64,000 bases of DNA, taken from NCBI RefSeq assembly GCF_000424465.1, contig NZ_KE384194.1, forward strand, positions 139,145 to 203,144, in the 5' to 3' direction. This document shows, piece by piece, positions 1 to 64,000 of this stretch. A program made the translations under genes and the position numbers. How positions within the stretch are numbered: position 1 is the stretch's first letter; each line of letters begins with the position of its first letter. The notes under the pieces are model-generated. The model did no database searches. It had not been told where the DNA came from and saw only the letters and a program-made list of their open reading frames with translations. The stretch is from Butyrivibrio hungatei NK4A153 (GTDB lineage Bacteria; Bacillota; Clostridia; Lachnospirales; Lachnospiraceae).

Positions 1-357
1 CTGCATAACCTGTTTAGGCTTTGAGAAGCTGGTCGCCAGATTGTTTGCCATTGATGTCTTACATTTAGCACAGAATCTTCCTGTTAAAATTGACGCTCCA
101 CAATTCTCGCATTGAAGCTGAATTGGTGAGTGTTCTGAAAACATAAGCCTCTCTTCACGTATCCACTGCTGAATCTGCTTAGAGGAAACCTCATTATCGT
201 CTGCGATCTGCCTGAGACTGGCGCTGGGATTATCCTGGATGTACTGCTTAACCTTCTGGAAATCCTCTTCAATAGCCTTCTTACACTGATCGCATATCGT
301 AGGGCCACCGATATGATTGAACATTTTGCCACATCTGGAACAATTTCGTAAGTTCAT
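1..357 (-). CDS. YvyF-type flagellar operon zinc-ribbon protein, 3' end beyond window
   Basis: Reading the minus strand from the ATG at 357 gives 119 codons open to the window edge, so the C-terminus is missing. Four Cys-x2-Cys pairs are visible at about residues 6/9, 22/25, 83/86 and 96/99, flanking a helix-turn-helix-like segment (residues 45-70, SLRQIADDNEVSSKQIQQWI). This layout matches the TIGR03826 / YvyF family, which sits in flagellar or comF operons of Firmicutes. The start follows GGAGG with an 8-nt spacer. It lies 19 bp downstream of comFC, the same order as comFC-yvyF in Bacillus subtilis. The molecular role of the family is not established; a regulatory or assembly function in motility is inferred from context. 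Confidence 0.85.
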   Translation of the reverse strand, partial: MNLRNCSRCGKMFNHIGGPTICDQCKKAIEEDFQKVKQYIQDNPSASLRQIADDNEVSSKQIQQWIREERLMFSEHSPIQLQCENCGASILTGRFCAKCKTSMANNLATSFSKPKQVMQ

Positions 358-376
358 ATACATAACCTCCGCTAGA

Positions 377-1144
377 CTATGTAGTTTGCCCGATTGCGAG
401 TGTTAAAAAATAAACTTTTTCAGCTCCGGCCAATCTTAACAAACGGGCAATCTCATCAATGGTACTTCCCGTTGTGTAGATGTCATCGATAATAAGTATG
501 CACTTAAATTTTACATCATTTCGTTGTATATTAAAAGCCTTTTTCAAATTATTGCGCCGCCCGCGGACATCCAGATTCTTCATGGGCAAAGTGTTTCTGG
601 TTCTTTGTATGAGGTCTGCTTTCATTGGTATATCAAGCATTTCAGACACTTTCCTTGCATAGGCCTCAGCCTGGTTGTATCCTCTCTCTGCCTCTTTGCG
701 CGCGTACATGGGAACAGGCACTATCAGATCTATGCCAAGACCAGAAAGCTTCTTCCCAAGAGCCTTTTGGGTTGCCCTTGCATAAAAATCCGCATATTCC
801 TGCCTTCCCATATACTTGAATCTGTAAACAGATCCGGAAACACTCCTATATTGAAAAAGAGAAAAGCCTCTGTCGTACGCATGCTTCATTTTTGCGCAGT
901 CATCGCAATACTCTCTGTCAGCATCCGCACCCGTAAGTCCTTTTCCGCATTTTATGCATGTCGGAGCTTTTACAAACTTGATCTTTTTTATGCAGTCTTC
1001 ATGAATAAGACGCCCTCTTTTTATCCTGCCGTTTCTAATCTCAAAAGTATTTAATATTCCGTCGCATACAGGACATCTTCCGGGGTATACAATTTCTTTT
1101 ACCACACAAAATATGTCTTTTATTTCTTTAGTTACTGTCTGCAT
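377..1144 (-). CDS. comFC: ComFC-like phosphoribosyltransferase family protein
   Basis: A ComF family protein of about 255 residues. The N-terminus carries a double zinc ribbon (CPVC near 25, CIKC near 63, CDDC near 80). The C-terminal half has the type I phosphoribosyltransferase fold, with the PRPP-binding loop ILIIDDIYTTGST near residue 218. The family takes part in late steps of DNA uptake and recombination during competence in Bacillus and relatives; here that is inferred only. The likely start is the ATG at 1144; a TTG one codon upstream is also in frame. It overlaps the recD2 end by 17 bp, so the two are probably cotranscribed. Confidence 0.88.
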   Translation of the reverse strand: MQTVTKEIKDIFCVVKEIVYPGRCPVCDGILNTFEIRNGRIKRGRLIHEDCIKKIKFVKAPTCIKCGKGLTGADADREYCDDCAKMKHAYDRGFSLFQYRSVSGSVYRFKYMGRQEYADFYARATQKALGKKLSGLGIDLIVPVPMYARKEAERGYNQAEAYARKVSEMLDIPMKADLIQRTRNTLPMKNLDVRGRRNNLKKAFNIQRNDVKFKCILIIDDIYTTGSTIDEIARLLRLAGAEKVYFLTLAIGQTT

Positions 1145-3389
1145 CAAATATTTCTTTTATCCTATCCGCAAGTCCCGTATATCTCTTAAGCTGCTCTTCA
1201 TTTTCCGTCATTTCGCAGAGCGTCTTACTGCTTCCGAGGACGCAGACCGTGCTCCTGGCTCTTGTAACAGCCGTATAGAGAAGGTTCCTGTTAAGAAGCA
1301 TCCTGGGTCCGCCGAGAATAGGCAAAATGACCGCCGGATACTCACTGCCCTGGGACTTGTGTATCGTTATTGCATAAGACAGTTCTATTTCATCAAGCTC
1401 GGAAAAAGGATACCTTACTCTTCTGTGTTCGTCAAATTCCACTACGATATCCTGAGAATATTCATTTATTTCTTTGACAATTCCCATATCTCCGTTGTAC
1501 ACGCCCATTCCGGAATCGACAGGAATATTATATTTGCCGACAACTTCCCACTTAGCCTGATAATTATTCCTTATCTGCATTACTTTGTCGCCCTCTCTTA
1601 TGATGAGGTCACCGTATGCATGCTCTTTCTTGGAAGAATCAGGCGGATTCAGATATTTCTGAAGAACGAGGTTAAGCTGTATCGCACCGAGCGGACCTTT
1701 TTTCATCGGCGTAAGAACCTGAATGTCATATGGCGAAGCTTTGACATATCCGGGAAGTTTATCCCTTATGAGCTGGATCATATGCTTATATATGACATCA
1801 GCGTCATTTCTCTCCAAGAAAAAGAAATCCTTACTCTTATTATCCAGAACAGGCTTCTCTCCTCTGTGGATTCTGTGAGCGTTCATTACAATGTCACTTT
1901 CTTCCGCCTGTCTGAATATCTTCTTAAGAAAGATCGTAGGAAACTTGCCGCTTGATATCAGATCCCCGAGAACCTGTCCCGGTCCTACGCTCGGAAGCTG
2001 TGAACTGTCACCAACAAGTATCAGGTGAACTCCGGGCACAAGCGCCCTTAGAAGCGCGTTAAAGAGATGTGTGTCAACCATGGACATCTCATCGATTATA
2101 AGCGCATCCGTTTCAAGCGGATTATCTCTGTTCCTCTCAAACTTTACGCCCTGACGCCTCTCGTCATCATCCTCGACCTGACCTGTAACTTCGAGAAGCC
2201 TGTGAATCGTCTTTGCTTCGTACCCTGTAGCCTCAGTCATACGCTTAGCTGCGCGTCCTGTGGGTGCTGCAAGCATGATATCAAGTCCTTCCGAAGCATA
2301 GTAGTTTATTATTGTATTAATAGTAGTGGTCTTACCTGTTCCGGGTCCTCCGGTTATTATTACCACTCCGTTTGCAATACTCTTTATGACCGCATCTCTC
2401 TGAAGGTCGTCGAGCTCGATTCCCTTTTTGTGCTCAATTTCCAAGATGCGTTTTTTATAAAGCTCCTCTTCCTGAGGGCCGATCTTTTCCGATATATTAA
2501 GACCGTGCAGCATAGCCGCACATCCCTGTTCCTCATAGAAATAAGACGATGCGTACACATTGTCTTCACCCTTACACACAAGTTTTTGGTCCATGATAAG
2601 GTTTTGGATCTGCGTCATTATGTCATCCGTATCAATTACATCCTCCGGACTATTCTGCAAAAGAAGCGATGTCTTATATGCAAGCTCTTTCATAGGAAGA
2701 TAAGTATTTCCATCCATCGTCCCCTGTAAAAGAGTGTACATGATACCGCTCCTGATCCTATACTCTGAATCTACGCAAATGCCAACTTTTTCAGCAATAT
2801 CGTCTGCTATTTTAAATCCAATTCCGGCTATGTCATCCGCAAGCTTGTACGGATTTTCTTTAATAATCCCGTAAATCTGAGTTCCGTACCTGTTGTATAT
2901 CTTAACTGCCATAGCATTTGTTATTCCATACTGCTGCAAAAAGATCATTGCATCGCGCATCTCTCTTTTATCCGCCATCTGGATAGATATATCAATTGCC
3001 TTCTTCTCGCTGATTCCCTTGATCTCAGCAAGTCTTTCAGGCTCATCTTCTATTATTCTGAATGTATCCGACCCGAATTTTTTGACGATCCTTGCGGCAA
3101 GGGCTTCTCCTATTCCCTTTATCGCTCCGGATCCAAGATATCTCTGCATTGAGACCGCGTCGTCAGGTACAACTATCTTATAAGAATCCACTTTGAGCTG
3201 ATGGCCGTAGACAGGGTGTTCAACATACACTCCCTCCATCTCCAAAGTATCTCCGACATCCGCATCCTTGAAATTCCCTATGCAGGTGATTTCATCATCT
3301 TCCGTGACAATATTAGCCACCGAATATCCATTTTCCGCATTTCTGTAAATAAAATGCTCAATATATCCCTTAACGTTTTCTTTTTCCAT
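1128..3389 (-). CDS. recD2: ATP-dependent DNA helicase RecD2 (RecD/TraA type)
   Basis: A 753-residue SF1B helicase of RecD2 length, longer than the RecD subunit of RecBCD. An N-terminal region with helix-hairpin-helix-like repeats (GIKGIGEALAARIV, KGISEKKAIDISI, GIGFKIADDIAEKVG) is followed by Walker A GGPGTGKTT near residue 347, Walker B LIIDEMSMVD, GDSSQLPSVGPG and the C-terminal TIHKSQGSEYPAV and AVTRARS motifs. RecD2 is a 5'-3' helicase linked to DNA repair and replication-fork maintenance in Firmicutes that lack RecBC. No Shine-Dalgarno sequence precedes the ATG, and an extended -10 lies only 7 nt upstream, so the mRNA may be leaderless. comFC follows with overlap. Confidence 0.95.
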   Translation of the reverse strand: MEKENVKGYIEHFIYRNAENGYSVANIVTEDDEITCIGNFKDADVGDTLEMEGVYVEHPVYGHQLKVDSYKIVVPDDAVSMQRYLGSGAIKGIGEALAARIVKKFGSDTFRIIEDEPERLAEIKGISEKKAIDISIQMADKREMRDAMIFLQQYGITNAMAVKIYNRYGTQIYGIIKENPYKLADDIAGIGFKIADDIAEKVGICVDSEYRIRSGIMYTLLQGTMDGNTYLPMKELAYKTSLLLQNSPEDVIDTDDIMTQIQNLIMDQKLVCKGEDNVYASSYFYEEQGCAAMLHGLNISEKIGPQEEELYKKRILEIEHKKGIELDDLQRDAVIKSIANGVVIITGGPGTGKTTTINTIINYYASEGLDIMLAAPTGRAAKRMTEATGYEAKTIHRLLEVTGQVEDDDERRQGVKFERNRDNPLETDALIIDEMSMVDTHLFNALLRALVPGVHLILVGDSSQLPSVGPGQVLGDLISSGKFPTIFLKKIFRQAEESDIVMNAHRIHRGEKPVLDNKSKDFFFLERNDADVIYKHMIQLIRDKLPGYVKASPYDIQVLTPMKKGPLGAIQLNLVLQKYLNPPDSSKKEHAYGDLIIREGDKVMQIRNNYQAKWEVVGKYNIPVDSGMGVYNGDMGIVKEINEYSQDIVVEFDEHRRVRYPFSELDEIELSYAITIHKSQGSEYPAVILPILGGPRMLLNRNLLYTAVTRARSTVCVLGSSKTLCEMTENEEQLKRYTGLADRIKEIFDADSN

Positions 3390-3396
3390 AGTGAAT

Positions 3397-3405
3397 AGTA
3401 TAGCA
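3397..3405 (-). promoter_or_regulatory. Extended -10 promoter for recD2 (leaderless type)
   Basis: The minus strand reads TGC-TATACT, an extended -10. The ATG of recD2 at 3389 begins 7 nt after it, so the transcript would start at or within a base or two of the start codon. There is no recognisable -35; that position falls inside the flgJ terminator hairpin. Confidence 0.5.
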
Positions 3406-3409
3406 TAAG

Positions 3410-3450
3410 AAAAAGGATCCGATTCTTAAGATTTCTTAAGAATTGGATCC
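3410..3450 (-). terminator. Rho-independent terminator of the flagellar rod operon
   Basis: Arms GGATCCAATTCTTAAG and CTTAAGAATCGGATCC on the minus strand pair over 16 bp with one G-T wobble and a 4-nt loop, then run into TTTTTCTT. The 5' arm contains the last codons and TAA stop of the flgJ-like gene, so the stop codon sits in the terminator stem. Confidence 0.88.
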
Positions 3451-3846
3451 CTCTGTATTATTCTCAGTCGTAGCCTCCGGAATGTCATAATTTCTCTTGA
3501 GATTCTCATAGAGCATCTGAGCAAATCCGTTGCTCTGCTTATCAACAGATGTAGCACATACGTCCTGAAGTGTCTGATCTTTGAAAAAATCAACCAGAGT
3601 AGATGTTGAATTATCTGACTTTTCAGGTTTAAGAGCATCTACAGACTTCTGCATCTCCTTAAATATCTGCTCTAAGAAATACGACTCGAAGCCTTTACAT
3701 GCAGCCCAAAGTTCGTCATCGGAAGACTTCTCGTTTGTCTGCTCGAGCTTATTTTTAAGAGCTTCTGTAGAGGCATTCTTACTCTCACGCATCGCATATT
3801 CAGTTATGCCCGTTGCATTTATACCACTGATATCAAATCCTGCCAT
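3436..3846 (-). CDS. flgJ: FlgJ-type rod-binding protein (rod-binding domain only)
   Basis: 136 residues matching only the N-terminal rod-binding domain of FlgJ (ELWAACKGFESYFLEQIFKEMQKSV, then QTLQDVCATSVDKQSNGFAQMLYENL). No muramidase domain is present, as in many Firmicutes. It should cap or nucleate rod assembly at the cell-wall-spanning part of the basal body. It is preceded by GGAG with a 7-nt spacer and lies 16 bp after flgG. It is the last gene of the mreB-flgF-flgG-flgJ unit; its stop codon is embedded in the operon terminator. Confidence 0.85.
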   Translation of the reverse strand: MAGFDISGINATGITEYAMRESKNASTEALKNKLEQTNEKSSDDELWAACKGFESYFLEQIFKEMQKSVDALKPEKSDNSTSTLVDFFKDQTLQDVCATSVDKQSNGFAQMLYENLKRNYDIPEATTENNTEGSNS

Positions 3847-3862
3847 GGCTATTCTCCATCAA

Positions 3863-4693
3863 TTATCTCTTAAGACCATTTGCAGTCTGCATCATTTCGT
3901 CTGTCGTCTGGATTGCTGTTGAGTTCATCTCGTAAGCTCTCTGTGCAACGATAAGATTTACCATCTCTGTTGCAACATTAACGTTGGAGCCTTCAAGATA
4001 TCCCTGTTCAATTGTGCTAAGCTTAACCTCTCCGGCTGCCTCAGCTTCAAGAATAGGTTCTCCGCTTGCTACAGTCTCCTGCCAAGCTGCTCCGCCCACT
4101 CTCTCAAGGCCTTCCCTGTTACGGAACTGCCAAAGGCCAATCTGAGGTCCGATTGCCTGAGGAACGCTCTCATCATCGGGATAATAGATCTTACCGTCTC
4201 CGCCAATCTCAATTCTGCTCGCTAAGGCATTTCCGTCAACCACGATAGGATTGCCGTCAATTCCAAGAACCGGATTACCTTCAGCTGTTGTAAGCTCAAG
4301 AGTTGTTCCGCCCGTCTCCTGAAGAGCCCATGTGAAATTACCGTTTCTGGTATACTGAACAGTCTCTCCGTCAGCTGCTGTGTAAGCGAAGAAACCGTCA
4401 CCGCTTATAGCAAGAGCTGCAGGATTTTCGTTGTTCTGCAAAGATCCCTGTTTAAAGAACTGATTTATTGAAGATGTACGGGTACCAAGACCTACCTGTG
4501 AATTGGTTGGCTTAGGCTCGCCGTTTGCTGTAGTTGTAACTGTCTGAAGCTCCTGATACAAAAGAGACTTAAACTGTGCTCCCTGAGCTTTATATCCGAC
4601 TGTATTAACGTTTGCAAGGTTGTTCGATATAGTATCTACGTTTGTCTGCTGGGCATTCATTCCTGTTGCCGCTGACCATAAACTTCTAACCAT
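3863..4693 (-). CDS. flgG: Flagellar basal-body rod protein, FlgG/FlhP type
   Basis: About 276 residues. The N-terminal rod motif (SLWSAATGMNAQQTNVDTISNNLANVNT) and the C-terminal flagellin-like coiled segment (GSNVNVATEMVNLIVAQRAYEMNS) are the hallmarks of FlgG-family rod/hook proteins. The central region has GDGFFAY and TRNGNFTW motifs. It forms the distal rod and is exported by the flagellar type III system. The ATG at 4693 has GGAGG seven bases upstream; another ATG two codons earlier is too close to the ribosome site. In B. subtilis mbl is followed by flhO and flhP, the same order seen here. Confidence 0.92.
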   Translation of the reverse strand: MVRSLWSAATGMNAQQTNVDTISNNLANVNTVGYKAQGAQFKSLLYQELQTVTTTANGEPKPTNSQVGLGTRTSSINQFFKQGSLQNNENPAALAISGDGFFAYTAADGETVQYTRNGNFTWALQETGGTTLELTTAEGNPVLGIDGNPIVVDGNALASRIEIGGDGKIYYPDDESVPQAIGPQIGLWQFRNREGLERVGGAAWQETVASGEPILEAEAAGEVKLSTIEQGYLEGSNVNVATEMVNLIVAQRAYEMNSTAIQTTDEMMQTANGLKR

Positions 4694-4781
4694 AGACATA
4701 CCTCCCTCTCTTTGGTATGTATCGACACAAAGGCCGTGATACTTTATAAAAAAAGTATAAATTTTTTAATCGATCAAAAAA

Positions 4782-5612
4782 TTATGAAAGTCTGCCAAGC
4801 TGATTTGCAGCAATATCAAGTGTATCATCGATTGTTGTGATCATTCTCTGGTTTGTATCGTAGTTTCTCTGAACCGCGATCATGTTTACCATCTCATCAA
4901 CAACAGAAACATTTGACTGCTCCAAAAATCCCGAGTAAACACGTCCCGTTCCCTCTATAGGATTGGCTCCGTTTACGGGAATATACATATTTTCTCCGTA
5001 GTGCTCAAGATTGTCATATGAGATACGTCCGTCAGGATATGTTGTCTTCTCAAAATCAAATATTCCAATCTGGGCAACAACCTCACCGTCCTGCACGATA
5101 TTACCGTTCATGCTGACTTCTACGGGGAGTGACGGATCAAGTTCAATATGTCCTCCGTCCTGTGAAAGAACAAAGTCCCCGTCCTGAGTAACAAGCTCTC
5201 CCTCAGCTGTAACCGTAAAGTTACCGTCTCTGGTATACATTATATTGGTCTGATTCGGAAGATCTCTCTCAATATTCTTAGCCTTGTTCGTATATTCGAT
5301 TCCAAAGAAACCATATCCGCCGATAGCCATGTCATATTTGTTTCCGGTCTCTTTCATGGGACCTTCGGACCAATCAACATAGCCTTCGCCAATCTTTACA
5401 CCGGGATTAATAATGCCCAGTCCACGCGCAGTGAACGGGGCATCAGTATAATCTTTAATTTTAAGCGCAAGCTGATCACTGAAAGACTGTGATGTTGTGC
5501 CTTCCTTCTTAAAACCGTTTGTGTTGGCATTGGCAAGATTGTTGGTCAGCACATCCATTCTGTGCTGCTCGTTGATCATTCCTGTGTAAGCAGTATAAAG
5601 ACCTTTTACCAT
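4782..5612 (-). CDS. flgF: Flagellar basal-body rod protein, FlgF/FlhO type
   Basis: 276 residues with the rod N-terminal motif (YTAYTGMINEQHRMDVLTNNLANANTNGF) and the C-terminal segment SNVSVVDEMVNMIAVQRNYDTNQRM. Central GGYGFFGIEY and TRDGNFTVTAEGELVTQDG motifs fit FlgF/FlhO. It should form part of the rod between the MS-ring side and FlgG. It lies between mreB and flgG; an 88-nt gap to flgG holds an AT-rich palindrome (AATTTTTT/AAAAAATT) but no clear terminator. The start has GAGGG with a 7-nt spacer. Assignment between the F and G paralogues rests on gene order. Confidence 0.88.
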   Translation of the reverse strand: MVKGLYTAYTGMINEQHRMDVLTNNLANANTNGFKKEGTTSQSFSDQLALKIKDYTDAPFTARGLGIINPGVKIGEGYVDWSEGPMKETGNKYDMAIGGYGFFGIEYTNKAKNIERDLPNQTNIMYTRDGNFTVTAEGELVTQDGDFVLSQDGGHIELDPSLPVEVSMNGNIVQDGEVVAQIGIFDFEKTTYPDGRISYDNLEHYGENMYIPVNGANPIEGTGRVYSGFLEQSNVSVVDEMVNMIAVQRNYDTNQRMITTIDDTLDIAANQLGRLS

Positions 5613-5680
5613 TCTCTTTCCCTCATACCGTCCTGGTTATTCTTTATAGTTCAATCCTTGATATATATTATCGCAGATCA

Positions 5681-6673
5681 TCAATCCTGATGATAACCTA
5701 CAATAAACTCTACATAACGGCCGGTTCCGATGGCAACCGCTGTCATAGGATCCTCTGCTGTCATAGTATTGATTCCGGTCTTGGAATAGATAAGATCCTC
5801 AAGTCCGCGAAGAAGTGCTCCGCCACCTGTAAGAACTATTCCTCTGTCAGCAATATCCGCTGCAAGTTCCGGAGGTGTATTCTCAAGAACGCTGTGAATA
5901 GCCTCGATGATCTGAGATGTAGGCTCTCTGAGTGCCTCTTCTGTCTCTTCAGAAGATACTCTTACAGTTTTGGGAAGACCTGTAACAAGGTTACGTCCTC
6001 TTACATCCAGGAAATCATCTTCCGGTCTCGGATAAGCTGAACCAATTTTAATCTTTATATCTTCGGCAGTTCTGTCACCGATAAGAAGATTGTGCTTCTT
6101 TCTCATGTAACGAACAATTGCCTCATCAAAATCATCTCCTGCGACCTTAACGGATGTGCTTACAACCGTTCCGCCGAGTGAGATAACTGCAATATCAGAT
6201 GTACCTCCACCTATATCAACGATCATGTTTCCGCAAGGCTTTGTAATATCAATTCCTGCTCCGATCGCTGCTGCAATAGGTTCCTCGATAGTCTTAACAT
6301 CTCTCGCACCGCAAAGTCTTGTAGCATCTTCTACGGCTTTCTTCTCTACTTCCGTAGCTCCACTGGGAACACATACAGCGATAAAAGGTTTTCTATGAAT
6401 TTTCCTTCCGATAGCCTTCTTAATGAAGTATCTCATCATCTGCTCAGTGATTTTGTAGTTAGAGATAACTCCCTGTCTCAGAGGTCTTACGGCAACAATA
6501 TTACCGGGTGTACGGCCAAGCATAAGCCTCGCATCCTCACCGATTGCCTTGATTTCCTCTGTGTCTCTGTCATAAGCTACTACAGAAGGTTCCTTAAGAA
6601 CTACTCCCTTGCCTCTTATGTAAACGAGAACAGATGCCGTTCCTAAATCAATTCCGATGTCTGCATACTGCAT
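5681..6673 (-). CDS. mreB: Rod-shape determining actin homologue MreB/Mbl
   Basis: 330 residues of the bacterial actin family. Phosphate-1 loop GIDLGTASVLVYIRGKGVV, a phosphate-2 region with IGGGTSDIAVISLGG, and adenosine loop VLTGGGALLRGLEDL are intact, at the usual MreB length. It polymerises on the inner membrane face and guides lateral wall synthesis. As the first gene of a unit with flagellar rod genes it corresponds positionally to B. subtilis mbl (mbl-flhO-flhP), so it may be the Mbl paralogue with another MreB elsewhere. RBS AAGGGG lies 11 nt before the ATG. A sigma-28-like promoter lies about 125 bp upstream. Confidence 0.95.
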   Translation of the reverse strand: MQYADIGIDLGTASVLVYIRGKGVVLKEPSVVAYDRDTEEIKAIGEDARLMLGRTPGNIVAVRPLRQGVISNYKITEQMMRYFIKKAIGRKIHRKPFIAVCVPSGATEVEKKAVEDATRLCGARDVKTIEEPIAAAIGAGIDITKPCGNMIVDIGGGTSDIAVISLGGTVVSTSVKVAGDDFDEAIVRYMRKKHNLLIGDRTAEDIKIKIGSAYPRPEDDFLDVRGRNLVTGLPKTVRVSSEETEEALREPTSQIIEAIHSVLENTPPELAADIADRGIVLTGGGALLRGLEDLIYSKTGINTMTAEDPMTAVAIGTGRYVEFIVGYHQD

Positions 6674-6803
6674 AATTTAAGGTACCCCTTTCAAAACTGT
6701 GTGTCATTTATTTTAGCGCATAAGTGCGGATAATAAAAAATGTTAATAATACATTGCCATTATAAACCATCTTATAAAGATTTAAAAGGGGCTACCTCTA
6801 TTA

Positions 6804-6831
6804 ATATCGGACATTTCCTATCAAAACTTAA
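6804..6831 (-). promoter_or_regulatory. Candidate sigma-28 (FliA/SigD-like) flagellar promoter for mreB-flgF-flgG-flgJ
   Basis: Minus strand: TTAAGTTT (6831-6824), 13 nt, CCGATAT (6810-6804). The E. coli FliA consensus is TAAAGTTT-N11-GCCGATAA and the B. subtilis SigD -10 is CCGATAT, so 7 of 8 and 7 of 7 positions agree with spacing longer by one. A TATAAT hexamer lies about 35 bp nearer the gene (GGTTTATAATGG), so a housekeeping promoter may also exist. Confidence 0.55.
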
Positions 6832-6855
6832 GTATCCTGTTAAAATCTTAAGTAT
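6817..6855 (-). repeat. Direct repeat of a 19/20-bp unit overlapping the flagellar promoter
   Basis: On the plus strand CCTATCAAAACTTAAGTAT (6817-6835) is followed at once by CCTGTTAAAATCTTAAGTAT (6836-6855), 16 or so matching positions. The second copy sits where an activator would bind upstream of the -35; it could also be a duplicated -35 region. Confidence 0.5.
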
Positions 6856-6935
6856 TTTAGCCATGTGCTCAAAAAAGAGTTTTGAAAACACCTAAATTAC
6901 GCGCATTTCGTGAAATACCATACTAAAACTAATCA

Positions 6936-9830
6936 TTATTTTTTCAACATCTTTTTTATGTATGCTCCGGTATATGACTTCTTACACTTAGCAACTTCTT
7001 CCGGCGTGCCGCACGCAACAACCGTTCCGCCGCCCGAACCGCCCTCGGGTCCCATATCTATGATGTAATCTCCTGTTTTGATGACATCCAGATTATGCTC
7101 GATAACAACAACCGTATTTCCCTGTTCTACCAGCTCATGCATTATCTTCACAAGCTTCTGAACATCGGCAAAATGAAGTCCCGTCGTAGGCTCATCAAGA
7201 ATATAGACTGTCTTGCCCGTTCCCACCTTACTAAGCTCCGTCGCAAGCTTTATTCTCTGCGCCTCACCACCTGAAAGCTCTGTACTGGGCTGTCCAAGCT
7301 TAACATATCCAAGTCCCACATCGTAAAGAGTCTGTATCTTTCTCTTAATCGTCTTAACATTCTCAAAGAAAGTAAGCGCCTCTTCAACCGTCATATCAAG
7401 GACATCATAAATATTCTTTCCTTTATATCTGACTTCAAGAGTTTCGTGGTTATAACGTTTTCCTCCGCAGACCTCACACGGAACATATACATCCGGAAGG
7501 AAATGCATTTCAATCTTGATAATTCCGTCACCGCCGCAGGCTTCACATCTTCCGCCTTTAACGTTAAACGAGAACCTTCCCTTCTTGTATCCTCTTGCTT
7601 TCGCATCGGGGGTACCTGCAAAAAGATCCCTTATCATATCAAACACGCCCGTATATGTCGCAGGGTTTGATCTCGGAGTTCTTCCGATAGGCGACTGATC
7701 TATAGCAATGACCTTATCAACCTGCTCAAGCCCTTCAATTCCCTTGTGTTTTCCGGGTATACATCTAGCCCTGTTAAGATCTCTCGCAAGATGCTTGTAG
7801 AGTATCTCATTGACAAAAGAGCTCTTTCCGGAGCCCGAAACTCCCGTAACTATGGTAAGTACGCCAAGCGGAACATCAATATCTATATTTCTTAAGTTAT
7901 TCTCACTCGCACCTAGCACCTTAAGCCATCCCTTCGGCTCTCTTCTGACTTCCGGAACGTCGATCTTAAGTTTGCCTGCCAGATACTGGCCGGTTATCGA
8001 CTCCTCAACTTTCATGATATCTTCGGCAGTTCCCGTAGCAACGATCTTACCGCCTCTTGAGCCCGCTCCCGGTCCCACATCGACGATATAATCAGCCTCT
8101 CTCATAGTATCTTCATCATGTTCTACTACAATAAGAGTATTTCCAAGGTCTCTGAGATTCTTAAGCGTATTAAGAAGCTTATCGTTATCCCTCTGATGAA
8201 GTCCGATACTCGGCTCATCAAGGATATAGCATACTCCGCAAAGACCCGAACCGATCTGTGTAGCAAGTCTTATTCTCTGTGCCTCGCCGCCTGAAAGTGT
8301 TCCCGCGGCTCTCGAAAGCGAAAGGTAACCCAATCCTACATCCACAAGAAATCCCACTCTCGCCCTGATTTCTTTCAGAACCTGTGCACCGACAAGTTCC
8401 TGATGCTCACTAAGTTTGAGATTTTCAAGGTAGTTCTGAAGTTCATCAACCGACATTGATGTGATCTCATAGATATTCTTATCGTCTATGGTAACCGCCA
8501 GTGATTCCTTCTTAAGCCTCTGTCCGCCGCAAAGCTGACAGGGCGTGATTCTCATAAACTCCTGATATTCAGCCTTCGCCGTCTCAGAAAAAGTCTCTCT
8601 GTATCTCTGTTCAACATTCTTGATAAGTCCGTCAAAAAGAATCGGGTAATCACCCTCACCTCTTGAACCCTTGTAGTGAACATTGACAGTCTTGTCAGCT
8701 CCGTGTATGAGCATATGTCTTACCTTCTCGGGAAGATCGCAGAAAGGAGTATCAAGGCTGAATTTATAAGCTTTGGCAAGCGCTTTCAAAGTCGCATTAC
8801 TAAAACTTCCCTCCTTATTTGCAGACTGCCATCCCATAACAACGATACATCCGTCATTTATTGAAAGAGTCTTGTCGGGGATCATGAGATCTTCGTCAAA
8901 CTCCATCTTATATCCAAGTCCCGCACAGTCAGGGCAGGCTCCGAAAGGATTATTGAACGAAAAACTTCTGGGTTCAATCTCGGGAATACTGATCCCGCAA
9001 TCGGGGCAGGCAAAATTCTGGCTGAAATTAAGCTCTTTTCCATCCACCACATCAACAGTAAGAAGTCCCTCCGCAAGCTGCAGGGCACTCTCTATTGAAT
9101 CGGCAAGTCTCTTCCTTAGATTCTCGTTGTCATCTCTTATGACAATTCTGTCAACTATTACTTCTATGTTATGCTTGATGTTCTTATCAAGCTTGATTTC
9201 TTCAGAAAGCTCATACTGACTTCCGTCAATTCTTACTCTGACATAACCCGCTCTTTTTGCCCTGTCCAGAGTCTTGGCATGCTCACCTTTTTTGCCTCTT
9301 ACAACAGGTGCAAGAAGCTGGAGCTTGGTTCCGTCACCGAGAGCCATAATCTGGTCGCACATCTCATCAACCGTCTGTCTTCTTATCTCTCTTCCGCAGT
9401 TCGGACAGTGCGGTATACCTATTCTTGCATACAACAATCTGAAATGATCGTATATCTCGGTAACCGTTCCCACAGTCGATCTGGGATTCTTGTTAGTGGA
9501 CTTCTGGTCAATCGAGATTGTAGGAGAAAGTCCTTCGATTCTCTCGACATTAGGCTTATCCATCTGTCCCAGAAACATTCTTGCGTAAGATGAAAGCGAC
9601 TCCATGTACCTTCTTTGACCTTCCGCAAAAATAGTATCAAAAGCAAGTGAAGACTTACCCGATCCCGACAGTCCCGTAAAAACTGTCAGAGTCTCCCTCG
9701 GGATCTTAACACTCACATGCTTAAGATTATGTTCATCTGCACCGCGGACTCTGATGTAATCATGAATATCCGTGGGAAGAATTCTCTTTGCTGTCGTATT
9801 CTTTTTTGTCATTCTACTGTTATCCGGCAT
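6936..9830 (-). CDS. uvrA: Excinuclease ABC subunit A
   Basis: About 964 residues, normal UvrA length. Two ABC ATPase modules are present: Walker [14 protein letters not shown] and [13 protein letters not shown], with signatures [12 protein letters not shown] (first half) and [12 protein letters not shown] (second half) and Walker [12 protein letters not shown] and [11 protein letters not shown]. Zinc-finger CxxC pairs occur (CPNC, CPDC, CQLC, CEAC/CEVC). It is the damage-recognition subunit of nucleotide excision repair with UvrB. The reading frame extends to a GTG at 9848, but GGAG lies between that and the ATG at 9830, so the ATG is the likely start. It directly follows uvrB. Confidence 0.96.
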
Positions 9831-9858
9831 ATATTTATCTCCTGTCACCTATCTCAGG

Positions 9859-11850
9859 TTATTTACCTTCCGTCAGATCATTATATATTTTCTTGAGTTC
9901 AATCATTTGGTCTCTGAGTGTCGCCGCCGTTTCAAAGTCAAGCTCTGTGGCCGCACGTTTCATCTTCTTCTGAACCTGTCCGATAAGTTTCTCAAGTTCA
10001 TCCTTATCCATTGCCTCAGGATCTTTTTCAAACTTAACTTCTTCCTTGGCGATAGCCTTGGTAACTGCGATAAGCTCTCTTACCGCCTTCTTTATTGTCT
10101 GCGGAGTTATTCCGTGTTCCTTATTGTATTCTTCCTGTATCTTACGTCTTCTCGCCGTTTCATCGATAGCTTTCTGCATCGACTCCGTCATATTATCGGC
10201 GTACATGATAACGTGTCCTTCCGCATTACGCGCAGCACGTCCGATTGTCTGAATAAGCGACGTCTCCGAACGAAGAAATCCCTCTTTGTCCGCATCGATT
10301 ATCGCAACAAGTGATATTTCAGGAATATCAAGTCCCTCTCTCAAAAGGTTGATTCCGACAAGAACATCAAAGACATCAAGACGCATATCTCTGATTATCT
10401 CAGCTCTTTCAAGCGTATCGATATCGGAATGAAGGTATTTTACCCTTATTCCCGACTCTGCAAGGTACTCCGTCAGATCCTCAGCCATTCTCTTGGTGAG
10501 CGTAGTCACAAGAACCTTATTCTTCTTATCTATCTCTGTACGAATCTCACCTATGAGATCGTCAATCTGTCCCTCAACAGGGCGTACGGAAATCTCGGGA
10601 TCGAGAAGTCCCGTAGGCCTTATTACCTGCTCGGTTCTTAGAAGTTCATGCTCTTCCTCATATTTTCCCGGAGTAGCGGAGCAAAAGAGCATCTGGTCAA
10701 TGTGCGATTCGAACTCCTCAAAATTTAGCGGTCTGTTATCAAGCGCAGACGGAAGCCTGAATCCATAATCAACAAGCGTAAGTTTCCTGCTCCTGTCTCC
10801 GTGATACATGGCACCGACCTGCGGAATCGTCATATGCGACTCATCAACGATTATCAGGAAATCTCTGTCAAAGAAGTCCAAAAGAGTAAGCGGCGGTTCA
10901 CCAGGTGCCATAAAGTTAAGGTGTCTTGAATAGTTCTCAATTCCCGAGCAAAAGCCCGTCTCCTTAAGCATCTCTATATCAAAATTGGTTCGCTCAGAGA
11001 TTCTCTGGGCTTCAATAAGTCTGTCCTCTCCCTTAAAGAACTTGATCTGTTCCTCAAGCTCTTTCTCAATTTCAACGCACGCCATGTTGATCTTCTCCTG
11101 AGGAACAACATAGTGTGAAGCAGGATAGATCATAACGTGCGAAAGCTCGCTTCTTACCTTAGCTGTGACAGGTTCAATCTCAGTAATCCTGTCTATCTCA
11201 TCGCCAAAGAACTCTATCCTTATCAGATAATCATCCGCATTAGCAGGAAAAACCTCTATCGTATCGCCTCTTACCCTGAAATTGCATCTTCCGAGCTCAA
11301 GATCGTTTCTCGTATACTGTATCGCAACAAGCTCTTCTATCGTCTTGTCTCTATCCTTCTGCATTCCCGGGCGAAGTGAAATTGACATTCCCTTAAATTC
11401 ATCAGGGCTTCCAAGTCCGTATATACAAGATACGCTGGCAACAACGATAACATCCTTCCTCTCCGAAAGTGACGCCGTTGCCGAAAGCCTGAGCTTATCA
11501 ATCTCATCATTTATCGACGAGTCTTTTGCAATATATGTATCTGTCTGAGGAACATACGCTTCAGGCTGATAGTAATCGTAGTAGGATACAAAATACTCAA
11601 CTGCGTTTTCGGGAAAAAACTCCTTCATCTCGCCATAGAGCTGGCCTGCAAGAGTTTTATTGTGGCTGATGATCAGCGTGGGTTTATTTAGCGCCGCTAT
11701 GACATTTGCCATAGTGAACGTCTTACCCGATCCCGTAACACCAAGTAAAGTCTGAAATTGATTGCCTTCCTTAAACCCCTTAACCAACTCCTCTATTGCT
11801 TGGGGCTGGTCTCCTGTGGGCTTAAACTCAGAGTGTAATTTGAAATCCAT
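9859..11850 (-). CDS. uvrB: Excinuclease ABC subunit B
   Basis: 663 residues, full length. Walker [16 protein letters not shown], the damage-sensing beta-hairpin [22 protein letters not shown] box, helicase motif [11 protein letters not shown] and a C-terminal UVR domain ([20 protein letters not shown]) are all visible. UvrB loads at lesions with UvrA and recruits UvrC. uvrA follows on the same strand with a gap of under 30 bp, so a uvrBA operon is expected. The start has GGGGAA about 8 nt upstream. uvrC is not in the window. Confidence 0.97.
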
Positions 11851-11893
11851 ATCTCAGTTCCCCTCGATAATTTGATAAGTATCTTCTATCAAA

Positions 11894-11934
11894 CAAAAAA
11901 GAAATGATATACCGCTGTTACAGTATATCATTTC
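11894..11934 (-). terminator. Rho-independent terminator after the ATP-grasp gene
   Basis: On the minus strand GAAATGATATAC pairs with GTATATCATTTC over 12 bp around a 10-nt loop and is followed by TTTTTTGTTT. It separates the GT2/ATP-grasp unit from uvrB. Confidence 0.88.
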
Positions 11935-11978
11935 AGAATTCACGCGTCTATAAAAACTTGAACACATGTTCGCAATAT

Positions 11979-13115
11979 TCACTTCGCCACAATATCCCGA
12001 ACCAGCTTCGCATCATCGCCCGCAACAATGAAATATCCAAATCTGGAAGAGCTGTCCACAACTTTTCTGTCGGTAATCTCTTCAACACTACTCTCAATAA
12101 CAAGATCCTGATATTTTGAACAAATCTCCTGACAATAATCGGCATCTTCCCGGCAGAAAACAAACTTGATTCCCGCTGCGATGTGCTTCTTACCGGAAGT
12201 GAGGTCGGGCACGTTTCCAAGAGCCACATCGATGACTGCTTTGACAAAATCAATGCCGGTAGTCAGCTGCACAAGTGAACTTCCGATGCAGTCGCCGCCC
12301 ATTCTCCCGCCAATTTCGACAATCTTTATAACGCCGTCTTCGCGGATAAGAATCTCGGAATGTGACGCGCCGTTCTCTATCTCAAGCGCATCAAGTGCGC
12401 CATATATGACGTTTCTGATGTTCTCATAAGTCTTTTCATCTACAGGTGCAGGTTCAAAGTGTCCGGTCTCGATGAAATTCGGGCTTCCCGTTGTGAACTT
12501 CTCGGTCACGGCAAGAAGTGTATGTTTCCCGTTGTATGAGATACACTCAACACTGTACTCTTTTCCCTCAACGAATTCCTCGATGATCGCGGTCTTCTCA
12601 AAGCTCACATCTCTTGCAGATGCTATCGCAGCCATGATTCCAGACTTTGACTTAAGCTTTGTAACAGCTCTGCTTCCGGATCTGTCCGTGGGCTTTACGA
12701 TTATCGGATATTCAAATCCAAGCTCATCAACATTGACCGAGTCATCAGCCAAAACGTATTTAGGGCACGGAATATTCTTTTCCGTAAGGGCATTTCTCAT
12801 TGCAAACTTATTGGTCGACTTGTACGTGCATGAAAGCGAATTGCCCGAAAGCCCCATCTTATCTGCAACATAGTTTACAGTGAGCATCGCAAGATCGGAT
12901 GCAATACTGCATATTCCGTCAATTCCTATCTCTTTGCACTTCTCACAGATAGCCTCTTTTTCAACAATACTTATCGGATAAAAGAAATCGGCCGTAGCTT
13001 CGCCTACATCTCCAACGCCCCATGCGAACACATGAGTTTCAAGTCCCATTTCTTTTGCCTTTAAAATCAGCGGATTCTGAAGATATGAAGCGCCGATGAT
13101 CGCCAGTTTTTTCAT
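11979..13115 (-). CDS. ATP-grasp domain ligase, substrate unknown
   Basis: 378 residues of the ATP-grasp (carbamoyl-phosphate-synthetase/biotin-carboxylase-like) superfamily. An N-terminal Rossmann-like domain (KLAIIGASYLQNPLI), ATP-binding IIVKPTDRSGSRAV and IEEFVEGKEYSVE, and the metal-binding stretch VKIVEIGGRMGGDCIGSS are visible. Such enzymes couple a carboxylate to an amine or thiol through an acyl-phosphate. The gene starts 3 bp after a bactoprenol-type glycosyltransferase with its RBS (GAGGAG) inside that gene, suggesting a linked role in surface polymer or small-molecule modification. That link is inference; purT/purK-type biosynthesis looks less likely from context. Confidence 0.8.
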   Translation of the reverse strand: MKKLAIIGASYLQNPLILKAKEMGLETHVFAWGVGDVGEATADFFYPISIVEKEAICEKCKEIGIDGICSIASDLAMLTVNYVADKMGLSGNSLSCTYKSTNKFAMRNALTEKNIPCPKYVLADDSVNVDELGFEYPIIVKPTDRSGSRAVTKLKSKSGIMAAIASARDVSFEKTAIIEEFVEGKEYSVECISYNGKHTLLAVTEKFTTGSPNFIETGHFEPAPVDEKTYENIRNVIYGALDALEIENGASHSEILIREDGVIKIVEIGGRMGGDCIGSSLVQLTTGIDFVKAVIDVALGNVPDLTSGKKHIAAGIKFVFCREDADYCQEICSKYQDLVIESSVEEITDRKVVDSSSRFGYFIVAGDDAKLVRDIVAK

Positions 13116-13118
13116 ATA

Positions 13119-14051
13119 CTACTCCTCTTCGTGTCGGTTAAGCATTTTGTCAATAATATAAATAGGTCTTCCTTTACTCTCGGAAAAGATATTTCCGATG
13201 TATATCCCGACTATTCCCAAGGCGCTCAGCATAAGTCCGCCCATCATATATATCGATGCAATGACCGAAGGCCAGCCTATATCCAGATCTCTCACAGCGT
13301 AATTTCTGATAACAAGATAGATCAAAAATATAAATGCCGCACATGAAAGTGCAAATCCCAACTTAACCGCCATAAACAGCGGCTTGTTGGACTGCGCGGT
13401 AATAAGGCTGATCGCAAGATTAACTTTTTTGCTGAAAGTATATGACGACTTTCCCGCAAATCTTTCATCCGACTCAAGCTCGATGGTTGTGTCATTATAG
13501 CCAAGCCACATGAGGAACATGATGTAATCTCTGGTCTGCTCTTTCATCTTAAGAAAAGAATCTACGACTTTTCTTTTGGCAACACTGTAATTACCCACCT
13601 CGAAGTCGTACTTCATGTCTGAGAGCTTATTATATACAGCGTAAAAAGATCTTGATAAAGCTTTTACAATAAAGGTATCCTTTCTTTCTTTTCGCTTGGA
13701 ATATACAATATCGTAACCTTCCTCTATCTTGTCCAAAAACAGTGGCAAAAACTCAGGTCTGTCCTGAAGATCGCAGTCCATTACAGAAACAAGATCTCCT
13801 GTCGACTTCTCAAGACCTGCGGTTATCGCACGCATCTGTCCAAAGTTCCTTGAAAGTTTTATTCCCACAACGCGCTTATCCTTAACGCAGAGCTTCTCGA
13901 TCTCTTCCCACGATTTCTGTGGGCAATGGTCGTCCACCATGATTATCTCAAAGGATTTTCCTGCATCTTCAAGCGTTGCAACAAGCCTCTTATATAGTTC
14001 GGGTACCGCCTCCCTGCATCCGTATACAGGGATAACTACTGAAATATCCAT
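13119..14051 (-). CDS. Family 2 glycosyltransferase, GtrB/DPM1-like with two membrane helices
   Basis: 310 residues. The N-terminal GT-A domain begins SVVIPVYGCREAVPELYKRL and has the metal/nucleotide-binding VSVMDCDLQDRPEFL. Two C-terminal hydrophobic helices lie at about residues 228-250 and 262-288, giving the typical layout of polyprenyl-phosphate glycosyltransferases (GtrB, ArnC, DPM synthase). The expected reaction is transfer of a sugar from a nucleotide donor to undecaprenyl phosphate at the inner membrane face. RBS GAGGA is 5 nt upstream. It is probably cotranscribed with the ATP-grasp gene immediately downstream. Confidence 0.9.
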   Translation of the reverse strand: MDISVVIPVYGCREAVPELYKRLVATLEDAGKSFEIIMVDDHCPQKSWEEIEKLCVKDKRVVGIKLSRNFGQMRAITAGLEKSTGDLVSVMDCDLQDRPEFLPLFLDKIEEGYDIVYSKRKERKDTFIVKALSRSFYAVYNKLSDMKYDFEVGNYSVAKRKVVDSFLKMKEQTRDYIMFLMWLGYNDTTIELESDERFAGKSSYTFSKKVNLAISLITAQSNKPLFMAVKLGFALSCAAFIFLIYLVIRNYAVRDLDIGWPSVIASIYMMGGLMLSALGIVGIYIGNIFSESKGRPIYIIDKMLNRHEEE

Positions 14052-14128
14052 AAATATCCTCGTGTTTTCTTTTTGAATTTCATAGTTATAAATATGAAAC
14101 CAACATAGGATATTTTATCATATTACAA

Positions 14129-14365
14129 TCAAAGATTAAACGAATCATATGTATAGACCATATCCTGTTCAATCACGAAATCATCGCAAAAAGTATTCCT
14201 CTTTGTATCGATATGATCCAGGAGCTGCGTCGTGCACATTGCGGCAGTCGCATCTCCCTCAGGTATTTCAGGCTTTGCACCGCCTTTCGTAAGCAGACTT
14301 GCAAGTCCCAGTATCATCATGATTCCTATAAAGATCACTCCGAATGTGTATAAAAAAATAATCAT
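14129..14365 (-). CDS. Small single-pass membrane protein of unknown function
   Basis: 78 residues with one N-terminal membrane helix (about 2-25, IIFLYTFGVIFIGIMMILGLASLL) and a short soluble tail containing two cysteines. No family was recognised. Its ATG overlaps the kinase stop (ATGA) and is preceded by GGAGGGG, so it is translated as part of the PP2C-kinase operon. It could be an accessory or target of the kinase; that is context only. Confidence 0.7.
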   Translation of the reverse strand: MIIFLYTFGVIFIGIMMILGLASLLTKGGAKPEIPEGDATAAMCTTQLLDHIDTKRNTFCDDFVIEQDMVYTYDSFNL

Positions 14366-15339
14366 TTCCCCTCCTGAAAAAATTCTTTATCAATAAATTC
14401 AGCTATTCTCTCTTTTGCATTATATAATCGTCCATTAAATGCGGGCACGCGCTCTTTTGCATCGCTCCCAACGTAATTCATGACAGGTTCCGCGTACAAG
14501 ATTACTCCCGACATTGTCGCAGCAACGACCGCTACTGCGACGCCTCTCTTTATATATCTGACAACAATGTCACGTTTTCTTTTCACAATACTGTCCAAAA
14601 GAGCTTTCTCTATCTCTCCGCAGGATCTGAACCTGTCATCGCGCCCTGGCTTTATGCATTTATTTATTATCTTCACGAAATCGCCTGAAAGTCCCGGCGC
14701 TCCGTTTAGCTTAAAGTTTTCAAGTGCCGCTTCGTTCTTGATATCTATCCCCGTTGTCATCTGCAAAAGAGTCATCCCAAAGCAATATATATCCGTTTTT
14801 GGATCTGTTTGGCCCAGAGTCCCGTACTGTTCGGGCGCCGCAAATCCCACGGTTCCAAGATAAGATGTGTCGGACTTTTCGCCTTTTCTATAGATCCTCG
14901 CCGCTCCGAAATCTATCAGATGCACCTTTCCGTCCTTGCCGATAATGATATTCGCAGGCTTAAGGTCCCTGTATATTACTGGTTCCCGCAATCCGTGAAG
15001 ATACTTAAGTATCCTGATAAGCTCAATAGCGATTCCAACGGTCTCTTTCTCGGAAAAAACTCCGTTCATCCGAAGTTTCTCCGAAAGGCTGTTTCCCGCG
15101 ATATACTGCATGACCATAAATCCTTCTTCATAATCTACAAGTTTCTGTATTCCCGGATAATTGAACCTCTTTAACATTAACGCCTCATCTTCCAAAGACG
15201 ACTTTGCCTTGAAACTCTCCTTCTTAAGAGCTTTTACCGTCACCTTTTTGCCGGTACGCATATCACGTGCCGCAAAGACTGCGCTTGTTCCGCCCTCTCC
15301 GATTTTCTTTATTATCCTGTATCTTTTTATATCTTTCAT
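14362..15339 (-). CDS. Membrane-anchored Ser/Thr protein kinase without PASTA domains
   Basis: About 325 residues. Hanks-type kinase motifs are complete: GEGGTSAVFAARD loop, VTVKALKKE lysine, VIYRDLKPANIIIG catalytic loop, LIDFGAARIY (DFG) and GTVGFAAPEQYG activation segment. One membrane helix lies near residues 265-287, followed by an extracytoplasmic tail of roughly 40 residues that has no PASTA repeats. An in-frame ATG occurs 6 codons upstream, but GGAG lies 8 nt before the ATG at 15339, which also overlaps the phosphatase stop as ATGA. Kinase and PP2C phosphatase encoded together form a reversible phosphorylation pair. Substrates are unknown. Confidence 0.9.
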   Translation of the reverse strand: MKDIKRYRIIKKIGEGGTSAVFAARDMRTGKKVTVKALKKESFKAKSSLEDEALMLKRFNYPGIQKLVDYEEGFMVMQYIAGNSLSEKLRMNGVFSEKETVGIAIELIRILKYLHGLREPVIYRDLKPANIIIGKDGKVHLIDFGAARIYRKGEKSDTSYLGTVGFAAPEQYGTLGQTDPKTDIYCFGMTLLQMTTGIDIKNEAALENFKLNGAPGLSGDFVKIINKCIKPGRDDRFRSCGEIEKALLDSIVKRKRDIVVRYIKRGVAVAVVAATMSGVILYAEPVMNYVGSDAKERVPAFNGRLYNAKERIAEFIDKEFFQEGK

Positions 15340-16124
15340 GCACCAAGCTCCATACAAAGCGCCGCAACAGATATATTGTCCGTTTCATTTCTGTCGTATG
15401 CTGTCTTTACAAGCTTTTTACATGCATCCAGCATATCCTCCGATGTAACGCACATCTGCGGGCAAAGCATACTGTAAAGCTCAGTCTTTTCCATTGTTCT
15501 CCAGAATCCGTCCGAACACGCTATCACGGTAGAATCATTTTTAAAAGTTCCTCGTGTTATATCGGGTTCGGGAGTTTTCATTGAACCAAGACATCTTAGG
15601 AGCACGCTCTTTTCCCTGTCATTTAACGCTTCTTTCTCCGTAATTTTTCCTTCATCCAGTTTTTTCTGCAAAACGCTGTGATCTTTCGTAAGCTTTATTA
15701 CATCCCCCTTTGAAACAGCATATATTCTGGAATCTCCGATATTCATGATCATGTATCTGTCGCCTATCTGCAAAAGAGCTGTCAGCGTCGTTCCAAGGTT
15801 GATCTTCCTGTGCTTCGCATATCTTCTTAATTCTCCACCAATCCTTGCAATAAGTCTTCGCCACGATACTTCTATCACATCCCACAGTCTGTCCGCCTCA
15901 AGGTCCTGCATAAGAGACAACTCCTCATGGAACCAGTTTTCAAGCGACCTGACCACTTTACAGCTTGCAACCTCCCCCTTCGGCAGACCTCCCATTCCGT
16001 CACATACCGCGACAAAAGAGATTCTTCCAAGTTTCTCTGAATTTGCAACTTTCACCAGCACAGAATCCTGGTTTACCTTACGTTTTCTACCCGCATCGGT
16101 ATAAATACACGCTTTGACTTTCAT
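15336..16124 (-). CDS. PP2C-family Ser/Thr protein phosphatase
   Basis: About 262 residues with PPM/PP2C motifs in order: KVNQDSVLV, AVCDGMGGLPKGEVAS, NIGDSRIYAVS, LTKDHSV, IACSDGFWR and TDNISVAAL. The acidic residues that bind the two metal ions are present. It should dephosphorylate targets of the adjacent kinase. The open frame runs further upstream, but the ATG at 16124 has AGGGA just before it and aligns with family N-termini (KVKACIYTDAGRKRKVNQDS). First gene of the operon; a terminator separates it from ctpA upstream. Confidence 0.92.
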   Translation of the reverse strand: MKVKACIYTDAGRKRKVNQDSVLVKVANSEKLGRISFVAVCDGMGGLPKGEVASCKVVRSLENWFHEELSLMQDLEADRLWDVIEVSWRRLIARIGGELRRYAKHRKINLGTTLTALLQIGDRYMIMNIGDSRIYAVSKGDVIKLTKDHSVLQKKLDEGKITEKEALNDREKSVLLRCLGSMKTPEPDITRGTFKNDSTVIACSDGFWRTMEKTELYSMLCPQMCVTSEDMLDACKKLVKTAYDRNETDNISVAALCMELGA

Positions 16125-16170
16125 AACTTCCCTGCTTTCAAAAATGGAAATACTACTCGAAATGAGTAAG

Positions 16171-16204
16171 AAAATAAAAACCTGTGCCAAAGATTTAGCA
16201 CAGG
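16171..16204 (-). terminator. Terminator after ctpA
   Basis: CCTGTGC and GCACAGG pair on the minus strand around a short loop and are followed by TTTTTATTTTC. This ends the ftsE-ftsX-M23-ctpA unit. Confidence 0.85.
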
Positions 16205-16227
16205 TTCAGATAATACTATTTATTTTT

Positions 16228-17505
16228 TTATTTGTCAATAAGCTCCTTCATGACTTCGATTGCCTTCTCTTTCTGATTGTCAATCTTGTCTCTCTGAGCC
16301 TTCTCAATATCAAGTTCAACCTCAACATCCGGTTCGATTCCTATTCCATGGATGTTGTAGCCGTTGGGAGTATAGTAATCACTTACAGTAAGTTTAACGG
16401 CAGTTCCGTCATTAAGATCGAATACACTCTGAACGATTCCTTTTCCGAAAGACTTAACACCTACAAGCTTACCGATTCCGTAATCCTTAATTGCACCTGC
16501 AAGTATTTCTGAAGCACTTGCTGAGTACTGGTTAATGAGAACAACAACCGGAATGTCTATCTGACGTGTTCCGTCGCAGGTATAATTCTGCTGATGACCT
16601 TCTCTGTCCACAGTATATACGATATTGCCCTTAGGAAGGAGCTGTCTTGCTATATCGCAAACAGTAACGAGGTTTCCTCCGGGATTACTTCTAAGGTCGA
16701 TCATAAGTCCCTTGATACCGCTTGCACGAAGCTCTGCAAGTCCCTCAGTGAACTGATCCGTTGTGATCTCATCAAACTCTGAGATCTTAAGATATCCGAT
16801 TCCGTCTTTAAGAAGTTCGGTCGTAACTGTCGGAACCTGTATCTCATTTCTGATAACATCGACTTCAACATTCTCAACAGATCCGTCTCTTACCAGAGTG
16901 AGATGTACGGAAGTTCCTTTTTCGCCCTTAATCTTGGCAACAACTTCATCAAGGGTAAGCCCCTGTATACTTTCTTTGTCGACTTCAGCGATGATATCGC
17001 CTTCCATGAGACCTGCGTCAGCAGCAGGGCTTCCTTCCATAACGCCCGTTATTACAGGCACATTTTTTTCCTGATCCATTCCGACATATGCGCCGATTCC
17101 GTAATAAACGCCCTTAGTCACAGCCTTGAGCTCTTCAAGTTCGTCCGCCGTGTAATAAACAGAATAGGGATCTCCCAAAGATTCTATAAGACCCTTGTAT
17201 ATTCCCTCGGCTTCAGTAGCCTTATCCACATCGTCCTTATAGTAATTGGTATCAACGAGATTCTCAAGCATCTTAACCTTTTTGATCGTTTCACTGTTAA
17301 GAACTCCGTTTTCGTTCTGACCACCGGAACGAACTCCCGTTGTCAAAATAAACATGATAGCACCTGCTGAAAAAACAAAAAGTGCGCAAAGTGCTCCGAT
17401 GAGGATTCCGCTTATAAACCTTCTTTTAAGCTTCTTATCCGCTTCCGTTTCATTACTTACCGGCTCTTTGGCCAGTTCATTGTTCTCGATATTTTCGTTT
17501 TCCAA
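16228..17505 (-). CDS. ctpA: S41-family carboxy-terminal processing protease (CtpA/CtpB type)
   Basis: 425 residues. An N-terminal signal-anchor helix (about 32-58), a PDZ domain (VPVITGVMEGSPAADAGLMEGDIIAEVD) and the S41 peptidase domain with catalytic Ser in NQYSASASEILAGA and Lys in GVKSFGKGIVQSVF are visible. It acts outside the membrane, cleaving C-termini of exported proteins. Translation begins at TTG (17505) with AGGAG ten bases upstream. It is last in the ftsE-ftsX-M23 hydrolase unit; ctpB also follows ftsEX in B. subtilis, so turnover of wall hydrolase components is a plausible role. Confidence 0.93.
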   Translation of the reverse strand: MENENIENNELAKEPVSNETEADKKLKRRFISGILIGALCALFVFSAGAIMFILTTGVRSGGQNENGVLNSETIKKVKMLENLVDTNYYKDDVDKATEAEGIYKGLIESLGDPYSVYYTADELEELKAVTKGVYYGIGAYVGMDQEKNVPVITGVMEGSPAADAGLMEGDIIAEVDKESIQGLTLDEVVAKIKGEKGTSVHLTLVRDGSVENVEVDVIRNEIQVPTVTTELLKDGIGYLKISEFDEITTDQFTEGLAELRASGIKGLMIDLRSNPGGNLVTVCDIARQLLPKGNIVYTVDREGHQQNYTCDGTRQIDIPVVVLINQYSASASEILAGAIKDYGIGKLVGVKSFGKGIVQSVFDLNDGTAVKLTVSDYYTPNGYNIHGIGIEPDVEVELDIEKAQRDKIDNQKEKAIEVMKELIDK

Positions 17506-17528
17506 TGTTCTTTATCTCCTGTCCGCTT

Positions 17529-18785
17529 TTATTTTAGATAATTCCATGGACTAACATACGCTCCGTTAAGTCTTACTCCGAAATGAAGATGGTTACCTGT
17601 CGATCTTCCGGTCGAACCAACTGCAGCAATCCTGGTTCCGGCTGTGACATCCTGTCCCTTGGAAACATATAGTGCAGAACAATGCATGTAGATTGTATAA
17701 AGACCGTCTCCATGATTGATCATTATATAATTACCCATTGTCCCGTTGTAGTCGGCGGCAACCACCGTTCCGGCATAGGCCGCCAAAATGGCCGATCCTG
17801 CAGGTGCTGCAAAATCCACACCATTATGCATCTTTTGTATTCCAAGTGTTGGATGGATTCTCATTCCAAATTCATCGGATACTCTGGAATAATTCGGACA
17901 AGGAAATGTAAACATTCCGCCGTCGTATTTATGTCTGCTGTTTAATGCGGCCTCATCCGCAGCTACCTCTTTTTCAAGAGCAGCAATCGTTGCGTTCTCA
18001 GCCTTTATCTCCGCCTCATACTCAGCGATAGCAGCCTCTTTGCTCTTAATATCCGTCGATACATTATTGAGCTCAACTCCCTTGGCGTCAATAAGAGTTT
18101 GCATTTTGCCTTCTTCTTCCTCTTTATTTGACTTTGCCAGATCGAGAGTTTCTTTTTCTTCCTCAAGAGCCTGTTTATTGAGCGCTATAAGCTCAGTAGT
18201 CGCCACATATTCGTTGAGCTTTTTTCTGTCATAAGAAGCGATCATCTCAATATACTCAGCCTTATTGAGCATATCGGAAAAACTTCCCGTGCCCGCAAAA
18301 AGTTCAAAGTAAAGCTTATCTCCACGCTCATACATGAACTTTATTCGCTTCTTCATGGCATCATATTGAGCTTCCTGAGTGCGTTCCGCTTCTTCTAAGT
18401 CTTCACCCGTCTTCTTGATCTCAGCCTCTTTTTGCCCGATAGTATCGTTAAGAGCATCTATCTTCTTCTGTATCTCTGTCAAGGAAGCATCAAGTTCTGA
18501 GATATATTTTTTTAGATCCGACTTATCTTTTTCAAGCCCTTGTTTTAACTTTTCAAGATCGGTCTTAGCTGTATTCAGGCTATCTCGCTGTTCTTTCTGC
18601 TTTTTGATCTGATCTTTTTTGGCTTTAATACTTTCTTCCGTGACCTCTGCCGACACTATAATACCATTGGCTTCAAAAGTAAATACCATGATCATGAAAC
18701 AAGCCAGCACTCGAAATATCCCTTTAAGCGTGCCTTTTTGTAATCTGTTCAACTTATCTGATCTTCCTTCTAATAACCTGATCAC
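17529..18785 (-). CDS. Secreted coiled-coil M23 peptidoglycan hydrolase activated by FtsEX (PcsB/EnvC-like)
   Basis: 418 residues. A hydrophobic export segment (about 25-47) precedes a long coiled coil (about 50-290) rich in K, E, L and A. The C-terminal LytM/M23 domain has the zinc ligands MHNGVDF and HLHFG, with GTVVAADYNGTMGNY between. FtsEX controls such hydrolases in other bacteria by moving their coiled coil (PcsB in Streptococcus, EnvC in E. coli). The GTG start overlaps the ftsX stop (GTGA), supporting that partnership. The M23 active site looks complete, so it may be an enzyme itself rather than only an activator. Confidence 0.9.
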   Translation of the reverse strand: MIRLLEGRSDKLNRLQKGTLKGIFRVLACFMIMVFTFEANGIIVSAEVTEESIKAKKDQIKKQKEQRDSLNTAKTDLEKLKQGLEKDKSDLKKYISELDASLTEIQKKIDALNDTIGQKEAEIKKTGEDLEEAERTQEAQYDAMKKRIKFMYERGDKLYFELFAGTGSFSDMLNKAEYIEMIASYDRKKLNEYVATTELIALNKQALEEEKETLDLAKSNKEEEEGKMQTLIDAKGVELNNVSTDIKSKEAAIAEYEAEIKAENATIAALEKEVAADEAALNSRHKYDGGMFTFPCPNYSRVSDEFGMRIHPTLGIQKMHNGVDFAAPAGSAILAAYAGTVVAADYNGTMGNYIMINHGDGLYTIYMHCSALYVSKGQDVTAGTRIAAVGSTGRSTGNHLHFGVRLNGAYVSPWNYLK

Positions 18786-19678
18786 ACATGCAAATGTTTT
18801 CTGACTGTTGTAAAGCTACCCAAAAAGCCTATTCCGATTCCTATTGCCATAGATATGGGAACGAGTTCGTTATATATCTTCTCAACAGGCAGGAACGGCA
18901 AAATATTTGAAAGCATTGCAAACTGGGTGTGAACATAATCAATTGCGCTACCGTATACATAATAGAGAATCAGTAATGGTATGAGCGAACCGATAATTCC
19001 GATAATGATGCCCTCTACCACGAAAGGTGCTCTTACAAAGAAATCCGTCGCTCCGATATATTTCATAATGTTTATCTCGTCTTTTCTGACAGCAATACCC
19101 ATAGTTACCGTATTGCTGATAAGGAAAATCGAAACAAGCAAGAGAATTACTATAATTCCCATAGAAACATACGCCATAAGCTTGTTGAGTCCGCTAAGTG
19201 TATCAGCGGTGATCTCAGATCTGTTGACTGTTCTGACAACATCAAGGCTCTCTATGTATGTAACCAATGCTGCCTGCATTGAAACATCATTAAGATAAAT
19301 CTCAAGGCTGGCGGAATCTGCAAGAGGGTTCTCGGTAAATCCGTCTGTATACTCACCGATATAATCCTTCTTGAAATCTTCCCATGCAGCTTCGGGATCT
19401 ATATAATTGATCTCTCTTACTTCCGGACGTTTCTCAAGATCTGATTTTACTGCAAGAATCTGATCTTCATTTACTCCTTCGTTAAAGAAAACAGTAACAG
19501 AGACGCCTTCCTCTGCCGTATGAACAAAATATTGAATGTTGTTGATTATTGAAAAAACCAGACCGAACAGGAATAGACATGCGCCTATTGTTGCAATAGA
19601 AGCAAGGGTATACCATTTATTTCTACCTAAGTTCTTAAATCCCTGTCCAATGGTATAAAAGAAACTATTAATCCTCAT
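18782..19678 (-). CDS. ftsX: Cell-division ABC transporter permease subunit FtsX
   Basis: 298 residues: N-terminal membrane helix (about 22-44), a large extracytoplasmic loop (about 50-170), then three C-terminal helices, the FtsX layout. The sequence ISNTVTMGIAVRKDEINIMKYIGAT is the conserved FtsX cytoplasmic region. It transmits ATP hydrolysis by FtsE to a wall hydrolase outside, here most likely the M23 protein encoded next. It overlaps ftsE by 11 bp upstream and the hydrolase by 4 bp downstream, so translation is coupled through all three. Confidence 0.94.
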   Translation of the reverse strand: MRINSFFYTIGQGFKNLGRNKWYTLASIATIGACLFLFGLVFSIINNIQYFVHTAEEGVSVTVFFNEGVNEDQILAVKSDLEKRPEVREINYIDPEAAWEDFKKDYIGEYTDGFTENPLADSASLEIYLNDVSMQAALVTYIESLDVVRTVNRSEITADTLSGLNKLMAYVSMGIIVILLLVSIFLISNTVTMGIAVRKDEINIMKYIGATDFFVRAPFVVEGIIIGIIGSLIPLLILYYVYGSAIDYVHTQFAMLSNILPFLPVEKIYNELVPISMAIGIGIGFLGSFTTVRKHLHV

Positions 19679-20408
19679 CGATGTATGTACCTTCTTCCTC
19701 GTCTTCTATGATAACACCCTTTTTCATGGTTATAACTCGCTTCTTCATGGCATTTACTATTTCTCTGTTGTGTGTAACAACAATAACAGTTGTGCCGCTT
19801 TCATTGATCTTTTCCATAAGCTTCATTATTTCCCATGAATTATTGGGGTCAAGATTTCCGGTCGGCTCATCGGCCAAAAGAATCGTTGGCTTGTTGATAA
19901 GCGCTCTTGCGAGAGCAACTCTCTGCTGCTCTCCTCCGGACAACTGATTTATCTTGCTCTTATACTTACCCGCAAGATTGACTGTCGCAAGTATAGAAGG
20001 AACATTTCTCTTTATTTCCCTGGTGGATGTCTGGACAATTCTCTGGGCGAATGCTACATTTTCGTATACATTTCTATCCTTAAGAAGTCTGAAATCCTGG
20101 AACACTATTCCGAGATTACGCCTAAACTTTGGAATCTTACTGTGCTTAATCTTATTCAGGTTATAACCCAAAACCGTAATTTCACCGTTTGTAGGAACAA
20201 GTTCTCTCAAAAGAAGCTTAATGAGCGTAGATTTACCGGATCCGCTATCTCCTACGATGAATACAAACTCGCCTTTTTTAATGTGAAGAGTGACGTCGTT
20301 AAGTGCCGGTGCACCCGATGAATACGACTTCGTCACATGGTCGAGGGTAATAACCTCGCCTTCGGGTATCTGCCTACCCGATTTCGTCTTTCTAAATCCT
20401 TTTTCCAT
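19668..20408 (-). CDS. ftsE: Cell-division ATP-binding protein FtsE
   Basis: 246 residues. Walker A GDSGSGKSTLIKLL, Q-loop GIVFQDFRLLKDRNVYENVA (the FtsE-typical DFRLL), signature LSGGEQQRVALARAL and Walker B ILLADEPTGNLDP are present. N- and C-terminal extensions of about 20 residues are slightly longer than in E. coli FtsE. Partner of FtsX in the divisome or elongation complex. GGGGAG lies 5 nt before the ATG. Confidence 0.95.
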   Translation of the reverse strand: MEKGFRKTKSGRQIPEGEVITLDHVTKSYSSGAPALNDVTLHIKKGEFVFIVGDSGSGKSTLIKLLLRELVPTNGEITVLGYNLNKIKHSKIPKFRRNLGIVFQDFRLLKDRNVYENVAFAQRIVQTSTREIKRNVPSILATVNLAGKYKSKINQLSGGEQQRVALARALINKPTILLADEPTGNLDPNNSWEIMKLMEKINESGTTVIVVTHNREIVNAMKKRVITMKKGVIIEDEEEGTYIDED

Positions 20409-20468
20409 AGCATCTCCCCGAAATTTGTGTTTATATAAAAAAGATTCTTCCTACCGTTCAAAATAGGA

Positions 20469-21551
20469 TTATGAAATTCTGTCCATGTATTTCATGTATC
20501 TGACAACCATAAGAGCGATCTTAAATGTAATCGCATCGTCAAACACCCTAAGATCAAGCCCCGTACTCTTCTGCAGCTTATCAAGTCTGTACACGAGTGT
20601 GTTTCTGTGAATGAAAAGCTGTCTTGAAGTCTCTGATACATTAAGGCTGTTCTCAAAGAACTTATCAATTGTTGTGAGTGTCTCCTGATCGAAATCATCA
20701 GGATTTCTTCCGCCAAAGATTTCTTTGATAAACATCTTACATAGCGGAATGGGAAGCTGATAGATAAGTCTTCCGATTCCAAGTTCGCTGTAGCAGATAA
20801 CCTTTCTTTCGTCAAAGAAGATCTTGCCGACATCCAGTGCCATCTTCGCTTCCTTGTACGATCTACTTACCTCTTTGATCTCGCCTACCACTGTTCCGTA
20901 TGCGATCCTGACGCCTGTAAGTCCGTCCTTAGTAAGAGTTGCGATCATCTCTTCCGCAATCTTCGAAATATCCGACGGCTTAGCGTAATCGTTCACATCC
21001 TTAACTATGATGATATTGTCCTCGTCTACTTCAGTAACGAAATCATTTGCATTTCCGAAGTGAGTTCTGGCAAGCTCAAGAGCATTGCTGTCTCTTCCGC
21101 TTGATGTCTCAACAATCATAGCTATTCTCTTCGCATCCGACTGAATATGAAGCTTCTTTGCCCTACTGTATATGTCAACAAGAAGAAGGTTATCAAGCAA
21201 AAGATTCTTGATAAAGTTATCCTTGTCAAAACGCTCTTTGTACGCGATAAGCAGACTCTGGATCTGGTACGCGATCATCTTGCCCAGCATATAGATGTTC
21301 TCGCCGGTTCCCGTACAGATCAGAATATATTCAAGCTGCTGCTCGTCATATATCTTAAAATACTGATATCCCTGTATCTCCTGTGAATCTGCCGGAGATT
21401 TCACAAAATCTCTGGCAACAGCCGCAACATTACCAATTTCCTGTGATGTAGCCGCAACTTCCTTGCCATCAATGTCCAGAACATATAACTCAACGTGTGC
21501 TATGTTCTTAAGTCCGTCAATTGTGTTTTGGAGAATTTGATTTGAAATCAT
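20469..21551 (-). CDS. CdaR/PucR-family transcriptional regulator
   Basis: About 360 residues. An N-terminal sugar-diacid-recognition-like (CdaR) sensor region of about 115 residues precedes a GGDEF-like degenerate middle domain and a C-terminal PucR helix-turn-helix (LNVSETSRQLFIHRNTLVYRLDKLQKSTGLD). Members activate catabolic genes in response to a small-molecule effector; the effector here is unknown. A TTG six codons upstream is in frame, but GGAAAGAG lies 6 nt before the ATG at 21551. It is divergent from the yjfB-like gene, sharing a 248-bp spacer. Confidence 0.85.
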   Translation of the reverse strand: MISNQILQNTIDGLKNIAHVELYVLDIDGKEVAATSQEIGNVAAVARDFVKSPADSQEIQGYQYFKIYDEQQLEYILICTGTGENIYMLGKMIAYQIQSLLIAYKERFDKDNFIKNLLLDNLLLVDIYSRAKKLHIQSDAKRIAMIVETSSGRDSNALELARTHFGNANDFVTEVDEDNIIIVKDVNDYAKPSDISKIAEEMIATLTKDGLTGVRIAYGTVVGEIKEVSRSYKEAKMALDVGKIFFDERKVICYSELGIGRLIYQLPIPLCKMFIKEIFGGRNPDDFDQETLTTIDKFFENSLNVSETSRQLFIHRNTLVYRLDKLQKSTGLDLRVFDDAITFKIALMVVRYMKYMDRIS

Positions 21552-21678
21552 TTGCCACTCTTTCCGCAACCTTTCGGCCGCTGAATAATATACATAGCCA
21601 TTTTAATATATATGTACAATAAAATCTACCTTTTACATGCCATTTTTTGTACATTTTTTTGTTTTGCTCGTCAATATT

Positions 21679-21704
21679 ACCAAAAAAGAATCCCCTTTTT
21701 GGTA
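21679..21704. repeat. Inverted repeat in the CdaR-yjfB divergent spacer
   Basis: ACCAAAAAAG (21679-21688) and CTTTTTTGGT (21695-21704) are a perfect 10-bp inverted repeat with a 6-nt centre. Neither strand has a good T-run after it, so an operator for the divergent regulator is as likely as a terminator. Confidence 0.45.
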
Positions 21705-21724
21705 TCATATTATTTGAAATAATG

Positions 21725-21753
21725 CTAAGTTTTTGATGTAATATTATCGATAT
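21725..21753 (+). promoter_or_regulatory. Candidate sigma-28-like promoter for the yjfB-like gene
   Basis: CTAAGTTT then TCGATAT (21747-21753). The sequence closely resembles the element upstream of mreB: both read TAAGTTTT(T)GAT... and end in [CT]CGATAT, with spacing longer by one here. The predicted start is about 40 bp before the coding start. Confidence 0.5.
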
Positions 21754-21799
21754 ACAAAATAAGAAAAAGTGTTTTATACACAAAAACAGGAGGTGCTAT

Positions 21800-21988
21800 A
21801 TGGACATACCTTCCTTATCGATGGCTTTATCTCAAAATCGCATACTCACAGATGTAGGCGTAGCAATGCTATCCAAAAATCTGGACACTATGGAAGCAGC
21901 CGGACAGAATATGATCGCAGGTATCGAATCTGTATCGGAAACTTCCGTTAACCCCAATATCGGTTCAAACATCGATATAAGTCTTTGA
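21800..21988 (+). CDS. YjfB-type putative motility protein
   Basis: 62 residues: MDIPSLSMALSQNRILTDVG, then VAMLSKNLDTMEAAGQNMIAG and a short polar tail. This matches the small YjfB family annotated as putative motility proteins and common in flagellated Firmicutes; function is unknown. RBS AGGAGG lies 7 nt upstream. A sigma-28-like promoter precedes it and a strong terminator follows, so it is probably a single-gene flagellar-regulon transcript. Confidence 0.82.
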   Translation: MDIPSLSMALSQNRILTDVGVAMLSKNLDTMEAAGQNMIAGIESVSETSVNPNIGSNIDISL

Positions 21989-22007
21989 AATACGCCATCA
22001 GAAAACT

Positions 22008-22040
22008 TGCCCGTGGCATTAAGCTACGGGCATTTTTATT
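22008..22040 (+). terminator. Terminator after the yjfB-like gene
   Basis: TGCCCGTGGC pairs with GCTACGGGCA around a 5-nt loop, followed by TTTTTATTTC. Confidence 0.88.
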
Positions 22041-22109
22041 TCTTATTTTTTCTTTTTGAGAATTATGCCGGAAAACCACCAATCGGACCGGCTCCCCCGG
22101 ATTTATACA

Positions 22110-23096
22110 TCAAACGCCCTGCAAAGCAACAGCGCTGTAGATCATAAAGCTTATTGATAAGATCATTACAATTACAAGAGGAACAGTGAAAAGAGACTGC
22201 TTCTTTTCCTCAACCTGAATCCCTGTCATATTCATGATGTCAGGCTCCTCTTTTTTCTTCCAAAATCTCAATTTGTCGATATAATCCTGTCTACCCTCAA
22301 TCTTCGCCATCTTTTTAACTATTAAAATAGCAAGCGCGGTAAATATGATCGAAAATACTAACAGGAATATAAGCATGAGCGCCTGCATCACGCCTTCGGG
22401 AAGCTTATCCGCCAAAGTTTCGGCATTCGCTACTTCCTCACTACTATCTAACGCAAAATATATTGTCATTACTTCATAGGAATTAAACACCGCATGCGCT
22501 ATAAACGACGGGATGACACTGCCTGTCGCTTCAACCATGAGACAGAACATAAATCCCATTACGGCTCCGTATGCAAACTGGTTAAAGTTAAGATGCATCA
22601 TTCCAAAGAGCACTGCCGAAAGGATCATTGATGCAAGCACCCTGCCCGTTCTTCTGTAACTCTGGAATATAACTCCCCTGAATATGATTTCCTCAACAAA
22701 CGGTCCAAATAAGCCTATTGAAGCAACCATAAGCACCATCGGGTATTCAACCATCTGATCGCTTATAGAAGCAACTGCGTTATCCACAAACATCATGGAT
22801 ATTGCGTTTACCAAACCAACAAGTGGGAACAACGTAATCACATAGAGTACCGACAATAATGCCGTGCTGATCTTTACCTTCTTGAGCGGTATGACCGACA
22901 GCAGCCCCTCACCGCTATAGAATATGACCGCAACAGACGGAATAAGTATCATCAACTCGCAAAGTGCATTATTTATCGGGAGCGACAGGTTTTTTCCCGT
23001 AAACGCCTGCCAAAAAGAAATGTAAATCATAATCACGAACGTTGACAATACCATGAAAAAGAACGCAATGTTCGCTTTTTTGTAATCCATACCCAT
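22110..23096 (-). CDS. CPBP-family intramembrane glutamic endopeptidase
   Basis: 328 residues with about eight hydrophobic segments. The Abi/CAAX (CPBP) motifs are present: EEIIFRGVIF (EExxxR), FGMMHLNF (FxxxH) and AHAVFNSYE. The family cleaves within or near the membrane; bacterial members are tied to bacteriocin self-immunity or signalling, but many have no known substrate. RBS GAGGA is 8 nt before the ATG. It begins 3 bp after the CvfB-like gene. Confidence 0.87.
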   Translation of the reverse strand: MGMDYKKANIAFFFMVLSTFVIMIYISFWQAFTGKNLSLPINNALCELMILIPSVAVIFYSGEGLLSVIPLKKVKISTALLSVLYVITLFPLVGLVNAISMMFVDNAVASISDQMVEYPMVLMVASIGLFGPFVEEIIFRGVIFQSYRRTGRVLASMILSAVLFGMMHLNFNQFAYGAVMGFMFCLMVEATGSVIPSFIAHAVFNSYEVMTIYFALDSSEEVANAETLADKLPEGVMQALMLIFLLVFSIIFTALAILIVKKMAKIEGRQDYIDKLRFWKKKEEPDIMNMTGIQVEEKKQSLFTVPLVIVMILSISFMIYSAVALQGV

Positions 23097-23099
23097 ATT

Positions 23100-23933
23100 T
23101 TATTTCCTCACAATTGAATCCGGTTTAATCTCAATCTTGCCTTCTTTGAGAAGTCTACCGACAGCTCTTTTGAACTCATTCTTACTCATACCGGTCTTAT
23201 CACGAATAAGCTCAGGTGCTGCTTTGTCGTTAAAAGGAATCTTTCCGCCACCCTTTTCAAGCATATCAAGAAGCTTTTCTGCATCGGCATCCATCTGAAG
23301 ATATGCTTTTTCTCTAACGCTTAAGTTAAGCCTTCCGTCTTCCCTGACAGATACAACTCTGGCATTTACGCTGCTTCCAATCTCAATATTGCCATATAAT
23401 TCCTTCTTTGGAATAAGCCCCGAATAAATATCGTCAACCGCAACAAATGCCCCAAAATTGTCACTTAATTCATAAACCGTTCCCATAACCTTATCATCTT
23501 TGGAATAAGGGCTCTTATCCAAAAGATAATTGTATACATTCATAGTAACACAAAGTCTGCTACTCTTATCAATATACATTGCGCAAAGAACTTCTTCGCC
23601 CGCTCTGACTTTCCTTGTCTGCTCCTTGAATGGAAGAAGGACGTCTTTTTCAAGTCCCCAGTCCATAAACGCTCCGATCTTACTCGTCTCTTTTACCTTG
23701 AGCATTCGTACGTCGCCAAGCATTATCTTGGGTGTCTTAGTCGTTGCGATTAGTCTGTCATCGGAATCCTTGTATATAAACACTTCCAATCTGCTTCCGA
23801 TATCGCATCCCTCGGGTACCTGTTTTCCGGGCAAAAGAACTTTTTCGTCACTTCCGCTCTCCTCCGCAAGGTATACACCGAAATCAACTTTCTTTATTAC
23901 TTCAAGTTCCTGTTTTTCTCCAAGTTTGATCAT
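23100..23933 (-). CDS. cvfB: S1-domain RNA-binding protein, CvfB-like
   Basis: 277 residues. Successive S1-like OB domains can be traced (GVYLAEESGSDEKVLLPGKQVP; MGTVYELSDNFGAFVAVDDIYSGLIPKKEL), followed by a C-terminal winged-helix segment (IRDKTGMSKNEFKRAVGRLLKEGKIEI). This is the CvfB/YitL architecture. CvfB binds RNA and affects virulence gene expression in Staphylococcus; its role here is unknown. GGAGG lies 6-7 nt before the start. Confidence 0.87.
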   Translation of the reverse strand: MIKLGEKQELEVIKKVDFGVYLAEESGSDEKVLLPGKQVPEGCDIGSRLEVFIYKDSDDRLIATTKTPKIMLGDVRMLKVKETSKIGAFMDWGLEKDVLLPFKEQTRKVRAGEEVLCAMYIDKSSRLCVTMNVYNYLLDKSPYSKDDKVMGTVYELSDNFGAFVAVDDIYSGLIPKKELYGNIEIGSSVNARVVSVREDGRLNLSVREKAYLQMDADAEKLLDMLEKGGGKIPFNDKAAPELIRDKTGMSKNEFKRAVGRLLKEGKIEIKPDSIVRK

Positions 23934-24007
23934 TTAGGTTCCTCCGTCCTCTTAGTATCTGCAGTAATCAGTTCTGCATTATCATGTTATATATTTATAT
24001 TACCGTA

Positions 24008-24736
24008 TCAAGCAGTAATAAGCTCAACTACGCATACAGGTTTTCCGTCTTCTCCGTTAAGACTTACTATATACTTATCATTATCATCTTTTTTACTCAT
24101 AATAACAACAGGGCAAAGAACATCTCCAAGCCTTGACTGTTTTTTGTACTCGGCGCGCATGGCAACAATCTTAAGATCACGCTTAGGGAGACAGTCCATG
24201 GCGATTCTTACGTACTGTCCGTTATTTACGTGATTGTTGGTATCAAGGTTGTGCTGCTTTACCTGTATCTCTTCTCCCCAGAATCTTTCATCTTCTTCGG
24301 AAATCTCAATCTTTCTGTCTTCATACTTCATATCAAGTTTAGGCTCAAGCGGATACGCTTTTAAAATTTCATCTGTTATCCTACTTGGAAAGCCTTTTTC
24401 TATGTCTACAAGGGTCCAGATTGAATTGGCGACCGCAAGTCTCTCTCCATCCTTTGTATCCATGAAGAAATTTCTATAGCCGATAGCACCTCTGAGTTCA
24501 TACGGAACAGTTCCGATAACAACATCCTCGCACAGCTTGGGATATCTGTTCACAACGATCTGCCATGACGAAAGAACCCAGACAATTCCCTTATCCCTAA
24601 GATATTCCATTGATGCCGGTCCGTCCTGTGTCTGAAACGTGGAGCAATCCTGAAAATAATCTATTAGTGACTCAAGCGTAAGCTCTCCGCTTCTGTCTAT
24701 TTCGCTGTATCTTATCCTTGAATTGAATGTATACAT
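24008..24736 (-). CDS. Acyl-ACP thioesterase
   Basis: 242 residues forming two tandem hot-dog domains. The N-terminal half contains DYFQDCSTFQTQDGP and the C-terminal half the conserved LDTNNHVNNGQYVRIAMD. This matches the bacterial relatives of plant FatA/FatB acyl-ACP thioesterases, common in Clostridia, which release free fatty acids from acyl-carrier protein. GGAG is 6 nt before the ATG. No fatty-acid synthesis genes are adjacent. Confidence 0.9.
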   Translation of the reverse strand: MYTFNSRIRYSEIDRSGELTLESLIDYFQDCSTFQTQDGPASMEYLRDKGIVWVLSSWQIVVNRYPKLCEDVVIGTVPYELRGAIGYRNFFMDTKDGERLAVANSIWTLVDIEKGFPSRITDEILKAYPLEPKLDMKYEDRKIEISEEDERFWGEEIQVKQHNLDTNNHVNNGQYVRIAMDCLPKRDLKIVAMRAEYKKQSRLGDVLCPVVIMSKKDDNDKYIVSLNGEDGKPVCVVELITA

Positions 24737-24850
24737 GCATTTCTCCTTCTATAGTCGTCAAACAGCTTGTATTCACGGAAGACAAACCTTTTTGACATTC
24801 TACAACATGTAACAAATTATATATCATGCAGAATACTCCGTATGACCTGA

Positions 24851-24890
24851 ATATAAAAATTAAAGCGAGATTGTCTCCAATCTCGCTTTA
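24851..24890 (-). terminator. Terminator of the tRNA-Gln gene
   Basis: TAAAGCGAGATTG (24861-24873) pairs with CAATCTCGCTTTA (24878-24890), a 13-bp stem with 4-nt loop. On the minus strand it is followed by ATTTTTATAT. Confidence 0.85.
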
Positions 24891-24900
24891 TCAATATAGC

Positions 24901-24972
24901 TGGGCTAGTAGGATTCGAACCTACGTAATGACGGAGTCAGAGTCCGTTGCCTTACCGCTTGGCGATAGCCCA
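24901..24972 (-). tRNA. tRNA-Gln (CTG)
   Basis: The 72-nt minus-strand sequence folds as a cloverleaf: acceptor TGGGCTA/TAGCCCA, D-arm GCCAAGCGGTAAGGC, anticodon arm ACGGA-CTCTGAC-TCCGT with anticodon CTG reading CAG, and T-arm GTAGG-TTCGAAT-CCTAC. CCA is not encoded. Most Firmicutes carry TTG as the main tRNA-Gln, so this may be an additional CAG-specific copy. Confidence 0.96.
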
Positions 24973-24985
24973 CCGACAAGAAATG

Positions 24986-25014
24986 ATTATACGTGAGGTA
25001 TCATAAAAATGCAA
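24986..25014 (-). promoter_or_regulatory. Promoter of tRNA-Gln
   Basis: TTGCAT, 17-nt spacer, TATAAT on the minus strand, with the -10 ending 14 bp before the mature tRNA. Confidence 0.8.
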
Positions 25015-25060
25015 GTACTTTTTCAAAATTTATTTTAAGTTTTTTCAAAAAATACAAATT

Positions 25061-25106
25061 ATAAAAAATAGGGTGCAAAAAATAACTTTTAGCACCCTAT
25101 TTTTTT
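25061..25106 (-). terminator. Terminator after glnN (bidirectional form)
   Basis: AAAATAGGGTGC (25065-25076) and GCACCCTATTTT (25092-25103) form a 12-bp stem with U-rich sequence on either side. It lies just past the glnN stop codon. Confidence 0.88.
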
Positions 25107-25112
25107 GCTCAA

Positions 25113-27224
25113 TCAACCTTCAAACAAAAGATCTGCGTATGTAGGAATAGGCCAGTCTTTCTTATCTACGAGCATCTCGAGCTTATCGGCAGGAGTTCTG
25201 AGAGCTTCCATGATAGGAAGAACCTTATCCTTGTAGAAGAAAGCAAGTTCGCGCTGATCTTTGATCTTGCGTGCTTTCTCTTCGCTTGCCTTAAGCTTGT
25301 CGAGAGCATCTTTCATCTTGCCAAGCTGCTCCTGGATTTCCTTGAGCTCGGCAACTTCAACAGATGCATCAACACCTGCTGCCTTGATCTGATTAACATC
25401 TGTCGCAACTCTTCCGGCATACTTCATAACAGCAGGAATGATCTGCTTCGAAGCCATATCGATCATTGTAAGTGCTTCGATGTTGATTGTCTTAGCATAT
25501 GATTCAAATATGATCTCTCTTCTTGATTCAAGCTCTGTCTTTGTATAAACGCCGAATCTGTTGAAGAGATCGATAGCTTTCTCTGTCGTGAGTGTATCTG
25601 CTGCTTCAATCGTGGACTTGATATTTGGAAGTCCGCGTCTCTCAGCTTCTTTTACCCACTCGTCAGAATATCCGTCACCGTTGAAGATGATCCTCTGGTG
25701 ATCTGTGAGATATTCCTTGATAAGGTCATGTACTGCCATATCGAAATCTTCAGCCTTCTCGAGGATATCGGCAGCTTCACAGAATGTCTCCGCAACGATT
25801 GTATTAAGTGTAGTGTTGGAACTTGCCATAGAATCAGAAGATCCAACCATTCTGAATTCGAATTTATTTCCTGTAAATGCAAAAGGAGATGTACGGTTTC
25901 TGTCTGTAGCATCTTTCTCAAACTGAGGAAGTGTTGAAACACCGGTCTTAAGCTTGCCGCCCTTTTTGCTGGACTTTGCAACACCTGTCTCAATAAGCTG
26001 TCTTACAACGTCCTCAAGCTGCTCTCCGAGGAATACGGAAATAATAGCCGGAGGAGCCTCGTCAGCACCGAGTCTGTGATCATTTCCTACGTCTGAAGCG
26101 CTCTGTCTGAGAAGATCTGCGTGTGTATCAACAGCCTTTAAGATACATGCAAGTACAAAAAGGAACTGTACGTTTTTATTGGGTGTATCACCGGGATCGA
26201 GAAGGTTTACACCGTCATCTGTGCAAAGAGACCAGTTATCATGCTTACCTGAACCGTTAACACCGGCAAAAGGCTTCTCGTGAAGAAGGCATCTCATGTG
26301 ATGATGCTCAGCAACACGTTTCATGGTCTCCATAATGATCTGATTGTGATCTACAGCGATATTGGCTGTCTCATAGACGGGTGCAAGTTCATGCTGTCCG
26401 GGAGCAACCTCGTTGTGCTGTGTTTTATCGGGAACTCCTAGTTTCCAGAGCTCAACGTTGAGATCGTTCATGAACTCACCGACTCTTTCTCTGATAACTC
26501 CGAAGTAATGATCTTCCATCTCCTGTCCCTTGGGAGGCATAGCACCGAAAAGAGTTCTTCCTGTGAAAAGAAGATCCTCTCTCTTCATTGCTTTATCCCA
26601 GTCAACAAGGAAATATTCCTGTTCCGGTCCTACGGATACATTAACTTTTGTGGCTGTAGTATTACCGAAAAGCCTTACTATTCTGAGTGCCTGCTTGTTA
26701 ATTGCCTCCATCGATCTAAGGAGTGGAGTCTTCTTATCAAGCGCATCTCCTGTATATGAGCAAAAGGCAGTGGGAATGCAAAGTGTAACGCCTGCTCCGG
26801 ATTCCTTAAGGAATGCAGGTGAAGTGATATCCCATGTTGTATATCCTCTTGCCTCAAATGTGGCTCTGAGTCCACCTGATGGGAAAGATGAAGCATCAGG
26901 CTCACCCTTTATCAGCTCTTTTCCTGAAAAAGAAGTAAGCATCCTTCCGTCTTTATCAGCGCTTCCTACAAATGAATCATGTTTCTCGGCTGTAATACCT
27001 GTAAGTGGCTGGAACCAGTGCGTAAAATGTGTTGCTCCGTTCTCAACAGCCCACTCTTTCATAGCATTTGCGACAACATCGGCAGATTCTTTTGATAATT
27101 CTCCGCCATGCTCCGTAACGCTAACAACCTCTTTGTAAACATTCTTTGGAAGTCTTTCTCTCATCTTTGCAAGAGTAAAAACGTTCTGTCCGAATATCTC
27201 TTCTACGTTCACCCTATTGCTCAT
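25113..27224 (-). CDS. glnN: Glutamine synthetase type III
   Basis: 703 residues, far longer than GSI (about 450) and normal for GSIII. An N-terminal GSIII domain ([23 protein letters not shown]) precedes catalytic motifs [34 protein letters not shown] and [11 protein letters not shown]. It makes glutamine from glutamate, ammonia and ATP. AAGGGG lies 5 nt before the ATG. It is monocistronic between terminator-like sequences; no GlnR or NtrC site was recognised. Confidence 0.96.
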
Positions 27225-27303
27225 CAGTGCCCCTTTCTATACTGCAAAATTTAACTGTTTAAAAGTTTACATCAACTTTTCAAAAACTACTACCAAAATA
27301 TTA

Positions 27304-28545
27304 TTATTTTTTCTCATTTTCTTTTGAAGGGACTCTGAGTATGTCATATTTCTCCGCAGCCTCAGAAAGTTCCACATACAAAACCTGCTTGGGATGAGGG
27401 CAGGATTCCACGCTCTCTCCATCCTCGTTGTACATCGCCTTCACCGTAACTTTTACATCGGTTCCGTCAGGCTTCATGATCTCAATCTCATCTCCGACAG
27501 AGAACTTGTTTCTCTGCTCAATCTTAGCATAACCCCTGTTATCGATTTCATTCACGATTCCAAGGTAGATGTACTCATTTACATATGTATTGACATCATA
27601 GATCTGCGTCTCATCGCTGGGCTTTCCGAAATAAAAGCCTGTCGTAAATTGTCTGTATGTGCACTTAGAAATCTGCTCCTTGTACCAGGGCATGTTCTCC
27701 CTGTACTTCTCTTCGGATTCAAAGAAATCATCTATTGCTTTTCTGTATGTTCTTGCAACAGTCGCAACATATAGAGCGGTTTTCATTCTTCCCTCAATCT
27801 TGCAACTGTCAACGCCCGCATTTACAAGCTCAGGTATATGCTCTATCATGCACAGATCTTTGGAGTTAAAGATGTAAGTACCTCTGTCATTCTCATATAC
27901 CGGAAGGTACTCGCCCGGTCTTTTTTCCTCAACAACGGCATACTTCCATCTGCAAGGATGCGTGCAAGCTCCGTGATTGGCATCTCTTCCTGTGAAATAG
28001 TTGGACAAAAGACATCTTCCCGAATATGAAATGCACATAGCCCCGTGAATGAAGCACTCCATCTCAAGATCCTCAGGAATCCTCTCCTTGATCTCTTTTA
28101 TCTCATTAAGCGAAAGCTCTCTTGCCGCAACAACTCTCTTCGCGCCAAGATCATACCAGAAATTGTATGTCTCGTAGTTTGTGTTGTTAGCCTGAGTTGA
28201 AACGTGAATATCTATCTCGGGACAGATTTTTCTTGCCTTCATAAATATACCCGGATCCGCGATTATAAGCGCATCGGGCTTAAGTTCTTTTAACTCATGA
28301 AGGTATTTGTCAACGCCGTCAAGATCGTAGTTATGTGCCAAAATATTCACGGTGACATGAACTTTTACACCGTGTTCATGTGCAAACTCTATTCCTTCTT
28401 TCATCTCCTCGGGGCTGAAATTCTTAGCCTTAGCTCTGAGCCCAAAGGCATCGCCGCCGATATAAACGGCGTCCGCTCCAAATATTACCGCAGTTTTAAG
28501 TACTTCCAAACTGCTTGCGGGAATAAGTAATTCCGGTTTTTTCAT
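27304..28545 (-). CDS. U32-family protein, TrhP-like tRNA hydroxylation factor
   Basis: About 413 residues. The U32 signature is visible: MECFIHGAMCISYSGRCLLSNY, followed by GRDANHGACTHPCRWKY, giving four cysteines that may bind an iron-sulfur cluster. N-terminal MKKPELLIPASSLEVLKTAV and HVSTQANNTNYET are typical. In B. subtilis and E. coli, such proteins (TrhP, YegQ) are needed for 5-hydroxyuridine in tRNA wobble positions. The ATG at 28545 has GGAG 6 nt upstream; the ATG four codons earlier does not. It follows trmR, which acts on the same tRNA modification, so a shared pathway is likely. Confidence 0.9.
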   Translation of the reverse strand: MKKPELLIPASSLEVLKTAVIFGADAVYIGGDAFGLRAKAKNFSPEEMKEGIEFAHEHGVKVHVTVNILAHNYDLDGVDKYLHELKELKPDALIIADPGIFMKARKICPEIDIHVSTQANNTNYETYNFWYDLGAKRVVAARELSLNEIKEIKERIPEDLEMECFIHGAMCISYSGRCLLSNYFTGRDANHGACTHPCRWKYAVVEEKRPGEYLPVYENDRGTYIFNSKDLCMIEHIPELVNAGVDSCKIEGRMKTALYVATVARTYRKAIDDFFESEEKYRENMPWYKEQISKCTYRQFTTGFYFGKPSDETQIYDVNTYVNEYIYLGIVNEIDNRGYAKIEQRNKFSVGDEIEIMKPDGTDVKVTVKAMYNEDGESVESCPHPKQVLYVELSEAAEKYDILRVPSKENEKK

Positions 28546-28561
28546 TCTAATCTCCATACCT

Positions 28562-29203
28562 TTACAACTTTACAGACAGTGCCATACCGTCGCCAACTGT
28601 CAAAATAACCGTGTTTAATGCATCATTGTGTTTCAGTTCATACAGATACTCTCTCATTCTTGCATGAATGGTGCGGTCTCTTCTCGTAACGGCAAATCTT
28701 GATTCTATAACATCGCCGTCCTGAAGCACATTATCAGAAACGAGCAGACCTCCCTTATTAAGTATCCTCAGACACTCGGGTAAAAAATTTATATATTGCG
28801 CTTTAGCCGCATCCATAAAAATAAAATCATACCCTTGGGAAAGCGTTTTTAAGATCTCAGTCGCATCACCCTCCAAAAGTGTGATTTTATTGTTAGAATC
28901 GTATTTTTTGAAATTCTCTTTTGCTACGGGAATTCTTTTCTCGTATTTCTCTATGGTGGTTATCTTGGTGTCTTTACCCGAATATTCCGCCATCAAAAGT
29001 GCCGAAAAGCCAACAGCGCAGCCGACCTCAAGAATATTCTCGGGTCTTGCCTGCGCCATCAGGAACTTAAGAAGTGCCTGCGTGTCCTTCCTTATAATGG
29101 GGACATCGCCGGCCTTCGCTTCTCTTTCTAGTTCATCAAGAAATGGAGTGTTACCTCTGTCCAGCGAATTGATAAACGCTGTCATCCTATCCTGATCAAT
29201 CAC
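28562..29203 (-). CDS. trmR: O-methyltransferase, TrmR-like
   Basis: 213 residues of the SAM-dependent O-methyltransferase (COMT-like) family, with ILEVGCAVGFSALLMAEY (SAM loop), YDFIFMDAAKAQYINFL and GGLLVSDNVLQDGDV. The B. subtilis homologue in the same position (YrrM/TrmR) methylates 5-hydroxyuridine to 5-methoxyuridine in tRNA. Start is GTG at 29203, overlapping the preceding gene by 8 bp; an ATG at 29185 is an alternative. The neighbouring U32 gene would supply the hydroxylated substrate. Confidence 0.9.
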   Translation of the reverse strand: MIDQDRMTAFINSLDRGNTPFLDELEREAKAGDVPIIRKDTQALLKFLMAQARPENILEVGCAVGFSALLMAEYSGKDTKITTIEKYEKRIPVAKENFKKYDSNNKITLLEGDATEILKTLSQGYDFIFMDAAKAQYINFLPECLRILNKGGLLVSDNVLQDGDVIESRFAVTRRDRTIHARMREYLYELKHNDALNTVILTVGDGMALSVKL

Positions 29204-29735
29204 TCTCTTTCTCTTCTCCTTCGCTTTCTTCGGTATCTTCGCCTTCTGTTTCTACAGGCTCTTCCTCTTCCTCAGGAGCAAGATCTTCCTCTTCCTCCAA
29301 TGCCTTGTTTCCGCCTGAAGACGAATCAGTTGTAGCTTCTACCCATGTCTTGCCATCCTCGCTAAGTACAAGGCCTGACATTGTCTTGAGCATATCTTCG
29401 GGAGTCATCTTAGTATTAAGCTCATATGTACCGGCTTTTTCTTTTCCTTTACAATCAGAAAACTTCTCCTGCATCTTAAAGAGTCTCTTATCTTTTATAA
29501 GACCTGCATCAGCAAGCTTCTCTGCTATAGCGCCGGCATCGTCTCCGTCTTCAATGGTAACGCTGACTGTTTCTCCGTCACCGTCTCCGTCATACACTGC
29601 TGTCTGATTAAAAAGATGATAACCGTAGTAATAAGCTGTCTTTGCGCCTCCAATTATGATAAGCGCTACTACAACTACAAAAACAATCTTTGTTGTGGAA
29701 TCAAAAATTCCATATCCCAGTTTTCTTGAATTCAT
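29196..29735 (-). CDS. MltG-like (YceG) N-terminal fragment without catalytic domain
   Basis: 179 residues: a membrane helix (about 16-34), then a segment resembling the LysM-like N-terminal domain of MltG (VTIEDGDDAGAIAEKLADAGLIKDKRLF, then AGTYELNTKMTPEDMLKTM). The sequence then turns into a glycine/serine linker and an acidic tail (about 145-179) made largely of E, D and P. The lytic transglycosylase domain with its catalytic Glu, which occupies most of an MltG of over 300 residues, is absent, and no remnant follows before trmR. Position matches yrrL (mltG) upstream of trmR in B. subtilis. Probably a real but non-enzymatic protein. Confidence 0.75.
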   Translation of the reverse strand: MNSRKLGYGIFDSTTKIVFVVVVALIIIGGAKTAYYYGYHLFNQTAVYDGDGDGETVSVTIEDGDDAGAIAEKLADAGLIKDKRLFKMQEKFSDCKGKEKAGTYELNTKMTPEDMLKTMSGLVLSEDGKTWVEATTDSSSGGNKALEEEEDLAPEEEEEPVETEGEDTEESEGEEKESD

Positions 29736-29778
29736 ATAGCTATTCCCCTTAAGTGATACGACAAATAACCCGTTCGTA

Positions 29779-31458
29779 TCAGAAATTTGTGTCCATGATT
29801 ATCGGCATTATCATGGGTCTTCTCTTTGTCTTCTTCCATATGTAATCGCTGAGGACTTCTTTAACAATATTCTTAAGCTTGCCCCAGTCAGTCACTCCCT
29901 TTTCAAGAGCTTCGGTAACTTCGTCCAAAACAAGATCCGTTGCATCGTCGATCAGCTTGTCCGACTCCCTTACATATACAAATCCTCTTGAAACAATACT
30001 CGGTCCGGAAACAAGCTGGCCGCTAGCCTTATCAAGTCCGAATACTACTATTACTATACCATCCTCGGCAAGGTGCTGTCTGTCTCTGAGGACAACATTT
30101 CCAACGTCTCCGACACCAAGTCCGTCAACAAGAATTGCTCCCGCAGAAACCTTTCCTTTTACTTTAGCACTATTTTCATCAAGTTCAAGTATATCACCTG
30201 AATGCAATATGAAGATATTTTCTTTTGGTATTCCAAGTTCTTTTGCAATCTTTCTCTGTGCGATAAGATGCCTGTATTCACCGTGAACAGGGATAGAATA
30301 CTTAGGCTTAACAAGCGTATAGATAAGCTTTATATCTTCCTGACACGCGTGTCCGGAAACATGTACATCCTGGAAAATTACATCAGCGCCCTTCATCTGA
30401 AGTTCATTGATTATATTTGTTACAGCTTTCTCATTTCCCGGAATCGGATGAGATGAGAAAATAACCGTATCTCCGGCACCGATAGAAATCTTTCTGTGCT
30501 GTCCGCTTGCCATTCTGCTGAGGGCAGCCATACTCTCTCCCTGACTTCCGGTTGTAATGATAACTGTCTTGTTGTCAGGATAGTTCTTGATATTATCGAT
30601 ATCGACAAGCGTGTCATCCGGAATCTGAAGACACTCAAGTCTCTGGGCAATATCAATAATGCTGACCATGCTTCGGCCTTCAATAACAACTTTTCTTCCG
30701 CACTTGTGTGCTGTATTTATGATCTGCTGAACTCTGTCAACGTTGGATGCGAATGTTGCGATAATTATTCTTGAATTCTCATGTTCTTCAAAAAGATTGT
30801 CAAAAGCTCTTCCGACAGTCTTCTCAGAAGCAGTAAATCCCGGTCTCTCAGCATTTGTGGAATCGCACATGATTGCCAAAACGCCCTTTTTACCAATCTC
30901 AGCAAATCTCTGAAGATCGATCGGATCTCCAAAGACGGGTGTGTAATCAACCTTGAAATCTCCGGTATGAACCACGGTTCCAGCAGGCGAATAGATTGCA
31001 AGCGCCGCTGCATCTACAATAGAATGATTTGTTCTGATGAACTCGACTCTAAACTGGCCGAGATTGATAGACTGTCCGAATTTTACAACTTTTCTTCTGG
31101 TGCTCTTAAGTAAATTATGCTCCTCGAGCTTGTGCTCGATAATTCCCATTGTAAGCCTTGTCGCATACACAGGGACATTAAGCTCATGCAAAATGTAAGG
31201 AAGCGCTCCGATGTGATCTTCGTGGCCGTGAGTGATCACAAAGCCCTTCACCTTATCGATGTTCTCCTGTAAAAAAGTAACATCGGGGATTACAAGGTCG
31301 ATTCCCAACATATCGTCATCAGGGAAAGACAGACCGCAATCCACTACAATAATACTGTCTTCATATCTGAAGGCAGTGATATTCATTCCAATCTGCTCAA
31401 GACCACCCAAAGGTATGATCTGCAGTTTGGACTCGTTTTCAGTTTTTTTCTTGCTCAA
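29779..31458 (-). CDS. rnj: Ribonuclease J
   Basis: 559 residues of the beta-CASP metallo-beta-lactamase family. Metal motif HGHEDHIGALPYIL, HTGDFKVDYTP, AIMCDSTNAERPG, and C-terminal VHVSGHACQEDIKLIYTL with VHGEYRHL match RNase J. It has 5'-3' exonuclease and endonuclease activity in mRNA decay and rRNA maturation. Initiation is at TTG (31458), with GGAGGA 7 nt upstream. It follows the DUF1292 gene by about 58 bp. Confidence 0.95.
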   Translation of the reverse strand: MSKKKTENESKLQIIPLGGLEQIGMNITAFRYEDSIIVVDCGLSFPDDDMLGIDLVIPDVTFLQENIDKVKGFVITHGHEDHIGALPYILHELNVPVYATRLTMGIIEHKLEEHNLLKSTRRKVVKFGQSINLGQFRVEFIRTNHSIVDAAALAIYSPAGTVVHTGDFKVDYTPVFGDPIDLQRFAEIGKKGVLAIMCDSTNAERPGFTASEKTVGRAFDNLFEEHENSRIIIATFASNVDRVQQIINTAHKCGRKVVIEGRSMVSIIDIAQRLECLQIPDDTLVDIDNIKNYPDNKTVIITTGSQGESMAALSRMASGQHRKISIGAGDTVIFSSHPIPGNEKAVTNIINELQMKGADVIFQDVHVSGHACQEDIKLIYTLVKPKYSIPVHGEYRHLIAQRKIAKELGIPKENIFILHSGDILELDENSAKVKGKVSAGAILVDGLGVGDVGNVVLRDRQHLAEDGIVIVVFGLDKASGQLVSGPSIVSRGFVYVRESDKLIDDATDLVLDEVTEALEKGVTDWGKLKNIVKEVLSDYIWKKTKRRPMIMPIIMDTNF

Positions 31459-31516
31459 TAATTATTCCTCCACTTCTATGGCGGATGCGTAGAACCGGAT
31501 ATTAACCTTTTGCCCG

Positions 31517-31780
31517 TTAAATATCGAGATCTATGCCATCCTCAGAAAGCAGCTTACGAAATACACCTGCAACTGCATCCAGTTCCAAGTCGTCGTCTAC
31601 AATAACATAAACCGCTTCTTCATCTTTTATATCGGAGTCGTCGCGCAAAATCAGCGCCTCTCCGTCACCATCTTCTTCATCTGTGACAAGTAAATAAGTC
31701 TTTGCACCTATCACTGTCTGCTCGAGGCAATAAAACTCTACAGCTTCACCACCGTCGGGACTAAATATAATCTTTTCCAA
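31517..31780 (-). CDS. DUF1292 protein (YrzB-like)
   Basis: 87 residues, very acidic: MEKIIFSPDGGEAVEFYCLE, TYLLVTDEEDGDGEALIL, then EEAVYVIVDDDLELDAVAGVF. This matches DUF1292, which sits beside ruvX and ireB throughout Firmicutes. Function unknown. Translation likely starts at TTG (31780) with GGTGA upstream. Confidence 0.85.
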   Translation of the reverse strand: MEKIIFSPDGGEAVEFYCLEQTVIGAKTYLLVTDEEDGDGEALILRDDSDIKDEEAVYVIVDDDLELDAVAGVFRKLLSEDGIDLDI

Positions 31781-31792
31781 AATTAATCACCA

Positions 31793-32215
31793 TTATTCTT
31801 TTCTGTTATCCAGATAATCCTGAAGGATAACTTGCGCAGCGATCATATCGACATACTCTTTTCTTTCACGACCTTTTATTCCGAGTTCGTCCATAATCTC
31901 ATCGGCTGCTACTGTTGTAAGTCTTTCATCCCACATTATCACGGGGACATCGGTACGTCTTTCTATTCTATCCTTGAATTCAAGGCACAACTGCGAACGC
32001 TCAGAAGGCGTCATATCCATATTGACGGGGAGGCCCAAAACTATCTTCTCTACGCCGTAAGTGGTTATGAGTTCTTCTATGCGTGCCAGTGTTCTTCTAA
32101 GTTTGTTTTCTTCTTTCCTACGGATTATTTCTTTTCCCTGCGCAGTAAGAAGCAGCTCATCACTCAAAGCCACCCCTACAGTTCGAGATCCGTAATCAAG
32201 ACCCATTATTCGCAT
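31793..32215 (-). CDS. ruvX: Holliday junction resolvase-like protein RuvX/YqgF
   Basis: About 140 residues, RNase H-like fold: [55 protein letters not shown] and a C-terminal [14 protein letters not shown]. YqgF/RuvX proteins are implicated in 16S rRNA 5' processing and in junction resolution. The frame is open further upstream, but the ATG at 32215 matches family N-termini and lies just past the ireB stop. Order ireB-ruvX-DUF1292 is conserved in Firmicutes. Confidence 0.93.
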
Positions 32216-32231
32216 TGATACTACTCTCTTA

Positions 32232-32507
32232 TTATTTTCTTGCCCACTCGTTGCTCTTGATATACTCTGTAAGCATCTCTTCCACAAGTTCATCACGCTC
32301 AACCTTCATAATAAGGCTTCTTGCTCCCTTGTGGCTTGTAATATAAGTCGGATCGCCTGACATAATGTAACCTACGATCTGATTAACCGGATTGTATCCT
32401 TTCTCAAGCAGGGCATCATAAACAACCGAAAGAACTTTTTTAACACCCGTATCAGGATCAGCTTCGACTTTAAAAAACTGAGTGTTACCCAAATTCTGTT
32501 CTGCCAT
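32232..32507 (-). CDS. ireB: IreB-family regulatory phosphoprotein
   Basis: 91 residues: [39 protein letters not shown] and [19 protein letters not shown] are the IreB (formerly DUF965, YrzL) signature. In Enterococcus, IreB is phosphorylated on N-terminal threonines by the PASTA kinase IreK and dephosphorylated by IreP. Here the N-terminal NTQFF threonine is a candidate site. The ATG at 32507 has GGAG 9 nt upstream; an upstream in-frame start is less favoured. The kinase in this window lacks PASTA domains, so a separate IreK homologue is expected elsewhere. Confidence 0.92.
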
Positions 32508-32614
32508 ATTTTTATCTCCATTCATCATAAAAAATTTTATATTTTGAAGCTGCCATAAACCGGCCGCTTAAATTCTGATATTTCACTATATATCTTAATA
32601 TTACACTACTGTAT

Positions 32615-33967
32615 TCAAATAAGCAATGTATCGGTATTCAGAAATCTTCTCGGAATCACCTTGGAAATCTCACCGCTTATCGCACCATAAGCGTTTGCTT
32701 CGCTCTCGGGAACCGCAACTCTGACATACCTGTCAGTATGACCGATAACATATGTAATCTTATTTATCTCTTCGGTATCTTCCCAGAGAACCGAAAGTTC
32801 TTTGCCAATGAACCCTTCTCGGTAGCTCTTTGACTGTGCTTTTGTAAGATCCAGAAGTACATCACTTCTCTCACTCTTCTGCCTGTCAGTGAGCTGTTCC
32901 TTCATTCCGGCAGCAACCGTGCCTTTTCTCGGCGAATACTTAAAGACATGTATTTCGTAGAAGTTAATGTCTTCAACAAATTTTCTGCACTCTTCAAATT
33001 CTTCCTCTGTCTCGCCCGGAAAGCCGACAATAATATCGGTTGTTATCGCAGGATCCCCGAAAACTTCTCGAAGATACTCCACTCCGTTCTTAAAATCTGC
33101 TGCCGTATAATGCCTGTTCATTCTCTTAAGAACAGAATCAGATCCGCTCTGAAGCGAAAGATGGAAATGAGGACAGAGCTTATTAAGTGCGCCAAGTCTT
33201 TTGGCATTTTCTTTTGTTATGATCCTCGGCTCCAAAGAGCTTAATCTTACTCTCTCAAGTCCTTCGATATCATTTATCTTTTCCACAAGATCTATTACAG
33301 CCGATTGTCCTTTATCAACTCCGTATGAACTTATGTGGATTCCGGTAAGAACCACTTCTTTGCAGCCCTTCTGTACAAGTCCCTTTATCTCGGAAAGAAT
33401 CTCTTCCATATCTCTGCTGCGTATTCTTCCTCTTGCATATGGAATAACACAGTAAGTACAGAACTGATTGCATCCGTCCTGAATCTTAATATACGCCCTT
33501 GTTCTTCCGGGAAGTTCGCTTAGAGTCATGTCTTCATATTCGGAAGTTTTATTTATATCTATTATGGATGTTCCGCCAAGAGTCTTGTCATCAGTCTCGT
33601 TCTTGATCTCCAAAAATTCATCAAGGATCTCGACTATCTCTGACTTCTTGTTATTACCGACCGCAAGGTCTATGCATTCATCTTTTTTGACACCTTCAAT
33701 ACCTGTCTCAACATAACATCCGACCGCCACGACAACAGAATCGGGGTTCTCTTTTTTTGCCTTATGAAGCATCTGCCTGGACTTTCTGTCGGCGATATTT
33801 GTGACCGTACATGTATTGATAATATAGATGTCAGCCTTCTCTCCAAAAGGCACGATTATGCCGCCCGCTTCCTTGATTTTCTGGGCCATAACATCCATTT
33901 CATAGTTATTTACTTTGCACCCAAGATTATGCAATGCAATCTTTAGGTTTCTGATGTTTTTTTGCAT
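32615..33967 (-). CDS. mtaB: tRNA t6A37 methylthiotransferase MtaB
   Basis: 450 residues. The N-terminal UPF0004 domain supplies three cluster cysteines (HNLGCKVNNYE, INTCTVTN, VGCYVETG). The radical-SAM domain has KIQDGCNQFCTYCVIPYARG, and a C-terminal TRAM-like segment follows. The HNLGCKVN start identifies MtaB rather than MiaB or RimO. It converts t6A37 to ms2t6A37 in tRNAs reading ANN codons. No clear Shine-Dalgarno precedes the ATG, which abuts the -35 of the divergent HPr-like promoter. Confidence 0.93.
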   Translation of the reverse strand: MQKNIRNLKIALHNLGCKVNNYEMDVMAQKIKEAGGIIVPFGEKADIYIINTCTVTNIADRKSRQMLHKAKKENPDSVVVAVGCYVETGIEGVKKDECIDLAVGNNKKSEIVEILDEFLEIKNETDDKTLGGTSIIDINKTSEYEDMTLSELPGRTRAYIKIQDGCNQFCTYCVIPYARGRIRSRDMEEILSEIKGLVQKGCKEVVLTGIHISSYGVDKGQSAVIDLVEKINDIEGLERVRLSSLEPRIITKENAKRLGALNKLCPHFHLSLQSGSDSVLKRMNRHYTAADFKNGVEYLREVFGDPAITTDIIVGFPGETEEEFEECRKFVEDINFYEIHVFKYSPRKGTVAAGMKEQLTDRQKSERSDVLLDLTKAQSKSYREGFIGKELSVLWEDTEEINKITYVIGHTDRYVRVAVPESEANAYGAISGEISKVIPRRFLNTDTLLI

Positions 33968-33995
33968 TGACTTTTACACTTTCTACGTTTACTAT
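33967..33995 (+). promoter_or_regulatory. Promoter of the HPr-like gene
   Basis: TTGACT, 17-nt spacer, TACTAT; the coding start follows about 26 bp downstream. The -35 touches the mtaB start codon on the opposite strand. Confidence 0.75.
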
Positions 33996-34021
33996 AAAGA
34001 AAAGAAGGAGGTATTTGCGCA

Positions 34022-34252
34022 ATGAAGACCGTTAAGATTTCACTTAATTCAATCGACAAGGTAAAATCCTTCGTAAACGACATCACAAAGTTTGATTATG
34101 ACTTCGATCTCGTTTCGGGAAGATATGTTATCGATGCTAAGTCTATTATGGGTATTTTTTCACTCGACCTTTCTAAGCCGATCGACCTTAATATCCACGC
34201 TGAGGACGGTGCAGACGAAGTTCTCGATATCTTAAAACCTTATTTGATCTGA
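34022..34252 (+). CDS. HPr-like protein lacking the phosphorylatable histidine
   Basis: 76 residues with the HPr fold signature in the second half: DLVSGRYVIDAKSIMGIFSL matches the region around regulatory Ser46 of HPr (KSIMGVMSL). The first loop, normally GLHARPA with active-site His15, reads LNSIDKVKSFVND with no histidine. It therefore cannot accept phosphate from Enzyme I at His15; a regulatory or structural role is inferred. Such His-less copies appear to recur in Clostridia (recollection, not checked). GGAGG lies 10 nt before the ATG. Plus-strand single gene with its own promoter and terminator. Confidence 0.82.
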   Translation: MKTVKISLNSIDKVKSFVNDITKFDYDFDLVSGRYVIDAKSIMGIFSLDLSKPIDLNIHAEDGADEVLDILKPYLI

Positions 34253-34285
34253 TAAAAAACATCAGATCCCCAAAAAAGATTATTC

Positions 34286-34315
34286 AGGTCATCCCTTATG
34301 GGATGACCTTTTTTT
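34286..34315 (+). terminator. Terminator after the HPr-like gene
   Basis: AGGTCATCCC pairs with GGGATGACCT around TTAT, followed by TTTTTT. Confidence 0.92.
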
Positions 34316-34323
34316 GCGCAGAG

Positions 34324-34441
34324 CACTTAGCGATAAGTGAGATAAGAAATCTATGATTTCTGTAATCGAACTTAGTTCTGTTGAGGCATTTATGCCGAGA
34401 TCAGAACCTCATTATTACATCTCCCTTACGCACTTCACTTA
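34324..34441. repeat. Cluster of three hairpins in the convergent HPr-thiI spacer
   Basis: CACTTA-gcga-TAAGTG (34324-34339), AGAAATC-tat-GATTTCT (34345-34361) and GTTCTG...GGCA/TGCC...CAGAAC (34375-34407). A second CACTTA at 34436-34441, overlapping the thiI stop codon, could instead pair with TAAGTG and enclose the other hairpins. Confidence 0.5.
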
Positions 34442-35641
34442 CTTCTCAATCACAATAACTTCATCTGTCTCAAGAGCAGTCTTCACGAGTTCATCAATCT
34501 TTTCACTGAGATTCTCTTCATGTTTTCTGATAATATCAGCCCTTGGCTTTGTAACGGGATGCTTAGCAACAAAGATCGTGCAGCAATCCTCGTATGGAAG
34601 AATAGATGTCTCATAAGCGTCAATCTTGTATGAGATATCCACAATATCCTGCTTATCAAAAGCAATAAGAGGTCTGTAAACAGGAATATCGGTAACAACT
34701 TCTCCCGTGCACATAAGACTCTGCATAGTCTGTGAAGCAACCTGTCCTATACTCTCACCTGTTACAAGTCCCATGCATCCTGAGTTCTGAGCAAGTGTAT
34801 CGGCGATTCTCATCATATATCTTCTCATGATAATAGTAAGTTCATCATGAGGACACTGCTTGTAAATATACATCTGTATATCTGTAAAGTTGATGACATG
34901 AAGCTTTACTCTGCCTGTGTACTTTGCGATAACGCCTGCAAGATCGATAACTTTCTGCTTAGCCTTCTCACTTGTATAAGGAGGAGCGTTGAAATAAACA
35001 GCCTCAATATCAACACCTCTTTTTGCGATCATATATCCTGCTACAGGTGAGTCAATTCCTCCCGACAAAAGAAGCATTGCCTTTCCTGCGGTTCCAATCG
35101 GCATTCCTCCTGGTCCCGGGATAACTTCAGAAAAGATGTTGAGCTTCTCTCTGAGCTCTACATTGATAAGAATATCGGGATTATGCACGTCAACCTTCAT
35201 CTCGCTGTACGCATCAAGGATCCTTGCACCGAGTTCTGCGGCAAGTTCCATAGAGTCCATGGGATAACTCTTATCAACTCTTCTTACTTTAACTTTAAAT
35301 GTCTTGTTTTTTACAGGATAAACTCCGTCGACAAAATCTATTACAGCCTTCGCAACTCCGTCAACATCGGGAAGATTGTTCTCGCCGTCTCTTTCAATCG
35401 AAACCGCCGGACAGATTCCCGTAACGCCAAATACAGTCTTAAGCTGTCCGACTGTCTCATCGAAATCAAAGTCCTTGGCCTCAATGTACATTCTTCCCGC
35501 AACTCTTGAAACCTCAAACTCACCGTCACACTTTGAAAGAACTCTCTTAATCTGCTTAACGAGAGCTTCCTCAAAGATATATCTGTTTTTTCCCTTAACG
35601 CCGATCTCGGCGTATTTAATTACAAAAGCATGATACTGCAT
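34439..35641 (-). CDS. thiI: tRNA 4-thiouridine synthase ThiI (no rhodanese domain)
   Basis: 400 residues: N-terminal ferredoxin-like/THUMP region (to about 165), then the PP-loop ATPase MLLLSGGIDSPVAGYMIAKRG and VTGESIGQVASQTMQSL. The E. coli enzyme has an extra rhodanese domain of about 100 residues; it is absent here, as in B. subtilis, where a dedicated cysteine desulfurase (NifZ) donates sulfur directly. The desulfurase gene immediately upstream fits that role. GAGGA lies before the ATG. Confidence 0.94.
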   Translation of the reverse strand: MQYHAFVIKYAEIGVKGKNRYIFEEALVKQIKRVLSKCDGEFEVSRVAGRMYIEAKDFDFDETVGQLKTVFGVTGICPAVSIERDGENNLPDVDGVAKAVIDFVDGVYPVKNKTFKVKVRRVDKSYPMDSMELAAELGARILDAYSEMKVDVHNPDILINVELREKLNIFSEVIPGPGGMPIGTAGKAMLLLSGGIDSPVAGYMIAKRGVDIEAVYFNAPPYTSEKAKQKVIDLAGVIAKYTGRVKLHVINFTDIQMYIYKQCPHDELTIIMRRYMMRIADTLAQNSGCMGLVTGESIGQVASQTMQSLMCTGEVVTDIPVYRPLIAFDKQDIVDISYKIDAYETSILPYEDCCTIFVAKHPVTKPRADIIRKHEENLSEKIDELVKTALETDEVIVIEK

Positions 35642-35664
35642 ATCTTTTCCTCTTTCTTAGGACA

Positions 35665-36822
35665 TCAATGTCTATAAAACATTCGCATATTCTCAACCTG
35701 CGAGCAAAGTGTATCAAGAAAGAAATCAATTTCCTCCTTGGTTGTCATAAGAGACATGCTTATTCTTATCGTAGATTCAAGAAGTTCTCGTTCTACTCCG
35801 ACCGCAACAAGTGTATCTGACACATGCGGATTATTTGATGAGCATGCGCTTCCCGCAGATACATATATTTTCTTACTGCTAAGCATATTTAGAACCGTCT
35901 CAGCCGCAAGACCTTTTATTGAAAGGCTCACAATGTGCGGCGCCCCATCTCCACAGGAAGGTCCGTTTATCTTTATATCCGTGATTCTCTCATTGAGCGA
36001 ATCTATGAGATACTTCTTAAGTTCATATAACTTCTCGATTCGATTTTTGAAATCATCATGGCACATCTTTGCCGCAAGGGCAAGTCCTGCAATTCCCGGC
36101 ACATTCTCAGTTCCCGATCTCATGCCCTTTTGCTGACCGCCGCCGTAGCATATAGGCACGATCTTGGTTCCTTTTTTGATGTATAAAAATCCTACGCCCT
36201 TTGGTCCGTGTATCTTGTGACCGCTCACAGACATCAGATCTATATTCATTGCTCTGGGACGAATCTGAACCTTTCCATATGCCTGAACCGCATCAACATG
36301 AAAAACAATATCTTTGTTTATAGCTTTAATAAGCTCTCCCGCTTCCGCAACCGGTTCAATCGTTCCGATCTCGTTATTTACAAACATCATAGACACAAGA
36401 ATTGTGTCTTCCCTTATTGCAGCCTTAAGATCATCAAGGCTTACCTTTCCTTCGTGATCTACAGGAAGATAAGTTATCTCAAATCCCTCTTTCTGAAGGT
36501 ACTCCATTGTTACAAGTACCGCAGGATGCTCGATTGATGTTGTGATGATGTGCTTTCCGCGCCATTTATTGGCTCTCGCGGCACCTATTATCGCAAAGTT
36601 ATCAGACTCTGTTCCGCCTGATGTAAAAACTATCTCATTGCTGTCAACTTTAAGCGTTGCCGCAATAGTTTCCCTCGCCTGAGCAAGTCTCTCTCCCGAA
36701 ACAAGTCCCATGTGATGGACACTTGAGGGATTTCCGTATTCTTCTTTCATTACCTTGGCTACAAGATCCGCAACTTCATCAAACGCCCTTGTTGTAGCCG
36801 AGTTATCCAAATATGCTTCCAT
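35665..36822 (-). CDS. Cysteine desulfurase (NifS/IscS family)
   Basis: 385 residues. PLP lysine in SVSGHKIHGPKGVGFLY, the active-site cysteine in SAGSACSSNNPHVS, and N-terminal YLDNSATTRAFDEV are present. It removes sulfur from cysteine as a persulfide. Adjacent thiI lacks a rhodanese domain, so this enzyme is its probable sulfur donor (B. subtilis NifZ-ThiI pair). It starts 4 bp after rsmE ends, with AAGGA upstream. Confidence 0.93.
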   Translation of the reverse strand: MEAYLDNSATTRAFDEVADLVAKVMKEEYGNPSSVHHMGLVSGERLAQARETIAATLKVDSNEIVFTSGGTESDNFAIIGAARANKWRGKHIITTSIEHPAVLVTMEYLQKEGFEITYLPVDHEGKVSLDDLKAAIREDTILVSMMFVNNEIGTIEPVAEAGELIKAINKDIVFHVDAVQAYGKVQIRPRAMNIDLMSVSGHKIHGPKGVGFLYIKKGTKIVPICYGGGQQKGMRSGTENVPGIAGLALAAKMCHDDFKNRIEKLYELKKYLIDSLNERITDIKINGPSCGDGAPHIVSLSIKGLAAETVLNMLSSKKIYVSAGSACSSNNPHVSDTLVAVGVERELLESTIRISMSLMTTKEEIDFFLDTLCSQVENMRMFYRH

Positions 36823-36825
36823 TTC

Positions 36826-37578
36826 TCATCCTTCTAAATGATACATAAGCCATGAAATAATCGTAAAACCTGCTGTCTCTGTCCTAAGAATTCTTTTTCC
36901 CAAAGTTATCGGAAGAACACCGTTTTCTTTTGCAATTGCCACTTCCTCTTCGGAAAATCCGCCCTCAGGTCCGATAAATACAGCAATGTTTTCACCGGGC
37001 TTAATACCCTCGATTATCTTTTTGGTTTCATCTATATGCTCTGCAAGTTCATAGGGTATGAGCTTTACATCGAGTTCTTTTGCATACTCTATTGCCTGCT
37101 TCATTGTCATCGGTTCTTTTACAGCGGGAATGACCGCTCTCTTACTCTGCTTGGCTGCCGCTTCCGCGATTGCCTGCCATCTCTTAACTTTTGACTCAGC
37201 TTTTTTTGCATCAAGCTTTACTATACACCTTTTTGTAGACATAGGTATAATCTCAAAAGCTCCGAGTTCAACAGCCTTCTGAATGATGAGCTCCATTTTG
37301 TCGACCTTAGGAAGCCCCTGGAAAAGATAGATCTTTGACGGAAGTTCATTCCCCACTTCCTCAACAAAGCAAAGCTTTCCCACAACGCTTGTCTTATTTA
37401 TTTCTTCAATCTCGTAAAAGAGCTCGCGGCCGTCGTTTTCCTCTTTGATACTTACGGAAAACTGCTCACCCACTTTCATCCTAAGGACATTGGCGATGTG
37501 ATTGTAATCGGATCCGACCATATCCACGCGTTTAAGATCGGGGCTCACCTGCGCGCTTTCAACAAAAAAATGATACAT
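36826..37578 (-). CDS. rsmE: 16S rRNA m3U1498 methyltransferase RsmE
   Basis: 250 residues of the SPOUT/DUF558 family: N-terminal PUA-like domain (MVGSDYNHIANVLRMKVGEQF) and knotted SAM-binding C-terminus with AVFIGPEGGFSEEEVAIAKE and LGKRILRTETAGFTIISW. It methylates U1498 of 16S rRNA. Start and prmA stop overlap as TGATG, so translation is coupled. The prmA-rsmE pair is conserved in Firmicutes. Confidence 0.95.
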   Translation of the reverse strand: MYHFFVESAQVSPDLKRVDMVGSDYNHIANVLRMKVGEQFSVSIKEENDGRELFYEIEEINKTSVVGKLCFVEEVGNELPSKIYLFQGLPKVDKMELIIQKAVELGAFEIIPMSTKRCIVKLDAKKAESKVKRWQAIAEAAAKQSKRAVIPAVKEPMTMKQAIEYAKELDVKLIPYELAEHIDETKKIIEGIKPGENIAVFIGPEGGFSEEEVAIAKENGVLPITLGKRILRTETAGFTIISWLMYHLEG

Positions 37579-38615
37579 CAGTTTTTCCTCGATGTGATAG
37601 AAACCCAGTCTCCCTGATGATGAATCTCAAGTATCTCAAGACCCGCATCAAGATGTGCTTTTTTTACTTCTTCCTCTTTGGTATTGATGATTCCCGATGT
37701 AATATATATTCCGCCGCTCTTAAGCTGATTCAATATAACGGGAGTCAGAGGAACAAGTACATTTGCCAGTATATTCGCAACAACGATGTCATACTTATCA
37801 TAGCCGACTTTATCCTGTATCTCTTTATCATCTATGATATTTCCAATCATCATCTCGAACTTATCGGGACTGATGTTGTTATTCTCCATATTCTCTTTTA
37901 CCGCGGGAACTGCGCATTTATCAAGATCTGTTCCGACAGCATGCCTGGCACCGAACATAAGAGAAAGAATTGAAAGCACTCCGCTTCCCGTTCCGACATC
38001 GAGAAGTTCGGTCTCGGGAGTCACGTATTTCCTCAACATTCTGATACAAAGCTGGGTCGTCTCGTGCATTCCTGTTCCGAAAGCTGTTCCGGGATCGATA
38101 TGAAGAACCATCTCTGCCTTCTCTTTGTCCTCATCCGTTTCTTTCTCCCATGAAGGAATAATGAGAACATCGTCTATATAAAACTTATGAAAGTACTGTT
38201 TCCAATTGTTGATCCAGTCAATGTCTTCCGTAACATCAACCGATATTGTTCCGTCACCGATATCTGTAAAAGCTCTGAGTTCAGCAAGCTTTTCCTTTAT
38301 CTTTTCAAGCATCTCATCGGGAGTTTTCTTAACCTTTACGTACTCGCCGTTATCATCGGGATACTCAACCGTAAGCATGTCATTATCATCGATTTCCAAA
38401 AAGAAATTGAGATAAGCGATTCCCTCTTCTATACCTGTTTCTTTTTCATCAGGCTCAAGTTCCGGCGCGTCAATAAACATCTGCTCTTTATCAGATGCAG
38501 TCAAAGGTGCGTTATCCTCTATCTGCGCGCCTTCAAGACCAATGTCTTCAAGGTAACTGATTATGATATCTTCTGCCTCTTCGTTTGTACGAACTCTAAA
38601 ACGCATCCATTTCAT
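37578..38615 (-). CDS. prmA: Ribosomal protein L11 methyltransferase PrmA
   Basis: 345 residues, somewhat longer than the usual 290-315 because of an N-terminal insertion rich in acidic residues (about 40-100). SAM motif ETELLDVGTGSGVLSILSL, the substrate-region HIDPGTAFGTGMHETTQL and VANILANVLVPLTPVI identify it. It trimethylates ribosomal protein L11. First gene of the prmA-rsmE-desulfurase-thiI unit. AGGTG lies 7 nt before the ATG. The 5' region holds the cloverleaf-like element. Confidence 0.94.
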   Translation of the reverse strand: MKWMRFRVRTNEEAEDIIISYLEDIGLEGAQIEDNAPLTASDKEQMFIDAPELEPDEKETGIEEGIAYLNFFLEIDDNDMLTVEYPDDNGEYVKVKKTPDEMLEKIKEKLAELRAFTDIGDGTISVDVTEDIDWINNWKQYFHKFYIDDVLIIPSWEKETDEDKEKAEMVLHIDPGTAFGTGMHETTQLCIRMLRKYVTPETELLDVGTGSGVLSILSLMFGARHAVGTDLDKCAVPAVKENMENNNISPDKFEMMIGNIIDDKEIQDKVGYDKYDIVVANILANVLVPLTPVILNQLKSGGIYITSGIINTKEEEVKKAHLDAGLEILEIHHQGDWVSITSRKN

Positions 38616-38644
38616 ATTTTTTCACCTATATATAATTGTAAATA

Positions 38645-38823
38645 TTTTGTGATATACGAATTGCTTCATGGCATACGCCATTCTCGCAATTCTACAGAAA
38701 TTCGGAAAACGCTAATTTACTTCGTAAATTGCTATTTCCTCATTTCTGTTCGGGTCATAAAGTCGAAATGCTACTCATGCAAGCATGCACGCATTTCCGA
38801 CTTATGACTCCTATATCACAAAA
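38645..38823. repeat. 179-bp cloverleaf-like inverted-repeat element upstream of prmA
   Basis: Outer 12-bp perfect inverted repeat TTTTGTGATATA (38645-38656) / TATATCACAAAA (38812-38823). Inside are three nested hairpins in a row: A at 38658-38692 (GAATTGC/GCAATTC, ATGGC/GCCAT); B at 38695-38748 (CAGAAAT/ATTTCTG, GGAAA/TTTCC, AATTTAC/GTAAATT, loop TTC); C at 38754-38808 (GTCATAA/TTATGAC, GTCG/CGAC, AAATGC/GCATTT, CATGC/GCATG). The whole forms a closing stem plus three arms on either strand. No open frame of note lies in it. Confidence 0.75.
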
Positions 38824-38853
38824 ACTTCCGTAGCTATTTCTAACTACGGAAGT
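38818..38853 (-). terminator. Terminator of the hrcA-grpE-dnaK-dnaJ operon
   Basis: On the minus strand ACTTCCGTAG pairs perfectly with CTACGGAAGT around a 10-nt loop and is followed by TTTTGTG. Its T-run overlaps the outer repeat of the cloverleaf element. Confidence 0.88.
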
Positions 38854-38881
38854 ATACCATACTTTAAAACATAAGGAAAAT

Positions 38882-40063
38882 TTATTTCCAGAATGATTTC
38901 TTCTTCTTACCACCGGGGCCGTCATTTCCGGGATCCTTGTCCTTGGAATCCATCATGCGCTCGGCCGCTGTAAGAGAATCACCTGTGAGCTCATCAAATT
39001 TCTTAAGAATGTCTTTCGCTTCTTTCGAGATTTTCTCGGGAACCTGAACAACAAGTGTTACATAGTGATCACCGCGAATTGTCTTATCTCTGAGTGAAGG
39101 AACACCTTTTCCGCGAAGTCTGACTCTTGTATCTGTCTGAGTTCCTGCCTTAACGTCATACGCAACCTTACCGTCAACGGTATCGATAAGAACCGTTCCT
39201 CCGAGAGTTGCAACCGCAAATGATACAGGAACCATAGAATAGATGTCATATCCCTCTCTCTGGAATATAGGATGATCTGAGATGATAACTTCAACAAGAA
39301 GATCTCCTCTCGGTCCGCCGTTTACTCCGGGTTCACCCTTATCACGGATTCTTACGCTCTGTCCGTTATCTATACCTGCAGGAATTGTAACCTGAATTTT
39401 CTTTCTGCTTGCGATATATCCTGTTCCGTGGCAATCTGTACACTTATCCTTGATAACCTTACCTGTTCCGCCGCACTCAGGACATGTCTGAACATTTCTT
39501 ACCGTGCCAAAGAAAGACTGCTGAGTATATACGATCTGGCCTTTTCCTCCGCACTTAGGGCATGTTTGCGCTGTAGTTCCGGGCTTAGCACCTGTTCCGT
39601 GACATGTCGGGCAGGGATCTTTTATTGTAAGTTCAAGCTCTTTCTCGCAGCCAAATACAGCCTCAAGGAAAGTGATCCTTACACTGGCACGCAGATTGGC
39701 GCCCTTGGAAGGGCCGCTTCTTGCGCCGCCACGTGACCTTCCGCCCCCGAAGAAATCGCCGAATATGTCTCCGAAAATATCTCCAAAGTCAGCACCGTTA
39801 AAATCAAATCCTCCGAATCCGCCGGATCCCCCTTCGAATGCAGCATGACCGAACTGATCGTACTGTCTCTTTTTCTCAGGATCACTAAGTACAGCATACG
39901 CTTCCGAAGCTTCTTTGAACTTCTCTGCCGCAGCTGAGTCTCCGGGATTCATATCAGGATGATATTTTTTAGCAAGTACACGATATGCTTTTTTAATCTC
40001 ATCATCCGAGGCACTCTTACTTACTCCGAGAACCTCATAGTAGTCACGCTTTTGCTCTGCCAT
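38882..40063 (-). CDS. dnaJ: Chaperone protein DnaJ
   Basis: About 393 residues: J-domain with YHPDMNPGD, Gly/Phe-rich linker ([20 protein letters not shown]), four CxxCxGxG zinc repeats ([32 protein letters not shown]) and the C-terminal substrate domain. Type I DnaJ, co-chaperone of DnaK. The ATG at 40063 follows GAGGAG by 4 nt; in-frame codons further upstream are not favoured. Last gene of the heat-shock operon. Confidence 0.96.
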
Positions 40064-40164
40064 AACACTCCTCAAATATCATCAAATTTTCTCTCTGTTT
40101 CGAAATGCTCCGAATAGCCAGGCGAATATTCGTCTGGCTATCAGAAACTTTATCGTAAAACTTA

Positions 40165-42075
<1,911 letters not shown>

Positions 42076-42126
42076 TTATTTACGTATTGATATACAGTGA
42101 TATTGATTTGTTTTTTTCTATACCAC

Positions 42127-42810
42127 TCACTGGGTAACACCAACCATGCTGTGTCTGAGCACGGTGTCGTGGAACATATATCCCTTTTGAAGTTCCTGTG
42201 CAACAATTCCGGATTCATATTCCTCGCTTTCCACCTGCATAACCGCGTTGTGGAAGTTGGGATCGAATTCTTTTCCCACAGCTTCAATCGGGGTTACTCC
42301 AAGATCTTCCATCTGCTTCATAAGCTGTTTATAGATCTTGTTCATACCGTCTGCAAAGGCTCCGTCTTTCTCATCTTCGGGAACCGCCTGAAGTCCTCGC
42401 TCAAAATTATCTATCACAGGAAGAAGTTTCTCTAAGATACTTCCCTGCCCCTGCTCAAACATCTGAGCTTTCTCTTTGTCGGTTCTCTTTCTGAAGTTAT
42501 CAAACTCTGCGACCTGTCTGATAAGTCTGTCATTGAGTTCATCTATCTTTTCCTTAAGAGGATCCTTTTTCTCTTTTTTGTTGAAAAGACCTTTTTTCTT
42601 ATCGTCAGTCTCTTCTTCGGAAGTCTCTTCGTTATTCTCCTCGGAAGCTTCTTTATCCTCGGCCTCGGCTTCCTCTTTGGCAGCTTCTTCCTTCTTCTCT
42701 TTAGCTTCCTCTTCAAGCTCTTCAATGATTTCTTCGAGAACTTCCTTCTCCTGTTCGTTCACTTCCTTTGTAGGTTTATCGTGAACTTTTTTCTTATCTG
42801 TACTGCTCAA
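42127..42810 (-). CDS. grpE: Nucleotide exchange factor GrpE with a long charged N-terminus
   Basis: 227 residues. The C-terminal two-thirds matches GrpE (QVAEFDNFRKRTDKEKAQMFEQG, VIDNFERGL, KEFDPNFHNAVMQVES). The first 95 or so residues are almost all E, K, A and D and likely form an extended coil; this extension is longer than in E. coli GrpE. Translation appears to start at TTG with GAGGAGG 10 nt upstream. Confidence 0.93.
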   Translation of the reverse strand: MSSTDKKKVHDKPTKEVNEQEKEVLEEIIEELEEEAKEKKEEAAKEEAEAEDKEASEENNEETSEEETDDKKKGLFNKKEKKDPLKEKIDELNDRLIRQVAEFDNFRKRTDKEKAQMFEQGQGSILEKLLPVIDNFERGLQAVPEDEKDGAFADGMNKIYKQLMKQMEDLGVTPIEAVGKEFDPNFHNAVMQVESEEYESGIVAQELQKGYMFHDTVLRHSMVGVTQ

Positions 42811-42829
42811 TTTAACTTTGCCTCCTCAT

Positions 42830-43864
42830 CTAGCTCTTTTTCCTATAAAGTTCGTCAAGAGCGTATCTCATATTCTTAAGTGTCGAAATAACTTTGTCGT
42901 AGTCCATTCGCTTAGGGCCGATTATTCCGACGGTACCTTTCATTCCGTCACCAAGTTCGTATGTTGCGGTAACAACGCTGCAATCCTTCATCGCCTGAAC
43001 CGGAGTTTCGTTTCCGATATAGACCTGAATGCCTGTCTCTTCTTCATCAGCAGAGAGCGTGTTCTCAACGATACTGTTAAGATCTTTGGCATCCTCAAAC
43101 GTGCTTATCAGCTCACTCGCTTTGGCACTGTCCGTAAGTTCCGGATACTTGAAGATGTTCATCGTTCCGCTTGTATATATCTGAAGATCGTCATCCGCCG
43201 TGATTGACTCTGCCGCAGCATCAATGACGTTTCCTATGATCTCACTGTGTATTCCGGCTTCCTGCTTAACCGCCGCTATAAGTCCGAGGTTAATATCTTC
43301 AACCGCAAGTCCGTCCAGTCTGGTATTAAGCAAAATGTTGAGTTTCAACATCGTGGCGTCATCAAGCATTTCCTCGACGTTTATAATCTTGTTCTTGATG
43401 ACATTGCCCTCTATTACTATGGTTGCAAGAAGATGTTCTTCATCAACCTTGGATATCTGTATGAATTTAAGTTTGTTCTTCCTGATCTGAGGCGCCGAGA
43501 TCATTGTCGCATAGTTGGTATCAACAGCCAGTGTCTTGGCAACCTTCTTAAGAAGTGTCTCAAGCTTCTCTTCTTTATCGAGAAGCATCTCTTTCATGTT
43601 CTCTACTTCCTGCTCTTTGTCTCGAAGCATCTCATCTACATAGACGCGGTAACCCTGATCTGAAGGAATACGTCCCGCCGATGTATGCGGCTGGATGATA
43701 AGCCCCATCTCTTCGAGGTCCGCCATCTCATTTCTTATAGTAGCTGAACTAAGATTAAGATCCGTATACTTGGAAATTGTACGGCTTCCTACAGGTTCGC
43801 CTGTCTCAAGGTAATTTCTGACTATCGCATGAAGTATTTTTCTTTTTCTCTCGTCTAATTCCAA
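42830..43864 (-). CDS. hrcA: Heat-inducible transcription repressor HrcA
   Basis: About 344 residues: N-terminal winged helix (ERKRKILHAIVRNYLETGEPVGS, SSATIRNEMADLEEMGLI, HTSAGRIPSDQGYRVYVD) and the C-terminal GAF-like dimerisation domain ending VGIIGPKRMDYDKVISTL. HrcA represses by binding CIRCE, which lies 64 bp upstream, giving autoregulation. The frame includes a GTG at 43873; the TTG at 43864 with AGGTGG 5 nt upstream fits family N-termini better. Confidence 0.95.
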   Translation of the reverse strand: MELDERKRKILHAIVRNYLETGEPVGSRTISKYTDLNLSSATIRNEMADLEEMGLIIQPHTSAGRIPSDQGYRVYVDEMLRDKEQEVENMKEMLLDKEEKLETLLKKVAKTLAVDTNYATMISAPQIRKNKLKFIQISKVDEEHLLATIVIEGNVIKNKIINVEEMLDDATMLKLNILLNTRLDGLAVEDINLGLIAAVKQEAGIHSEIIGNVIDAAAESITADDDLQIYTSGTMNIFKYPELTDSAKASELISTFEDAKDLNSIVENTLSADEEETGIQVYIGNETPVQAMKDCSVVTATYELGDGMKGTVGIIGPKRMDYDKVISTLKNMRYALDELYRKKS

Positions 43865-43927
43865 AGTGTCCACCTTCCTATGTATTCACCGGTTAAATTC
43901 ATTGGACGGTAACTGTTTTCTTATGTG

Positions 43928-43954
43928 TTAGCACTCACTTGGCTTGAGTGCTAA
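43928..43954 (-). promoter_or_regulatory. CIRCE operator
   Basis: TTAGCACTC-N9-GAGTGCTAA, a perfect match to the HrcA-binding consensus, located between promoter and hrcA. Confidence 0.98.
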
Positions 43955-43969
43955 CATCTTCTGTATCAT

Positions 43970-43998
43970 AAATTATCACTCCGGACCATTAATGTCAA
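43970..43998 (-). promoter_or_regulatory. Vegetative promoter of the hrcA operon
   Basis: TTGACA, 17-nt spacer, TAATTT on the minus strand. The predicted start point falls just upstream of CIRCE, so HrcA would block elongation or clearance. Confidence 0.85.
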
Positions 43999-44024
43999 CA
44001 TACCTTTTCTAAAAAGTATATAAA

Positions 44025-44254
44025 GTGGTGGCTTACATGACGCTGGGACTTGAAGGCATATGTTCAAAAATGCTTGTGTTCGGCTGCGCAGTGATTTTCA
44101 TAATTTTCCAAGAAACGGGAATGCCTCCTTTCGACGTTGCTCAGAGAAGTCGGCATTCCCGTTTCTTGGAAAATTTGAAAATCATCTTGCTCGTCCGAGA
44201 TCTGCACATTTTCGAACATATGCCTTCAAGTCCCGGCTGGTTATGGAAAACCAC
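44025..44254. repeat. 230-bp long imperfect palindrome
   Basis: The left arm (44025-44125) and right arm (44152-44254) are inverted copies. The longest exact shared runs are GGGACTTGAAGGCATATGTTC (the last 20 of these: GGACTTGAAGGCATATGTTC) near the outside and TTTTCCAAGAAACGGGAATG near the centre, with a diverged middle and a 26-nt central loop. It occupies most of the 460-bp gap between the hrcA promoter and the last permease gene. Short frames across it look like chance. Confidence 0.8.
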
Positions 44255-44302
44255 TACTAAATAAAGTGCTTCTTTATAGTATATGATATCTTAGATGAAA
44301 CT

Positions 44303-44425
44303 ACAGAAATCCGCACTTGCTGCAGATTTCGTGAAAAAGTGATTCAAGAGTCAACCAAGCCCCATCGACGAAGTCGATTTTAATTGGCTTGGTTGATGCA
44401 TTCTTGAACTTCATGTTCAAGAATG
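44303..44425. repeat. Hairpin cluster with mutually exclusive pairings
   Basis: Hairpin 1: GAAATC...GATTTC (44306-44330). Hairpin 2: TCAACCAAGCC/GGCTTGGTTGA (44351-44361 / 44386-44396) with inner ATCGAC/GTCGAT. Hairpin 3: CATTCTTGAAC/GTTCAAGAATG (44399-44425). TTCTTGAA can pair either with TTCAAGA at 44343 or with the hairpin 3 arm. It lies downstream of the ABC operon on the minus strand; no long T-run follows. Confidence 0.6.
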
Positions 44426-44460
44426 TATAGATTCCTGAACGACATAATTTGAAATAATGA

Positions 44461-45171
44461 TTAGACCATGCTTTCCAGAAGGTTGGGAATTACTTGGATT
44501 TTCTTTTTTATAAGAAATTCACTTAATACAAAAAGGGTTATCATGTAGGTTATGGCAAGGTGGCTAAGTCCCCTGTAAAAAAGAGCGTGTTCGAAACCAT
44601 ACCAAGGGTTGAGCCAGGAAATTCCCAGCGGGTTAAGGATGCTGGCAAAGATGGTCGCTATGACTGATATCAGCATTGAGCAGAGGCGGCTTTTGAACAA
44701 TATTATTATCAAGCCAACGATATTTATCAGTGAAAAAATAGTCAGCACCGAGAGAGCGAGCCACTTCCACTCTTTTAGCAGAGTAAGCAAAGGATTTCCG
44801 CCTTTTAGGGCAACAAATATCATGGTTATCGCAGTTGCCAATATGAAATAAAAAAGATTTATAAGTCTGACAGTCAAAAGTTTCATCGTATAGATCTTAT
44901 TTATTGAAATATTAGTGAAATAAGAATTTGCGATTCCACAATTTGTCTCTTCTATAGAGAAGCTCTCCGAAACCACAACTGATATAAATATAGGGAAAAT
45001 AAGGGTCGAAAAAAGATCCATCGCAGTAACATGTATGATATCGCATGTTACTTCTTTTACCATGAGCCCCAAATATCCCTGAAACAAAACAGACAGGATT
45101 GTCAGAACAGCTCCGATTACGAGTATCCCGGAACCTTTAATTTTTCTTAGTTCAAATCTTAAATAATCCAT
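44461..45171 (-). CDS. ABC-2-type transporter permease (second subunit)
   Basis: 236 residues with about six membrane helices, no catalytic motif. The topology and its pairing with a second permease and a BcrA-like ATPase resemble lantibiotic-immunity or bacitracin-type exporters (EpiE/MutG, BcrB). Substrate unknown. GGAGG precedes the ATG by 4 nt; it starts 8 bp after the first permease gene. Last gene of the operon. Confidence 0.8.
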   Translation of the reverse strand: MDYLRFELRKIKGSGILVIGAVLTILSVLFQGYLGLMVKEVTCDIIHVTAMDLFSTLIFPIFISVVVSESFSIEETNCGIANSYFTNISINKIYTMKLLTVRLINLFYFILATAITMIFVALKGGNPLLTLLKEWKWLALSVLTIFSLINIVGLIIILFKSRLCSMLISVIATIFASILNPLGISWLNPWYGFEHALFYRGLSHLAITYMITLFVLSEFLIKKKIQVIPNLLESMV

Positions 45172-45179
45172 GTTCCCTC

Positions 45180-45905
45180 CTATGAGTAGAACTTTTTCCC
45201 GCTTATATATACAAAAGTAGCGCCGATTGCAACATTCAGCAATGCAGCTGTAGCAAGGAACTTTACATTATATACATTTCCGGATTCAAATGCGTACGTT
45301 CCGGCAACTGCCCCAATGTAATTTGCAATATGCACGATTTTTCTGATCGATCCGAGGATGTAGATAAGCAGAAGTCCTGACACAACAGCTATGGGGAAAT
45401 TTTTGACATATAGTTGAATACAGTATTGAAGTATATAACAGAATGCATTTATGAAAAAAACTATGATCAGAACACTTCCAAGCATTCTGAAATCTATATC
45501 TGCGCGAATTAAGAGCTTTGAAATCGGAATGTATAAAACAATAGAAAAAAGTATGTAGATGCTCTGATACAGCATAAATACGATGAATTTGGCTACAACA
45601 AGTTTCTTGCCGTCAAACAGTTTTATCATCAGAAGATCCCAAGTATCATTTATATATTCTTTTGTCAAAATCATGTATCCGACAAACATCGCGCAAAAGA
45701 GCCCAACAAGCGTATTTATACCGATGAAAAAATATAGATTCACTCCGTTTTTTCCGTATAATGCAAGTACATCCTCGTTAGTCACATCAAACTTGCATAA
45801 GACCGCTACCATCAAGTTACATAACACCGCAAAGCCGGTTATCACATATGGTACGCACTTGTCAGCCTGTATCTTTTTTATTTCTTCTCTTATAAGACAC
45901 TGCAT
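45180..45905 (-). CDS. ABC-2-type transporter permease (first subunit)
   Basis: 241 residues, about six membrane helices; the N-terminal cytoplasmic stretch MQCLIREEIKKIQADK and YINDTWDLLMIKLFDGKKLVVAKF resemble permease subunits of lantibiotic-protection type ABC exporters. It overlaps the ATPase gene end by 16 bp, with AGGTGG upstream of the ATG, indicating coupled expression. Two distinct permeases suggest a heterodimeric membrane part. Confidence 0.82.
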   Translation of the reverse strand: MQCLIREEIKKIQADKCVPYVITGFAVLCNLMVAVLCKFDVTNEDVLALYGKNGVNLYFFIGINTLVGLFCAMFVGYMILTKEYINDTWDLLMIKLFDGKKLVVAKFIVFMLYQSIYILFSIVLYIPISKLLIRADIDFRMLGSVLIIVFFINAFCYILQYCIQLYVKNFPIAVVSGLLLIYILGSIRKIVHIANYIGAVAGTYAFESGNVYNVKFLATAALLNVAIGATFVYISGKKFYS

Positions 45906-46804
45906 ACGCCACCTCTTTCTTTTCCGGTAAGCGCCAGATATATGTTTTCAAGGCTGTTGTTTGGCGACACCTCATATACTTCAACATTTGCATCAATAAG
46001 AAGTTTTAACAATGCAGGTATTTTTTCTTTTGCCATCTCCATAAAGAATGCATCATTTTTTCTTACATATGTCAGTCCAATCTTGCCAAAAAGCTCCGCT
46101 GCTTTTTCAGAATCATTTGTCCTTATACAATATTCCAGTCCTTCAGTTTCATAGAGTTCTTCAATGCTTCCTTCAAATATCTTTTTTCCTCTGTCGATGA
46201 TACAAATTCTGTCTGAAAGCTTCTCAATCTCGGCAATGTTATGACTGGAAATAAAAATCGTACATCCGCTTTGATGCGCCAACTCTCCCAGCATCTCTCT
46301 AATCTCAAATATTCCTTTGGGGTCGAGCCCGTTAGTCGGCTCATCAAGAATAAGTACCTTGGGATTATTCAGAAAGGCAATGGCAAGCCCAAGTCTTTGC
46401 TTCATTCCAAAAGAAAACTTAGAAACCTTTTTGTTGCCCACGCCGTCAAGTCCCACAAGCTTAAGAACCCTGTCTGCTTCTTCAACAGTTTTCCCAAGTA
46501 TTCGTTGAAGATATGCAAGATTTTCTCTTGCCGTCAGATTGGGATAGTAATTGGGCTTACTGATAAACACGCCTACATCCTGCATTATACTGCTATCCAG
46601 ATGTTTCATTTCTTTTCCGTTGTATCTGACGATGCCTAAATCAGGCTTTAAAAGTCCAACCATCATCTTCATGGTCGTTGTTTTACCGGCACCGTTTGCA
46701 CCTATGAAACCATATATCTTACCTTCCGGAATCTTAAGAGACAAATTATTTACCGCAATTTGATCTCCAAATCTTTTAGTCAAGTTCTCTATAGTGATTT
46801 CCAT
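45890..46804 (-). CDS. ABC transporter ATP-binding protein, BcrA-like
   Basis: 304 residues: Walker A GFIGANGAGKTTTMKMMVGL, signature FSFGMKQRLGLAIAFL (variant of LSGGQ), Walker B VLILDEPTNGLDP and H-loop TIFISSHN. The C-terminal extension of about 80 residues after the core matches BcrA-type ATPases that drive antimicrobial peptide export. Expression follows the HTH regulator gene. The last residues overlap the first permease start. Confidence 0.9.
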   Translation of the reverse strand: MEITIENLTKRFGDQIAVNNLSLKIPEGKIYGFIGANGAGKTTTMKMMVGLLKPDLGIVRYNGKEMKHLDSSIMQDVGVFISKPNYYPNLTARENLAYLQRILGKTVEEADRVLKLVGLDGVGNKKVSKFSFGMKQRLGLAIAFLNNPKVLILDEPTNGLDPKGIFEIREMLGELAHQSGCTIFISSHNIAEIEKLSDRICIIDRGKKIFEGSIEELYETEGLEYCIRTNDSEKAAELFGKIGLTYVRKNDAFFMEMAKEKIPALLKLLIDANVEVYEVSPNNSLENIYLALTGKERGGVCSVL

Positions 46805-46815
46805 ATTTTTCCTTT

Positions 46816-47046
46816 TTATTCACTGTCATCCGATGCCGCGTCGGGATCATACTCAAGTATGTCTCCCGGCTGGCAGTTTAAAGTTTCACATATTGCTTCG
46901 AGTGTTGAAAATCTGATAGCACTGATCTTTCCTGTTTTTATCTTGGATAGATTTACATTTGATACGCCAACTTTTGCAGACAGTTCGTTCAGAGACATTT
47001 TTCTGTCAGCCATGACGCGGTCTAATCTAAGTATAATTTTACCCAT
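46816..47046 (-). CDS. YozG-like helix-turn-helix regulator (Xre/Cro family)
   Basis: 76 residues: MGKIILRLDRVMADRKMSLNEL... is one HTH_3-like domain with recognition helix VSNVNLSKIKTG and the tail LEAICETLNCQPGDILEYDP, as in small YozG-type regulators. These are typically encoded next to DUF2975 membrane proteins, as here (YoaS-YozG in B. subtilis). Likely controls its own operon; the inverted repeat at 47975-47993 is a candidate site. GAGGT is 7 nt before the ATG. Confidence 0.9.
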   Translation of the reverse strand: MGKIILRLDRVMADRKMSLNELSAKVGVSNVNLSKIKTGKISAIRFSTLEAICETLNCQPGDILEYDPDAASDDSE

Positions 47047-47070
47047 ATCAATTACCTCACATTTCCGGAA

Positions 47071-47673
47071 TTATAAAGTTTCATCGGATTCTTTCTGAAG
47101 AACATAACCGTAATCAAGGATGCAATATATGCTCCAGAATACAACTCCTGCAAGAGCTGCAGCTCCGAGACCTACTGCAAAGAATGTGTAAACAGTAATT
47201 ATGATAAATGCTGTCTTGAGTTTCTTCATAACATCTCCGCTAAAAGGTGAATCACTATTTTCAATGAGCTTAAATACTTTCATTATTATGATGAAGATTC
47301 CGGCAAGGATAGCAATTGTAACAGCTGTAGAAAAGAAAGTTACCGCAAGTGCTTCCGCAGCCATACCCTTATACATAAGAATTCCCACAACGTTAAACAT
47401 TCCTAAGATGCCATGTTTTCCCATATCTTCAACCTGCTCAAGACTAAAGAGTTCAGTTCCGTTCTCACTGAATACATGTGCTACTACTTTTCCGCTCACT
47501 TCTTCAGTTTTTATACTACTATTGATATTGTTCTTACAGGCAAGCATCACTATACCGCCAACAAGCATCACTACAGCAATCACAGCCATAAGAATTCCAA
47601 GTACTTTTGCAACTTTTCCGGTTGTACTGCAGCTCTTCTTTACATTAGCAAGTTTAATTTCCTGTTCTCTCAT
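47071..47673 (-). CDS. DUF2975 membrane protein (YoaS-like)
   Basis: 200 residues with four membrane helices (about 22-46, 103-131, 155-175, 178-192) and the DUF2975-typical FKLIENSDSPFSGDVMKKLKTA between helices. Function unknown; it is regularly paired with a YozG-like HTH protein and may sense a membrane or small-molecule signal. GGGAG lies 8 nt before the ATG. First gene of a five-gene operon ending in the ABC exporter. Confidence 0.88.
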   Translation of the reverse strand: MREQEIKLANVKKSCSTTGKVAKVLGILMAVIAVVMLVGGIVMLACKNNINSSIKTEEVSGKVVAHVFSENGTELFSLEQVEDMGKHGILGMFNVVGILMYKGMAAEALAVTFFSTAVTIAILAGIFIIIMKVFKLIENSDSPFSGDVMKKLKTAFIIITVYTFFAVGLGAAALAGVVFWSIYCILDYGYVLQKESDETL

Positions 47674-47933
47674 TTTTATTCTCCCATCTGCGAATCCCTA
47701 TGTTCGCGCTCAATTATTATTTGTTGTCTTATTCCGGCGCATGGCCGTTTTTCATTCTTGTTGTTTGTTCTTATTTATTTTCTTATTTCGTTTGTGAAAG
47801 CAACTTTTTTCTTTAACCTCTTTTGGCAACTTCATGTGCGTTCACGTTTGTATCTAACTTCAAATTATCTTGATTGAATTTTCTCGAGAATTTATGAACT
47901 TTCCATCACCGCGTCCGGTTATTTCCTGTTCAT
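47674..47933 (-). other. Long 5' leader of the DUF2975-HTH-ABC operon, with a 27-codon ORF
   Basis: About 260 nt separate the predicted start point from the first coding start. Inside, a minus-strand ORF (47752-47835) encodes MKLPKEVKEKSCFHKRNKKI followed by NKNKQQE, 27 mostly basic residues, and its stop overlaps a further short ATG frame (47729-47755). No good Shine-Dalgarno was seen before it. A GCGAA/TTCGC hairpin lies close to the ribosome site of the first gene. Confidence 0.4.
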
Positions 47934-47939
47934 GAGTAT

Positions 47940-47968
47940 AATATAGCATCCCGTTTTATACCTGTCAA
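47940..47968 (-). promoter_or_regulatory. Strong vegetative promoter of the DUF2975-HTH-ABC operon
   Basis: TTGACA, 17-nt spacer, TATATT on the minus strand. Confidence 0.85.
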
Positions 47969-47974
47969 TAACTT

Positions 47975-47993
47975 TTTAATGATAAACATTAAA
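47975..47993 (-). promoter_or_regulatory. Candidate operator upstream of the -35
   Basis: Perfect inverted repeat TTTAATG-N5-CATTAAA, 6 bp from the -35 hexamer, at a position suited to an activator or to the YozG-like regulator. Confidence 0.5.
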
Positions 47994-48070
47994 TATTTAT
48001 CTTGTTTGTTTTATTTTTTATCGTAAAAAGCAGCAAGAGTGGCAAAAAGGCTATATCTTGCAATTCAATT

Positions 48071-48112
48071 ACAAAGCTTGTTATATCTTTATCTTCGAAG
48101 AAAAAGCTTTGT
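48071..48112. repeat. Hairpin ACAAAGCTT/AAGCTTTGT
   Basis: A 9-bp perfect inverted repeat (48071-48079 / 48104-48112) encloses a self-complementary TCTTCGAAGA (48092-48101). It begins the repeat-rich, apparently non-coding stretch of 47.99-48.65 kb. No T-run follows. Confidence 0.55.
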
Positions 48113-48160
48113 GATACAAATAGGCTCTTTCGCCCCTCCGTTACTCAGATTCTCTTACAC

Positions 48161-48367
48161 ACTTTATACCCGTAAAATCCATCTCACATCCATTTGTTTC
48201 TACGTGTATAAATTAATTTCCGGATTCTATACCCGTAGAACCACTCCCTTATTCGCTTATTCTTACGTGTACATGTCAATTACGGGATTCTATGCCCGTA
48301 AAGCCTTTCCTACAATCGCTTATCTCTACGTGTACAAGCTCAGTTCTGCCATTCGTCTCGCGTAAAG
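48161..48367. repeat. 63-bp tandem repeat array with alternating 13-bp motifs
   Basis: Three units begin at 48161, 48224 and 48287, exactly 63 bp apart, with a decayed fourth half-unit at 48351. Each unit has TAT[AG]CCCGTA[AG]A[AG] followed about 20 bp later by TCT(T)ACGTGTA[CT]A. The two motifs are near inverted copies of one another (TTCTACG[GT]GTATA), so the array alternates orientation. Between units TTACGGG/CCCGTAA (48280-48301) forms a hairpin. The 63-bp period keeps one frame open (48039-48365), giving 21-residue aromatic-rich repeats, but no RBS was seen and coding is doubtful. Confidence 0.75.
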
Positions 48368-48371
48368 ATCT

Positions 48372-48540
48372 CCTAGTGCTGCTGTCATCAAATACTTCGA
48401 CCTTTTTACGAAGAAGAAATTGTCATTCTGCTAGGCGGAGGAATGAGCCGTACCGGGCGGTACGGCTATTGACGACAACAACGTAGATGACAATTTAGAC
48501 AAGTAATAAAGTCGGCTTATTTGGTGACATCAGCACTAGG
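48372..48540. repeat. 169-bp palindromic (MITE-like) element
   Basis: Terminal inverted repeats CCTAGTGCTG[CA]TGTCA[TC]CAAATA at 48372-48394 and 48519-48540; further matched arms AAATTGTCAT/ATGACAATTT; a centre GCCGTACC-GGGC-GGTACGGC (48447-48466). The symmetry point is at 48456, the exact middle. There is no transposase gene. No clear target-site duplication was seen at its ends. Confidence 0.75.
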
Positions 48541-48648
48541 CTATACTCTTAAAAACGAACGCAAGATGAACAGATTGCACATTCAGCAGACGTAAAATAA
48601 AAACGTAAAACAAAAGAATAAAAAATATTTTTAAATGAACAAACCATA

Positions 48649-48678
48649 TTGACATAAGGTCATGTTTCGAGTTATAGT
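48649..48678 (+). promoter_or_regulatory. Promoter of the orphan nuclease gene
   Basis: TTGACA, 18-nt spacer, TATAGT. A small hairpin TCGGTTT/AAACCGA (48684-48702) lies at the expected 5' end of the transcript. Confidence 0.65.
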
Positions 48679-48794
48679 CTTCTTCGGTTTTCATCAAACC
48701 GATTCTAATATTTCAACGCGGCAATAATTTCATCGTCGCATTTTCCAATTTATAACCAGTGTTTACATGAAAAAAAAAGAATAATGGTGGTACT

Positions 48795-49592
48795 ATGCAA
48801 GATTTAAAAGAAGATATGAAAGCACAACTAAAGGAACTTGACGAGCTCATCTCAAAATCCAACAAAAACCTACTTAAACTGAAGAATATACCCGATCGAG
48901 GAATTGTTGTCAGCAAGAGTAACGGTTATGATCAGTATTATTGGGTTGACAGAGTTTCAGGAAAACGAACATATGCAAAAGCCGACGAACTCAATATTCT
49001 CAGGAACGTTGCGCAACAAAAATATGAGCATGCTGTTTCAACTAAGCTTAACAATCTAAAAAAAGAACTTGATAAATTTCTAAAAGCGTATGATATTTCC
49101 GAAATCAACAACGTCTATACACATATGTCAAAGGCCAGACAACTACTCGTATCACCTATTATTGATACAGAAGAAATATTTGTAAAAAAGTGGGAATCTG
49201 TTTCCTACGAAAGCTCAGAATTCATGAAGGATTTTGAATTTTACTCAGGTAAGGGTATTAAAGTACGTTCCAAATCTGAACTTATCATAGCCAATACATT
49301 AGAACAATGTGGTGTTCCTTATCGCTATGAATATCCTTTATATCTGAAAGGGATAGGAACAGTATACCCGGATTTTACATGCCTTAATATAAATAAGAGA
49401 AAAGAGATAGTATGGGAACATTTCGGAATGATGGATAATATTGCTTACTCCAACAAAAATATAGCTAAGATCCAAGCGTACAATCAAAACGGATTCTTCC
49501 CAGGCAAAAACATGATTATGACATTTGAAACCTCTCAAAATGCTATAAGCTCAAATATAATCCAAAATATGATTAAAGAATTTTTGCAATAA
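48795..49592 (+). CDS. Predicted PD-(D/E)XK-type nuclease-like protein, orphan
   Basis: 265 residues. The N-terminal part is a coiled coil (about 1-35 and 75-120). The C-terminal part has VRSKSELIIANTLEQCGVPYRYEYPLYL (written in two pieces: VRSKSELIIANTLEQCG, VPYRYEYPLYL), then TVYPDFTCLNI and EIVWEHFGMMDN, where Glu, Asp and Glu are spaced like the PD-(D/E)XK core, although the final Lys position is Trp-Glu-His. Similar proteins occur in Lachnospiraceae as uncharacterised ORFs; this is recollection, not a search. GGTGG is 4 nt before the ATG. It is AT-rich, alone on the plus strand and next to repeat elements, suggesting acquisition. Confidence 0.72.
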   Translation: MQDLKEDMKAQLKELDELISKSNKNLLKLKNIPDRGIVVSKSNGYDQYYWVDRVSGKRTYAKADELNILRNVAQQKYEHAVSTKLNNLKKELDKFLKAYDISEINNVYTHMSKARQLLVSPIIDTEEIFVKKWESVSYESSEFMKDFEFYSGKGIKVRSKSELIIANTLEQCGVPYRYEYPLYLKGIGTVYPDFTCLNINKRKEIVWEHFGMMDNIAYSNKNIAKIQAYNQNGFFPGKNMIMTFETSQNAISSNIIQNMIKEFLQ

Positions 49593-49692
49593 ACCTTTAA
49601 CTCATACTCGCTTCGATAAGCTCCATCCCCGCATAACAGAGAGCATCAAAGATGTAAGCAAGATTTCGCCGCTAAAGCTAAATTTCCTATGA

Positions 49693-49733
49693 TAAAAAAA
49701 AGAAGCAACAACCGGATTACTCCGATCATTGCT
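49693..49733 (-). terminator. Terminator of the lysine-rich protein gene
   Basis: On the minus strand AGCAA and CGGA arms pair (TTGCT/AGCAA, TCCG/CGGA) and are followed by TTTTTTT. It lies 50 nt past the stop at 49783. Confidence 0.7.
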
Positions 49734-49782
49734 CCTCTATTTCTTTTCTCACAGGCTGATGACAGCCGTCATGCACTTCTCA

Positions 49783-50301
49783 TCAGATATCGATGTCACC
49801 TGAAATCTTGTCATCAACTACATAGTAAGCCTTATCTTCCTGAGGCTTAACGTAGATGCTGAGCTTCTTAACCTTTGAAGGATCGCCCTTAAGGTCGTAC
49901 TGATAGTTATCCAAAGATTTCTGAACAAGCTCTTCGTTCGAGATGTGCTTGTATGAATACTGAATCTCGATCATTACATTAGGCTTTGTAGCTGCTTTTC
50001 TTGTTGTAGTCTTCTTTGCAGTTGTTTTCTTAGCAGTAGCCTTCTTTGTAGTAGTTTTCTTTGCAGCAGTCTTTGTAGCTGTTGCCTTCTTAGCTGTACT
50101 AGCAGCTTTCTTGGTAGTTGTCTTCTTGGCTGTTGCTTTCTTGGTTGTAGTCTTCTTTGCAGTAGCCTTCTTTGCCGGTGCTTTCTTTGTCTCGGCAGTT
50201 GTAGTCTTTACTTCCGGTGTTTTAACTTCTGTAATAAAAGTAGGGTTCTTGATAGTTGCAACAGGTTTTACAACTGCTTCCGCCTTCTTAATCTCTGCCA
50301 T
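49783..50301 (-). CDS. Histone H1-like lysine-rich protein with DUF6465 C-terminus
   Basis: 172 residues. Residues about 35-105 are low-complexity repeats of KK[AT]TAKKTTTKKA, strongly basic and like the tails of HctB/histone H1 proteins. The last 65 residues (VMIEIQYSYKHISNEELVQK, YVKPQEDKAYYVVDDKISGD) form a small folded domain resembling DUF6465, seen in Lachnospiraceae. A DNA-compacting or nucleoid role is plausible but not shown. Slippage-prone repeats imply length variation between strains. GGAGG lies 10 nt before the ATG. Confidence 0.82.
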   Translation of the reverse strand: MAEIKKAEAVVKPVATIKNPTFITEVKTPEVKTTTAETKKAPAKKATAKKTTTKKATAKKTTTKKAASTAKKATATKTAAKKTTTKKATAKKTTAKKTTTRKAATKPNVMIEIQYSYKHISNEELVQKSLDNYQYDLKGDPSKVKKLSIYVKPQEDKAYYVVDDKISGDIDI

Positions 50302-50429
50302 TTTTCGTTATCCTCCTCAAAATCGCAAATGATCCATGAAACTCGTTAAAACAATAAAGTGATTACGAAATAAAGTTTACCACCAATAAACTGCATTGTC
50401 AAAGCATCTACAGATAATTGCCCTTTATA

Positions 50430-51083
50430 TCATCCCAATTTATCTAGTGTAGCTTCATATGCCGATATCAAAGTGGCTGAAAAAAGCAATCCCGCGCATA
50501 TGTCACTGAACCAATGCACACCTGCCAACACTCTTCCGACAACACCTATGAACATTACCGCACAGGCGAAGACTTTAAGAACTGTCACAAGATTTTCGTC
50601 ATCATAAAATCTTTCTCTCCATGCAGCGATAGCTGTTCCCATGATTGTGCAGATCATAAGCACATGTGTTGACGGGAATGACGCCTCAAGTTCAACTTCG
50701 TCGGGTAAAAGAACCGGTCTGTAGTTGAAAGGGACTTTATCAAAAAGCACATACATGATAACAAGTATCACATACAAAAATCCCATTATAAGAATATCTT
50801 TATCAATCTCGGCAAGAGTTCTTTTTTCTTTTACAAGCTGAAGAAAACCTGTTGCCGCAAAATATACCGCTGTAAGAATAGCGATCATCAGCATCAGGTC
50901 GGTTATCTTATCCCACATGGGATTGTAAGAGATAAGGTCGAGAACCACCTTGTTGATCGCGGAAAAACCAACACTGGTGCCCTCCGGACCAATAGCCTGC
51001 TTGTCAACAAAAGTCACAAGCACCGTATATATAATCGAAATAATAAACAATAATATTGTCTTCCCGTAGCCTCTTTTTTTCAT
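50430..51083 (-). CDS. PAP2-family membrane phosphatase
   Basis: 217 residues, six membrane helices. The PAP2 motifs are recognisable in part: SFPSTHVLMICTIMGTAIAAW and RVLAGVHWFSDICAGLLFS. The usual first motif KxxxxxxRP is represented by FNYRPVL. Probable substrates are lipid or polyprenyl pyrophosphates, e.g. undecaprenyl pyrophosphate recycling; unknown here. GGAGGAGG precedes the ATG. It starts 25 bp after the aminotransferase. Confidence 0.85.
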   Translation of the reverse strand: MKKRGYGKTILLFIISIIYTVLVTFVDKQAIGPEGTSVGFSAINKVVLDLISYNPMWDKITDLMLMIAILTAVYFAATGFLQLVKEKRTLAEIDKDILIMGFLYVILVIMYVLFDKVPFNYRPVLLPDEVELEASFPSTHVLMICTIMGTAIAAWRERFYDDENLVTVLKVFACAVMFIGVVGRVLAGVHWFSDICAGLLFSATLISAYEATLDKLG

Positions 51084-51108
51084 GGCACCTCCTCCATATA
51101 GTCAAAAC

Positions 51109-52299
51109 TTATTTCTTATATACTTCGTTTACGAACTTACGAAGTCTCTCCATTGCCCTCTCAACTTTCTCCGTCTCTATGCAATAAGCCATTCTGAAAA
51201 AGCCCGGTGCCCCAAAACCGTCTGTGGGTACGAAGATAAGATCGTACTCTTTAGCTTTTTTGCAGAATTCGATAGAGCTCTCTTCAAGCGCCTTAGGCAT
51301 TATATAGAAAGTTCCGCCGGGTTTTACAACCGTAAATCCAAGCTCAACCAAAGTATCATAGATAATGTTCATGTTTGTCTCATAAACGGAAAGATCTGCC
51401 GTCATGTCGCACACCTTTGCAACAGCCTGCTGGATAATTGAAGGAGGACAGTTATGTCCCGTTCCTCTTGAGATCTGTCCGCACATGGGAACGATAAATT
51501 CTGCGCCTTCGCACTTAGGATTAACCGCAACGTATCCGATTCTTTCTCCGGGAAGAGAAAGAGATTTGGAGAATGAATAGCAGCTCAAAGTGTGATCGTA
51601 GAACTTTGATACATATGGAGCGTCAGCGCCCTTGAATACAATCTCTCTGTATGGTTCATCGGACAAAAGATATACCGTATGTCCGAACTCTTTTGACTTA
51701 GCTGTAAGAATCTCGGCAAGTCTTGTAAGTGTCTCTGTTGAATATGCAACACCTGAAGGGTTGTTGGGTGTGTTCACGAGAACTGCCGCAACGTCAGCTG
51801 TAAACATCTCTTCAAATTTATCGAAGTTGATCTGGAAAGTCTCAGTGTCTGCGGGAACAACTTCAAGCTCAACTCCCGCACCTGTTATGTACGGATTGTA
51901 CTCGGGGAAAAATGGTGCAAATGCAAGCGCCTTGTCTCCCGGCTTTGTGATAGCTCTTATCGCATGTGAGATAGCACCTGCTGCCCCTGTTGTAGGGAAG
52001 ATGTGCTCAGGTCCGTAGTTCATTCCGAATCTTTTATTCAAAGACTGCGCAATCTTTTCTTTATACAAAGGATTACCGAGACTTGGAGTATATCCGTGAA
52101 GTGTCATGGTATCTTCCGTCTGAAGAAGCCTAATCATCTCATCTGTAAATTCCTGAGGAACCGCAACCGAAGGATTTCCCAAGCTGAAATCAAAAACGTT
52201 CTCGTATCCGATTTCTTTCCCCCTCGCGGTAGCGTACTCCGAAAGCTCTCTAATTACTGACTTTGCGCCAAGCATTGATTTATATGTCTCGTTAATCAT
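51109..52299 (-). CDS. Pyridoxal-phosphate aminotransferase, class I/II
   Basis: 396 residues of fold type I: SYNTENIC motifs NNPSGVAYS, LLSDEPYREIVF, SFSKSLSLPGERIGYVAVNP (PLP Lys) and the C-terminal FRMAYCIET (substrate carboxylate Arg). Similar to aspartate/aromatic aminotransferases; exact substrate is not decidable from sequence alone. RBS GGAG lies 9 nt before the ATG. Confidence 0.9.
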   Translation of the reverse strand: MINETYKSMLGAKSVIRELSEYATARGKEIGYENVFDFSLGNPSVAVPQEFTDEMIRLLQTEDTMTLHGYTPSLGNPLYKEKIAQSLNKRFGMNYGPEHIFPTTGAAGAISHAIRAITKPGDKALAFAPFFPEYNPYITGAGVELEVVPADTETFQINFDKFEEMFTADVAAVLVNTPNNPSGVAYSTETLTRLAEILTAKSKEFGHTVYLLSDEPYREIVFKGADAPYVSKFYDHTLSCYSFSKSLSLPGERIGYVAVNPKCEGAEFIVPMCGQISRGTGHNCPPSIIQQAVAKVCDMTADLSVYETNMNIIYDTLVELGFTVVKPGGTFYIMPKALEESSIEFCKKAKEYDLIFVPTDGFGAPGFFRMAYCIETEKVERAMERLRKFVNEVYKK

Positions 52300-52350
52300 A
52301 ACCTCGTCTCCTTAAGTATTAAGTAAAAACTTTGTATCTCAGTATACCAC

Positions 52351-52380
52351 AAAAAAGGAGCTTCATCATTTGAAACTCCT
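52351..52380 (-). terminator. Terminator after the 150-residue membrane protein gene
   Basis: AGGAG-TTTCA...TGAA-CTCCT stem on the minus strand followed by TTTTTTG. Confidence 0.85.
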
Positions 52381-52420
52381 CTTAATATTAGCATCTAAAA
52401 TCTTGCAAAATCTAGATTAT

Positions 52421-52873
52421 TCATTTTGTTGACGTCGCAAATTCATACAGCTCCTTATACTGCCTTTTCCTTGCAAATTCAACAGCTGTATCTACCCAAT
52501 TTTTTTCTTTCTCTTTATCTTTTGAGAGCCATTCAGGTGAAAAAGCGGCTACTTTATTATCTATAACACATATGCATCCACCCATGGCAATCCACCATAT
52601 GTGTGAACCCATGTCACGAATAGAGCTGAAAAAAGGCGCACCAATGTCAACTAAAACTGTAAAAATAAGTACCATTATTCCGCATTTTATGATGAGCTTA
52701 GGTCCGATTGCCTGCGCATACATCCACTTAACCATATTTCTCTTTGCTGAAGGAACATTGATTCCGTTCGCGCCGATCTTAGTATAAATATGCCTCTCAA
52801 GACACACTCCAACAATGATAAACACTACTCCCGGTATAAAGCTACATATAATCTCATTAATTTCAGCAACCAT
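52421..52873 (-). CDS. Unknown membrane protein
   Basis: 150 residues with three predicted helices: about 7-26 (ICSFIPGVVFIIVGVCLE), 62-80 (LIIKCGIMVLIFTVLVDIG) and 90-105 (WWIAMGGCICVID), and a basic soluble tail. No family recognised. A TTG seven codons upstream (52894) is in frame; the ATG at 52873 has GGAG 11 nt before it. Stands alone between mfd and the aminotransferase. Confidence 0.6.
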   Translation of the reverse strand: MVAEINEIICSFIPGVVFIIVGVCLERHIYTKIGANGINVPSAKRNMVKWMYAQAIGPKLIIKCGIMVLIFTVLVDIGAPFFSSIRDMGSHIWWIAMGGCICVIDNKVAAFSPEWLSKDKEKEKNWVDTAVEFARKRQYKELYEFATSTK

Positions 52874-52983
52874 ATTTGATATAGCTCCTCTCAATCCGAT
52901 TATCGTTTATAAATACATTGTCACCGTTTCAATTATATCATATGACACCGGAATATATTCTTAGTCAAACACCCGGTTCTGCT

Positions 52984-55900
52984 TTATAGTAGTTCTTCCA
53001 TCGCTGCCAATATCTCTTCCGTATCCTTCAGCAGCATATCTTCCGCCTTCTCGCTGTTCTTATCCTTCTTGTACTTATAGATAAACACAGGGTTTCCGGC
53101 AGCATGGAAGCTCATCTTGCCCTCGTATCTTGCGAGGAGTCCGGGGATCTTCCCGCCTTTTATCTTGGCGTTTGGAGTTACCTTTATCTCTATCTTGCCG
53201 TCGCCGCCTTTAATTTCGGGAACAAAGAGCTTGTGCGCGGCGGTTCTTATAAGTGAGATCCTGAGGAGATTAAGAGCAGTCTTTGGAACTTCTCCGAATC
53301 TGTCGACGAGCTCATCTCTCATATCGTCGCTCTCCGTCTGGTTCTCTATGCTCGCGATTCTCTTGTATATCTCAAGCTTCTGCTCTTCGTTGAGGATATA
53401 GCTGTCGGGAATATATGCGCTGACATCAAGGTCGATGACAGTGTTGATGTCTTCTCTTGTATCTTTTTCGCCGGGGTTCTTCTTGTGACGGACAGCTTCT
53501 TCGAGCATCTTGCAGTAGAGGTCATAGCCGACAGACTGCATGTGGCCGCTTTGTTTTTTGCCCAAAAGGCTTCCTGCACCCCTTATCTCAAGGTCACGCA
53601 TGGCGATCTTAAAGCCGCTTCCGAGGTCGGTGAATTCTCTGATCGCAGAAAGTCTCTTTTCCGCAACCTCTTTTAACACCTTATCTCTCTTATACATAAG
53701 GAATGCATAAGCCGTGCGGTTCGAACGTCCAACCCTTCCCCTCAGCTGATAGAGCTGGGAAAGTCCCATCTTGTCCGAGTCATGAATGATCATAGTATTT
53801 ACATTAGAAATATCAAGCCCCGTCTCGATGATGGTCGTAGAAACAAGAACGTCGACAGTTCCGTCGATGAAGTCGTACATGATACGCTCAAGTTCTGACT
53901 CTTTCATCTGTCCGTGCGCAAAAGCAACGTTCGCTTCGGGTACAAGTTTCTGGATCCTTGCCGCAACATCCGCTATGTCGTTTACTCTGTTGTACACGTA
54001 ATAAACCTGGCCGCCTCTTCCAAGCTCTCTTACTATCGCTTCTCGCACAAGCTCATCGTTGTATTCCATAACGTAGGTTTGGATCGGAAGCCTGTCATTG
54101 GGCGCTTCTTCAAGGACAGACATCTCTCTTATTCCGACAAGCGACATATGAAGCGTTCGCGGGATTGGCGTTGCGGTGAGCGTCAAAACATCGACGCTCT
54201 CTTTTATAGTCTTTATCTTTTCCTTGTGTGTAACACCAAAACGCTGCTCCTCATCTACGATAAGAAGACCTAAATCCTTGTACTGAACGTCTTTCGAAAG
54301 AAGCCTGTGTGTTCCGATAACAATATCGACAAGACCTTTCTTAAGGTCTGTCACGGTCTTAGCCTGCTCTTTTGCCGTCCTGAATCTGGACATCAAATCG
54401 ACTCTCACAGGAAAATCTCTCATTCGTTCGCAAAAAGTATTGTAATGCTGCTGCGCAAGGATGGTTGTGGGAACGAGAACCGCAACCTGCTTCCCGTCCT
54501 GAACAGCTTTAAATGCGGCACGTATCGCAATCTCAGTTTTACCGAATCCCACGTCACCGCAGACAAGCCTGTCCATGATAACAGGCGATTCCATATCTTT
54601 CTTGGTCTCTTCAATGGCACTTAGCTGATCTTCGGTCTCCTGATAAGGAAAGGCGTCCTCAAACTCCTGCTGCCAAACCGTATCCTTACTAAATTCATAG
54701 CCTTTGGTCTCTCGCCTCTTCGCATAAAGTTCGACAAGATCCTGTGCAACTTCTTCAACCGCCGCTCTGACTTTATTCTTGGTATGCGTCCACTCTAATG
54801 TACCGAGTTTGTTGAGCTTGGGCTTATGGCCGTGTCCTTCCTCTCCGCCTGATGCGTACTTTTGAATAACTCCAAGTCCCGTCGCCAGGATATAAAGATT
54901 TCCGCCGTCTCCGTATTCAACCTTTATATAATCTCTGACAACATTGTCAGTTTCAACCTTCTCAATTCCCCTGTATATTCCAAGTCCGTGTTCTTCGTGA
55001 ACCACATAGTCGCCAATCTTAAGATCTGCGAAATTGGAAATCTTCTCGCCGGTGTATTTAGATTTTCTCTTTTTCTTCTTCCTTGTATGCTCGGTAAAAA
55101 TATCGCTCTCGGCAATTACCGCAAACTTGATTCCCGGATACTCGAATCCCTTGAGAATCCTTCCGTAGTACGTCATTATCTCACCGGGACGCAGAACTCT
55201 TCCCGGATCCTCGCTATAAAAAGCTGTAACGAGATTATCTCTTAAATCTTCAACGATCCTCTTTGCCCTTGTTCTGGAACCCGAGAGTATAAGAACTCTG
55301 TAGCCGTTTTTCACATATTTCTTAAGGTCGCTTACAAGTGAATCGAAGCTGTTATTATAGGGTGCGACACTCCTTGCGCTTATGTCCCAGCTCTTTTCCG
55401 GTGAAAAGAGATTCTGCGATTTGGGCATAGCAAGAGCGGAAACAAGCACTCTTCGCCCATTTCCCATTCTTGATATGCAGTTATCTATTGAATACAAAAG
55501 ATCCATCTGCGCCGGAAGCACGTATCCCTTCTCGGCTCTGTGCGTCATACTCTCTCTGAATTCGGATTCGACAGCCATTGCATGTTCCTGAACTCTTTGA
55601 GGTTCATCGATAAAGATACAGCTCTTTCCCTTCGGGAACATCTCCTGAATAGTGACGGTGTCGTCATAAAAATAACGGATGTAACTCTCGAGATTGACTA
55701 CTGAGTGGAGTTCAAAGAGCTGCTCATTTAATTCTTCCGTCTGTTTTTTTATCCTGTGAGCTTCTTCCGTCTTGAATTCAGCGCGAAGTGTTTTGCAGAC
55801 TTTCTCGGTATCTTCGTTAACCCTGTCCATTCCTTCTCTGAGCTTTTTCTCATCAAGGATGATCTCTGATGCCGGGTAAATGTCGATGGATTCAAGCTTT

Positions 55901-56538
55901 TCAAGCGATCTCTGCGACATAATGTCAAAGCTTCTGATTGACTGGATCTCATCTCCCCAAAGCTCTATTCTGAAAGGATTTTCTTCCGTGAGGTCAAAAA
56001 CATCGACGATGTCTCCTCTTACAGAAAACTCGCCGGGTCCCTCTACCTGATAATTTCTGACATATCCCATTGTAACAAGACGCTTTGCGATCTCGGTTTC
56101 ATCAATCGGAACGTGCCTGTCTATGGATAGAATGTTTTCTTTTATAACTTCAGGTTTTATCTGAGGCGCCATAAGCGCTGAAAATGTCGTAACAACAGTA
56201 ACGGGTCTTCCCTCAAGAAGCCTTCTCATGCAGCGTATTCTCTGTCTTACAATCTCGTTACTGTGCACATCGGCCTGGTAAAAGATAAGGTCTTTAGCGG
56301 GATACACAGTGACATTCTTGTCATAAAACTTGTAATCCTCAAAGATCTCTTTTGCCCTAAGATCACTGTAAGTTACGATTATTCTGTACTTAAAGTCAGC
56401 CCCAAGACTGCTTATAAAATGGAGTTTCTGGGAGTCTACGCATCCCGTCACTTCCGCACAGGCAAAGGGCTTCTCGAGATATTTATTCAGTTCTTCGAAT
56501 TCTTTTAATTCGTTTAAAGGAGTTGTTATCGCTCTCAT
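52984..56538 (-). CDS. mfd: Transcription-repair coupling factor Mfd
   Basis: 1184 residues, full length. The N-terminal UvrB-like modules, the RNA polymerase-interacting domain ([25 protein letters not shown]), the RecG-type motor ([18 protein letters not shown] as [43 protein letters not shown]) and the TRCF C-terminal domain are visible. It displaces stalled RNA polymerase and recruits UvrA, so it works with uvrBA in this window. Starts directly after the pth stop codon, as in the B. subtilis pth-...-mfd order. Confidence 0.97.
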
Positions 56539-57162
56539 TTATTTTTTACCGTTAAATTTGTTCATGGCACTGTCAACGCCGTTCTCCATTATCTCGCAGA
56601 CCGCATCGACAGCTCGTCCTATTCCGTCCTTGATTCCGGTAGCATCCTCGCCCTCGAAATGGCCGAGAACCCAGTTCACCATATCGTATTCCTTGGGCTT
56701 CTTGCCAACTCCGACACGAACTCTGCTAAACTCGTCGTGTCCAAGCTGAGCAATTATGTTCTTGAGTCCGTTATGTCCGCCGGCACTTCCCTTGGGTCTA
56801 ACCCTGATCATGCCCACATCGAGCTCAACGTCGTCCGAGATCACGATGAGTTCCGACTTGGTATCGACCTTGAAATAATCACAGATAGGTCTTATCGCTT
56901 CTCCACTCAAGTTCATATAGGTAATGGGCTTTACGAGAATAACCTTCTGATCTCCGATTCTGCCTTTTCCATATACTGCCTTAAACTTCGTCTCCGTAAG
57001 TCCTATATTATATTTATCCGACAATGCGTCTATTGTCTCAAAGCCCACATTGTGTCTTGTTCCGAAATACTTCTTTTCGGGATTTCCAAGTCCCGCTATC
57101 ACATACATATTGCCAAAATCCTCTTCTTTTTTTGAAAAAAATTTCTTTATTATCCCTAACAC
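56539..57162 (-). CDS. pth: Peptidyl-tRNA hydrolase
   Basis: 207 residues: MYVIAGLGNPEKKYFGTRHN with the catalytic His in RHNVGFETID, ITYMNLSGEAI and GSAGGHNGLKNIIAQLG. It recycles peptidyl-tRNAs. An 18-residue lysine-rich extension (LGIIKKFFSKKEEDFGN) precedes the family start: the GTG at 57162 has GGGAG 8 nt before it, while the inner ATG has only a weak AGAGGA. Overlap-free junction with mfd suggests one transcript. Confidence 0.93.
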   Translation of the reverse strand: MLGIIKKFFSKKEEDFGNMYVIAGLGNPEKKYFGTRHNVGFETIDALSDKYNIGLTETKFKAVYGKGRIGDQKVILVKPITYMNLSGEAIRPICDYFKVDTKSELIVISDDVELDVGMIRVRPKGSAGGHNGLKNIIAQLGHDEFSRVRVGVGKKPKEYDMVNWVLGHFEGEDATGIKDGIGRAVDAVCEIMENGVDSAMNKFNGKK

Positions 57163-57245
57163 TACTACATCTCCCTTGATATTACAATGTATAAAGCCTA
57201 TTCAAAGTATACTTTGAAAGTTGCTTATAGTCCAACTATCAACGC

Positions 57246-57289
57246 AGAAAATAAGGCTGCACCGGAGTTTTGTTTCTCAGATGCAGCCT
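57246..57289 (-). terminator. Terminator after the secreted Ig-like gene
   Basis: AGGCTGCA and TGCAGCCT (57254-57261 / 57282-57289) pair on the minus strand and are followed by TATTTT. Confidence 0.7.
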
Positions 57290-57302
57290 AGATTCTAATA
57301 AG

Positions 57303-58415
57303 TTATCTTATTTTATCAATATTGTGAACGCATTCGTCAAGTCCTATGATTTTAGTTGTCGATAAGCCGGTGTTCTCATCGTTTTCTATTTTTATGACAA
57401 AATCAATTCCAGCTTTCAGTTTATAACCTTTATATGTAACATTGATATCTGTTTGATTTGGCTGTGTATTCAATAGACTTGAAACCTCTATTACCAATCC
57501 ATCCGGACTGCCTGGATCCGAAACAGTTATTTCACAAGAAGCAGTAAATGCCCCATCTTCTGATGTTGCAGTAATTACAGCACTCCCCGGTTTGAACGCA
57601 CTAACAAATCCATCCGGATGAACCAACGCCACAGCACTATCGCTGCTACTCCATGTAATATTTTTGTTCGAAGCATTCTCCGGAAAAAAATTCACAGCAA
57701 GTTGCTTGTGTTCATATTGATTGAGTGTAAATGAATTTTCGCTAAATGAAATTCCGGACAAAAACTTTACTTCGGATTTAGGTATCAATTTTACGCCATG
57801 CATCTCTGCCCTTATTTCCATGTACAAAGAATTATCAAGAGGATACCTCAGCTGTTCAGGCGCTTTATTCCAAGGTTCTACAACAAACATGTTGTCATCG
57901 ATGTATAAATTGGGACTATCAATATAATCCTTAAGTTCCAAGTGACCACCATTTATTCTAATACTTGAATCACTGTCAAAATGAGTACTGATATGATGTC
58001 CGGAAATATAGCCACCATTAATTGTGATATTCTTATAATATATTCCTATATTCTCTGGAAGTATAATAGAGCCGCCATTTACTTCAAGATTAATATCACC
58101 AGCTACCGAACTACTATATTTTATCGTTCCGCTATTAAGGATCATTTTTCCTGAATCAAATAACTTAACACCTCTTAGCTCAAGCGTTCCGTTTCCGGAT
58201 ATAGTTAATTCATGACCGTTTATGCCAATATAAAAAAGACTTTTGTCAGTATCAAGATTAAGAACACTATCTTCCTTAATTTCTAATTTTTCTCCCTCAT
58301 TAAGCTCACTAAGATTAATTACTGTCGGCTCGGCAGCCTTTATCGGTTTACAACACAATACCAATGATAATAAAAACAGTGCAAAGCAAATAAACAATGA
58401 ATGACTCTTTTTCAT
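57303..58415 (-). CDS. Secreted protein with parallel-repeat region and BIG2 Ig-like domain
   Basis: About 370 residues. A signal peptide (MKKSHSLFICFALFLLSLVL, predicted cut near KAA) precedes a region of about 150 residues of short beta-rich repeats (INGHELTISGNGTLELRGVK, MILNSGTIKY, ITINGGYISGHH) that resembles a parallel beta-helix or a carbohydrate-binding fold. Residues about 235-310 match a bacterial Ig-like (BIG2) domain (ENSFTLNQYEHKQLAV, NITWSSSDSAVALVHPDG, GSAVITATSEDG). Extracellular or wall-associated; no anchor motif seen. GGAGG lies 7-8 nt before the ATG at 58415. Confidence 0.8.
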   Translation of the reverse strand: MKKSHSLFICFALFLLSLVLCCKPIKAAEPTVINLSELNEGEKLEIKEDSVLNLDTDKSLFYIGINGHELTISGNGTLELRGVKLFDSGKMILNSGTIKYSSSVAGDINLEVNGGSIILPENIGIYYKNITINGGYISGHHISTHFDSDSSIRINGGHLELKDYIDSPNLYIDDNMFVVEPWNKAPEQLRYPLDNSLYMEIRAEMHGVKLIPKSEVKFLSGISFSENSFTLNQYEHKQLAVNFFPENASNKNITWSSSDSAVALVHPDGFVSAFKPGSAVITATSEDGAFTASCEITVSDPGSPDGLVIEVSSLLNTQPNQTDINVTYKGYKLKAGIDFVIKIENDENTGLSTTKIIGLDECVHNIDKIR

Positions 58416-58466
58416 ACGTTTTTCCTCCAATGTACATTTTTTCGTTATTGTAAGCACAATATATTA

Positions 58467-58494
58467 AGAATAGCATGCATTTTCGAAAATTCAA
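58467..58494 (-). promoter_or_regulatory. Promoter of the secreted Ig-like gene
   Basis: TTGAAT, 16-nt spacer, TGC-TATTCT with extended -10 on the minus strand. Confidence 0.55.
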
Positions 58495-58615
58495 CATATT
58501 TTTGACGAACAAATATACAAAATAAGTAAATTGAATAATAAATCAAAACAAAATGTGTTATTATATCATACAGAGGTTTATTACAAAAAATTAAATAAGG
58601 AGCTGGGGAAATACT

Positions 58616-58897
58616 ATGGGAAACGTGATGATTGTCTCGCTACACATTTTTTTGGCTACAGTATGTTTATGGTCTATGTACAAAGCAGCAAGGAGACTTG
58701 TTGCTAAGAGAGCAGACAAAGAAGAGCATATTGATGATGTTTATGAATATGCCGGATTCGTAATAGCTGTAATTATGGTACTGATGTATATTGCTCTTAT
58801 ATTTATGGGGGCATACGGAATTACAAGTGCATGCCCGTTGGCGTGTGCGGCAATGTGCGTGAACAATCAGCGTTTAAACAACGGGAATGAAGCTTAA
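58616..58897 (+). CDS. Small two-helix membrane protein with cysteine-rich tail
   Basis: 93 residues: helix 1 about 4-24, a charged loop with KRADKEEHIDDVYEY, helix 2 about 45-67, and a tail ACPLACAAMCVNNQRLNNG with three closely spaced cysteines. Family not recognised. GGAG lies about 14 nt before the ATG (GGAGCTGGGG), with GGGG nearer, and a terminator follows immediately, supporting a real gene. An extended -10 (TGTTATTAT) lies about 55 bp upstream. Divergent from the Ig-like protein. Confidence 0.65.
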   Translation: MGNVMIVSLHIFLATVCLWSMYKAARRLVAKRADKEEHIDDVYEYAGFVIAVIMVLMYIALIFMGAYGITSACPLACAAMCVNNQRLNNGNEA

Positions 58898-58908
58898 TTT
58901 ACATAGAA

Positions 58909-58950
58909 AGGCTTGCGGAATGGTCATTCAATCCGCAAGCCTCATTTTTA
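58909..58950 (+). terminator. Terminator after the small membrane protein gene
   Basis: AGGCTTGCGGA pairs with TCCGCAAGCCT (11 bp), followed by CATTTTTA. Confidence 0.92.
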
Positions 58951-58975
58951 CTCAATATTCTATTCAGCCGTTATG

Positions 58976-59257
58976 TCACGCTTCCCCCTCGCTGTCTTCT
59001 GCGGCTGCTTTATCATAAGCTTCCAGGATTGTGTCCTGAAGAACCTTTCTCATATCTGAGTTGATCGGATGTGCGATGTCACGATACTCGCCGTCCGTAG
59101 ACTTCTTGCTGGGCATTGCAATGAACAAGCCTCTCTCGCCTTCGATTACCTTGATGTCATGAACAACAAATTCATTCTCAAATGTAACCGATACGATTGC
59201 GCGCATTTTTCCTTGTTTTGTAACTTTTCTTACTCTGACGTCTGTTATCTTCATCAT
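58976..59257 (-). CDS. spoVG: SpoVG-family regulator
   Basis: 93 residues: [40 protein letters not shown] and [20 protein letters not shown] match SpoVG closely. It is a small RNA/DNA-binding protein affecting septation and sporulation in Bacillus and virulence in Staphylococcus. Many non-sporulating Firmicutes keep it. GAGGGGG lies just upstream; two adjacent ATG codons are possible starts. It lies 52 bp after glgD. Confidence 0.95.
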
Positions 59258-59309
59258 ATAACCCCCTCTTGGTCAAATAAATTTCATGAAGTCTGCAGTA
59301 ATGGTTTAC

Positions 59310-60428
59310 TTAGATCATGTATCTTTCGTTATTTTCAATAACTATTTTAATGCCGTCATCTTCCTTGTAGTAAGAGTTTGCCTGGATCGTGCCGTGACTT
59401 TCAACGATACAGTTCTCAATATGTGTATTGTCGCCGATGTAAACATCATTTAAGATGATAGCATTCTTAATGTAACAATTGTTTCCTATAAAAGCACCTT
59501 TAAATATTACGGAATCTTCTATTGTTCCGTTTATGATGCATCCGCTGGAGATAATGCTGTTTTTTACATTAACTCCTACGTTGTACTTGGCGGGTGGAAG
59601 GTCTACGACTTTCGTGTAGATTCCCGGATATTCTCTAAAGAAATACTGTCTTATCTCCGCTTTCAGGAAATCCATATTCGTCCGGAAGTAATCTTCAACG
59701 GAAGCGATGTTGTTCCAGTACTCTTTTATCTTGTATCCGTAGATGCGCTTCATATCTTTGTATCTGACAAGAATGTCACGCACAAAATCATATCGCCCTT
59801 CTTTATCAGCCTTCTCAATAAGTTCAATGAGTTGCCTTCGTCTGACCACGTATATTCCGCAGGATATCGTATTCGACCGCGATATTACAGGCTTTTCTTC
59901 AAATTCCTCTATCCGGCTCTCTTCATTCATTCTCACAGTTCCGAATCTCTCGGTATCCGTGTTTGCCGGCATATCCTTACACACAACCGTTATATCGGCC
60001 TGTTTCTGTATATGGTATTCGAGGAGTTTTCCGTAGTCCATCTTGTAAACGCAGTCACCGGAAGTAATGATCACATACGGTTCATGGCACGCTCTGAGGA
60101 AATCAAGATTCTGCGCAATCGCATCAGCCGTTCCCCTGTACCATAAGTTTCCGGATGCTTTTACCGCCGGGGTAAATACATATAAGCCGCCCTGCTTTCT
60201 ACCAAAGTCCCACCACTTGGATGAACTCAAGTGTGCATTTAAGCTTCCCGCATTGTACTGAGTAAATACGGCAACCGTCTGAATATGAGAGTTTGTCATA
60301 TTACTCAGGGCAAAATCGATACTTCTGTAAAAACCTGCCACAGGCATTGCGCAAACTGCTCTCTTCTGGGATAATTCCTGCATCCTGCTACTGCTGCCGC
60401 CCGCTAAAATTATGCCAATCGCCCTCAT
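59310..60428 (-). CDS. glgD: Glucose-1-phosphate adenylyltransferase subunit GlgD
   Basis: About 372 residues of the ADP-glucose pyrophosphorylase family. MRAIGIILAGGSSSRMQELS at the N-terminus and a left-handed beta-helix at the C-terminus are visible. It lacks key catalytic residues seen in GlgC (e.g. the GxGxRLxPLT pocket reads GGSSSRMQELSQKRA), which is typical of the regulatory partner GlgD. It sits next to glgC with 1 bp between. The ATG at 60428 has GGGTGA 6 nt upstream; a GTG three codons earlier is alternative. Confidence 0.94.
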   Translation of the reverse strand: MRAIGIILAGGSSSRMQELSQKRAVCAMPVAGFYRSIDFALSNMTNSHIQTVAVFTQYNAGSLNAHLSSSKWWDFGRKQGGLYVFTPAVKASGNLWYRGTADAIAQNLDFLRACHEPYVIITSGDCVYKMDYGKLLEYHIQKQADITVVCKDMPANTDTERFGTVRMNEESRIEEFEEKPVISRSNTISCGIYVVRRRQLIELIEKADKEGRYDFVRDILVRYKDMKRIYGYKIKEYWNNIASVEDYFRTNMDFLKAEIRQYFFREYPGIYTKVVDLPPAKYNVGVNVKNSIISSGCIINGTIEDSVIFKGAFIGNNCYIKNAIILNDVYIGDNTHIENCIVESHGTIQANSYYKEDDGIKIVIENNERYMI

Positions 60429-60429
60429 A

Positions 60430-61698
60430 TCAATCACCCGCCTTATCTAGTGTCTTGCCGCTGTCAAGTTTACCATCGCTGTAATCCTTTTCAGCAGTCA
60501 CACCCGAGATAACCGTATTCTTTCCAATCGTCACATTGTCGGGAATAACCGACTTCTCTCCGATAGTGCAGAGACCTTCACAATAGATATTGGGCTTCGA
60601 GTCGTTTTCTTTTTCCTCAAAAGCTCCGATTCTTACGTTGTTTCCTATAGTAACCTTCTCGGCGATGATTCCTTTTTCTATGTTGCAACCCTCACCGATA
60701 ACGGTCTCATTCATTATTATTGAATTGCTGACCACAGTACCTTTCCCGATCTTTACTCCGGGGCTGATAACTGAGCTGTACACCTTTCCGTAAATCTCAC
60801 AGCCTTCGCCGATGATACTTCTCTCAACGGCGCTTTCGGGTCCCAGATACTGAGGCGGTTGAACCCCGCTGGAAGTGTAAATCTTCCAGTATTCCTCATA
60901 GAGGTTGAATTCGGGGACAATGTCTATAAGCTCCATGTTTGCCTGCCAGTATGATGTAAGAGTTCCCACATCTTTCCAATAGCCGTCAAACTCGTATGCA
61001 TATAATGACAATCCCTGTTCCTTGCAATAAGGAATAATATGCTTACCAAAATCAAGTCCCGACTGATCCTTATTGTTAATAAGAGAATCTTTTAAAGCTT
61101 CCCAGGAAAAAATGTATATACCCATTGATGCGAGATTGCTTCTTGGATGCTCAGGTTTTTCCTCGAAATCCACGATCTTCTTATTTTCATCTGCGATCAT
61201 TATTCCGAACCTGCTTGCTTCCTCCATCGGAACCGGCATAACCGCAATGGTTACATCCGCTCCGCTTGATTTGTGAAAGTCAAGCATAGTCTCATAATCC
61301 ATCTTATATATATGATCTCCCGAAAGGATCAGTACATAATCCGGATTATAATTTTCCATATACTCAAAGTTTTGGTAAATAGCATTGGCAGTACCGGTAT
61401 ACCATTCACTGTTGGAGCTTTTTTCATAAGGAGGAAGAACCGTGACTCCTCCGAAATTTCGATCAAGATCCCACGGTATACCTATTCCAATGTGAGAATT
61501 AAGCCTAAGCGGACGATACTGTGTAAGAACACCCACAGTGTCCACTCCAGAATTGATACAGTTACTAAGCGGAAAATCGATTATTCGATACTTTCCACCA
61601 AAAGAGACAGCCGGCTTTGCCATCTTTGCTGTCAACACTCCTAATCTGCTTCCCTGGCCCCCCGCCAGCAGCATGGCGATCATCTCTTTTTTTATCAT
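60430..61698 (-). CDS. glgC: Glucose-1-phosphate adenylyltransferase GlgC
   Basis: About 422 residues: [20 protein letters not shown] (activator/substrate loop), [36 protein letters not shown] and [20 protein letters not shown] (FEEKP) are all present. It catalyses ATP + glucose 1-phosphate to ADP-glucose, the first step of glycogen synthesis, with GlgD as modulating subunit. The ATG at 61698 has GAGGTGG 3 nt upstream; the frame extends 19 codons further without a site. No glgA/glgB in the window. Confidence 0.96.
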
Positions 61699-61874
61699 GT
61701 TCCACCTCGTTGCGGATCCGGCTATAGCTGCCGGTTTTTGATACACCAAACTCACTGTCCTGTATTACAGAAAAAATGTTACCTCTTATATATGAGTATA
61801 TCATAAACATATTATTTAAAAAACATAAATACTCTAAATATAGAATATATTTTCACTTAATCAGGTTTCCGTTT

Positions 61875-61902
61875 TTGACTTTGTAAAAAATCGTGTTACA
61901 AT
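61875..61902 (+). promoter_or_regulatory. Promoter of murC
   Basis: TTGACT, 16-nt spacer, TACAAT. A short ACGTT/AACGT hairpin (61910-61923) lies in the leader, 23 bp before the start codon. Confidence 0.75.
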
Positions 61903-61946
61903 ATAGATTACGTTATAAAACGTATTCTATGAAATGAGGGTTTTTT

Positions 61947-63341
61947 ATGTACACAATTGATTTCAGTAAGCCATCGCACGTTTATTTTATGGGGATAGGC
62001 GGTATCTCAATGAGCGGTCTTGCTCATATATTAATAGAGAAAGGATTCAAAGTTTCAGGTTCGGATTCAAAAGAATCCCCAATGACAAAAGCTCTTTCCG
62101 ACCTTGGAGTTAACATTATGTACGGTCAGTGTGCTCAGAATATCACAGATGCGAGCCCTATTGACGTTGTTGTACATACAGCTGCCATCCATCCCGACAA
62201 TCCTGAGTTCATGGCTGCAAAGGCAGCAAATATTCCCATTTTGACAAGAGCCGAGCTTCTCGGTCAGATAATGAAGGAGTACAAGATTCCCATCGCGATC
62301 AGCGGAACTCACGGGAAAACTACGACTACTTCAATGCTTTCAAAGATTCTTCTTGAAGCAGATACAGATCCCACACTTTCAATCGGTGGCGTATTCAGCG
62401 ACATAGGCGGAAATATCCGCGTAGGAAAATCTGATTTCTTTGTTACCGAAGCTTGTGAGTACACTAACAGTTTCCTCAGCTTCTTCCCTAAGATCAGTGT
62501 TATTTCCAATATAGATGCGGATCACCTTGATTTCTTCAAGGATCTTGATGATATAAGAAACTCTTTTTCCAAATTCGCACATCTTCTTCCCGATGACGGA
62601 ACACTCGTAATAAACGGTGACATCGAGAACGTTGGCGCGATCACAGAAGGACTGGGCTGTGAAATAATAACATACGGTTCAAAAGAAGATTTTGACTACT
62701 ATCCTTCTGATATAGAATATGATGAGCACGGAAATCCTTCATTTAAGGCTCATATCCCCGGCGGAAAAGTGCTTGATGTCAAGCTCGCGGTACCGGGACT
62801 TCACAATGTGTACAATGCGCTTGCTTCAATCGCTGTAAGCAATATTCTCGGAATAGATTCCGATGTGGCAACAAAAGCTCTTTCATTATTCGGAGGCACA
62901 AGCCGCCGTTTCGAGCACAAGGGAGAAATACACGGCGTTACCATCATTGATGACTACGCCCACCATCCCACAGAGATAAAGGCTACGCTCACTGCAGCGC
63001 AGAATTATCCACACAACAAGATATGGTGCGTATTCCAGCCACACACATATACAAGAACCAAGGCACTTCTTGATGAATTTGCCGAAGCACTTTCATTTGC
63101 CGATAAAGTGGTACTTGTTGACATCTATGCCGCAAGAGAGACAGATACATTGGGCATCAGCTCACGTACCCTCTGTGACAAGATTGTTGGACTCGGCCAT
63201 GATTGCACGTATTTTCCTACTTTAGATGGCTTTTCAGAAGTCGAAAAATTTCTTTTGCAAAATTGCACTAAAGGAGATTTGTTGATAACCATGGGTGCCG
63301 GAGATGTAGTAAAAATCGGCAACGAGCTACTTGGTAAGTAA
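61947..63341 (+). CDS. murC: UDP-N-acetylmuramate-L-alanine ligase
   Basis: 464 residues: YFMGIGGISMSGLAHILIEK (nucleotide-binding), ISGTHGKTTTTSMLSKILLE (P-loop), IDDYAHHPTEIKATL and MGAGDVVKIGNELLGK identify MurC. It adds L-alanine to UDP-MurNAc in the cytoplasm, the first amino-acid step of peptidoglycan synthesis. GAGGG lies 6 nt before the ATG. It is on the plus strand while its left neighbours run leftward; an adjacent DnaA-box cluster and a DnaD-like gene follow. Confidence 0.96.
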   Translation: MYTIDFSKPSHVYFMGIGGISMSGLAHILIEKGFKVSGSDSKESPMTKALSDLGVNIMYGQCAQNITDASPIDVVVHTAAIHPDNPEFMAAKAANIPILTRAELLGQIMKEYKIPIAISGTHGKTTTTSMLSKILLEADTDPTLSIGGVFSDIGGNIRVGKSDFFVTEACEYTNSFLSFFPKISVISNIDADHLDFFKDLDDIRNSFSKFAHLLPDDGTLVINGDIENVGAITEGLGCEIITYGSKEDFDYYPSDIEYDEHGNPSFKAHIPGGKVLDVKLAVPGLHNVYNALASIAVSNILGIDSDVATKALSLFGGTSRRFEHKGEIHGVTIIDDYAHHPTEIKATLTAAQNYPHNKIWCVFQPHTYTRTKALLDEFAEALSFADKVVLVDIYAARETDTLGISSRTLCDKIVGLGHDCTYFPTLDGFSEVEKFLLQNCTKGDLLITMGAGDVVKIGNELLGK

Positions 63342-63344
63342 TAC

Positions 63345-63515
63345 TTTTCCACTTTTCCACTTTTTTGGTTCAATTTATAAAATACATTCTTCGTGGATAA
63401 CAGTCAGACTTTTCAACAAGACCTATTTTCCCGGTCTTTTTGAGAGTTTGGCTGTTTTTTTAGATTTTTTTAATAATAATCCACGTTATCCACATTATCC
63501 ACAAAGATTTCCACT
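63345..63515. promoter_or_regulatory. DnaA-box cluster between murC and the dnaD-like gene
   Basis: Exact DnaA boxes TTATCCACA at 63486-63494 and 63495-63503, preceded without gap by TAATCCACG (63477-63485). A minus-strand TTATCCACG lies at 63392-63400. Weaker TTTTCCACT copies lie at 63345 and 63353 and ATTTCCACT at 63507. AT-rich sequence (T-runs and TAATAATAAT, about 63455-63480) adjoins the tandem boxes. This is dense for a random 170-bp stretch. Confidence 0.7.
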
Positions 63516-63628
63516 TTTTGCAAGACGCTCAGATTCCGCTTCTCTTCGTCACTTTTCCCATATCATATTAAAAATTACCATGCTATAATCCTACATGTGA
63601 TGAAAAAGTAAAGCAGGTGATTAGAGAG

Positions 63629-64000
63629 ATGATGGGGCGAGTAACTATCAGTACTAAGGTGGGGGAGGATTCTACCAGTGTTTCAAATATCTTTATAGAT
63701 GAATACATGCAGGATGCTAACGATGCGCAGATAAAGATCTACCTTTATTTGTTGCGCATGATGAAGGCCAATCTGCCTACAAGCGTTTCTGCGTTGGCAG
63801 ATAAATTCAACCATACCGAGAAGGACGTAGTGCGTGCTCTCAAGTACTGGGAGAAAAAGGGTCTTATCAGTCTTGAATACGACAACTCGGATACACTTAT
63901 AGGAATACATATGGAAGATATTACTTCTCAGAAACCGGTCGCTCCACGCAAGAGCGAACCAATTATGAGAACTGTTCCCGCTTCCAAACCCGAAAGCACA
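63629..64000 (+). CDS. DnaD-like replication initiation protein, 5' part
   Basis: Open from the ATG at 63629 to the window edge, 124 codons, C-terminal end missing. The visible part, FIDEYMQDANDAQIKIYLYL..., PTSVSALADKFNHTEKDVVR and ALKYWEKKGLISLEYD, matches the DnaD N-terminal winged-helix domain. A proline/lysine-rich linker (SQKPVAPRKSEPIMRTVP) follows. DnaD helps load the replicative helicase together with DnaA in Firmicutes. AGAGAG lies close to the ATG; AGGTG is farther. Codons ATG ATG make the exact start uncertain by one. Confidence 0.82.
   Translation, partial: MMGRVTISTKVGEDSTSVSNIFIDEYMQDANDAQIKIYLYLLRMMKANLPTSVSALADKFNHTEKDVVRALKYWEKKGLISLEYDNSDTLIGIHMEDITSQKPVAPRKSEPIMRTVPASKPEST

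Follow-up and report, generated by a model that had tools for sequence, protein, structure and literature searches.

Organization of the dnaJ-prmA intergenic region

The window, a stretch of 64,000 nucleotides from Butyrivibrio hungatei NK4A153, carries on its minus strand dnaJ and, downstream of it, prmA, the two genes being separated by a terminator-like hairpin and a structured element (Table 1). The initial annotation had described the element as three consecutive nested hairpins enclosed by a perfect 12-bp inverted repeat. Both features were found: on the plus strand the arms of the closing repeat read TTTTGTGATATA (38645-38656) and TATATCACAAAA (38812-38823) and are perfectly complementary over 12 bp, and the three hairpins, named here P2, P3 and P4, are present in the predicted folds of both strands. 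The position between the dnaJ terminator (38853-38824, minus strand) and the prmA start (38615) was likewise borne out, and the closing helix, P1, overlaps the terminator in that the first four bases of its RNA-strand arm are bases of the dnaJ T-tract.

Table 1. Features of the dnaJ-prmA region (positions are those of the window).
Feature	Coordinates	Strand	Remarks
dnaJ, upstream same-strand gene	38882..40075	-	ORF as listed; true start may be internal; name as in the initial annotation
Terminator-like hairpin behind dnaJ	38824..38853	-	
Whole element, short form without 3' terminal repeat	38645..38823	-	85% identity to positions 1-168 of the 203-bp MITE
RF01699 Clostridiales-1 core	38648-38820	-	Covariance model match
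P1 5' arm (RNA strand)	38812..38823	-	Outer TTTT is part of the dnaJ terminator T-tract
P2 hairpin	38752..38811	-	Variable stem, conserved TGCTTGCA
P3 hairpin	38694..38749	-	Conserved ATGAGGAA ... TTCCGAAT
P4 hairpin	38658..38692	-	GCGAGA ... GAAGCAAT
P1 3' arm	38645..38656	-	RNA strand, 38656 to 38645: TATATCACAAAA
Spacer, element to prmA start	38616..38644	-	1/29 differences vs G050
prmA, downstream same-strand gene	37578..38615	-	Name as in the initial annotation

Folding of positions 38635-38833 gave minimum free energies of -69.4 kcal/mol for the plus strand and -79.8 kcal/mol for the minus strand, with z-scores of -9.75 and -10.03, respectively, and none of 200 dinucleotide shuffles folded as well on either strand. 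The structure is more than would be expected by chance and belongs to a known family. The element does not have the G+C-rich hairpin followed by a T run of an intrinsic terminator, and a terminator function was rejected, the hairpin behind dnaJ being the only one found in 38590-38900. A like hairpin is present behind dnaJ in several relatives that lack the element. The sole other Rfam match in the window is a tRNA gene (24900-24972, minus strand, 61 bits).

Identity and distribution of the element

The minus strand of the element, which is the strand of dnaJ and prmA, matched the Rfam family RF01699 (Clostridiales-1) over the full length of the model (positions 1-166 of 166) with 108.6 bits, the gathering score being 48. 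In the tabulated part of PMC2864571 the family is marked as probably an RNA ('y') and as not cis-regulatory ('n'). A stand-alone trans-acting small RNA, to which the Rfam type label 'sRNA' alone would point, is extremely improbable: no promoter-like site was obtained in a consensus scan of 38590-38900 (shuffled sequences gave 1.4), and most of the listed copies abut the end of another gene.

The same genome contains 14 DNA matches and 11 matches to the RF01699 model, nine of them over the cut-off, so that the search for further copies proposed in the initial annotation came out on the side of a mobile element. Across 41 genomes the model matched in 26 (25 over the cut-off; 1 to 32 matches each), including all 24 other genus genomes of the set and G040, a member of another family of the order with eight matches; the copy read in that genome (L037) has a different P1. 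An 18-base pattern from the 3' end occurred in at least 117 sequence stretches, and among the 80 matches listed 59 were titled Butyrivibrio, with single putative matches in other phyla; one exact 18-mer pattern, the only one searched in viral contigs, gave nothing there. Among the papers listed from the open PMC literature none was seen to join RF01699 with MITEs, mobility or stop codons. Sequence comparison firmly places the feature as a copy of a dispersed Butyrivibrio repeat, the transcript-sense strand of which is RF01699.

The copies analysed below form a set of 152, made up of the best-listed 150 places and two places in the same genome; weak copies are under-represented in it and one weak tandem place of the same genome was excluded. 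Subsets of 151, 150, 146 (35 A-type and 111 B-type) and 137 copies (with at least 700 nt on either side) were used. A-type copies are MITE-like and B-type copies are about 153 nt long; the classes are a rule of thumb and their counts differ slightly (36/114 vs 35/111).

The intact MITE and a matching insertion sequence

Some copies extend beyond the Rfam 3' end, and the intact unit is a MITE of 203 bp that consists of the 5' sequence TGATATAGGTGTCAAAAGT, the cloverleaf core and a 3' segment ending in ACTTTTGACACCTACATCA. With at most one mismatch, the 5' terminus GATRTAGGTGTCAAAAGT was found in 36 of the 61 genus genomes, the backward control pattern giving a single match in the 61. The 203-bp query matched 49 of the 61 genomes at E 0.001, many only partly, and two forms recurred, covering positions 1-203 and 1 to about 171. 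Five 203-bp elements inspected by eye had near-perfect 19-bp inverted ends and exact direct repeats of 5-6 bp on both sides (TTAATA, TTTAA, TTTGA, TATACA and TACTA). The family is thus short and multi-copy, as the 11 matches in the same genome indicate, and terminal inverted repeats together with a target duplication were present in all five of the intact copies shown.

In genome G070, another species of the genus, six copies of an element of 1,854-1,856 bp with matching ends were found, also flanked by exact direct repeats (TTTTA, TTAATA, TTATA, TAATAA, TAACA and TATTCA; by eye). Counting full elements and IS copies together, all 11 that were displayed had, by eye, exact direct repeats of 5-6 bp. 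The long element encodes a transposase of 532 amino acids with the domains PF05598 and PF13751, both over the Pfam cut-offs. The transposase, a candidate for the present mobiliser of the family, is rare: at a threshold of E 1e-30 it occurs in 5 of the 61 genus genomes, and a search at the same threshold revealed no match in the genome of the window. The IS with matching ends and the MITEs were displayed in different genomes.

The window copy has neither the 3' terminal repeat nor, by eye, a direct repeat at its ends and is best regarded as a truncated derivative, not as an intact MITE. These comparisons place RF01699 as the core of a MITE family, in which P1 is predicted to join the 5' end to an inner TATATCA and not the two transposon ends to each other. 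The view that the closing 12-bp repeat represents the terminal repeats of a mobile element did not hold: it corresponds to the inner helix P1, which takes in no more than the first bases at the 5' terminus. For the short copies a target duplication was not evident, since the direct-repeat score of the 150 listed copies (0.77 vs 0.50; 0/2000 shuffles) was weak within each class (A-like, 1.44 vs 1.19, n=36, 155/2000; B-like, 0.55 vs 0.42, n=114, 60/2000). A 139-bp derivative without P2 and with a GAGGTAGG terminus at one end was observed in G057 (L447 and L448, two copies viewed), a genome with 28 matches of the terminus pattern.

Occupied and empty sites

A model scan and blastn showed that the dnaJ-prmA gap is without RF01699 in 23 of the 25 relatives examined. 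The other two, G048 and G050, are nearer and share the insertion with the window, so that the window copy was probably inserted in their common ancestor. Two of the 23, G016 (L063) and G010 (L064), have a copy of RF01699 in the dnaK-dnaJ gap instead, on the opposite side of dnaJ, and the dnaJ-prmA gap of G002 (L066) carries a different repeated hairpin, TTCGCTACTAT...ATAGTAGCGAA. At the groES loci the element lies behind the stop codon in 2 of the 24 shown, and at the atpE loci in 4 of 14, with a remnant in one more. G019 carries one and the same 168-nt sequence in two locations, and G010 and G014 have copies that are 98% identical but differ in their flanks; both observations indicate recent movement. 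The mobile-element reading of the initial annotation is upheld by the many copies, the empty sites, the IS with matching ends and the 203-bp relatives, which are intact and show both terminal repeats and duplicated targets.

Comparison of the window with G050 (L445) revealed no difference over the 179 positions of the element, although prmA differs at 75 of 238 third codon positions, the spacer on the dnaJ side has changes at 9 of 57 sites, and the 600-base flanks diverge by about 12%. Divergence is low between about 38823 and the start of prmA. Other copies of the same genome are not so constant, as in the case of pheS, where the flanks are 99.5% and the element 91% identical. The constancy of the window copy would accordingly be due either to strong selection or to a short recombination tract.

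This constancy and the sense orientation before prmA speak for a structured leader or riboswitch specific to prmA. We consider such a leader very unlikely: it is absent before prmA in the 23 relatives mentioned, copies stand beside unrelated genes, and the lesser constancy of the other copies of the same genome leaves room for local recombination. As a general reading a prmA leader or riboswitch was rejected, no constant association with one gene or pathway having been found. The two explanations that the initial annotation had set against each other, a mobile element and a structured leader RNA, are not exclusive and both hold, the second in so far as the element matches RF01699 and covaries in its inner pairs (see below), but not as a leader that belongs to prmA in general.

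Position behind stop codons

In 104 of the 150 listed copies an ORF of 100 codons or more, located upstream on the same strand, terminates no farther than 10 nt from the P1 5' start. When ORFs of 150 codons were required, 82 of 137 listed copies were at a stop compared with 34 of 2740 positions chosen at random from these loci, and the mirror-image arrangement was seen in 7 of the 137. By the same 10-nt limit the stop-anchored listed copies comprise 91 of 111 B-type and 12 of 35 A-type. B-type listed copies are at a stop in 77 of 86 cases with a called downstream start and in 14 of 25 cases without one. In the former 77 the downstream start lies anywhere from -20 to 236 nt away, and in view of this loose spacing it is the stop codon, and not merely a short gap, that seems to act as the anchor. 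The copies include 25 clusters with related upstream proteins, although these are not all the same site and one of them consists of two copies in one genome. By resemblance, the upstream proteins are probably GroES, AtpE, PheS, thiolase, ribosomal protein S11, PurF and others. The window copy adjoins the T-tract of the dnaJ terminator instead of a stop codon.

Such positions would also arise if the mobilisation machinery of the family targeted stop codons or terminator T-tracts. The B-type copies that are at a stop without a called downstream start are consistent with this, as are the window copy and a few others that, by eye, abut terminator-like hairpins. We regard targeting as unlikely, since the duplications of the intact MITEs and of the IS are AT-rich and varied in sequence, and only about a third of the listed A-type copies (12/35) lie at stops.

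Pairing of P1 with host sequences

P1 was assessed copy by copy. In the 104 stop-associated listed copies the two arms pair at a frequency of 0.89-1.0 per position, as against 0.30-0.49 with swapped arms, the boundaries taken from the Rfam model favouring pairing inside P1 and not outside it. The P1 sequences differ greatly among these copies; P1 pairs with the last codons and the stop codon of the upstream gene and differs along with them. Pairing also continues outward from P1 into the flanks, with a mean of 1.69 bp against 0.48 (sd 0.06) in the 150 listed copies (0/2000 shuffles). RNAalifold left P1 out of the consensus fold of 55 copies, probably owing to misalignment of the ends by MAFFT.

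The atpE loci illustrate the correspondence. Differences in the stop codon region are matched in the opposite arm, TGATA by TATCA in G002 and G003 and TAACA by TGTTA in G009, and CTGCAG-TGATA (G002), TGCAG-TAACA (G009) and CCTACAA-TAA (G014) each stand opposite their own complement. In G009, where the 3' tail is duplicated, the changed arm is found in both copies of the tail. A counter-example is the thl copy of the window genome, in which TAA occurs where the copies of relatives have TGA, leaving, by eye, an uncompensated A-C mismatch in P1.

Agreement between P1 and the host sequence may stem from mutation and not from selection. The mechanism would be quasi-palindrome correction, in which template switching transfers the sequence of one arm of an imperfect inverted repeat to the opposite arm. 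The outward pairing of listed A-type copies (2.44 vs 1.28) and of copies outside operons argues for this explanation, and so do the pheS copies (L022/L477), where between flanks of 99.5% identity both arms of P2 have been replaced in concert; exchange or template switching thus contributes to the covariation. It leaves the stop-codon position unexplained, however, and by itself gives no account of the two-sided inner pairs that lie beside invariant columns, and as an explanation of P1 we hold it to be possible but rather doubtful.

Inner structure and variation of the modules

An alignment was built from 55 of the 71 stop-associated B-type copies (at most six per genome), 16 having been removed by hand without a fixed rule, and in it 34 of 40 predicted pairs showed at least one two-sided change. 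Thirteen columns were invariant in the 55 copies, some of them inside predicted pairs. Modules have been lost or multiplied: forms with fewer arms occur, the 3' tail is duplicated at atpE, the 3' side of P4 is duplicated in some other copies, and in the genome of the window (L196, G000:C1:149211-149563) further partial matches follow in tandem behind a stop-anchored copy. The tandem matches of L196 resemble a repeated P4 module with the P1 3' arm. Reduced copies that by eye look like P1 with one hairpin (P2 or P4) were observed at L008 and L359, G023 having the full form at that site. Such forms give the impression that an arm, when it disappears, goes as a complete module.

The tight one-sided position at stops, the loosely placed downstream start, the predominance of the sense orientation over its mirror image, the invariant columns and the clusters with related upstream proteins are consistent with an RNA device anchored to stop codons at the 3' ends of genes, which might serve in 3'-end protection or processing or in sensing ribosomes that terminate inside P1. 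Among the 60 listed copies with a shared gene, 16 also had their best match at the same site of the other genome, compared with a shuffled mean of 1.07 and a maximum of 6. For the remaining 44 the best match was elsewhere (35 in another genome and 9 in their own). The element is absent from 22 of the 24 groES loci and from 10 of the 14 atpE loci, one of which has a remnant; where sites are shared, the coding flanks are often better conserved than the element; and the window copy does not stand at a stop. Taking both sides, we view such a device as conceivable, though doubtful.

Interpretation

The best explanation overall, which we consider very probable, is that the element is a copy of a dispersed mobile repeat, RF01699 in the transcript-sense direction, whose RNA would fold in cis. 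RF01699 as a catalogued structured RNA is already known; its position at stop codons and its pairing with host codons are new.

Taken as a part of its own, the idea that the RNA, once the repeat has been inserted, folds out of the way of its host transcript is put forward tentatively, as a real possibility that falls short of the likely. P1 would bring the end of the upstream message (in the window, the U-tract of the terminator) beside the start of the downstream leader, and about 170 untranslated nucleotides would be kept compact, resisting exonucleases and the loading of Rho with little disturbance of the operon. Selection against badly closed copies would maintain the pairing of P1. For the window copy, the transcripts concerned would be those that read through from dnaJ into prmA. 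The least demanding view would be that of a selfish element with an RNA folded out of the way, P1 being kept closed by selection or by template switching. A stronger outward pairing of P1 in operons was not seen among the 146 listed copies and so gives no support for the fold-out idea, B-type operon copies having 2.36 of 6 pairs, stop copies outside operons 3.14 and copies not at stops 2.70.

A bolder formulation, speculative and rather improbable as a whole, would regard RF01699 as a mobile RNA which places itself at stop codons, has its closing helix rebuilt from the last codons of the host gene and is opened and reclosed by terminating ribosomes, and so would act as a termination-coupled 3' device across the operons of the genus. 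Apart from this formulation, the findings supply an origin for an RNA family that has been listed since 2010 without a function, and they describe a mobile element in which coding sequence of the host completes the RNA structure. That changes in the stop or last codons are matched by a helix arm about 150 nt downstream connects transposon RNA with translation termination and with operon structure in a directly testable way. The case also calls for caution, as covariation in a repeat family can come from the biology of mobile elements and from the exchange of hairpins, and not just from gene-specific regulation.

Comparison with known systems

The window element agrees with RF01699 as described in PMC2864571 in both sequence and structure along the entire model, with a score that exceeds the curated cut-off; the portions of that description considered here say nothing about mobility, terminal repeats, a position at stop codons or pairing with codons of the host. 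The G070 transposase has the two domains found in the IS1182 family, and its best NCBIfam model is IS1182, although the score of 124.2 stays under the equivalog cut-off of 270; the G070 insertion sequence is likely a divergent IS1182 relative. The REP/BIME elements of enterobacteria are likewise palindromic repeats that occur behind stop codons in operons, but they are linked to RAYT transposases and are not known to have such target duplications.

The pneumococcal BOX elements have the modular organisation boxA-(boxB)n-boxC (PMC3049150). In the sections of that paper drawn upon here, neither anchoring at stop codons nor pairing between a closing helix and codons of the host is described, and the likeness is one of organisation. 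What is shared is a small interspersed repeat that folds strongly when transcribed and in which modules, here P4, may be absent or in tandem, and by this analogy the BOX elements may be taken as the nearest working analogue of the repeat found between dnaJ and prmA.
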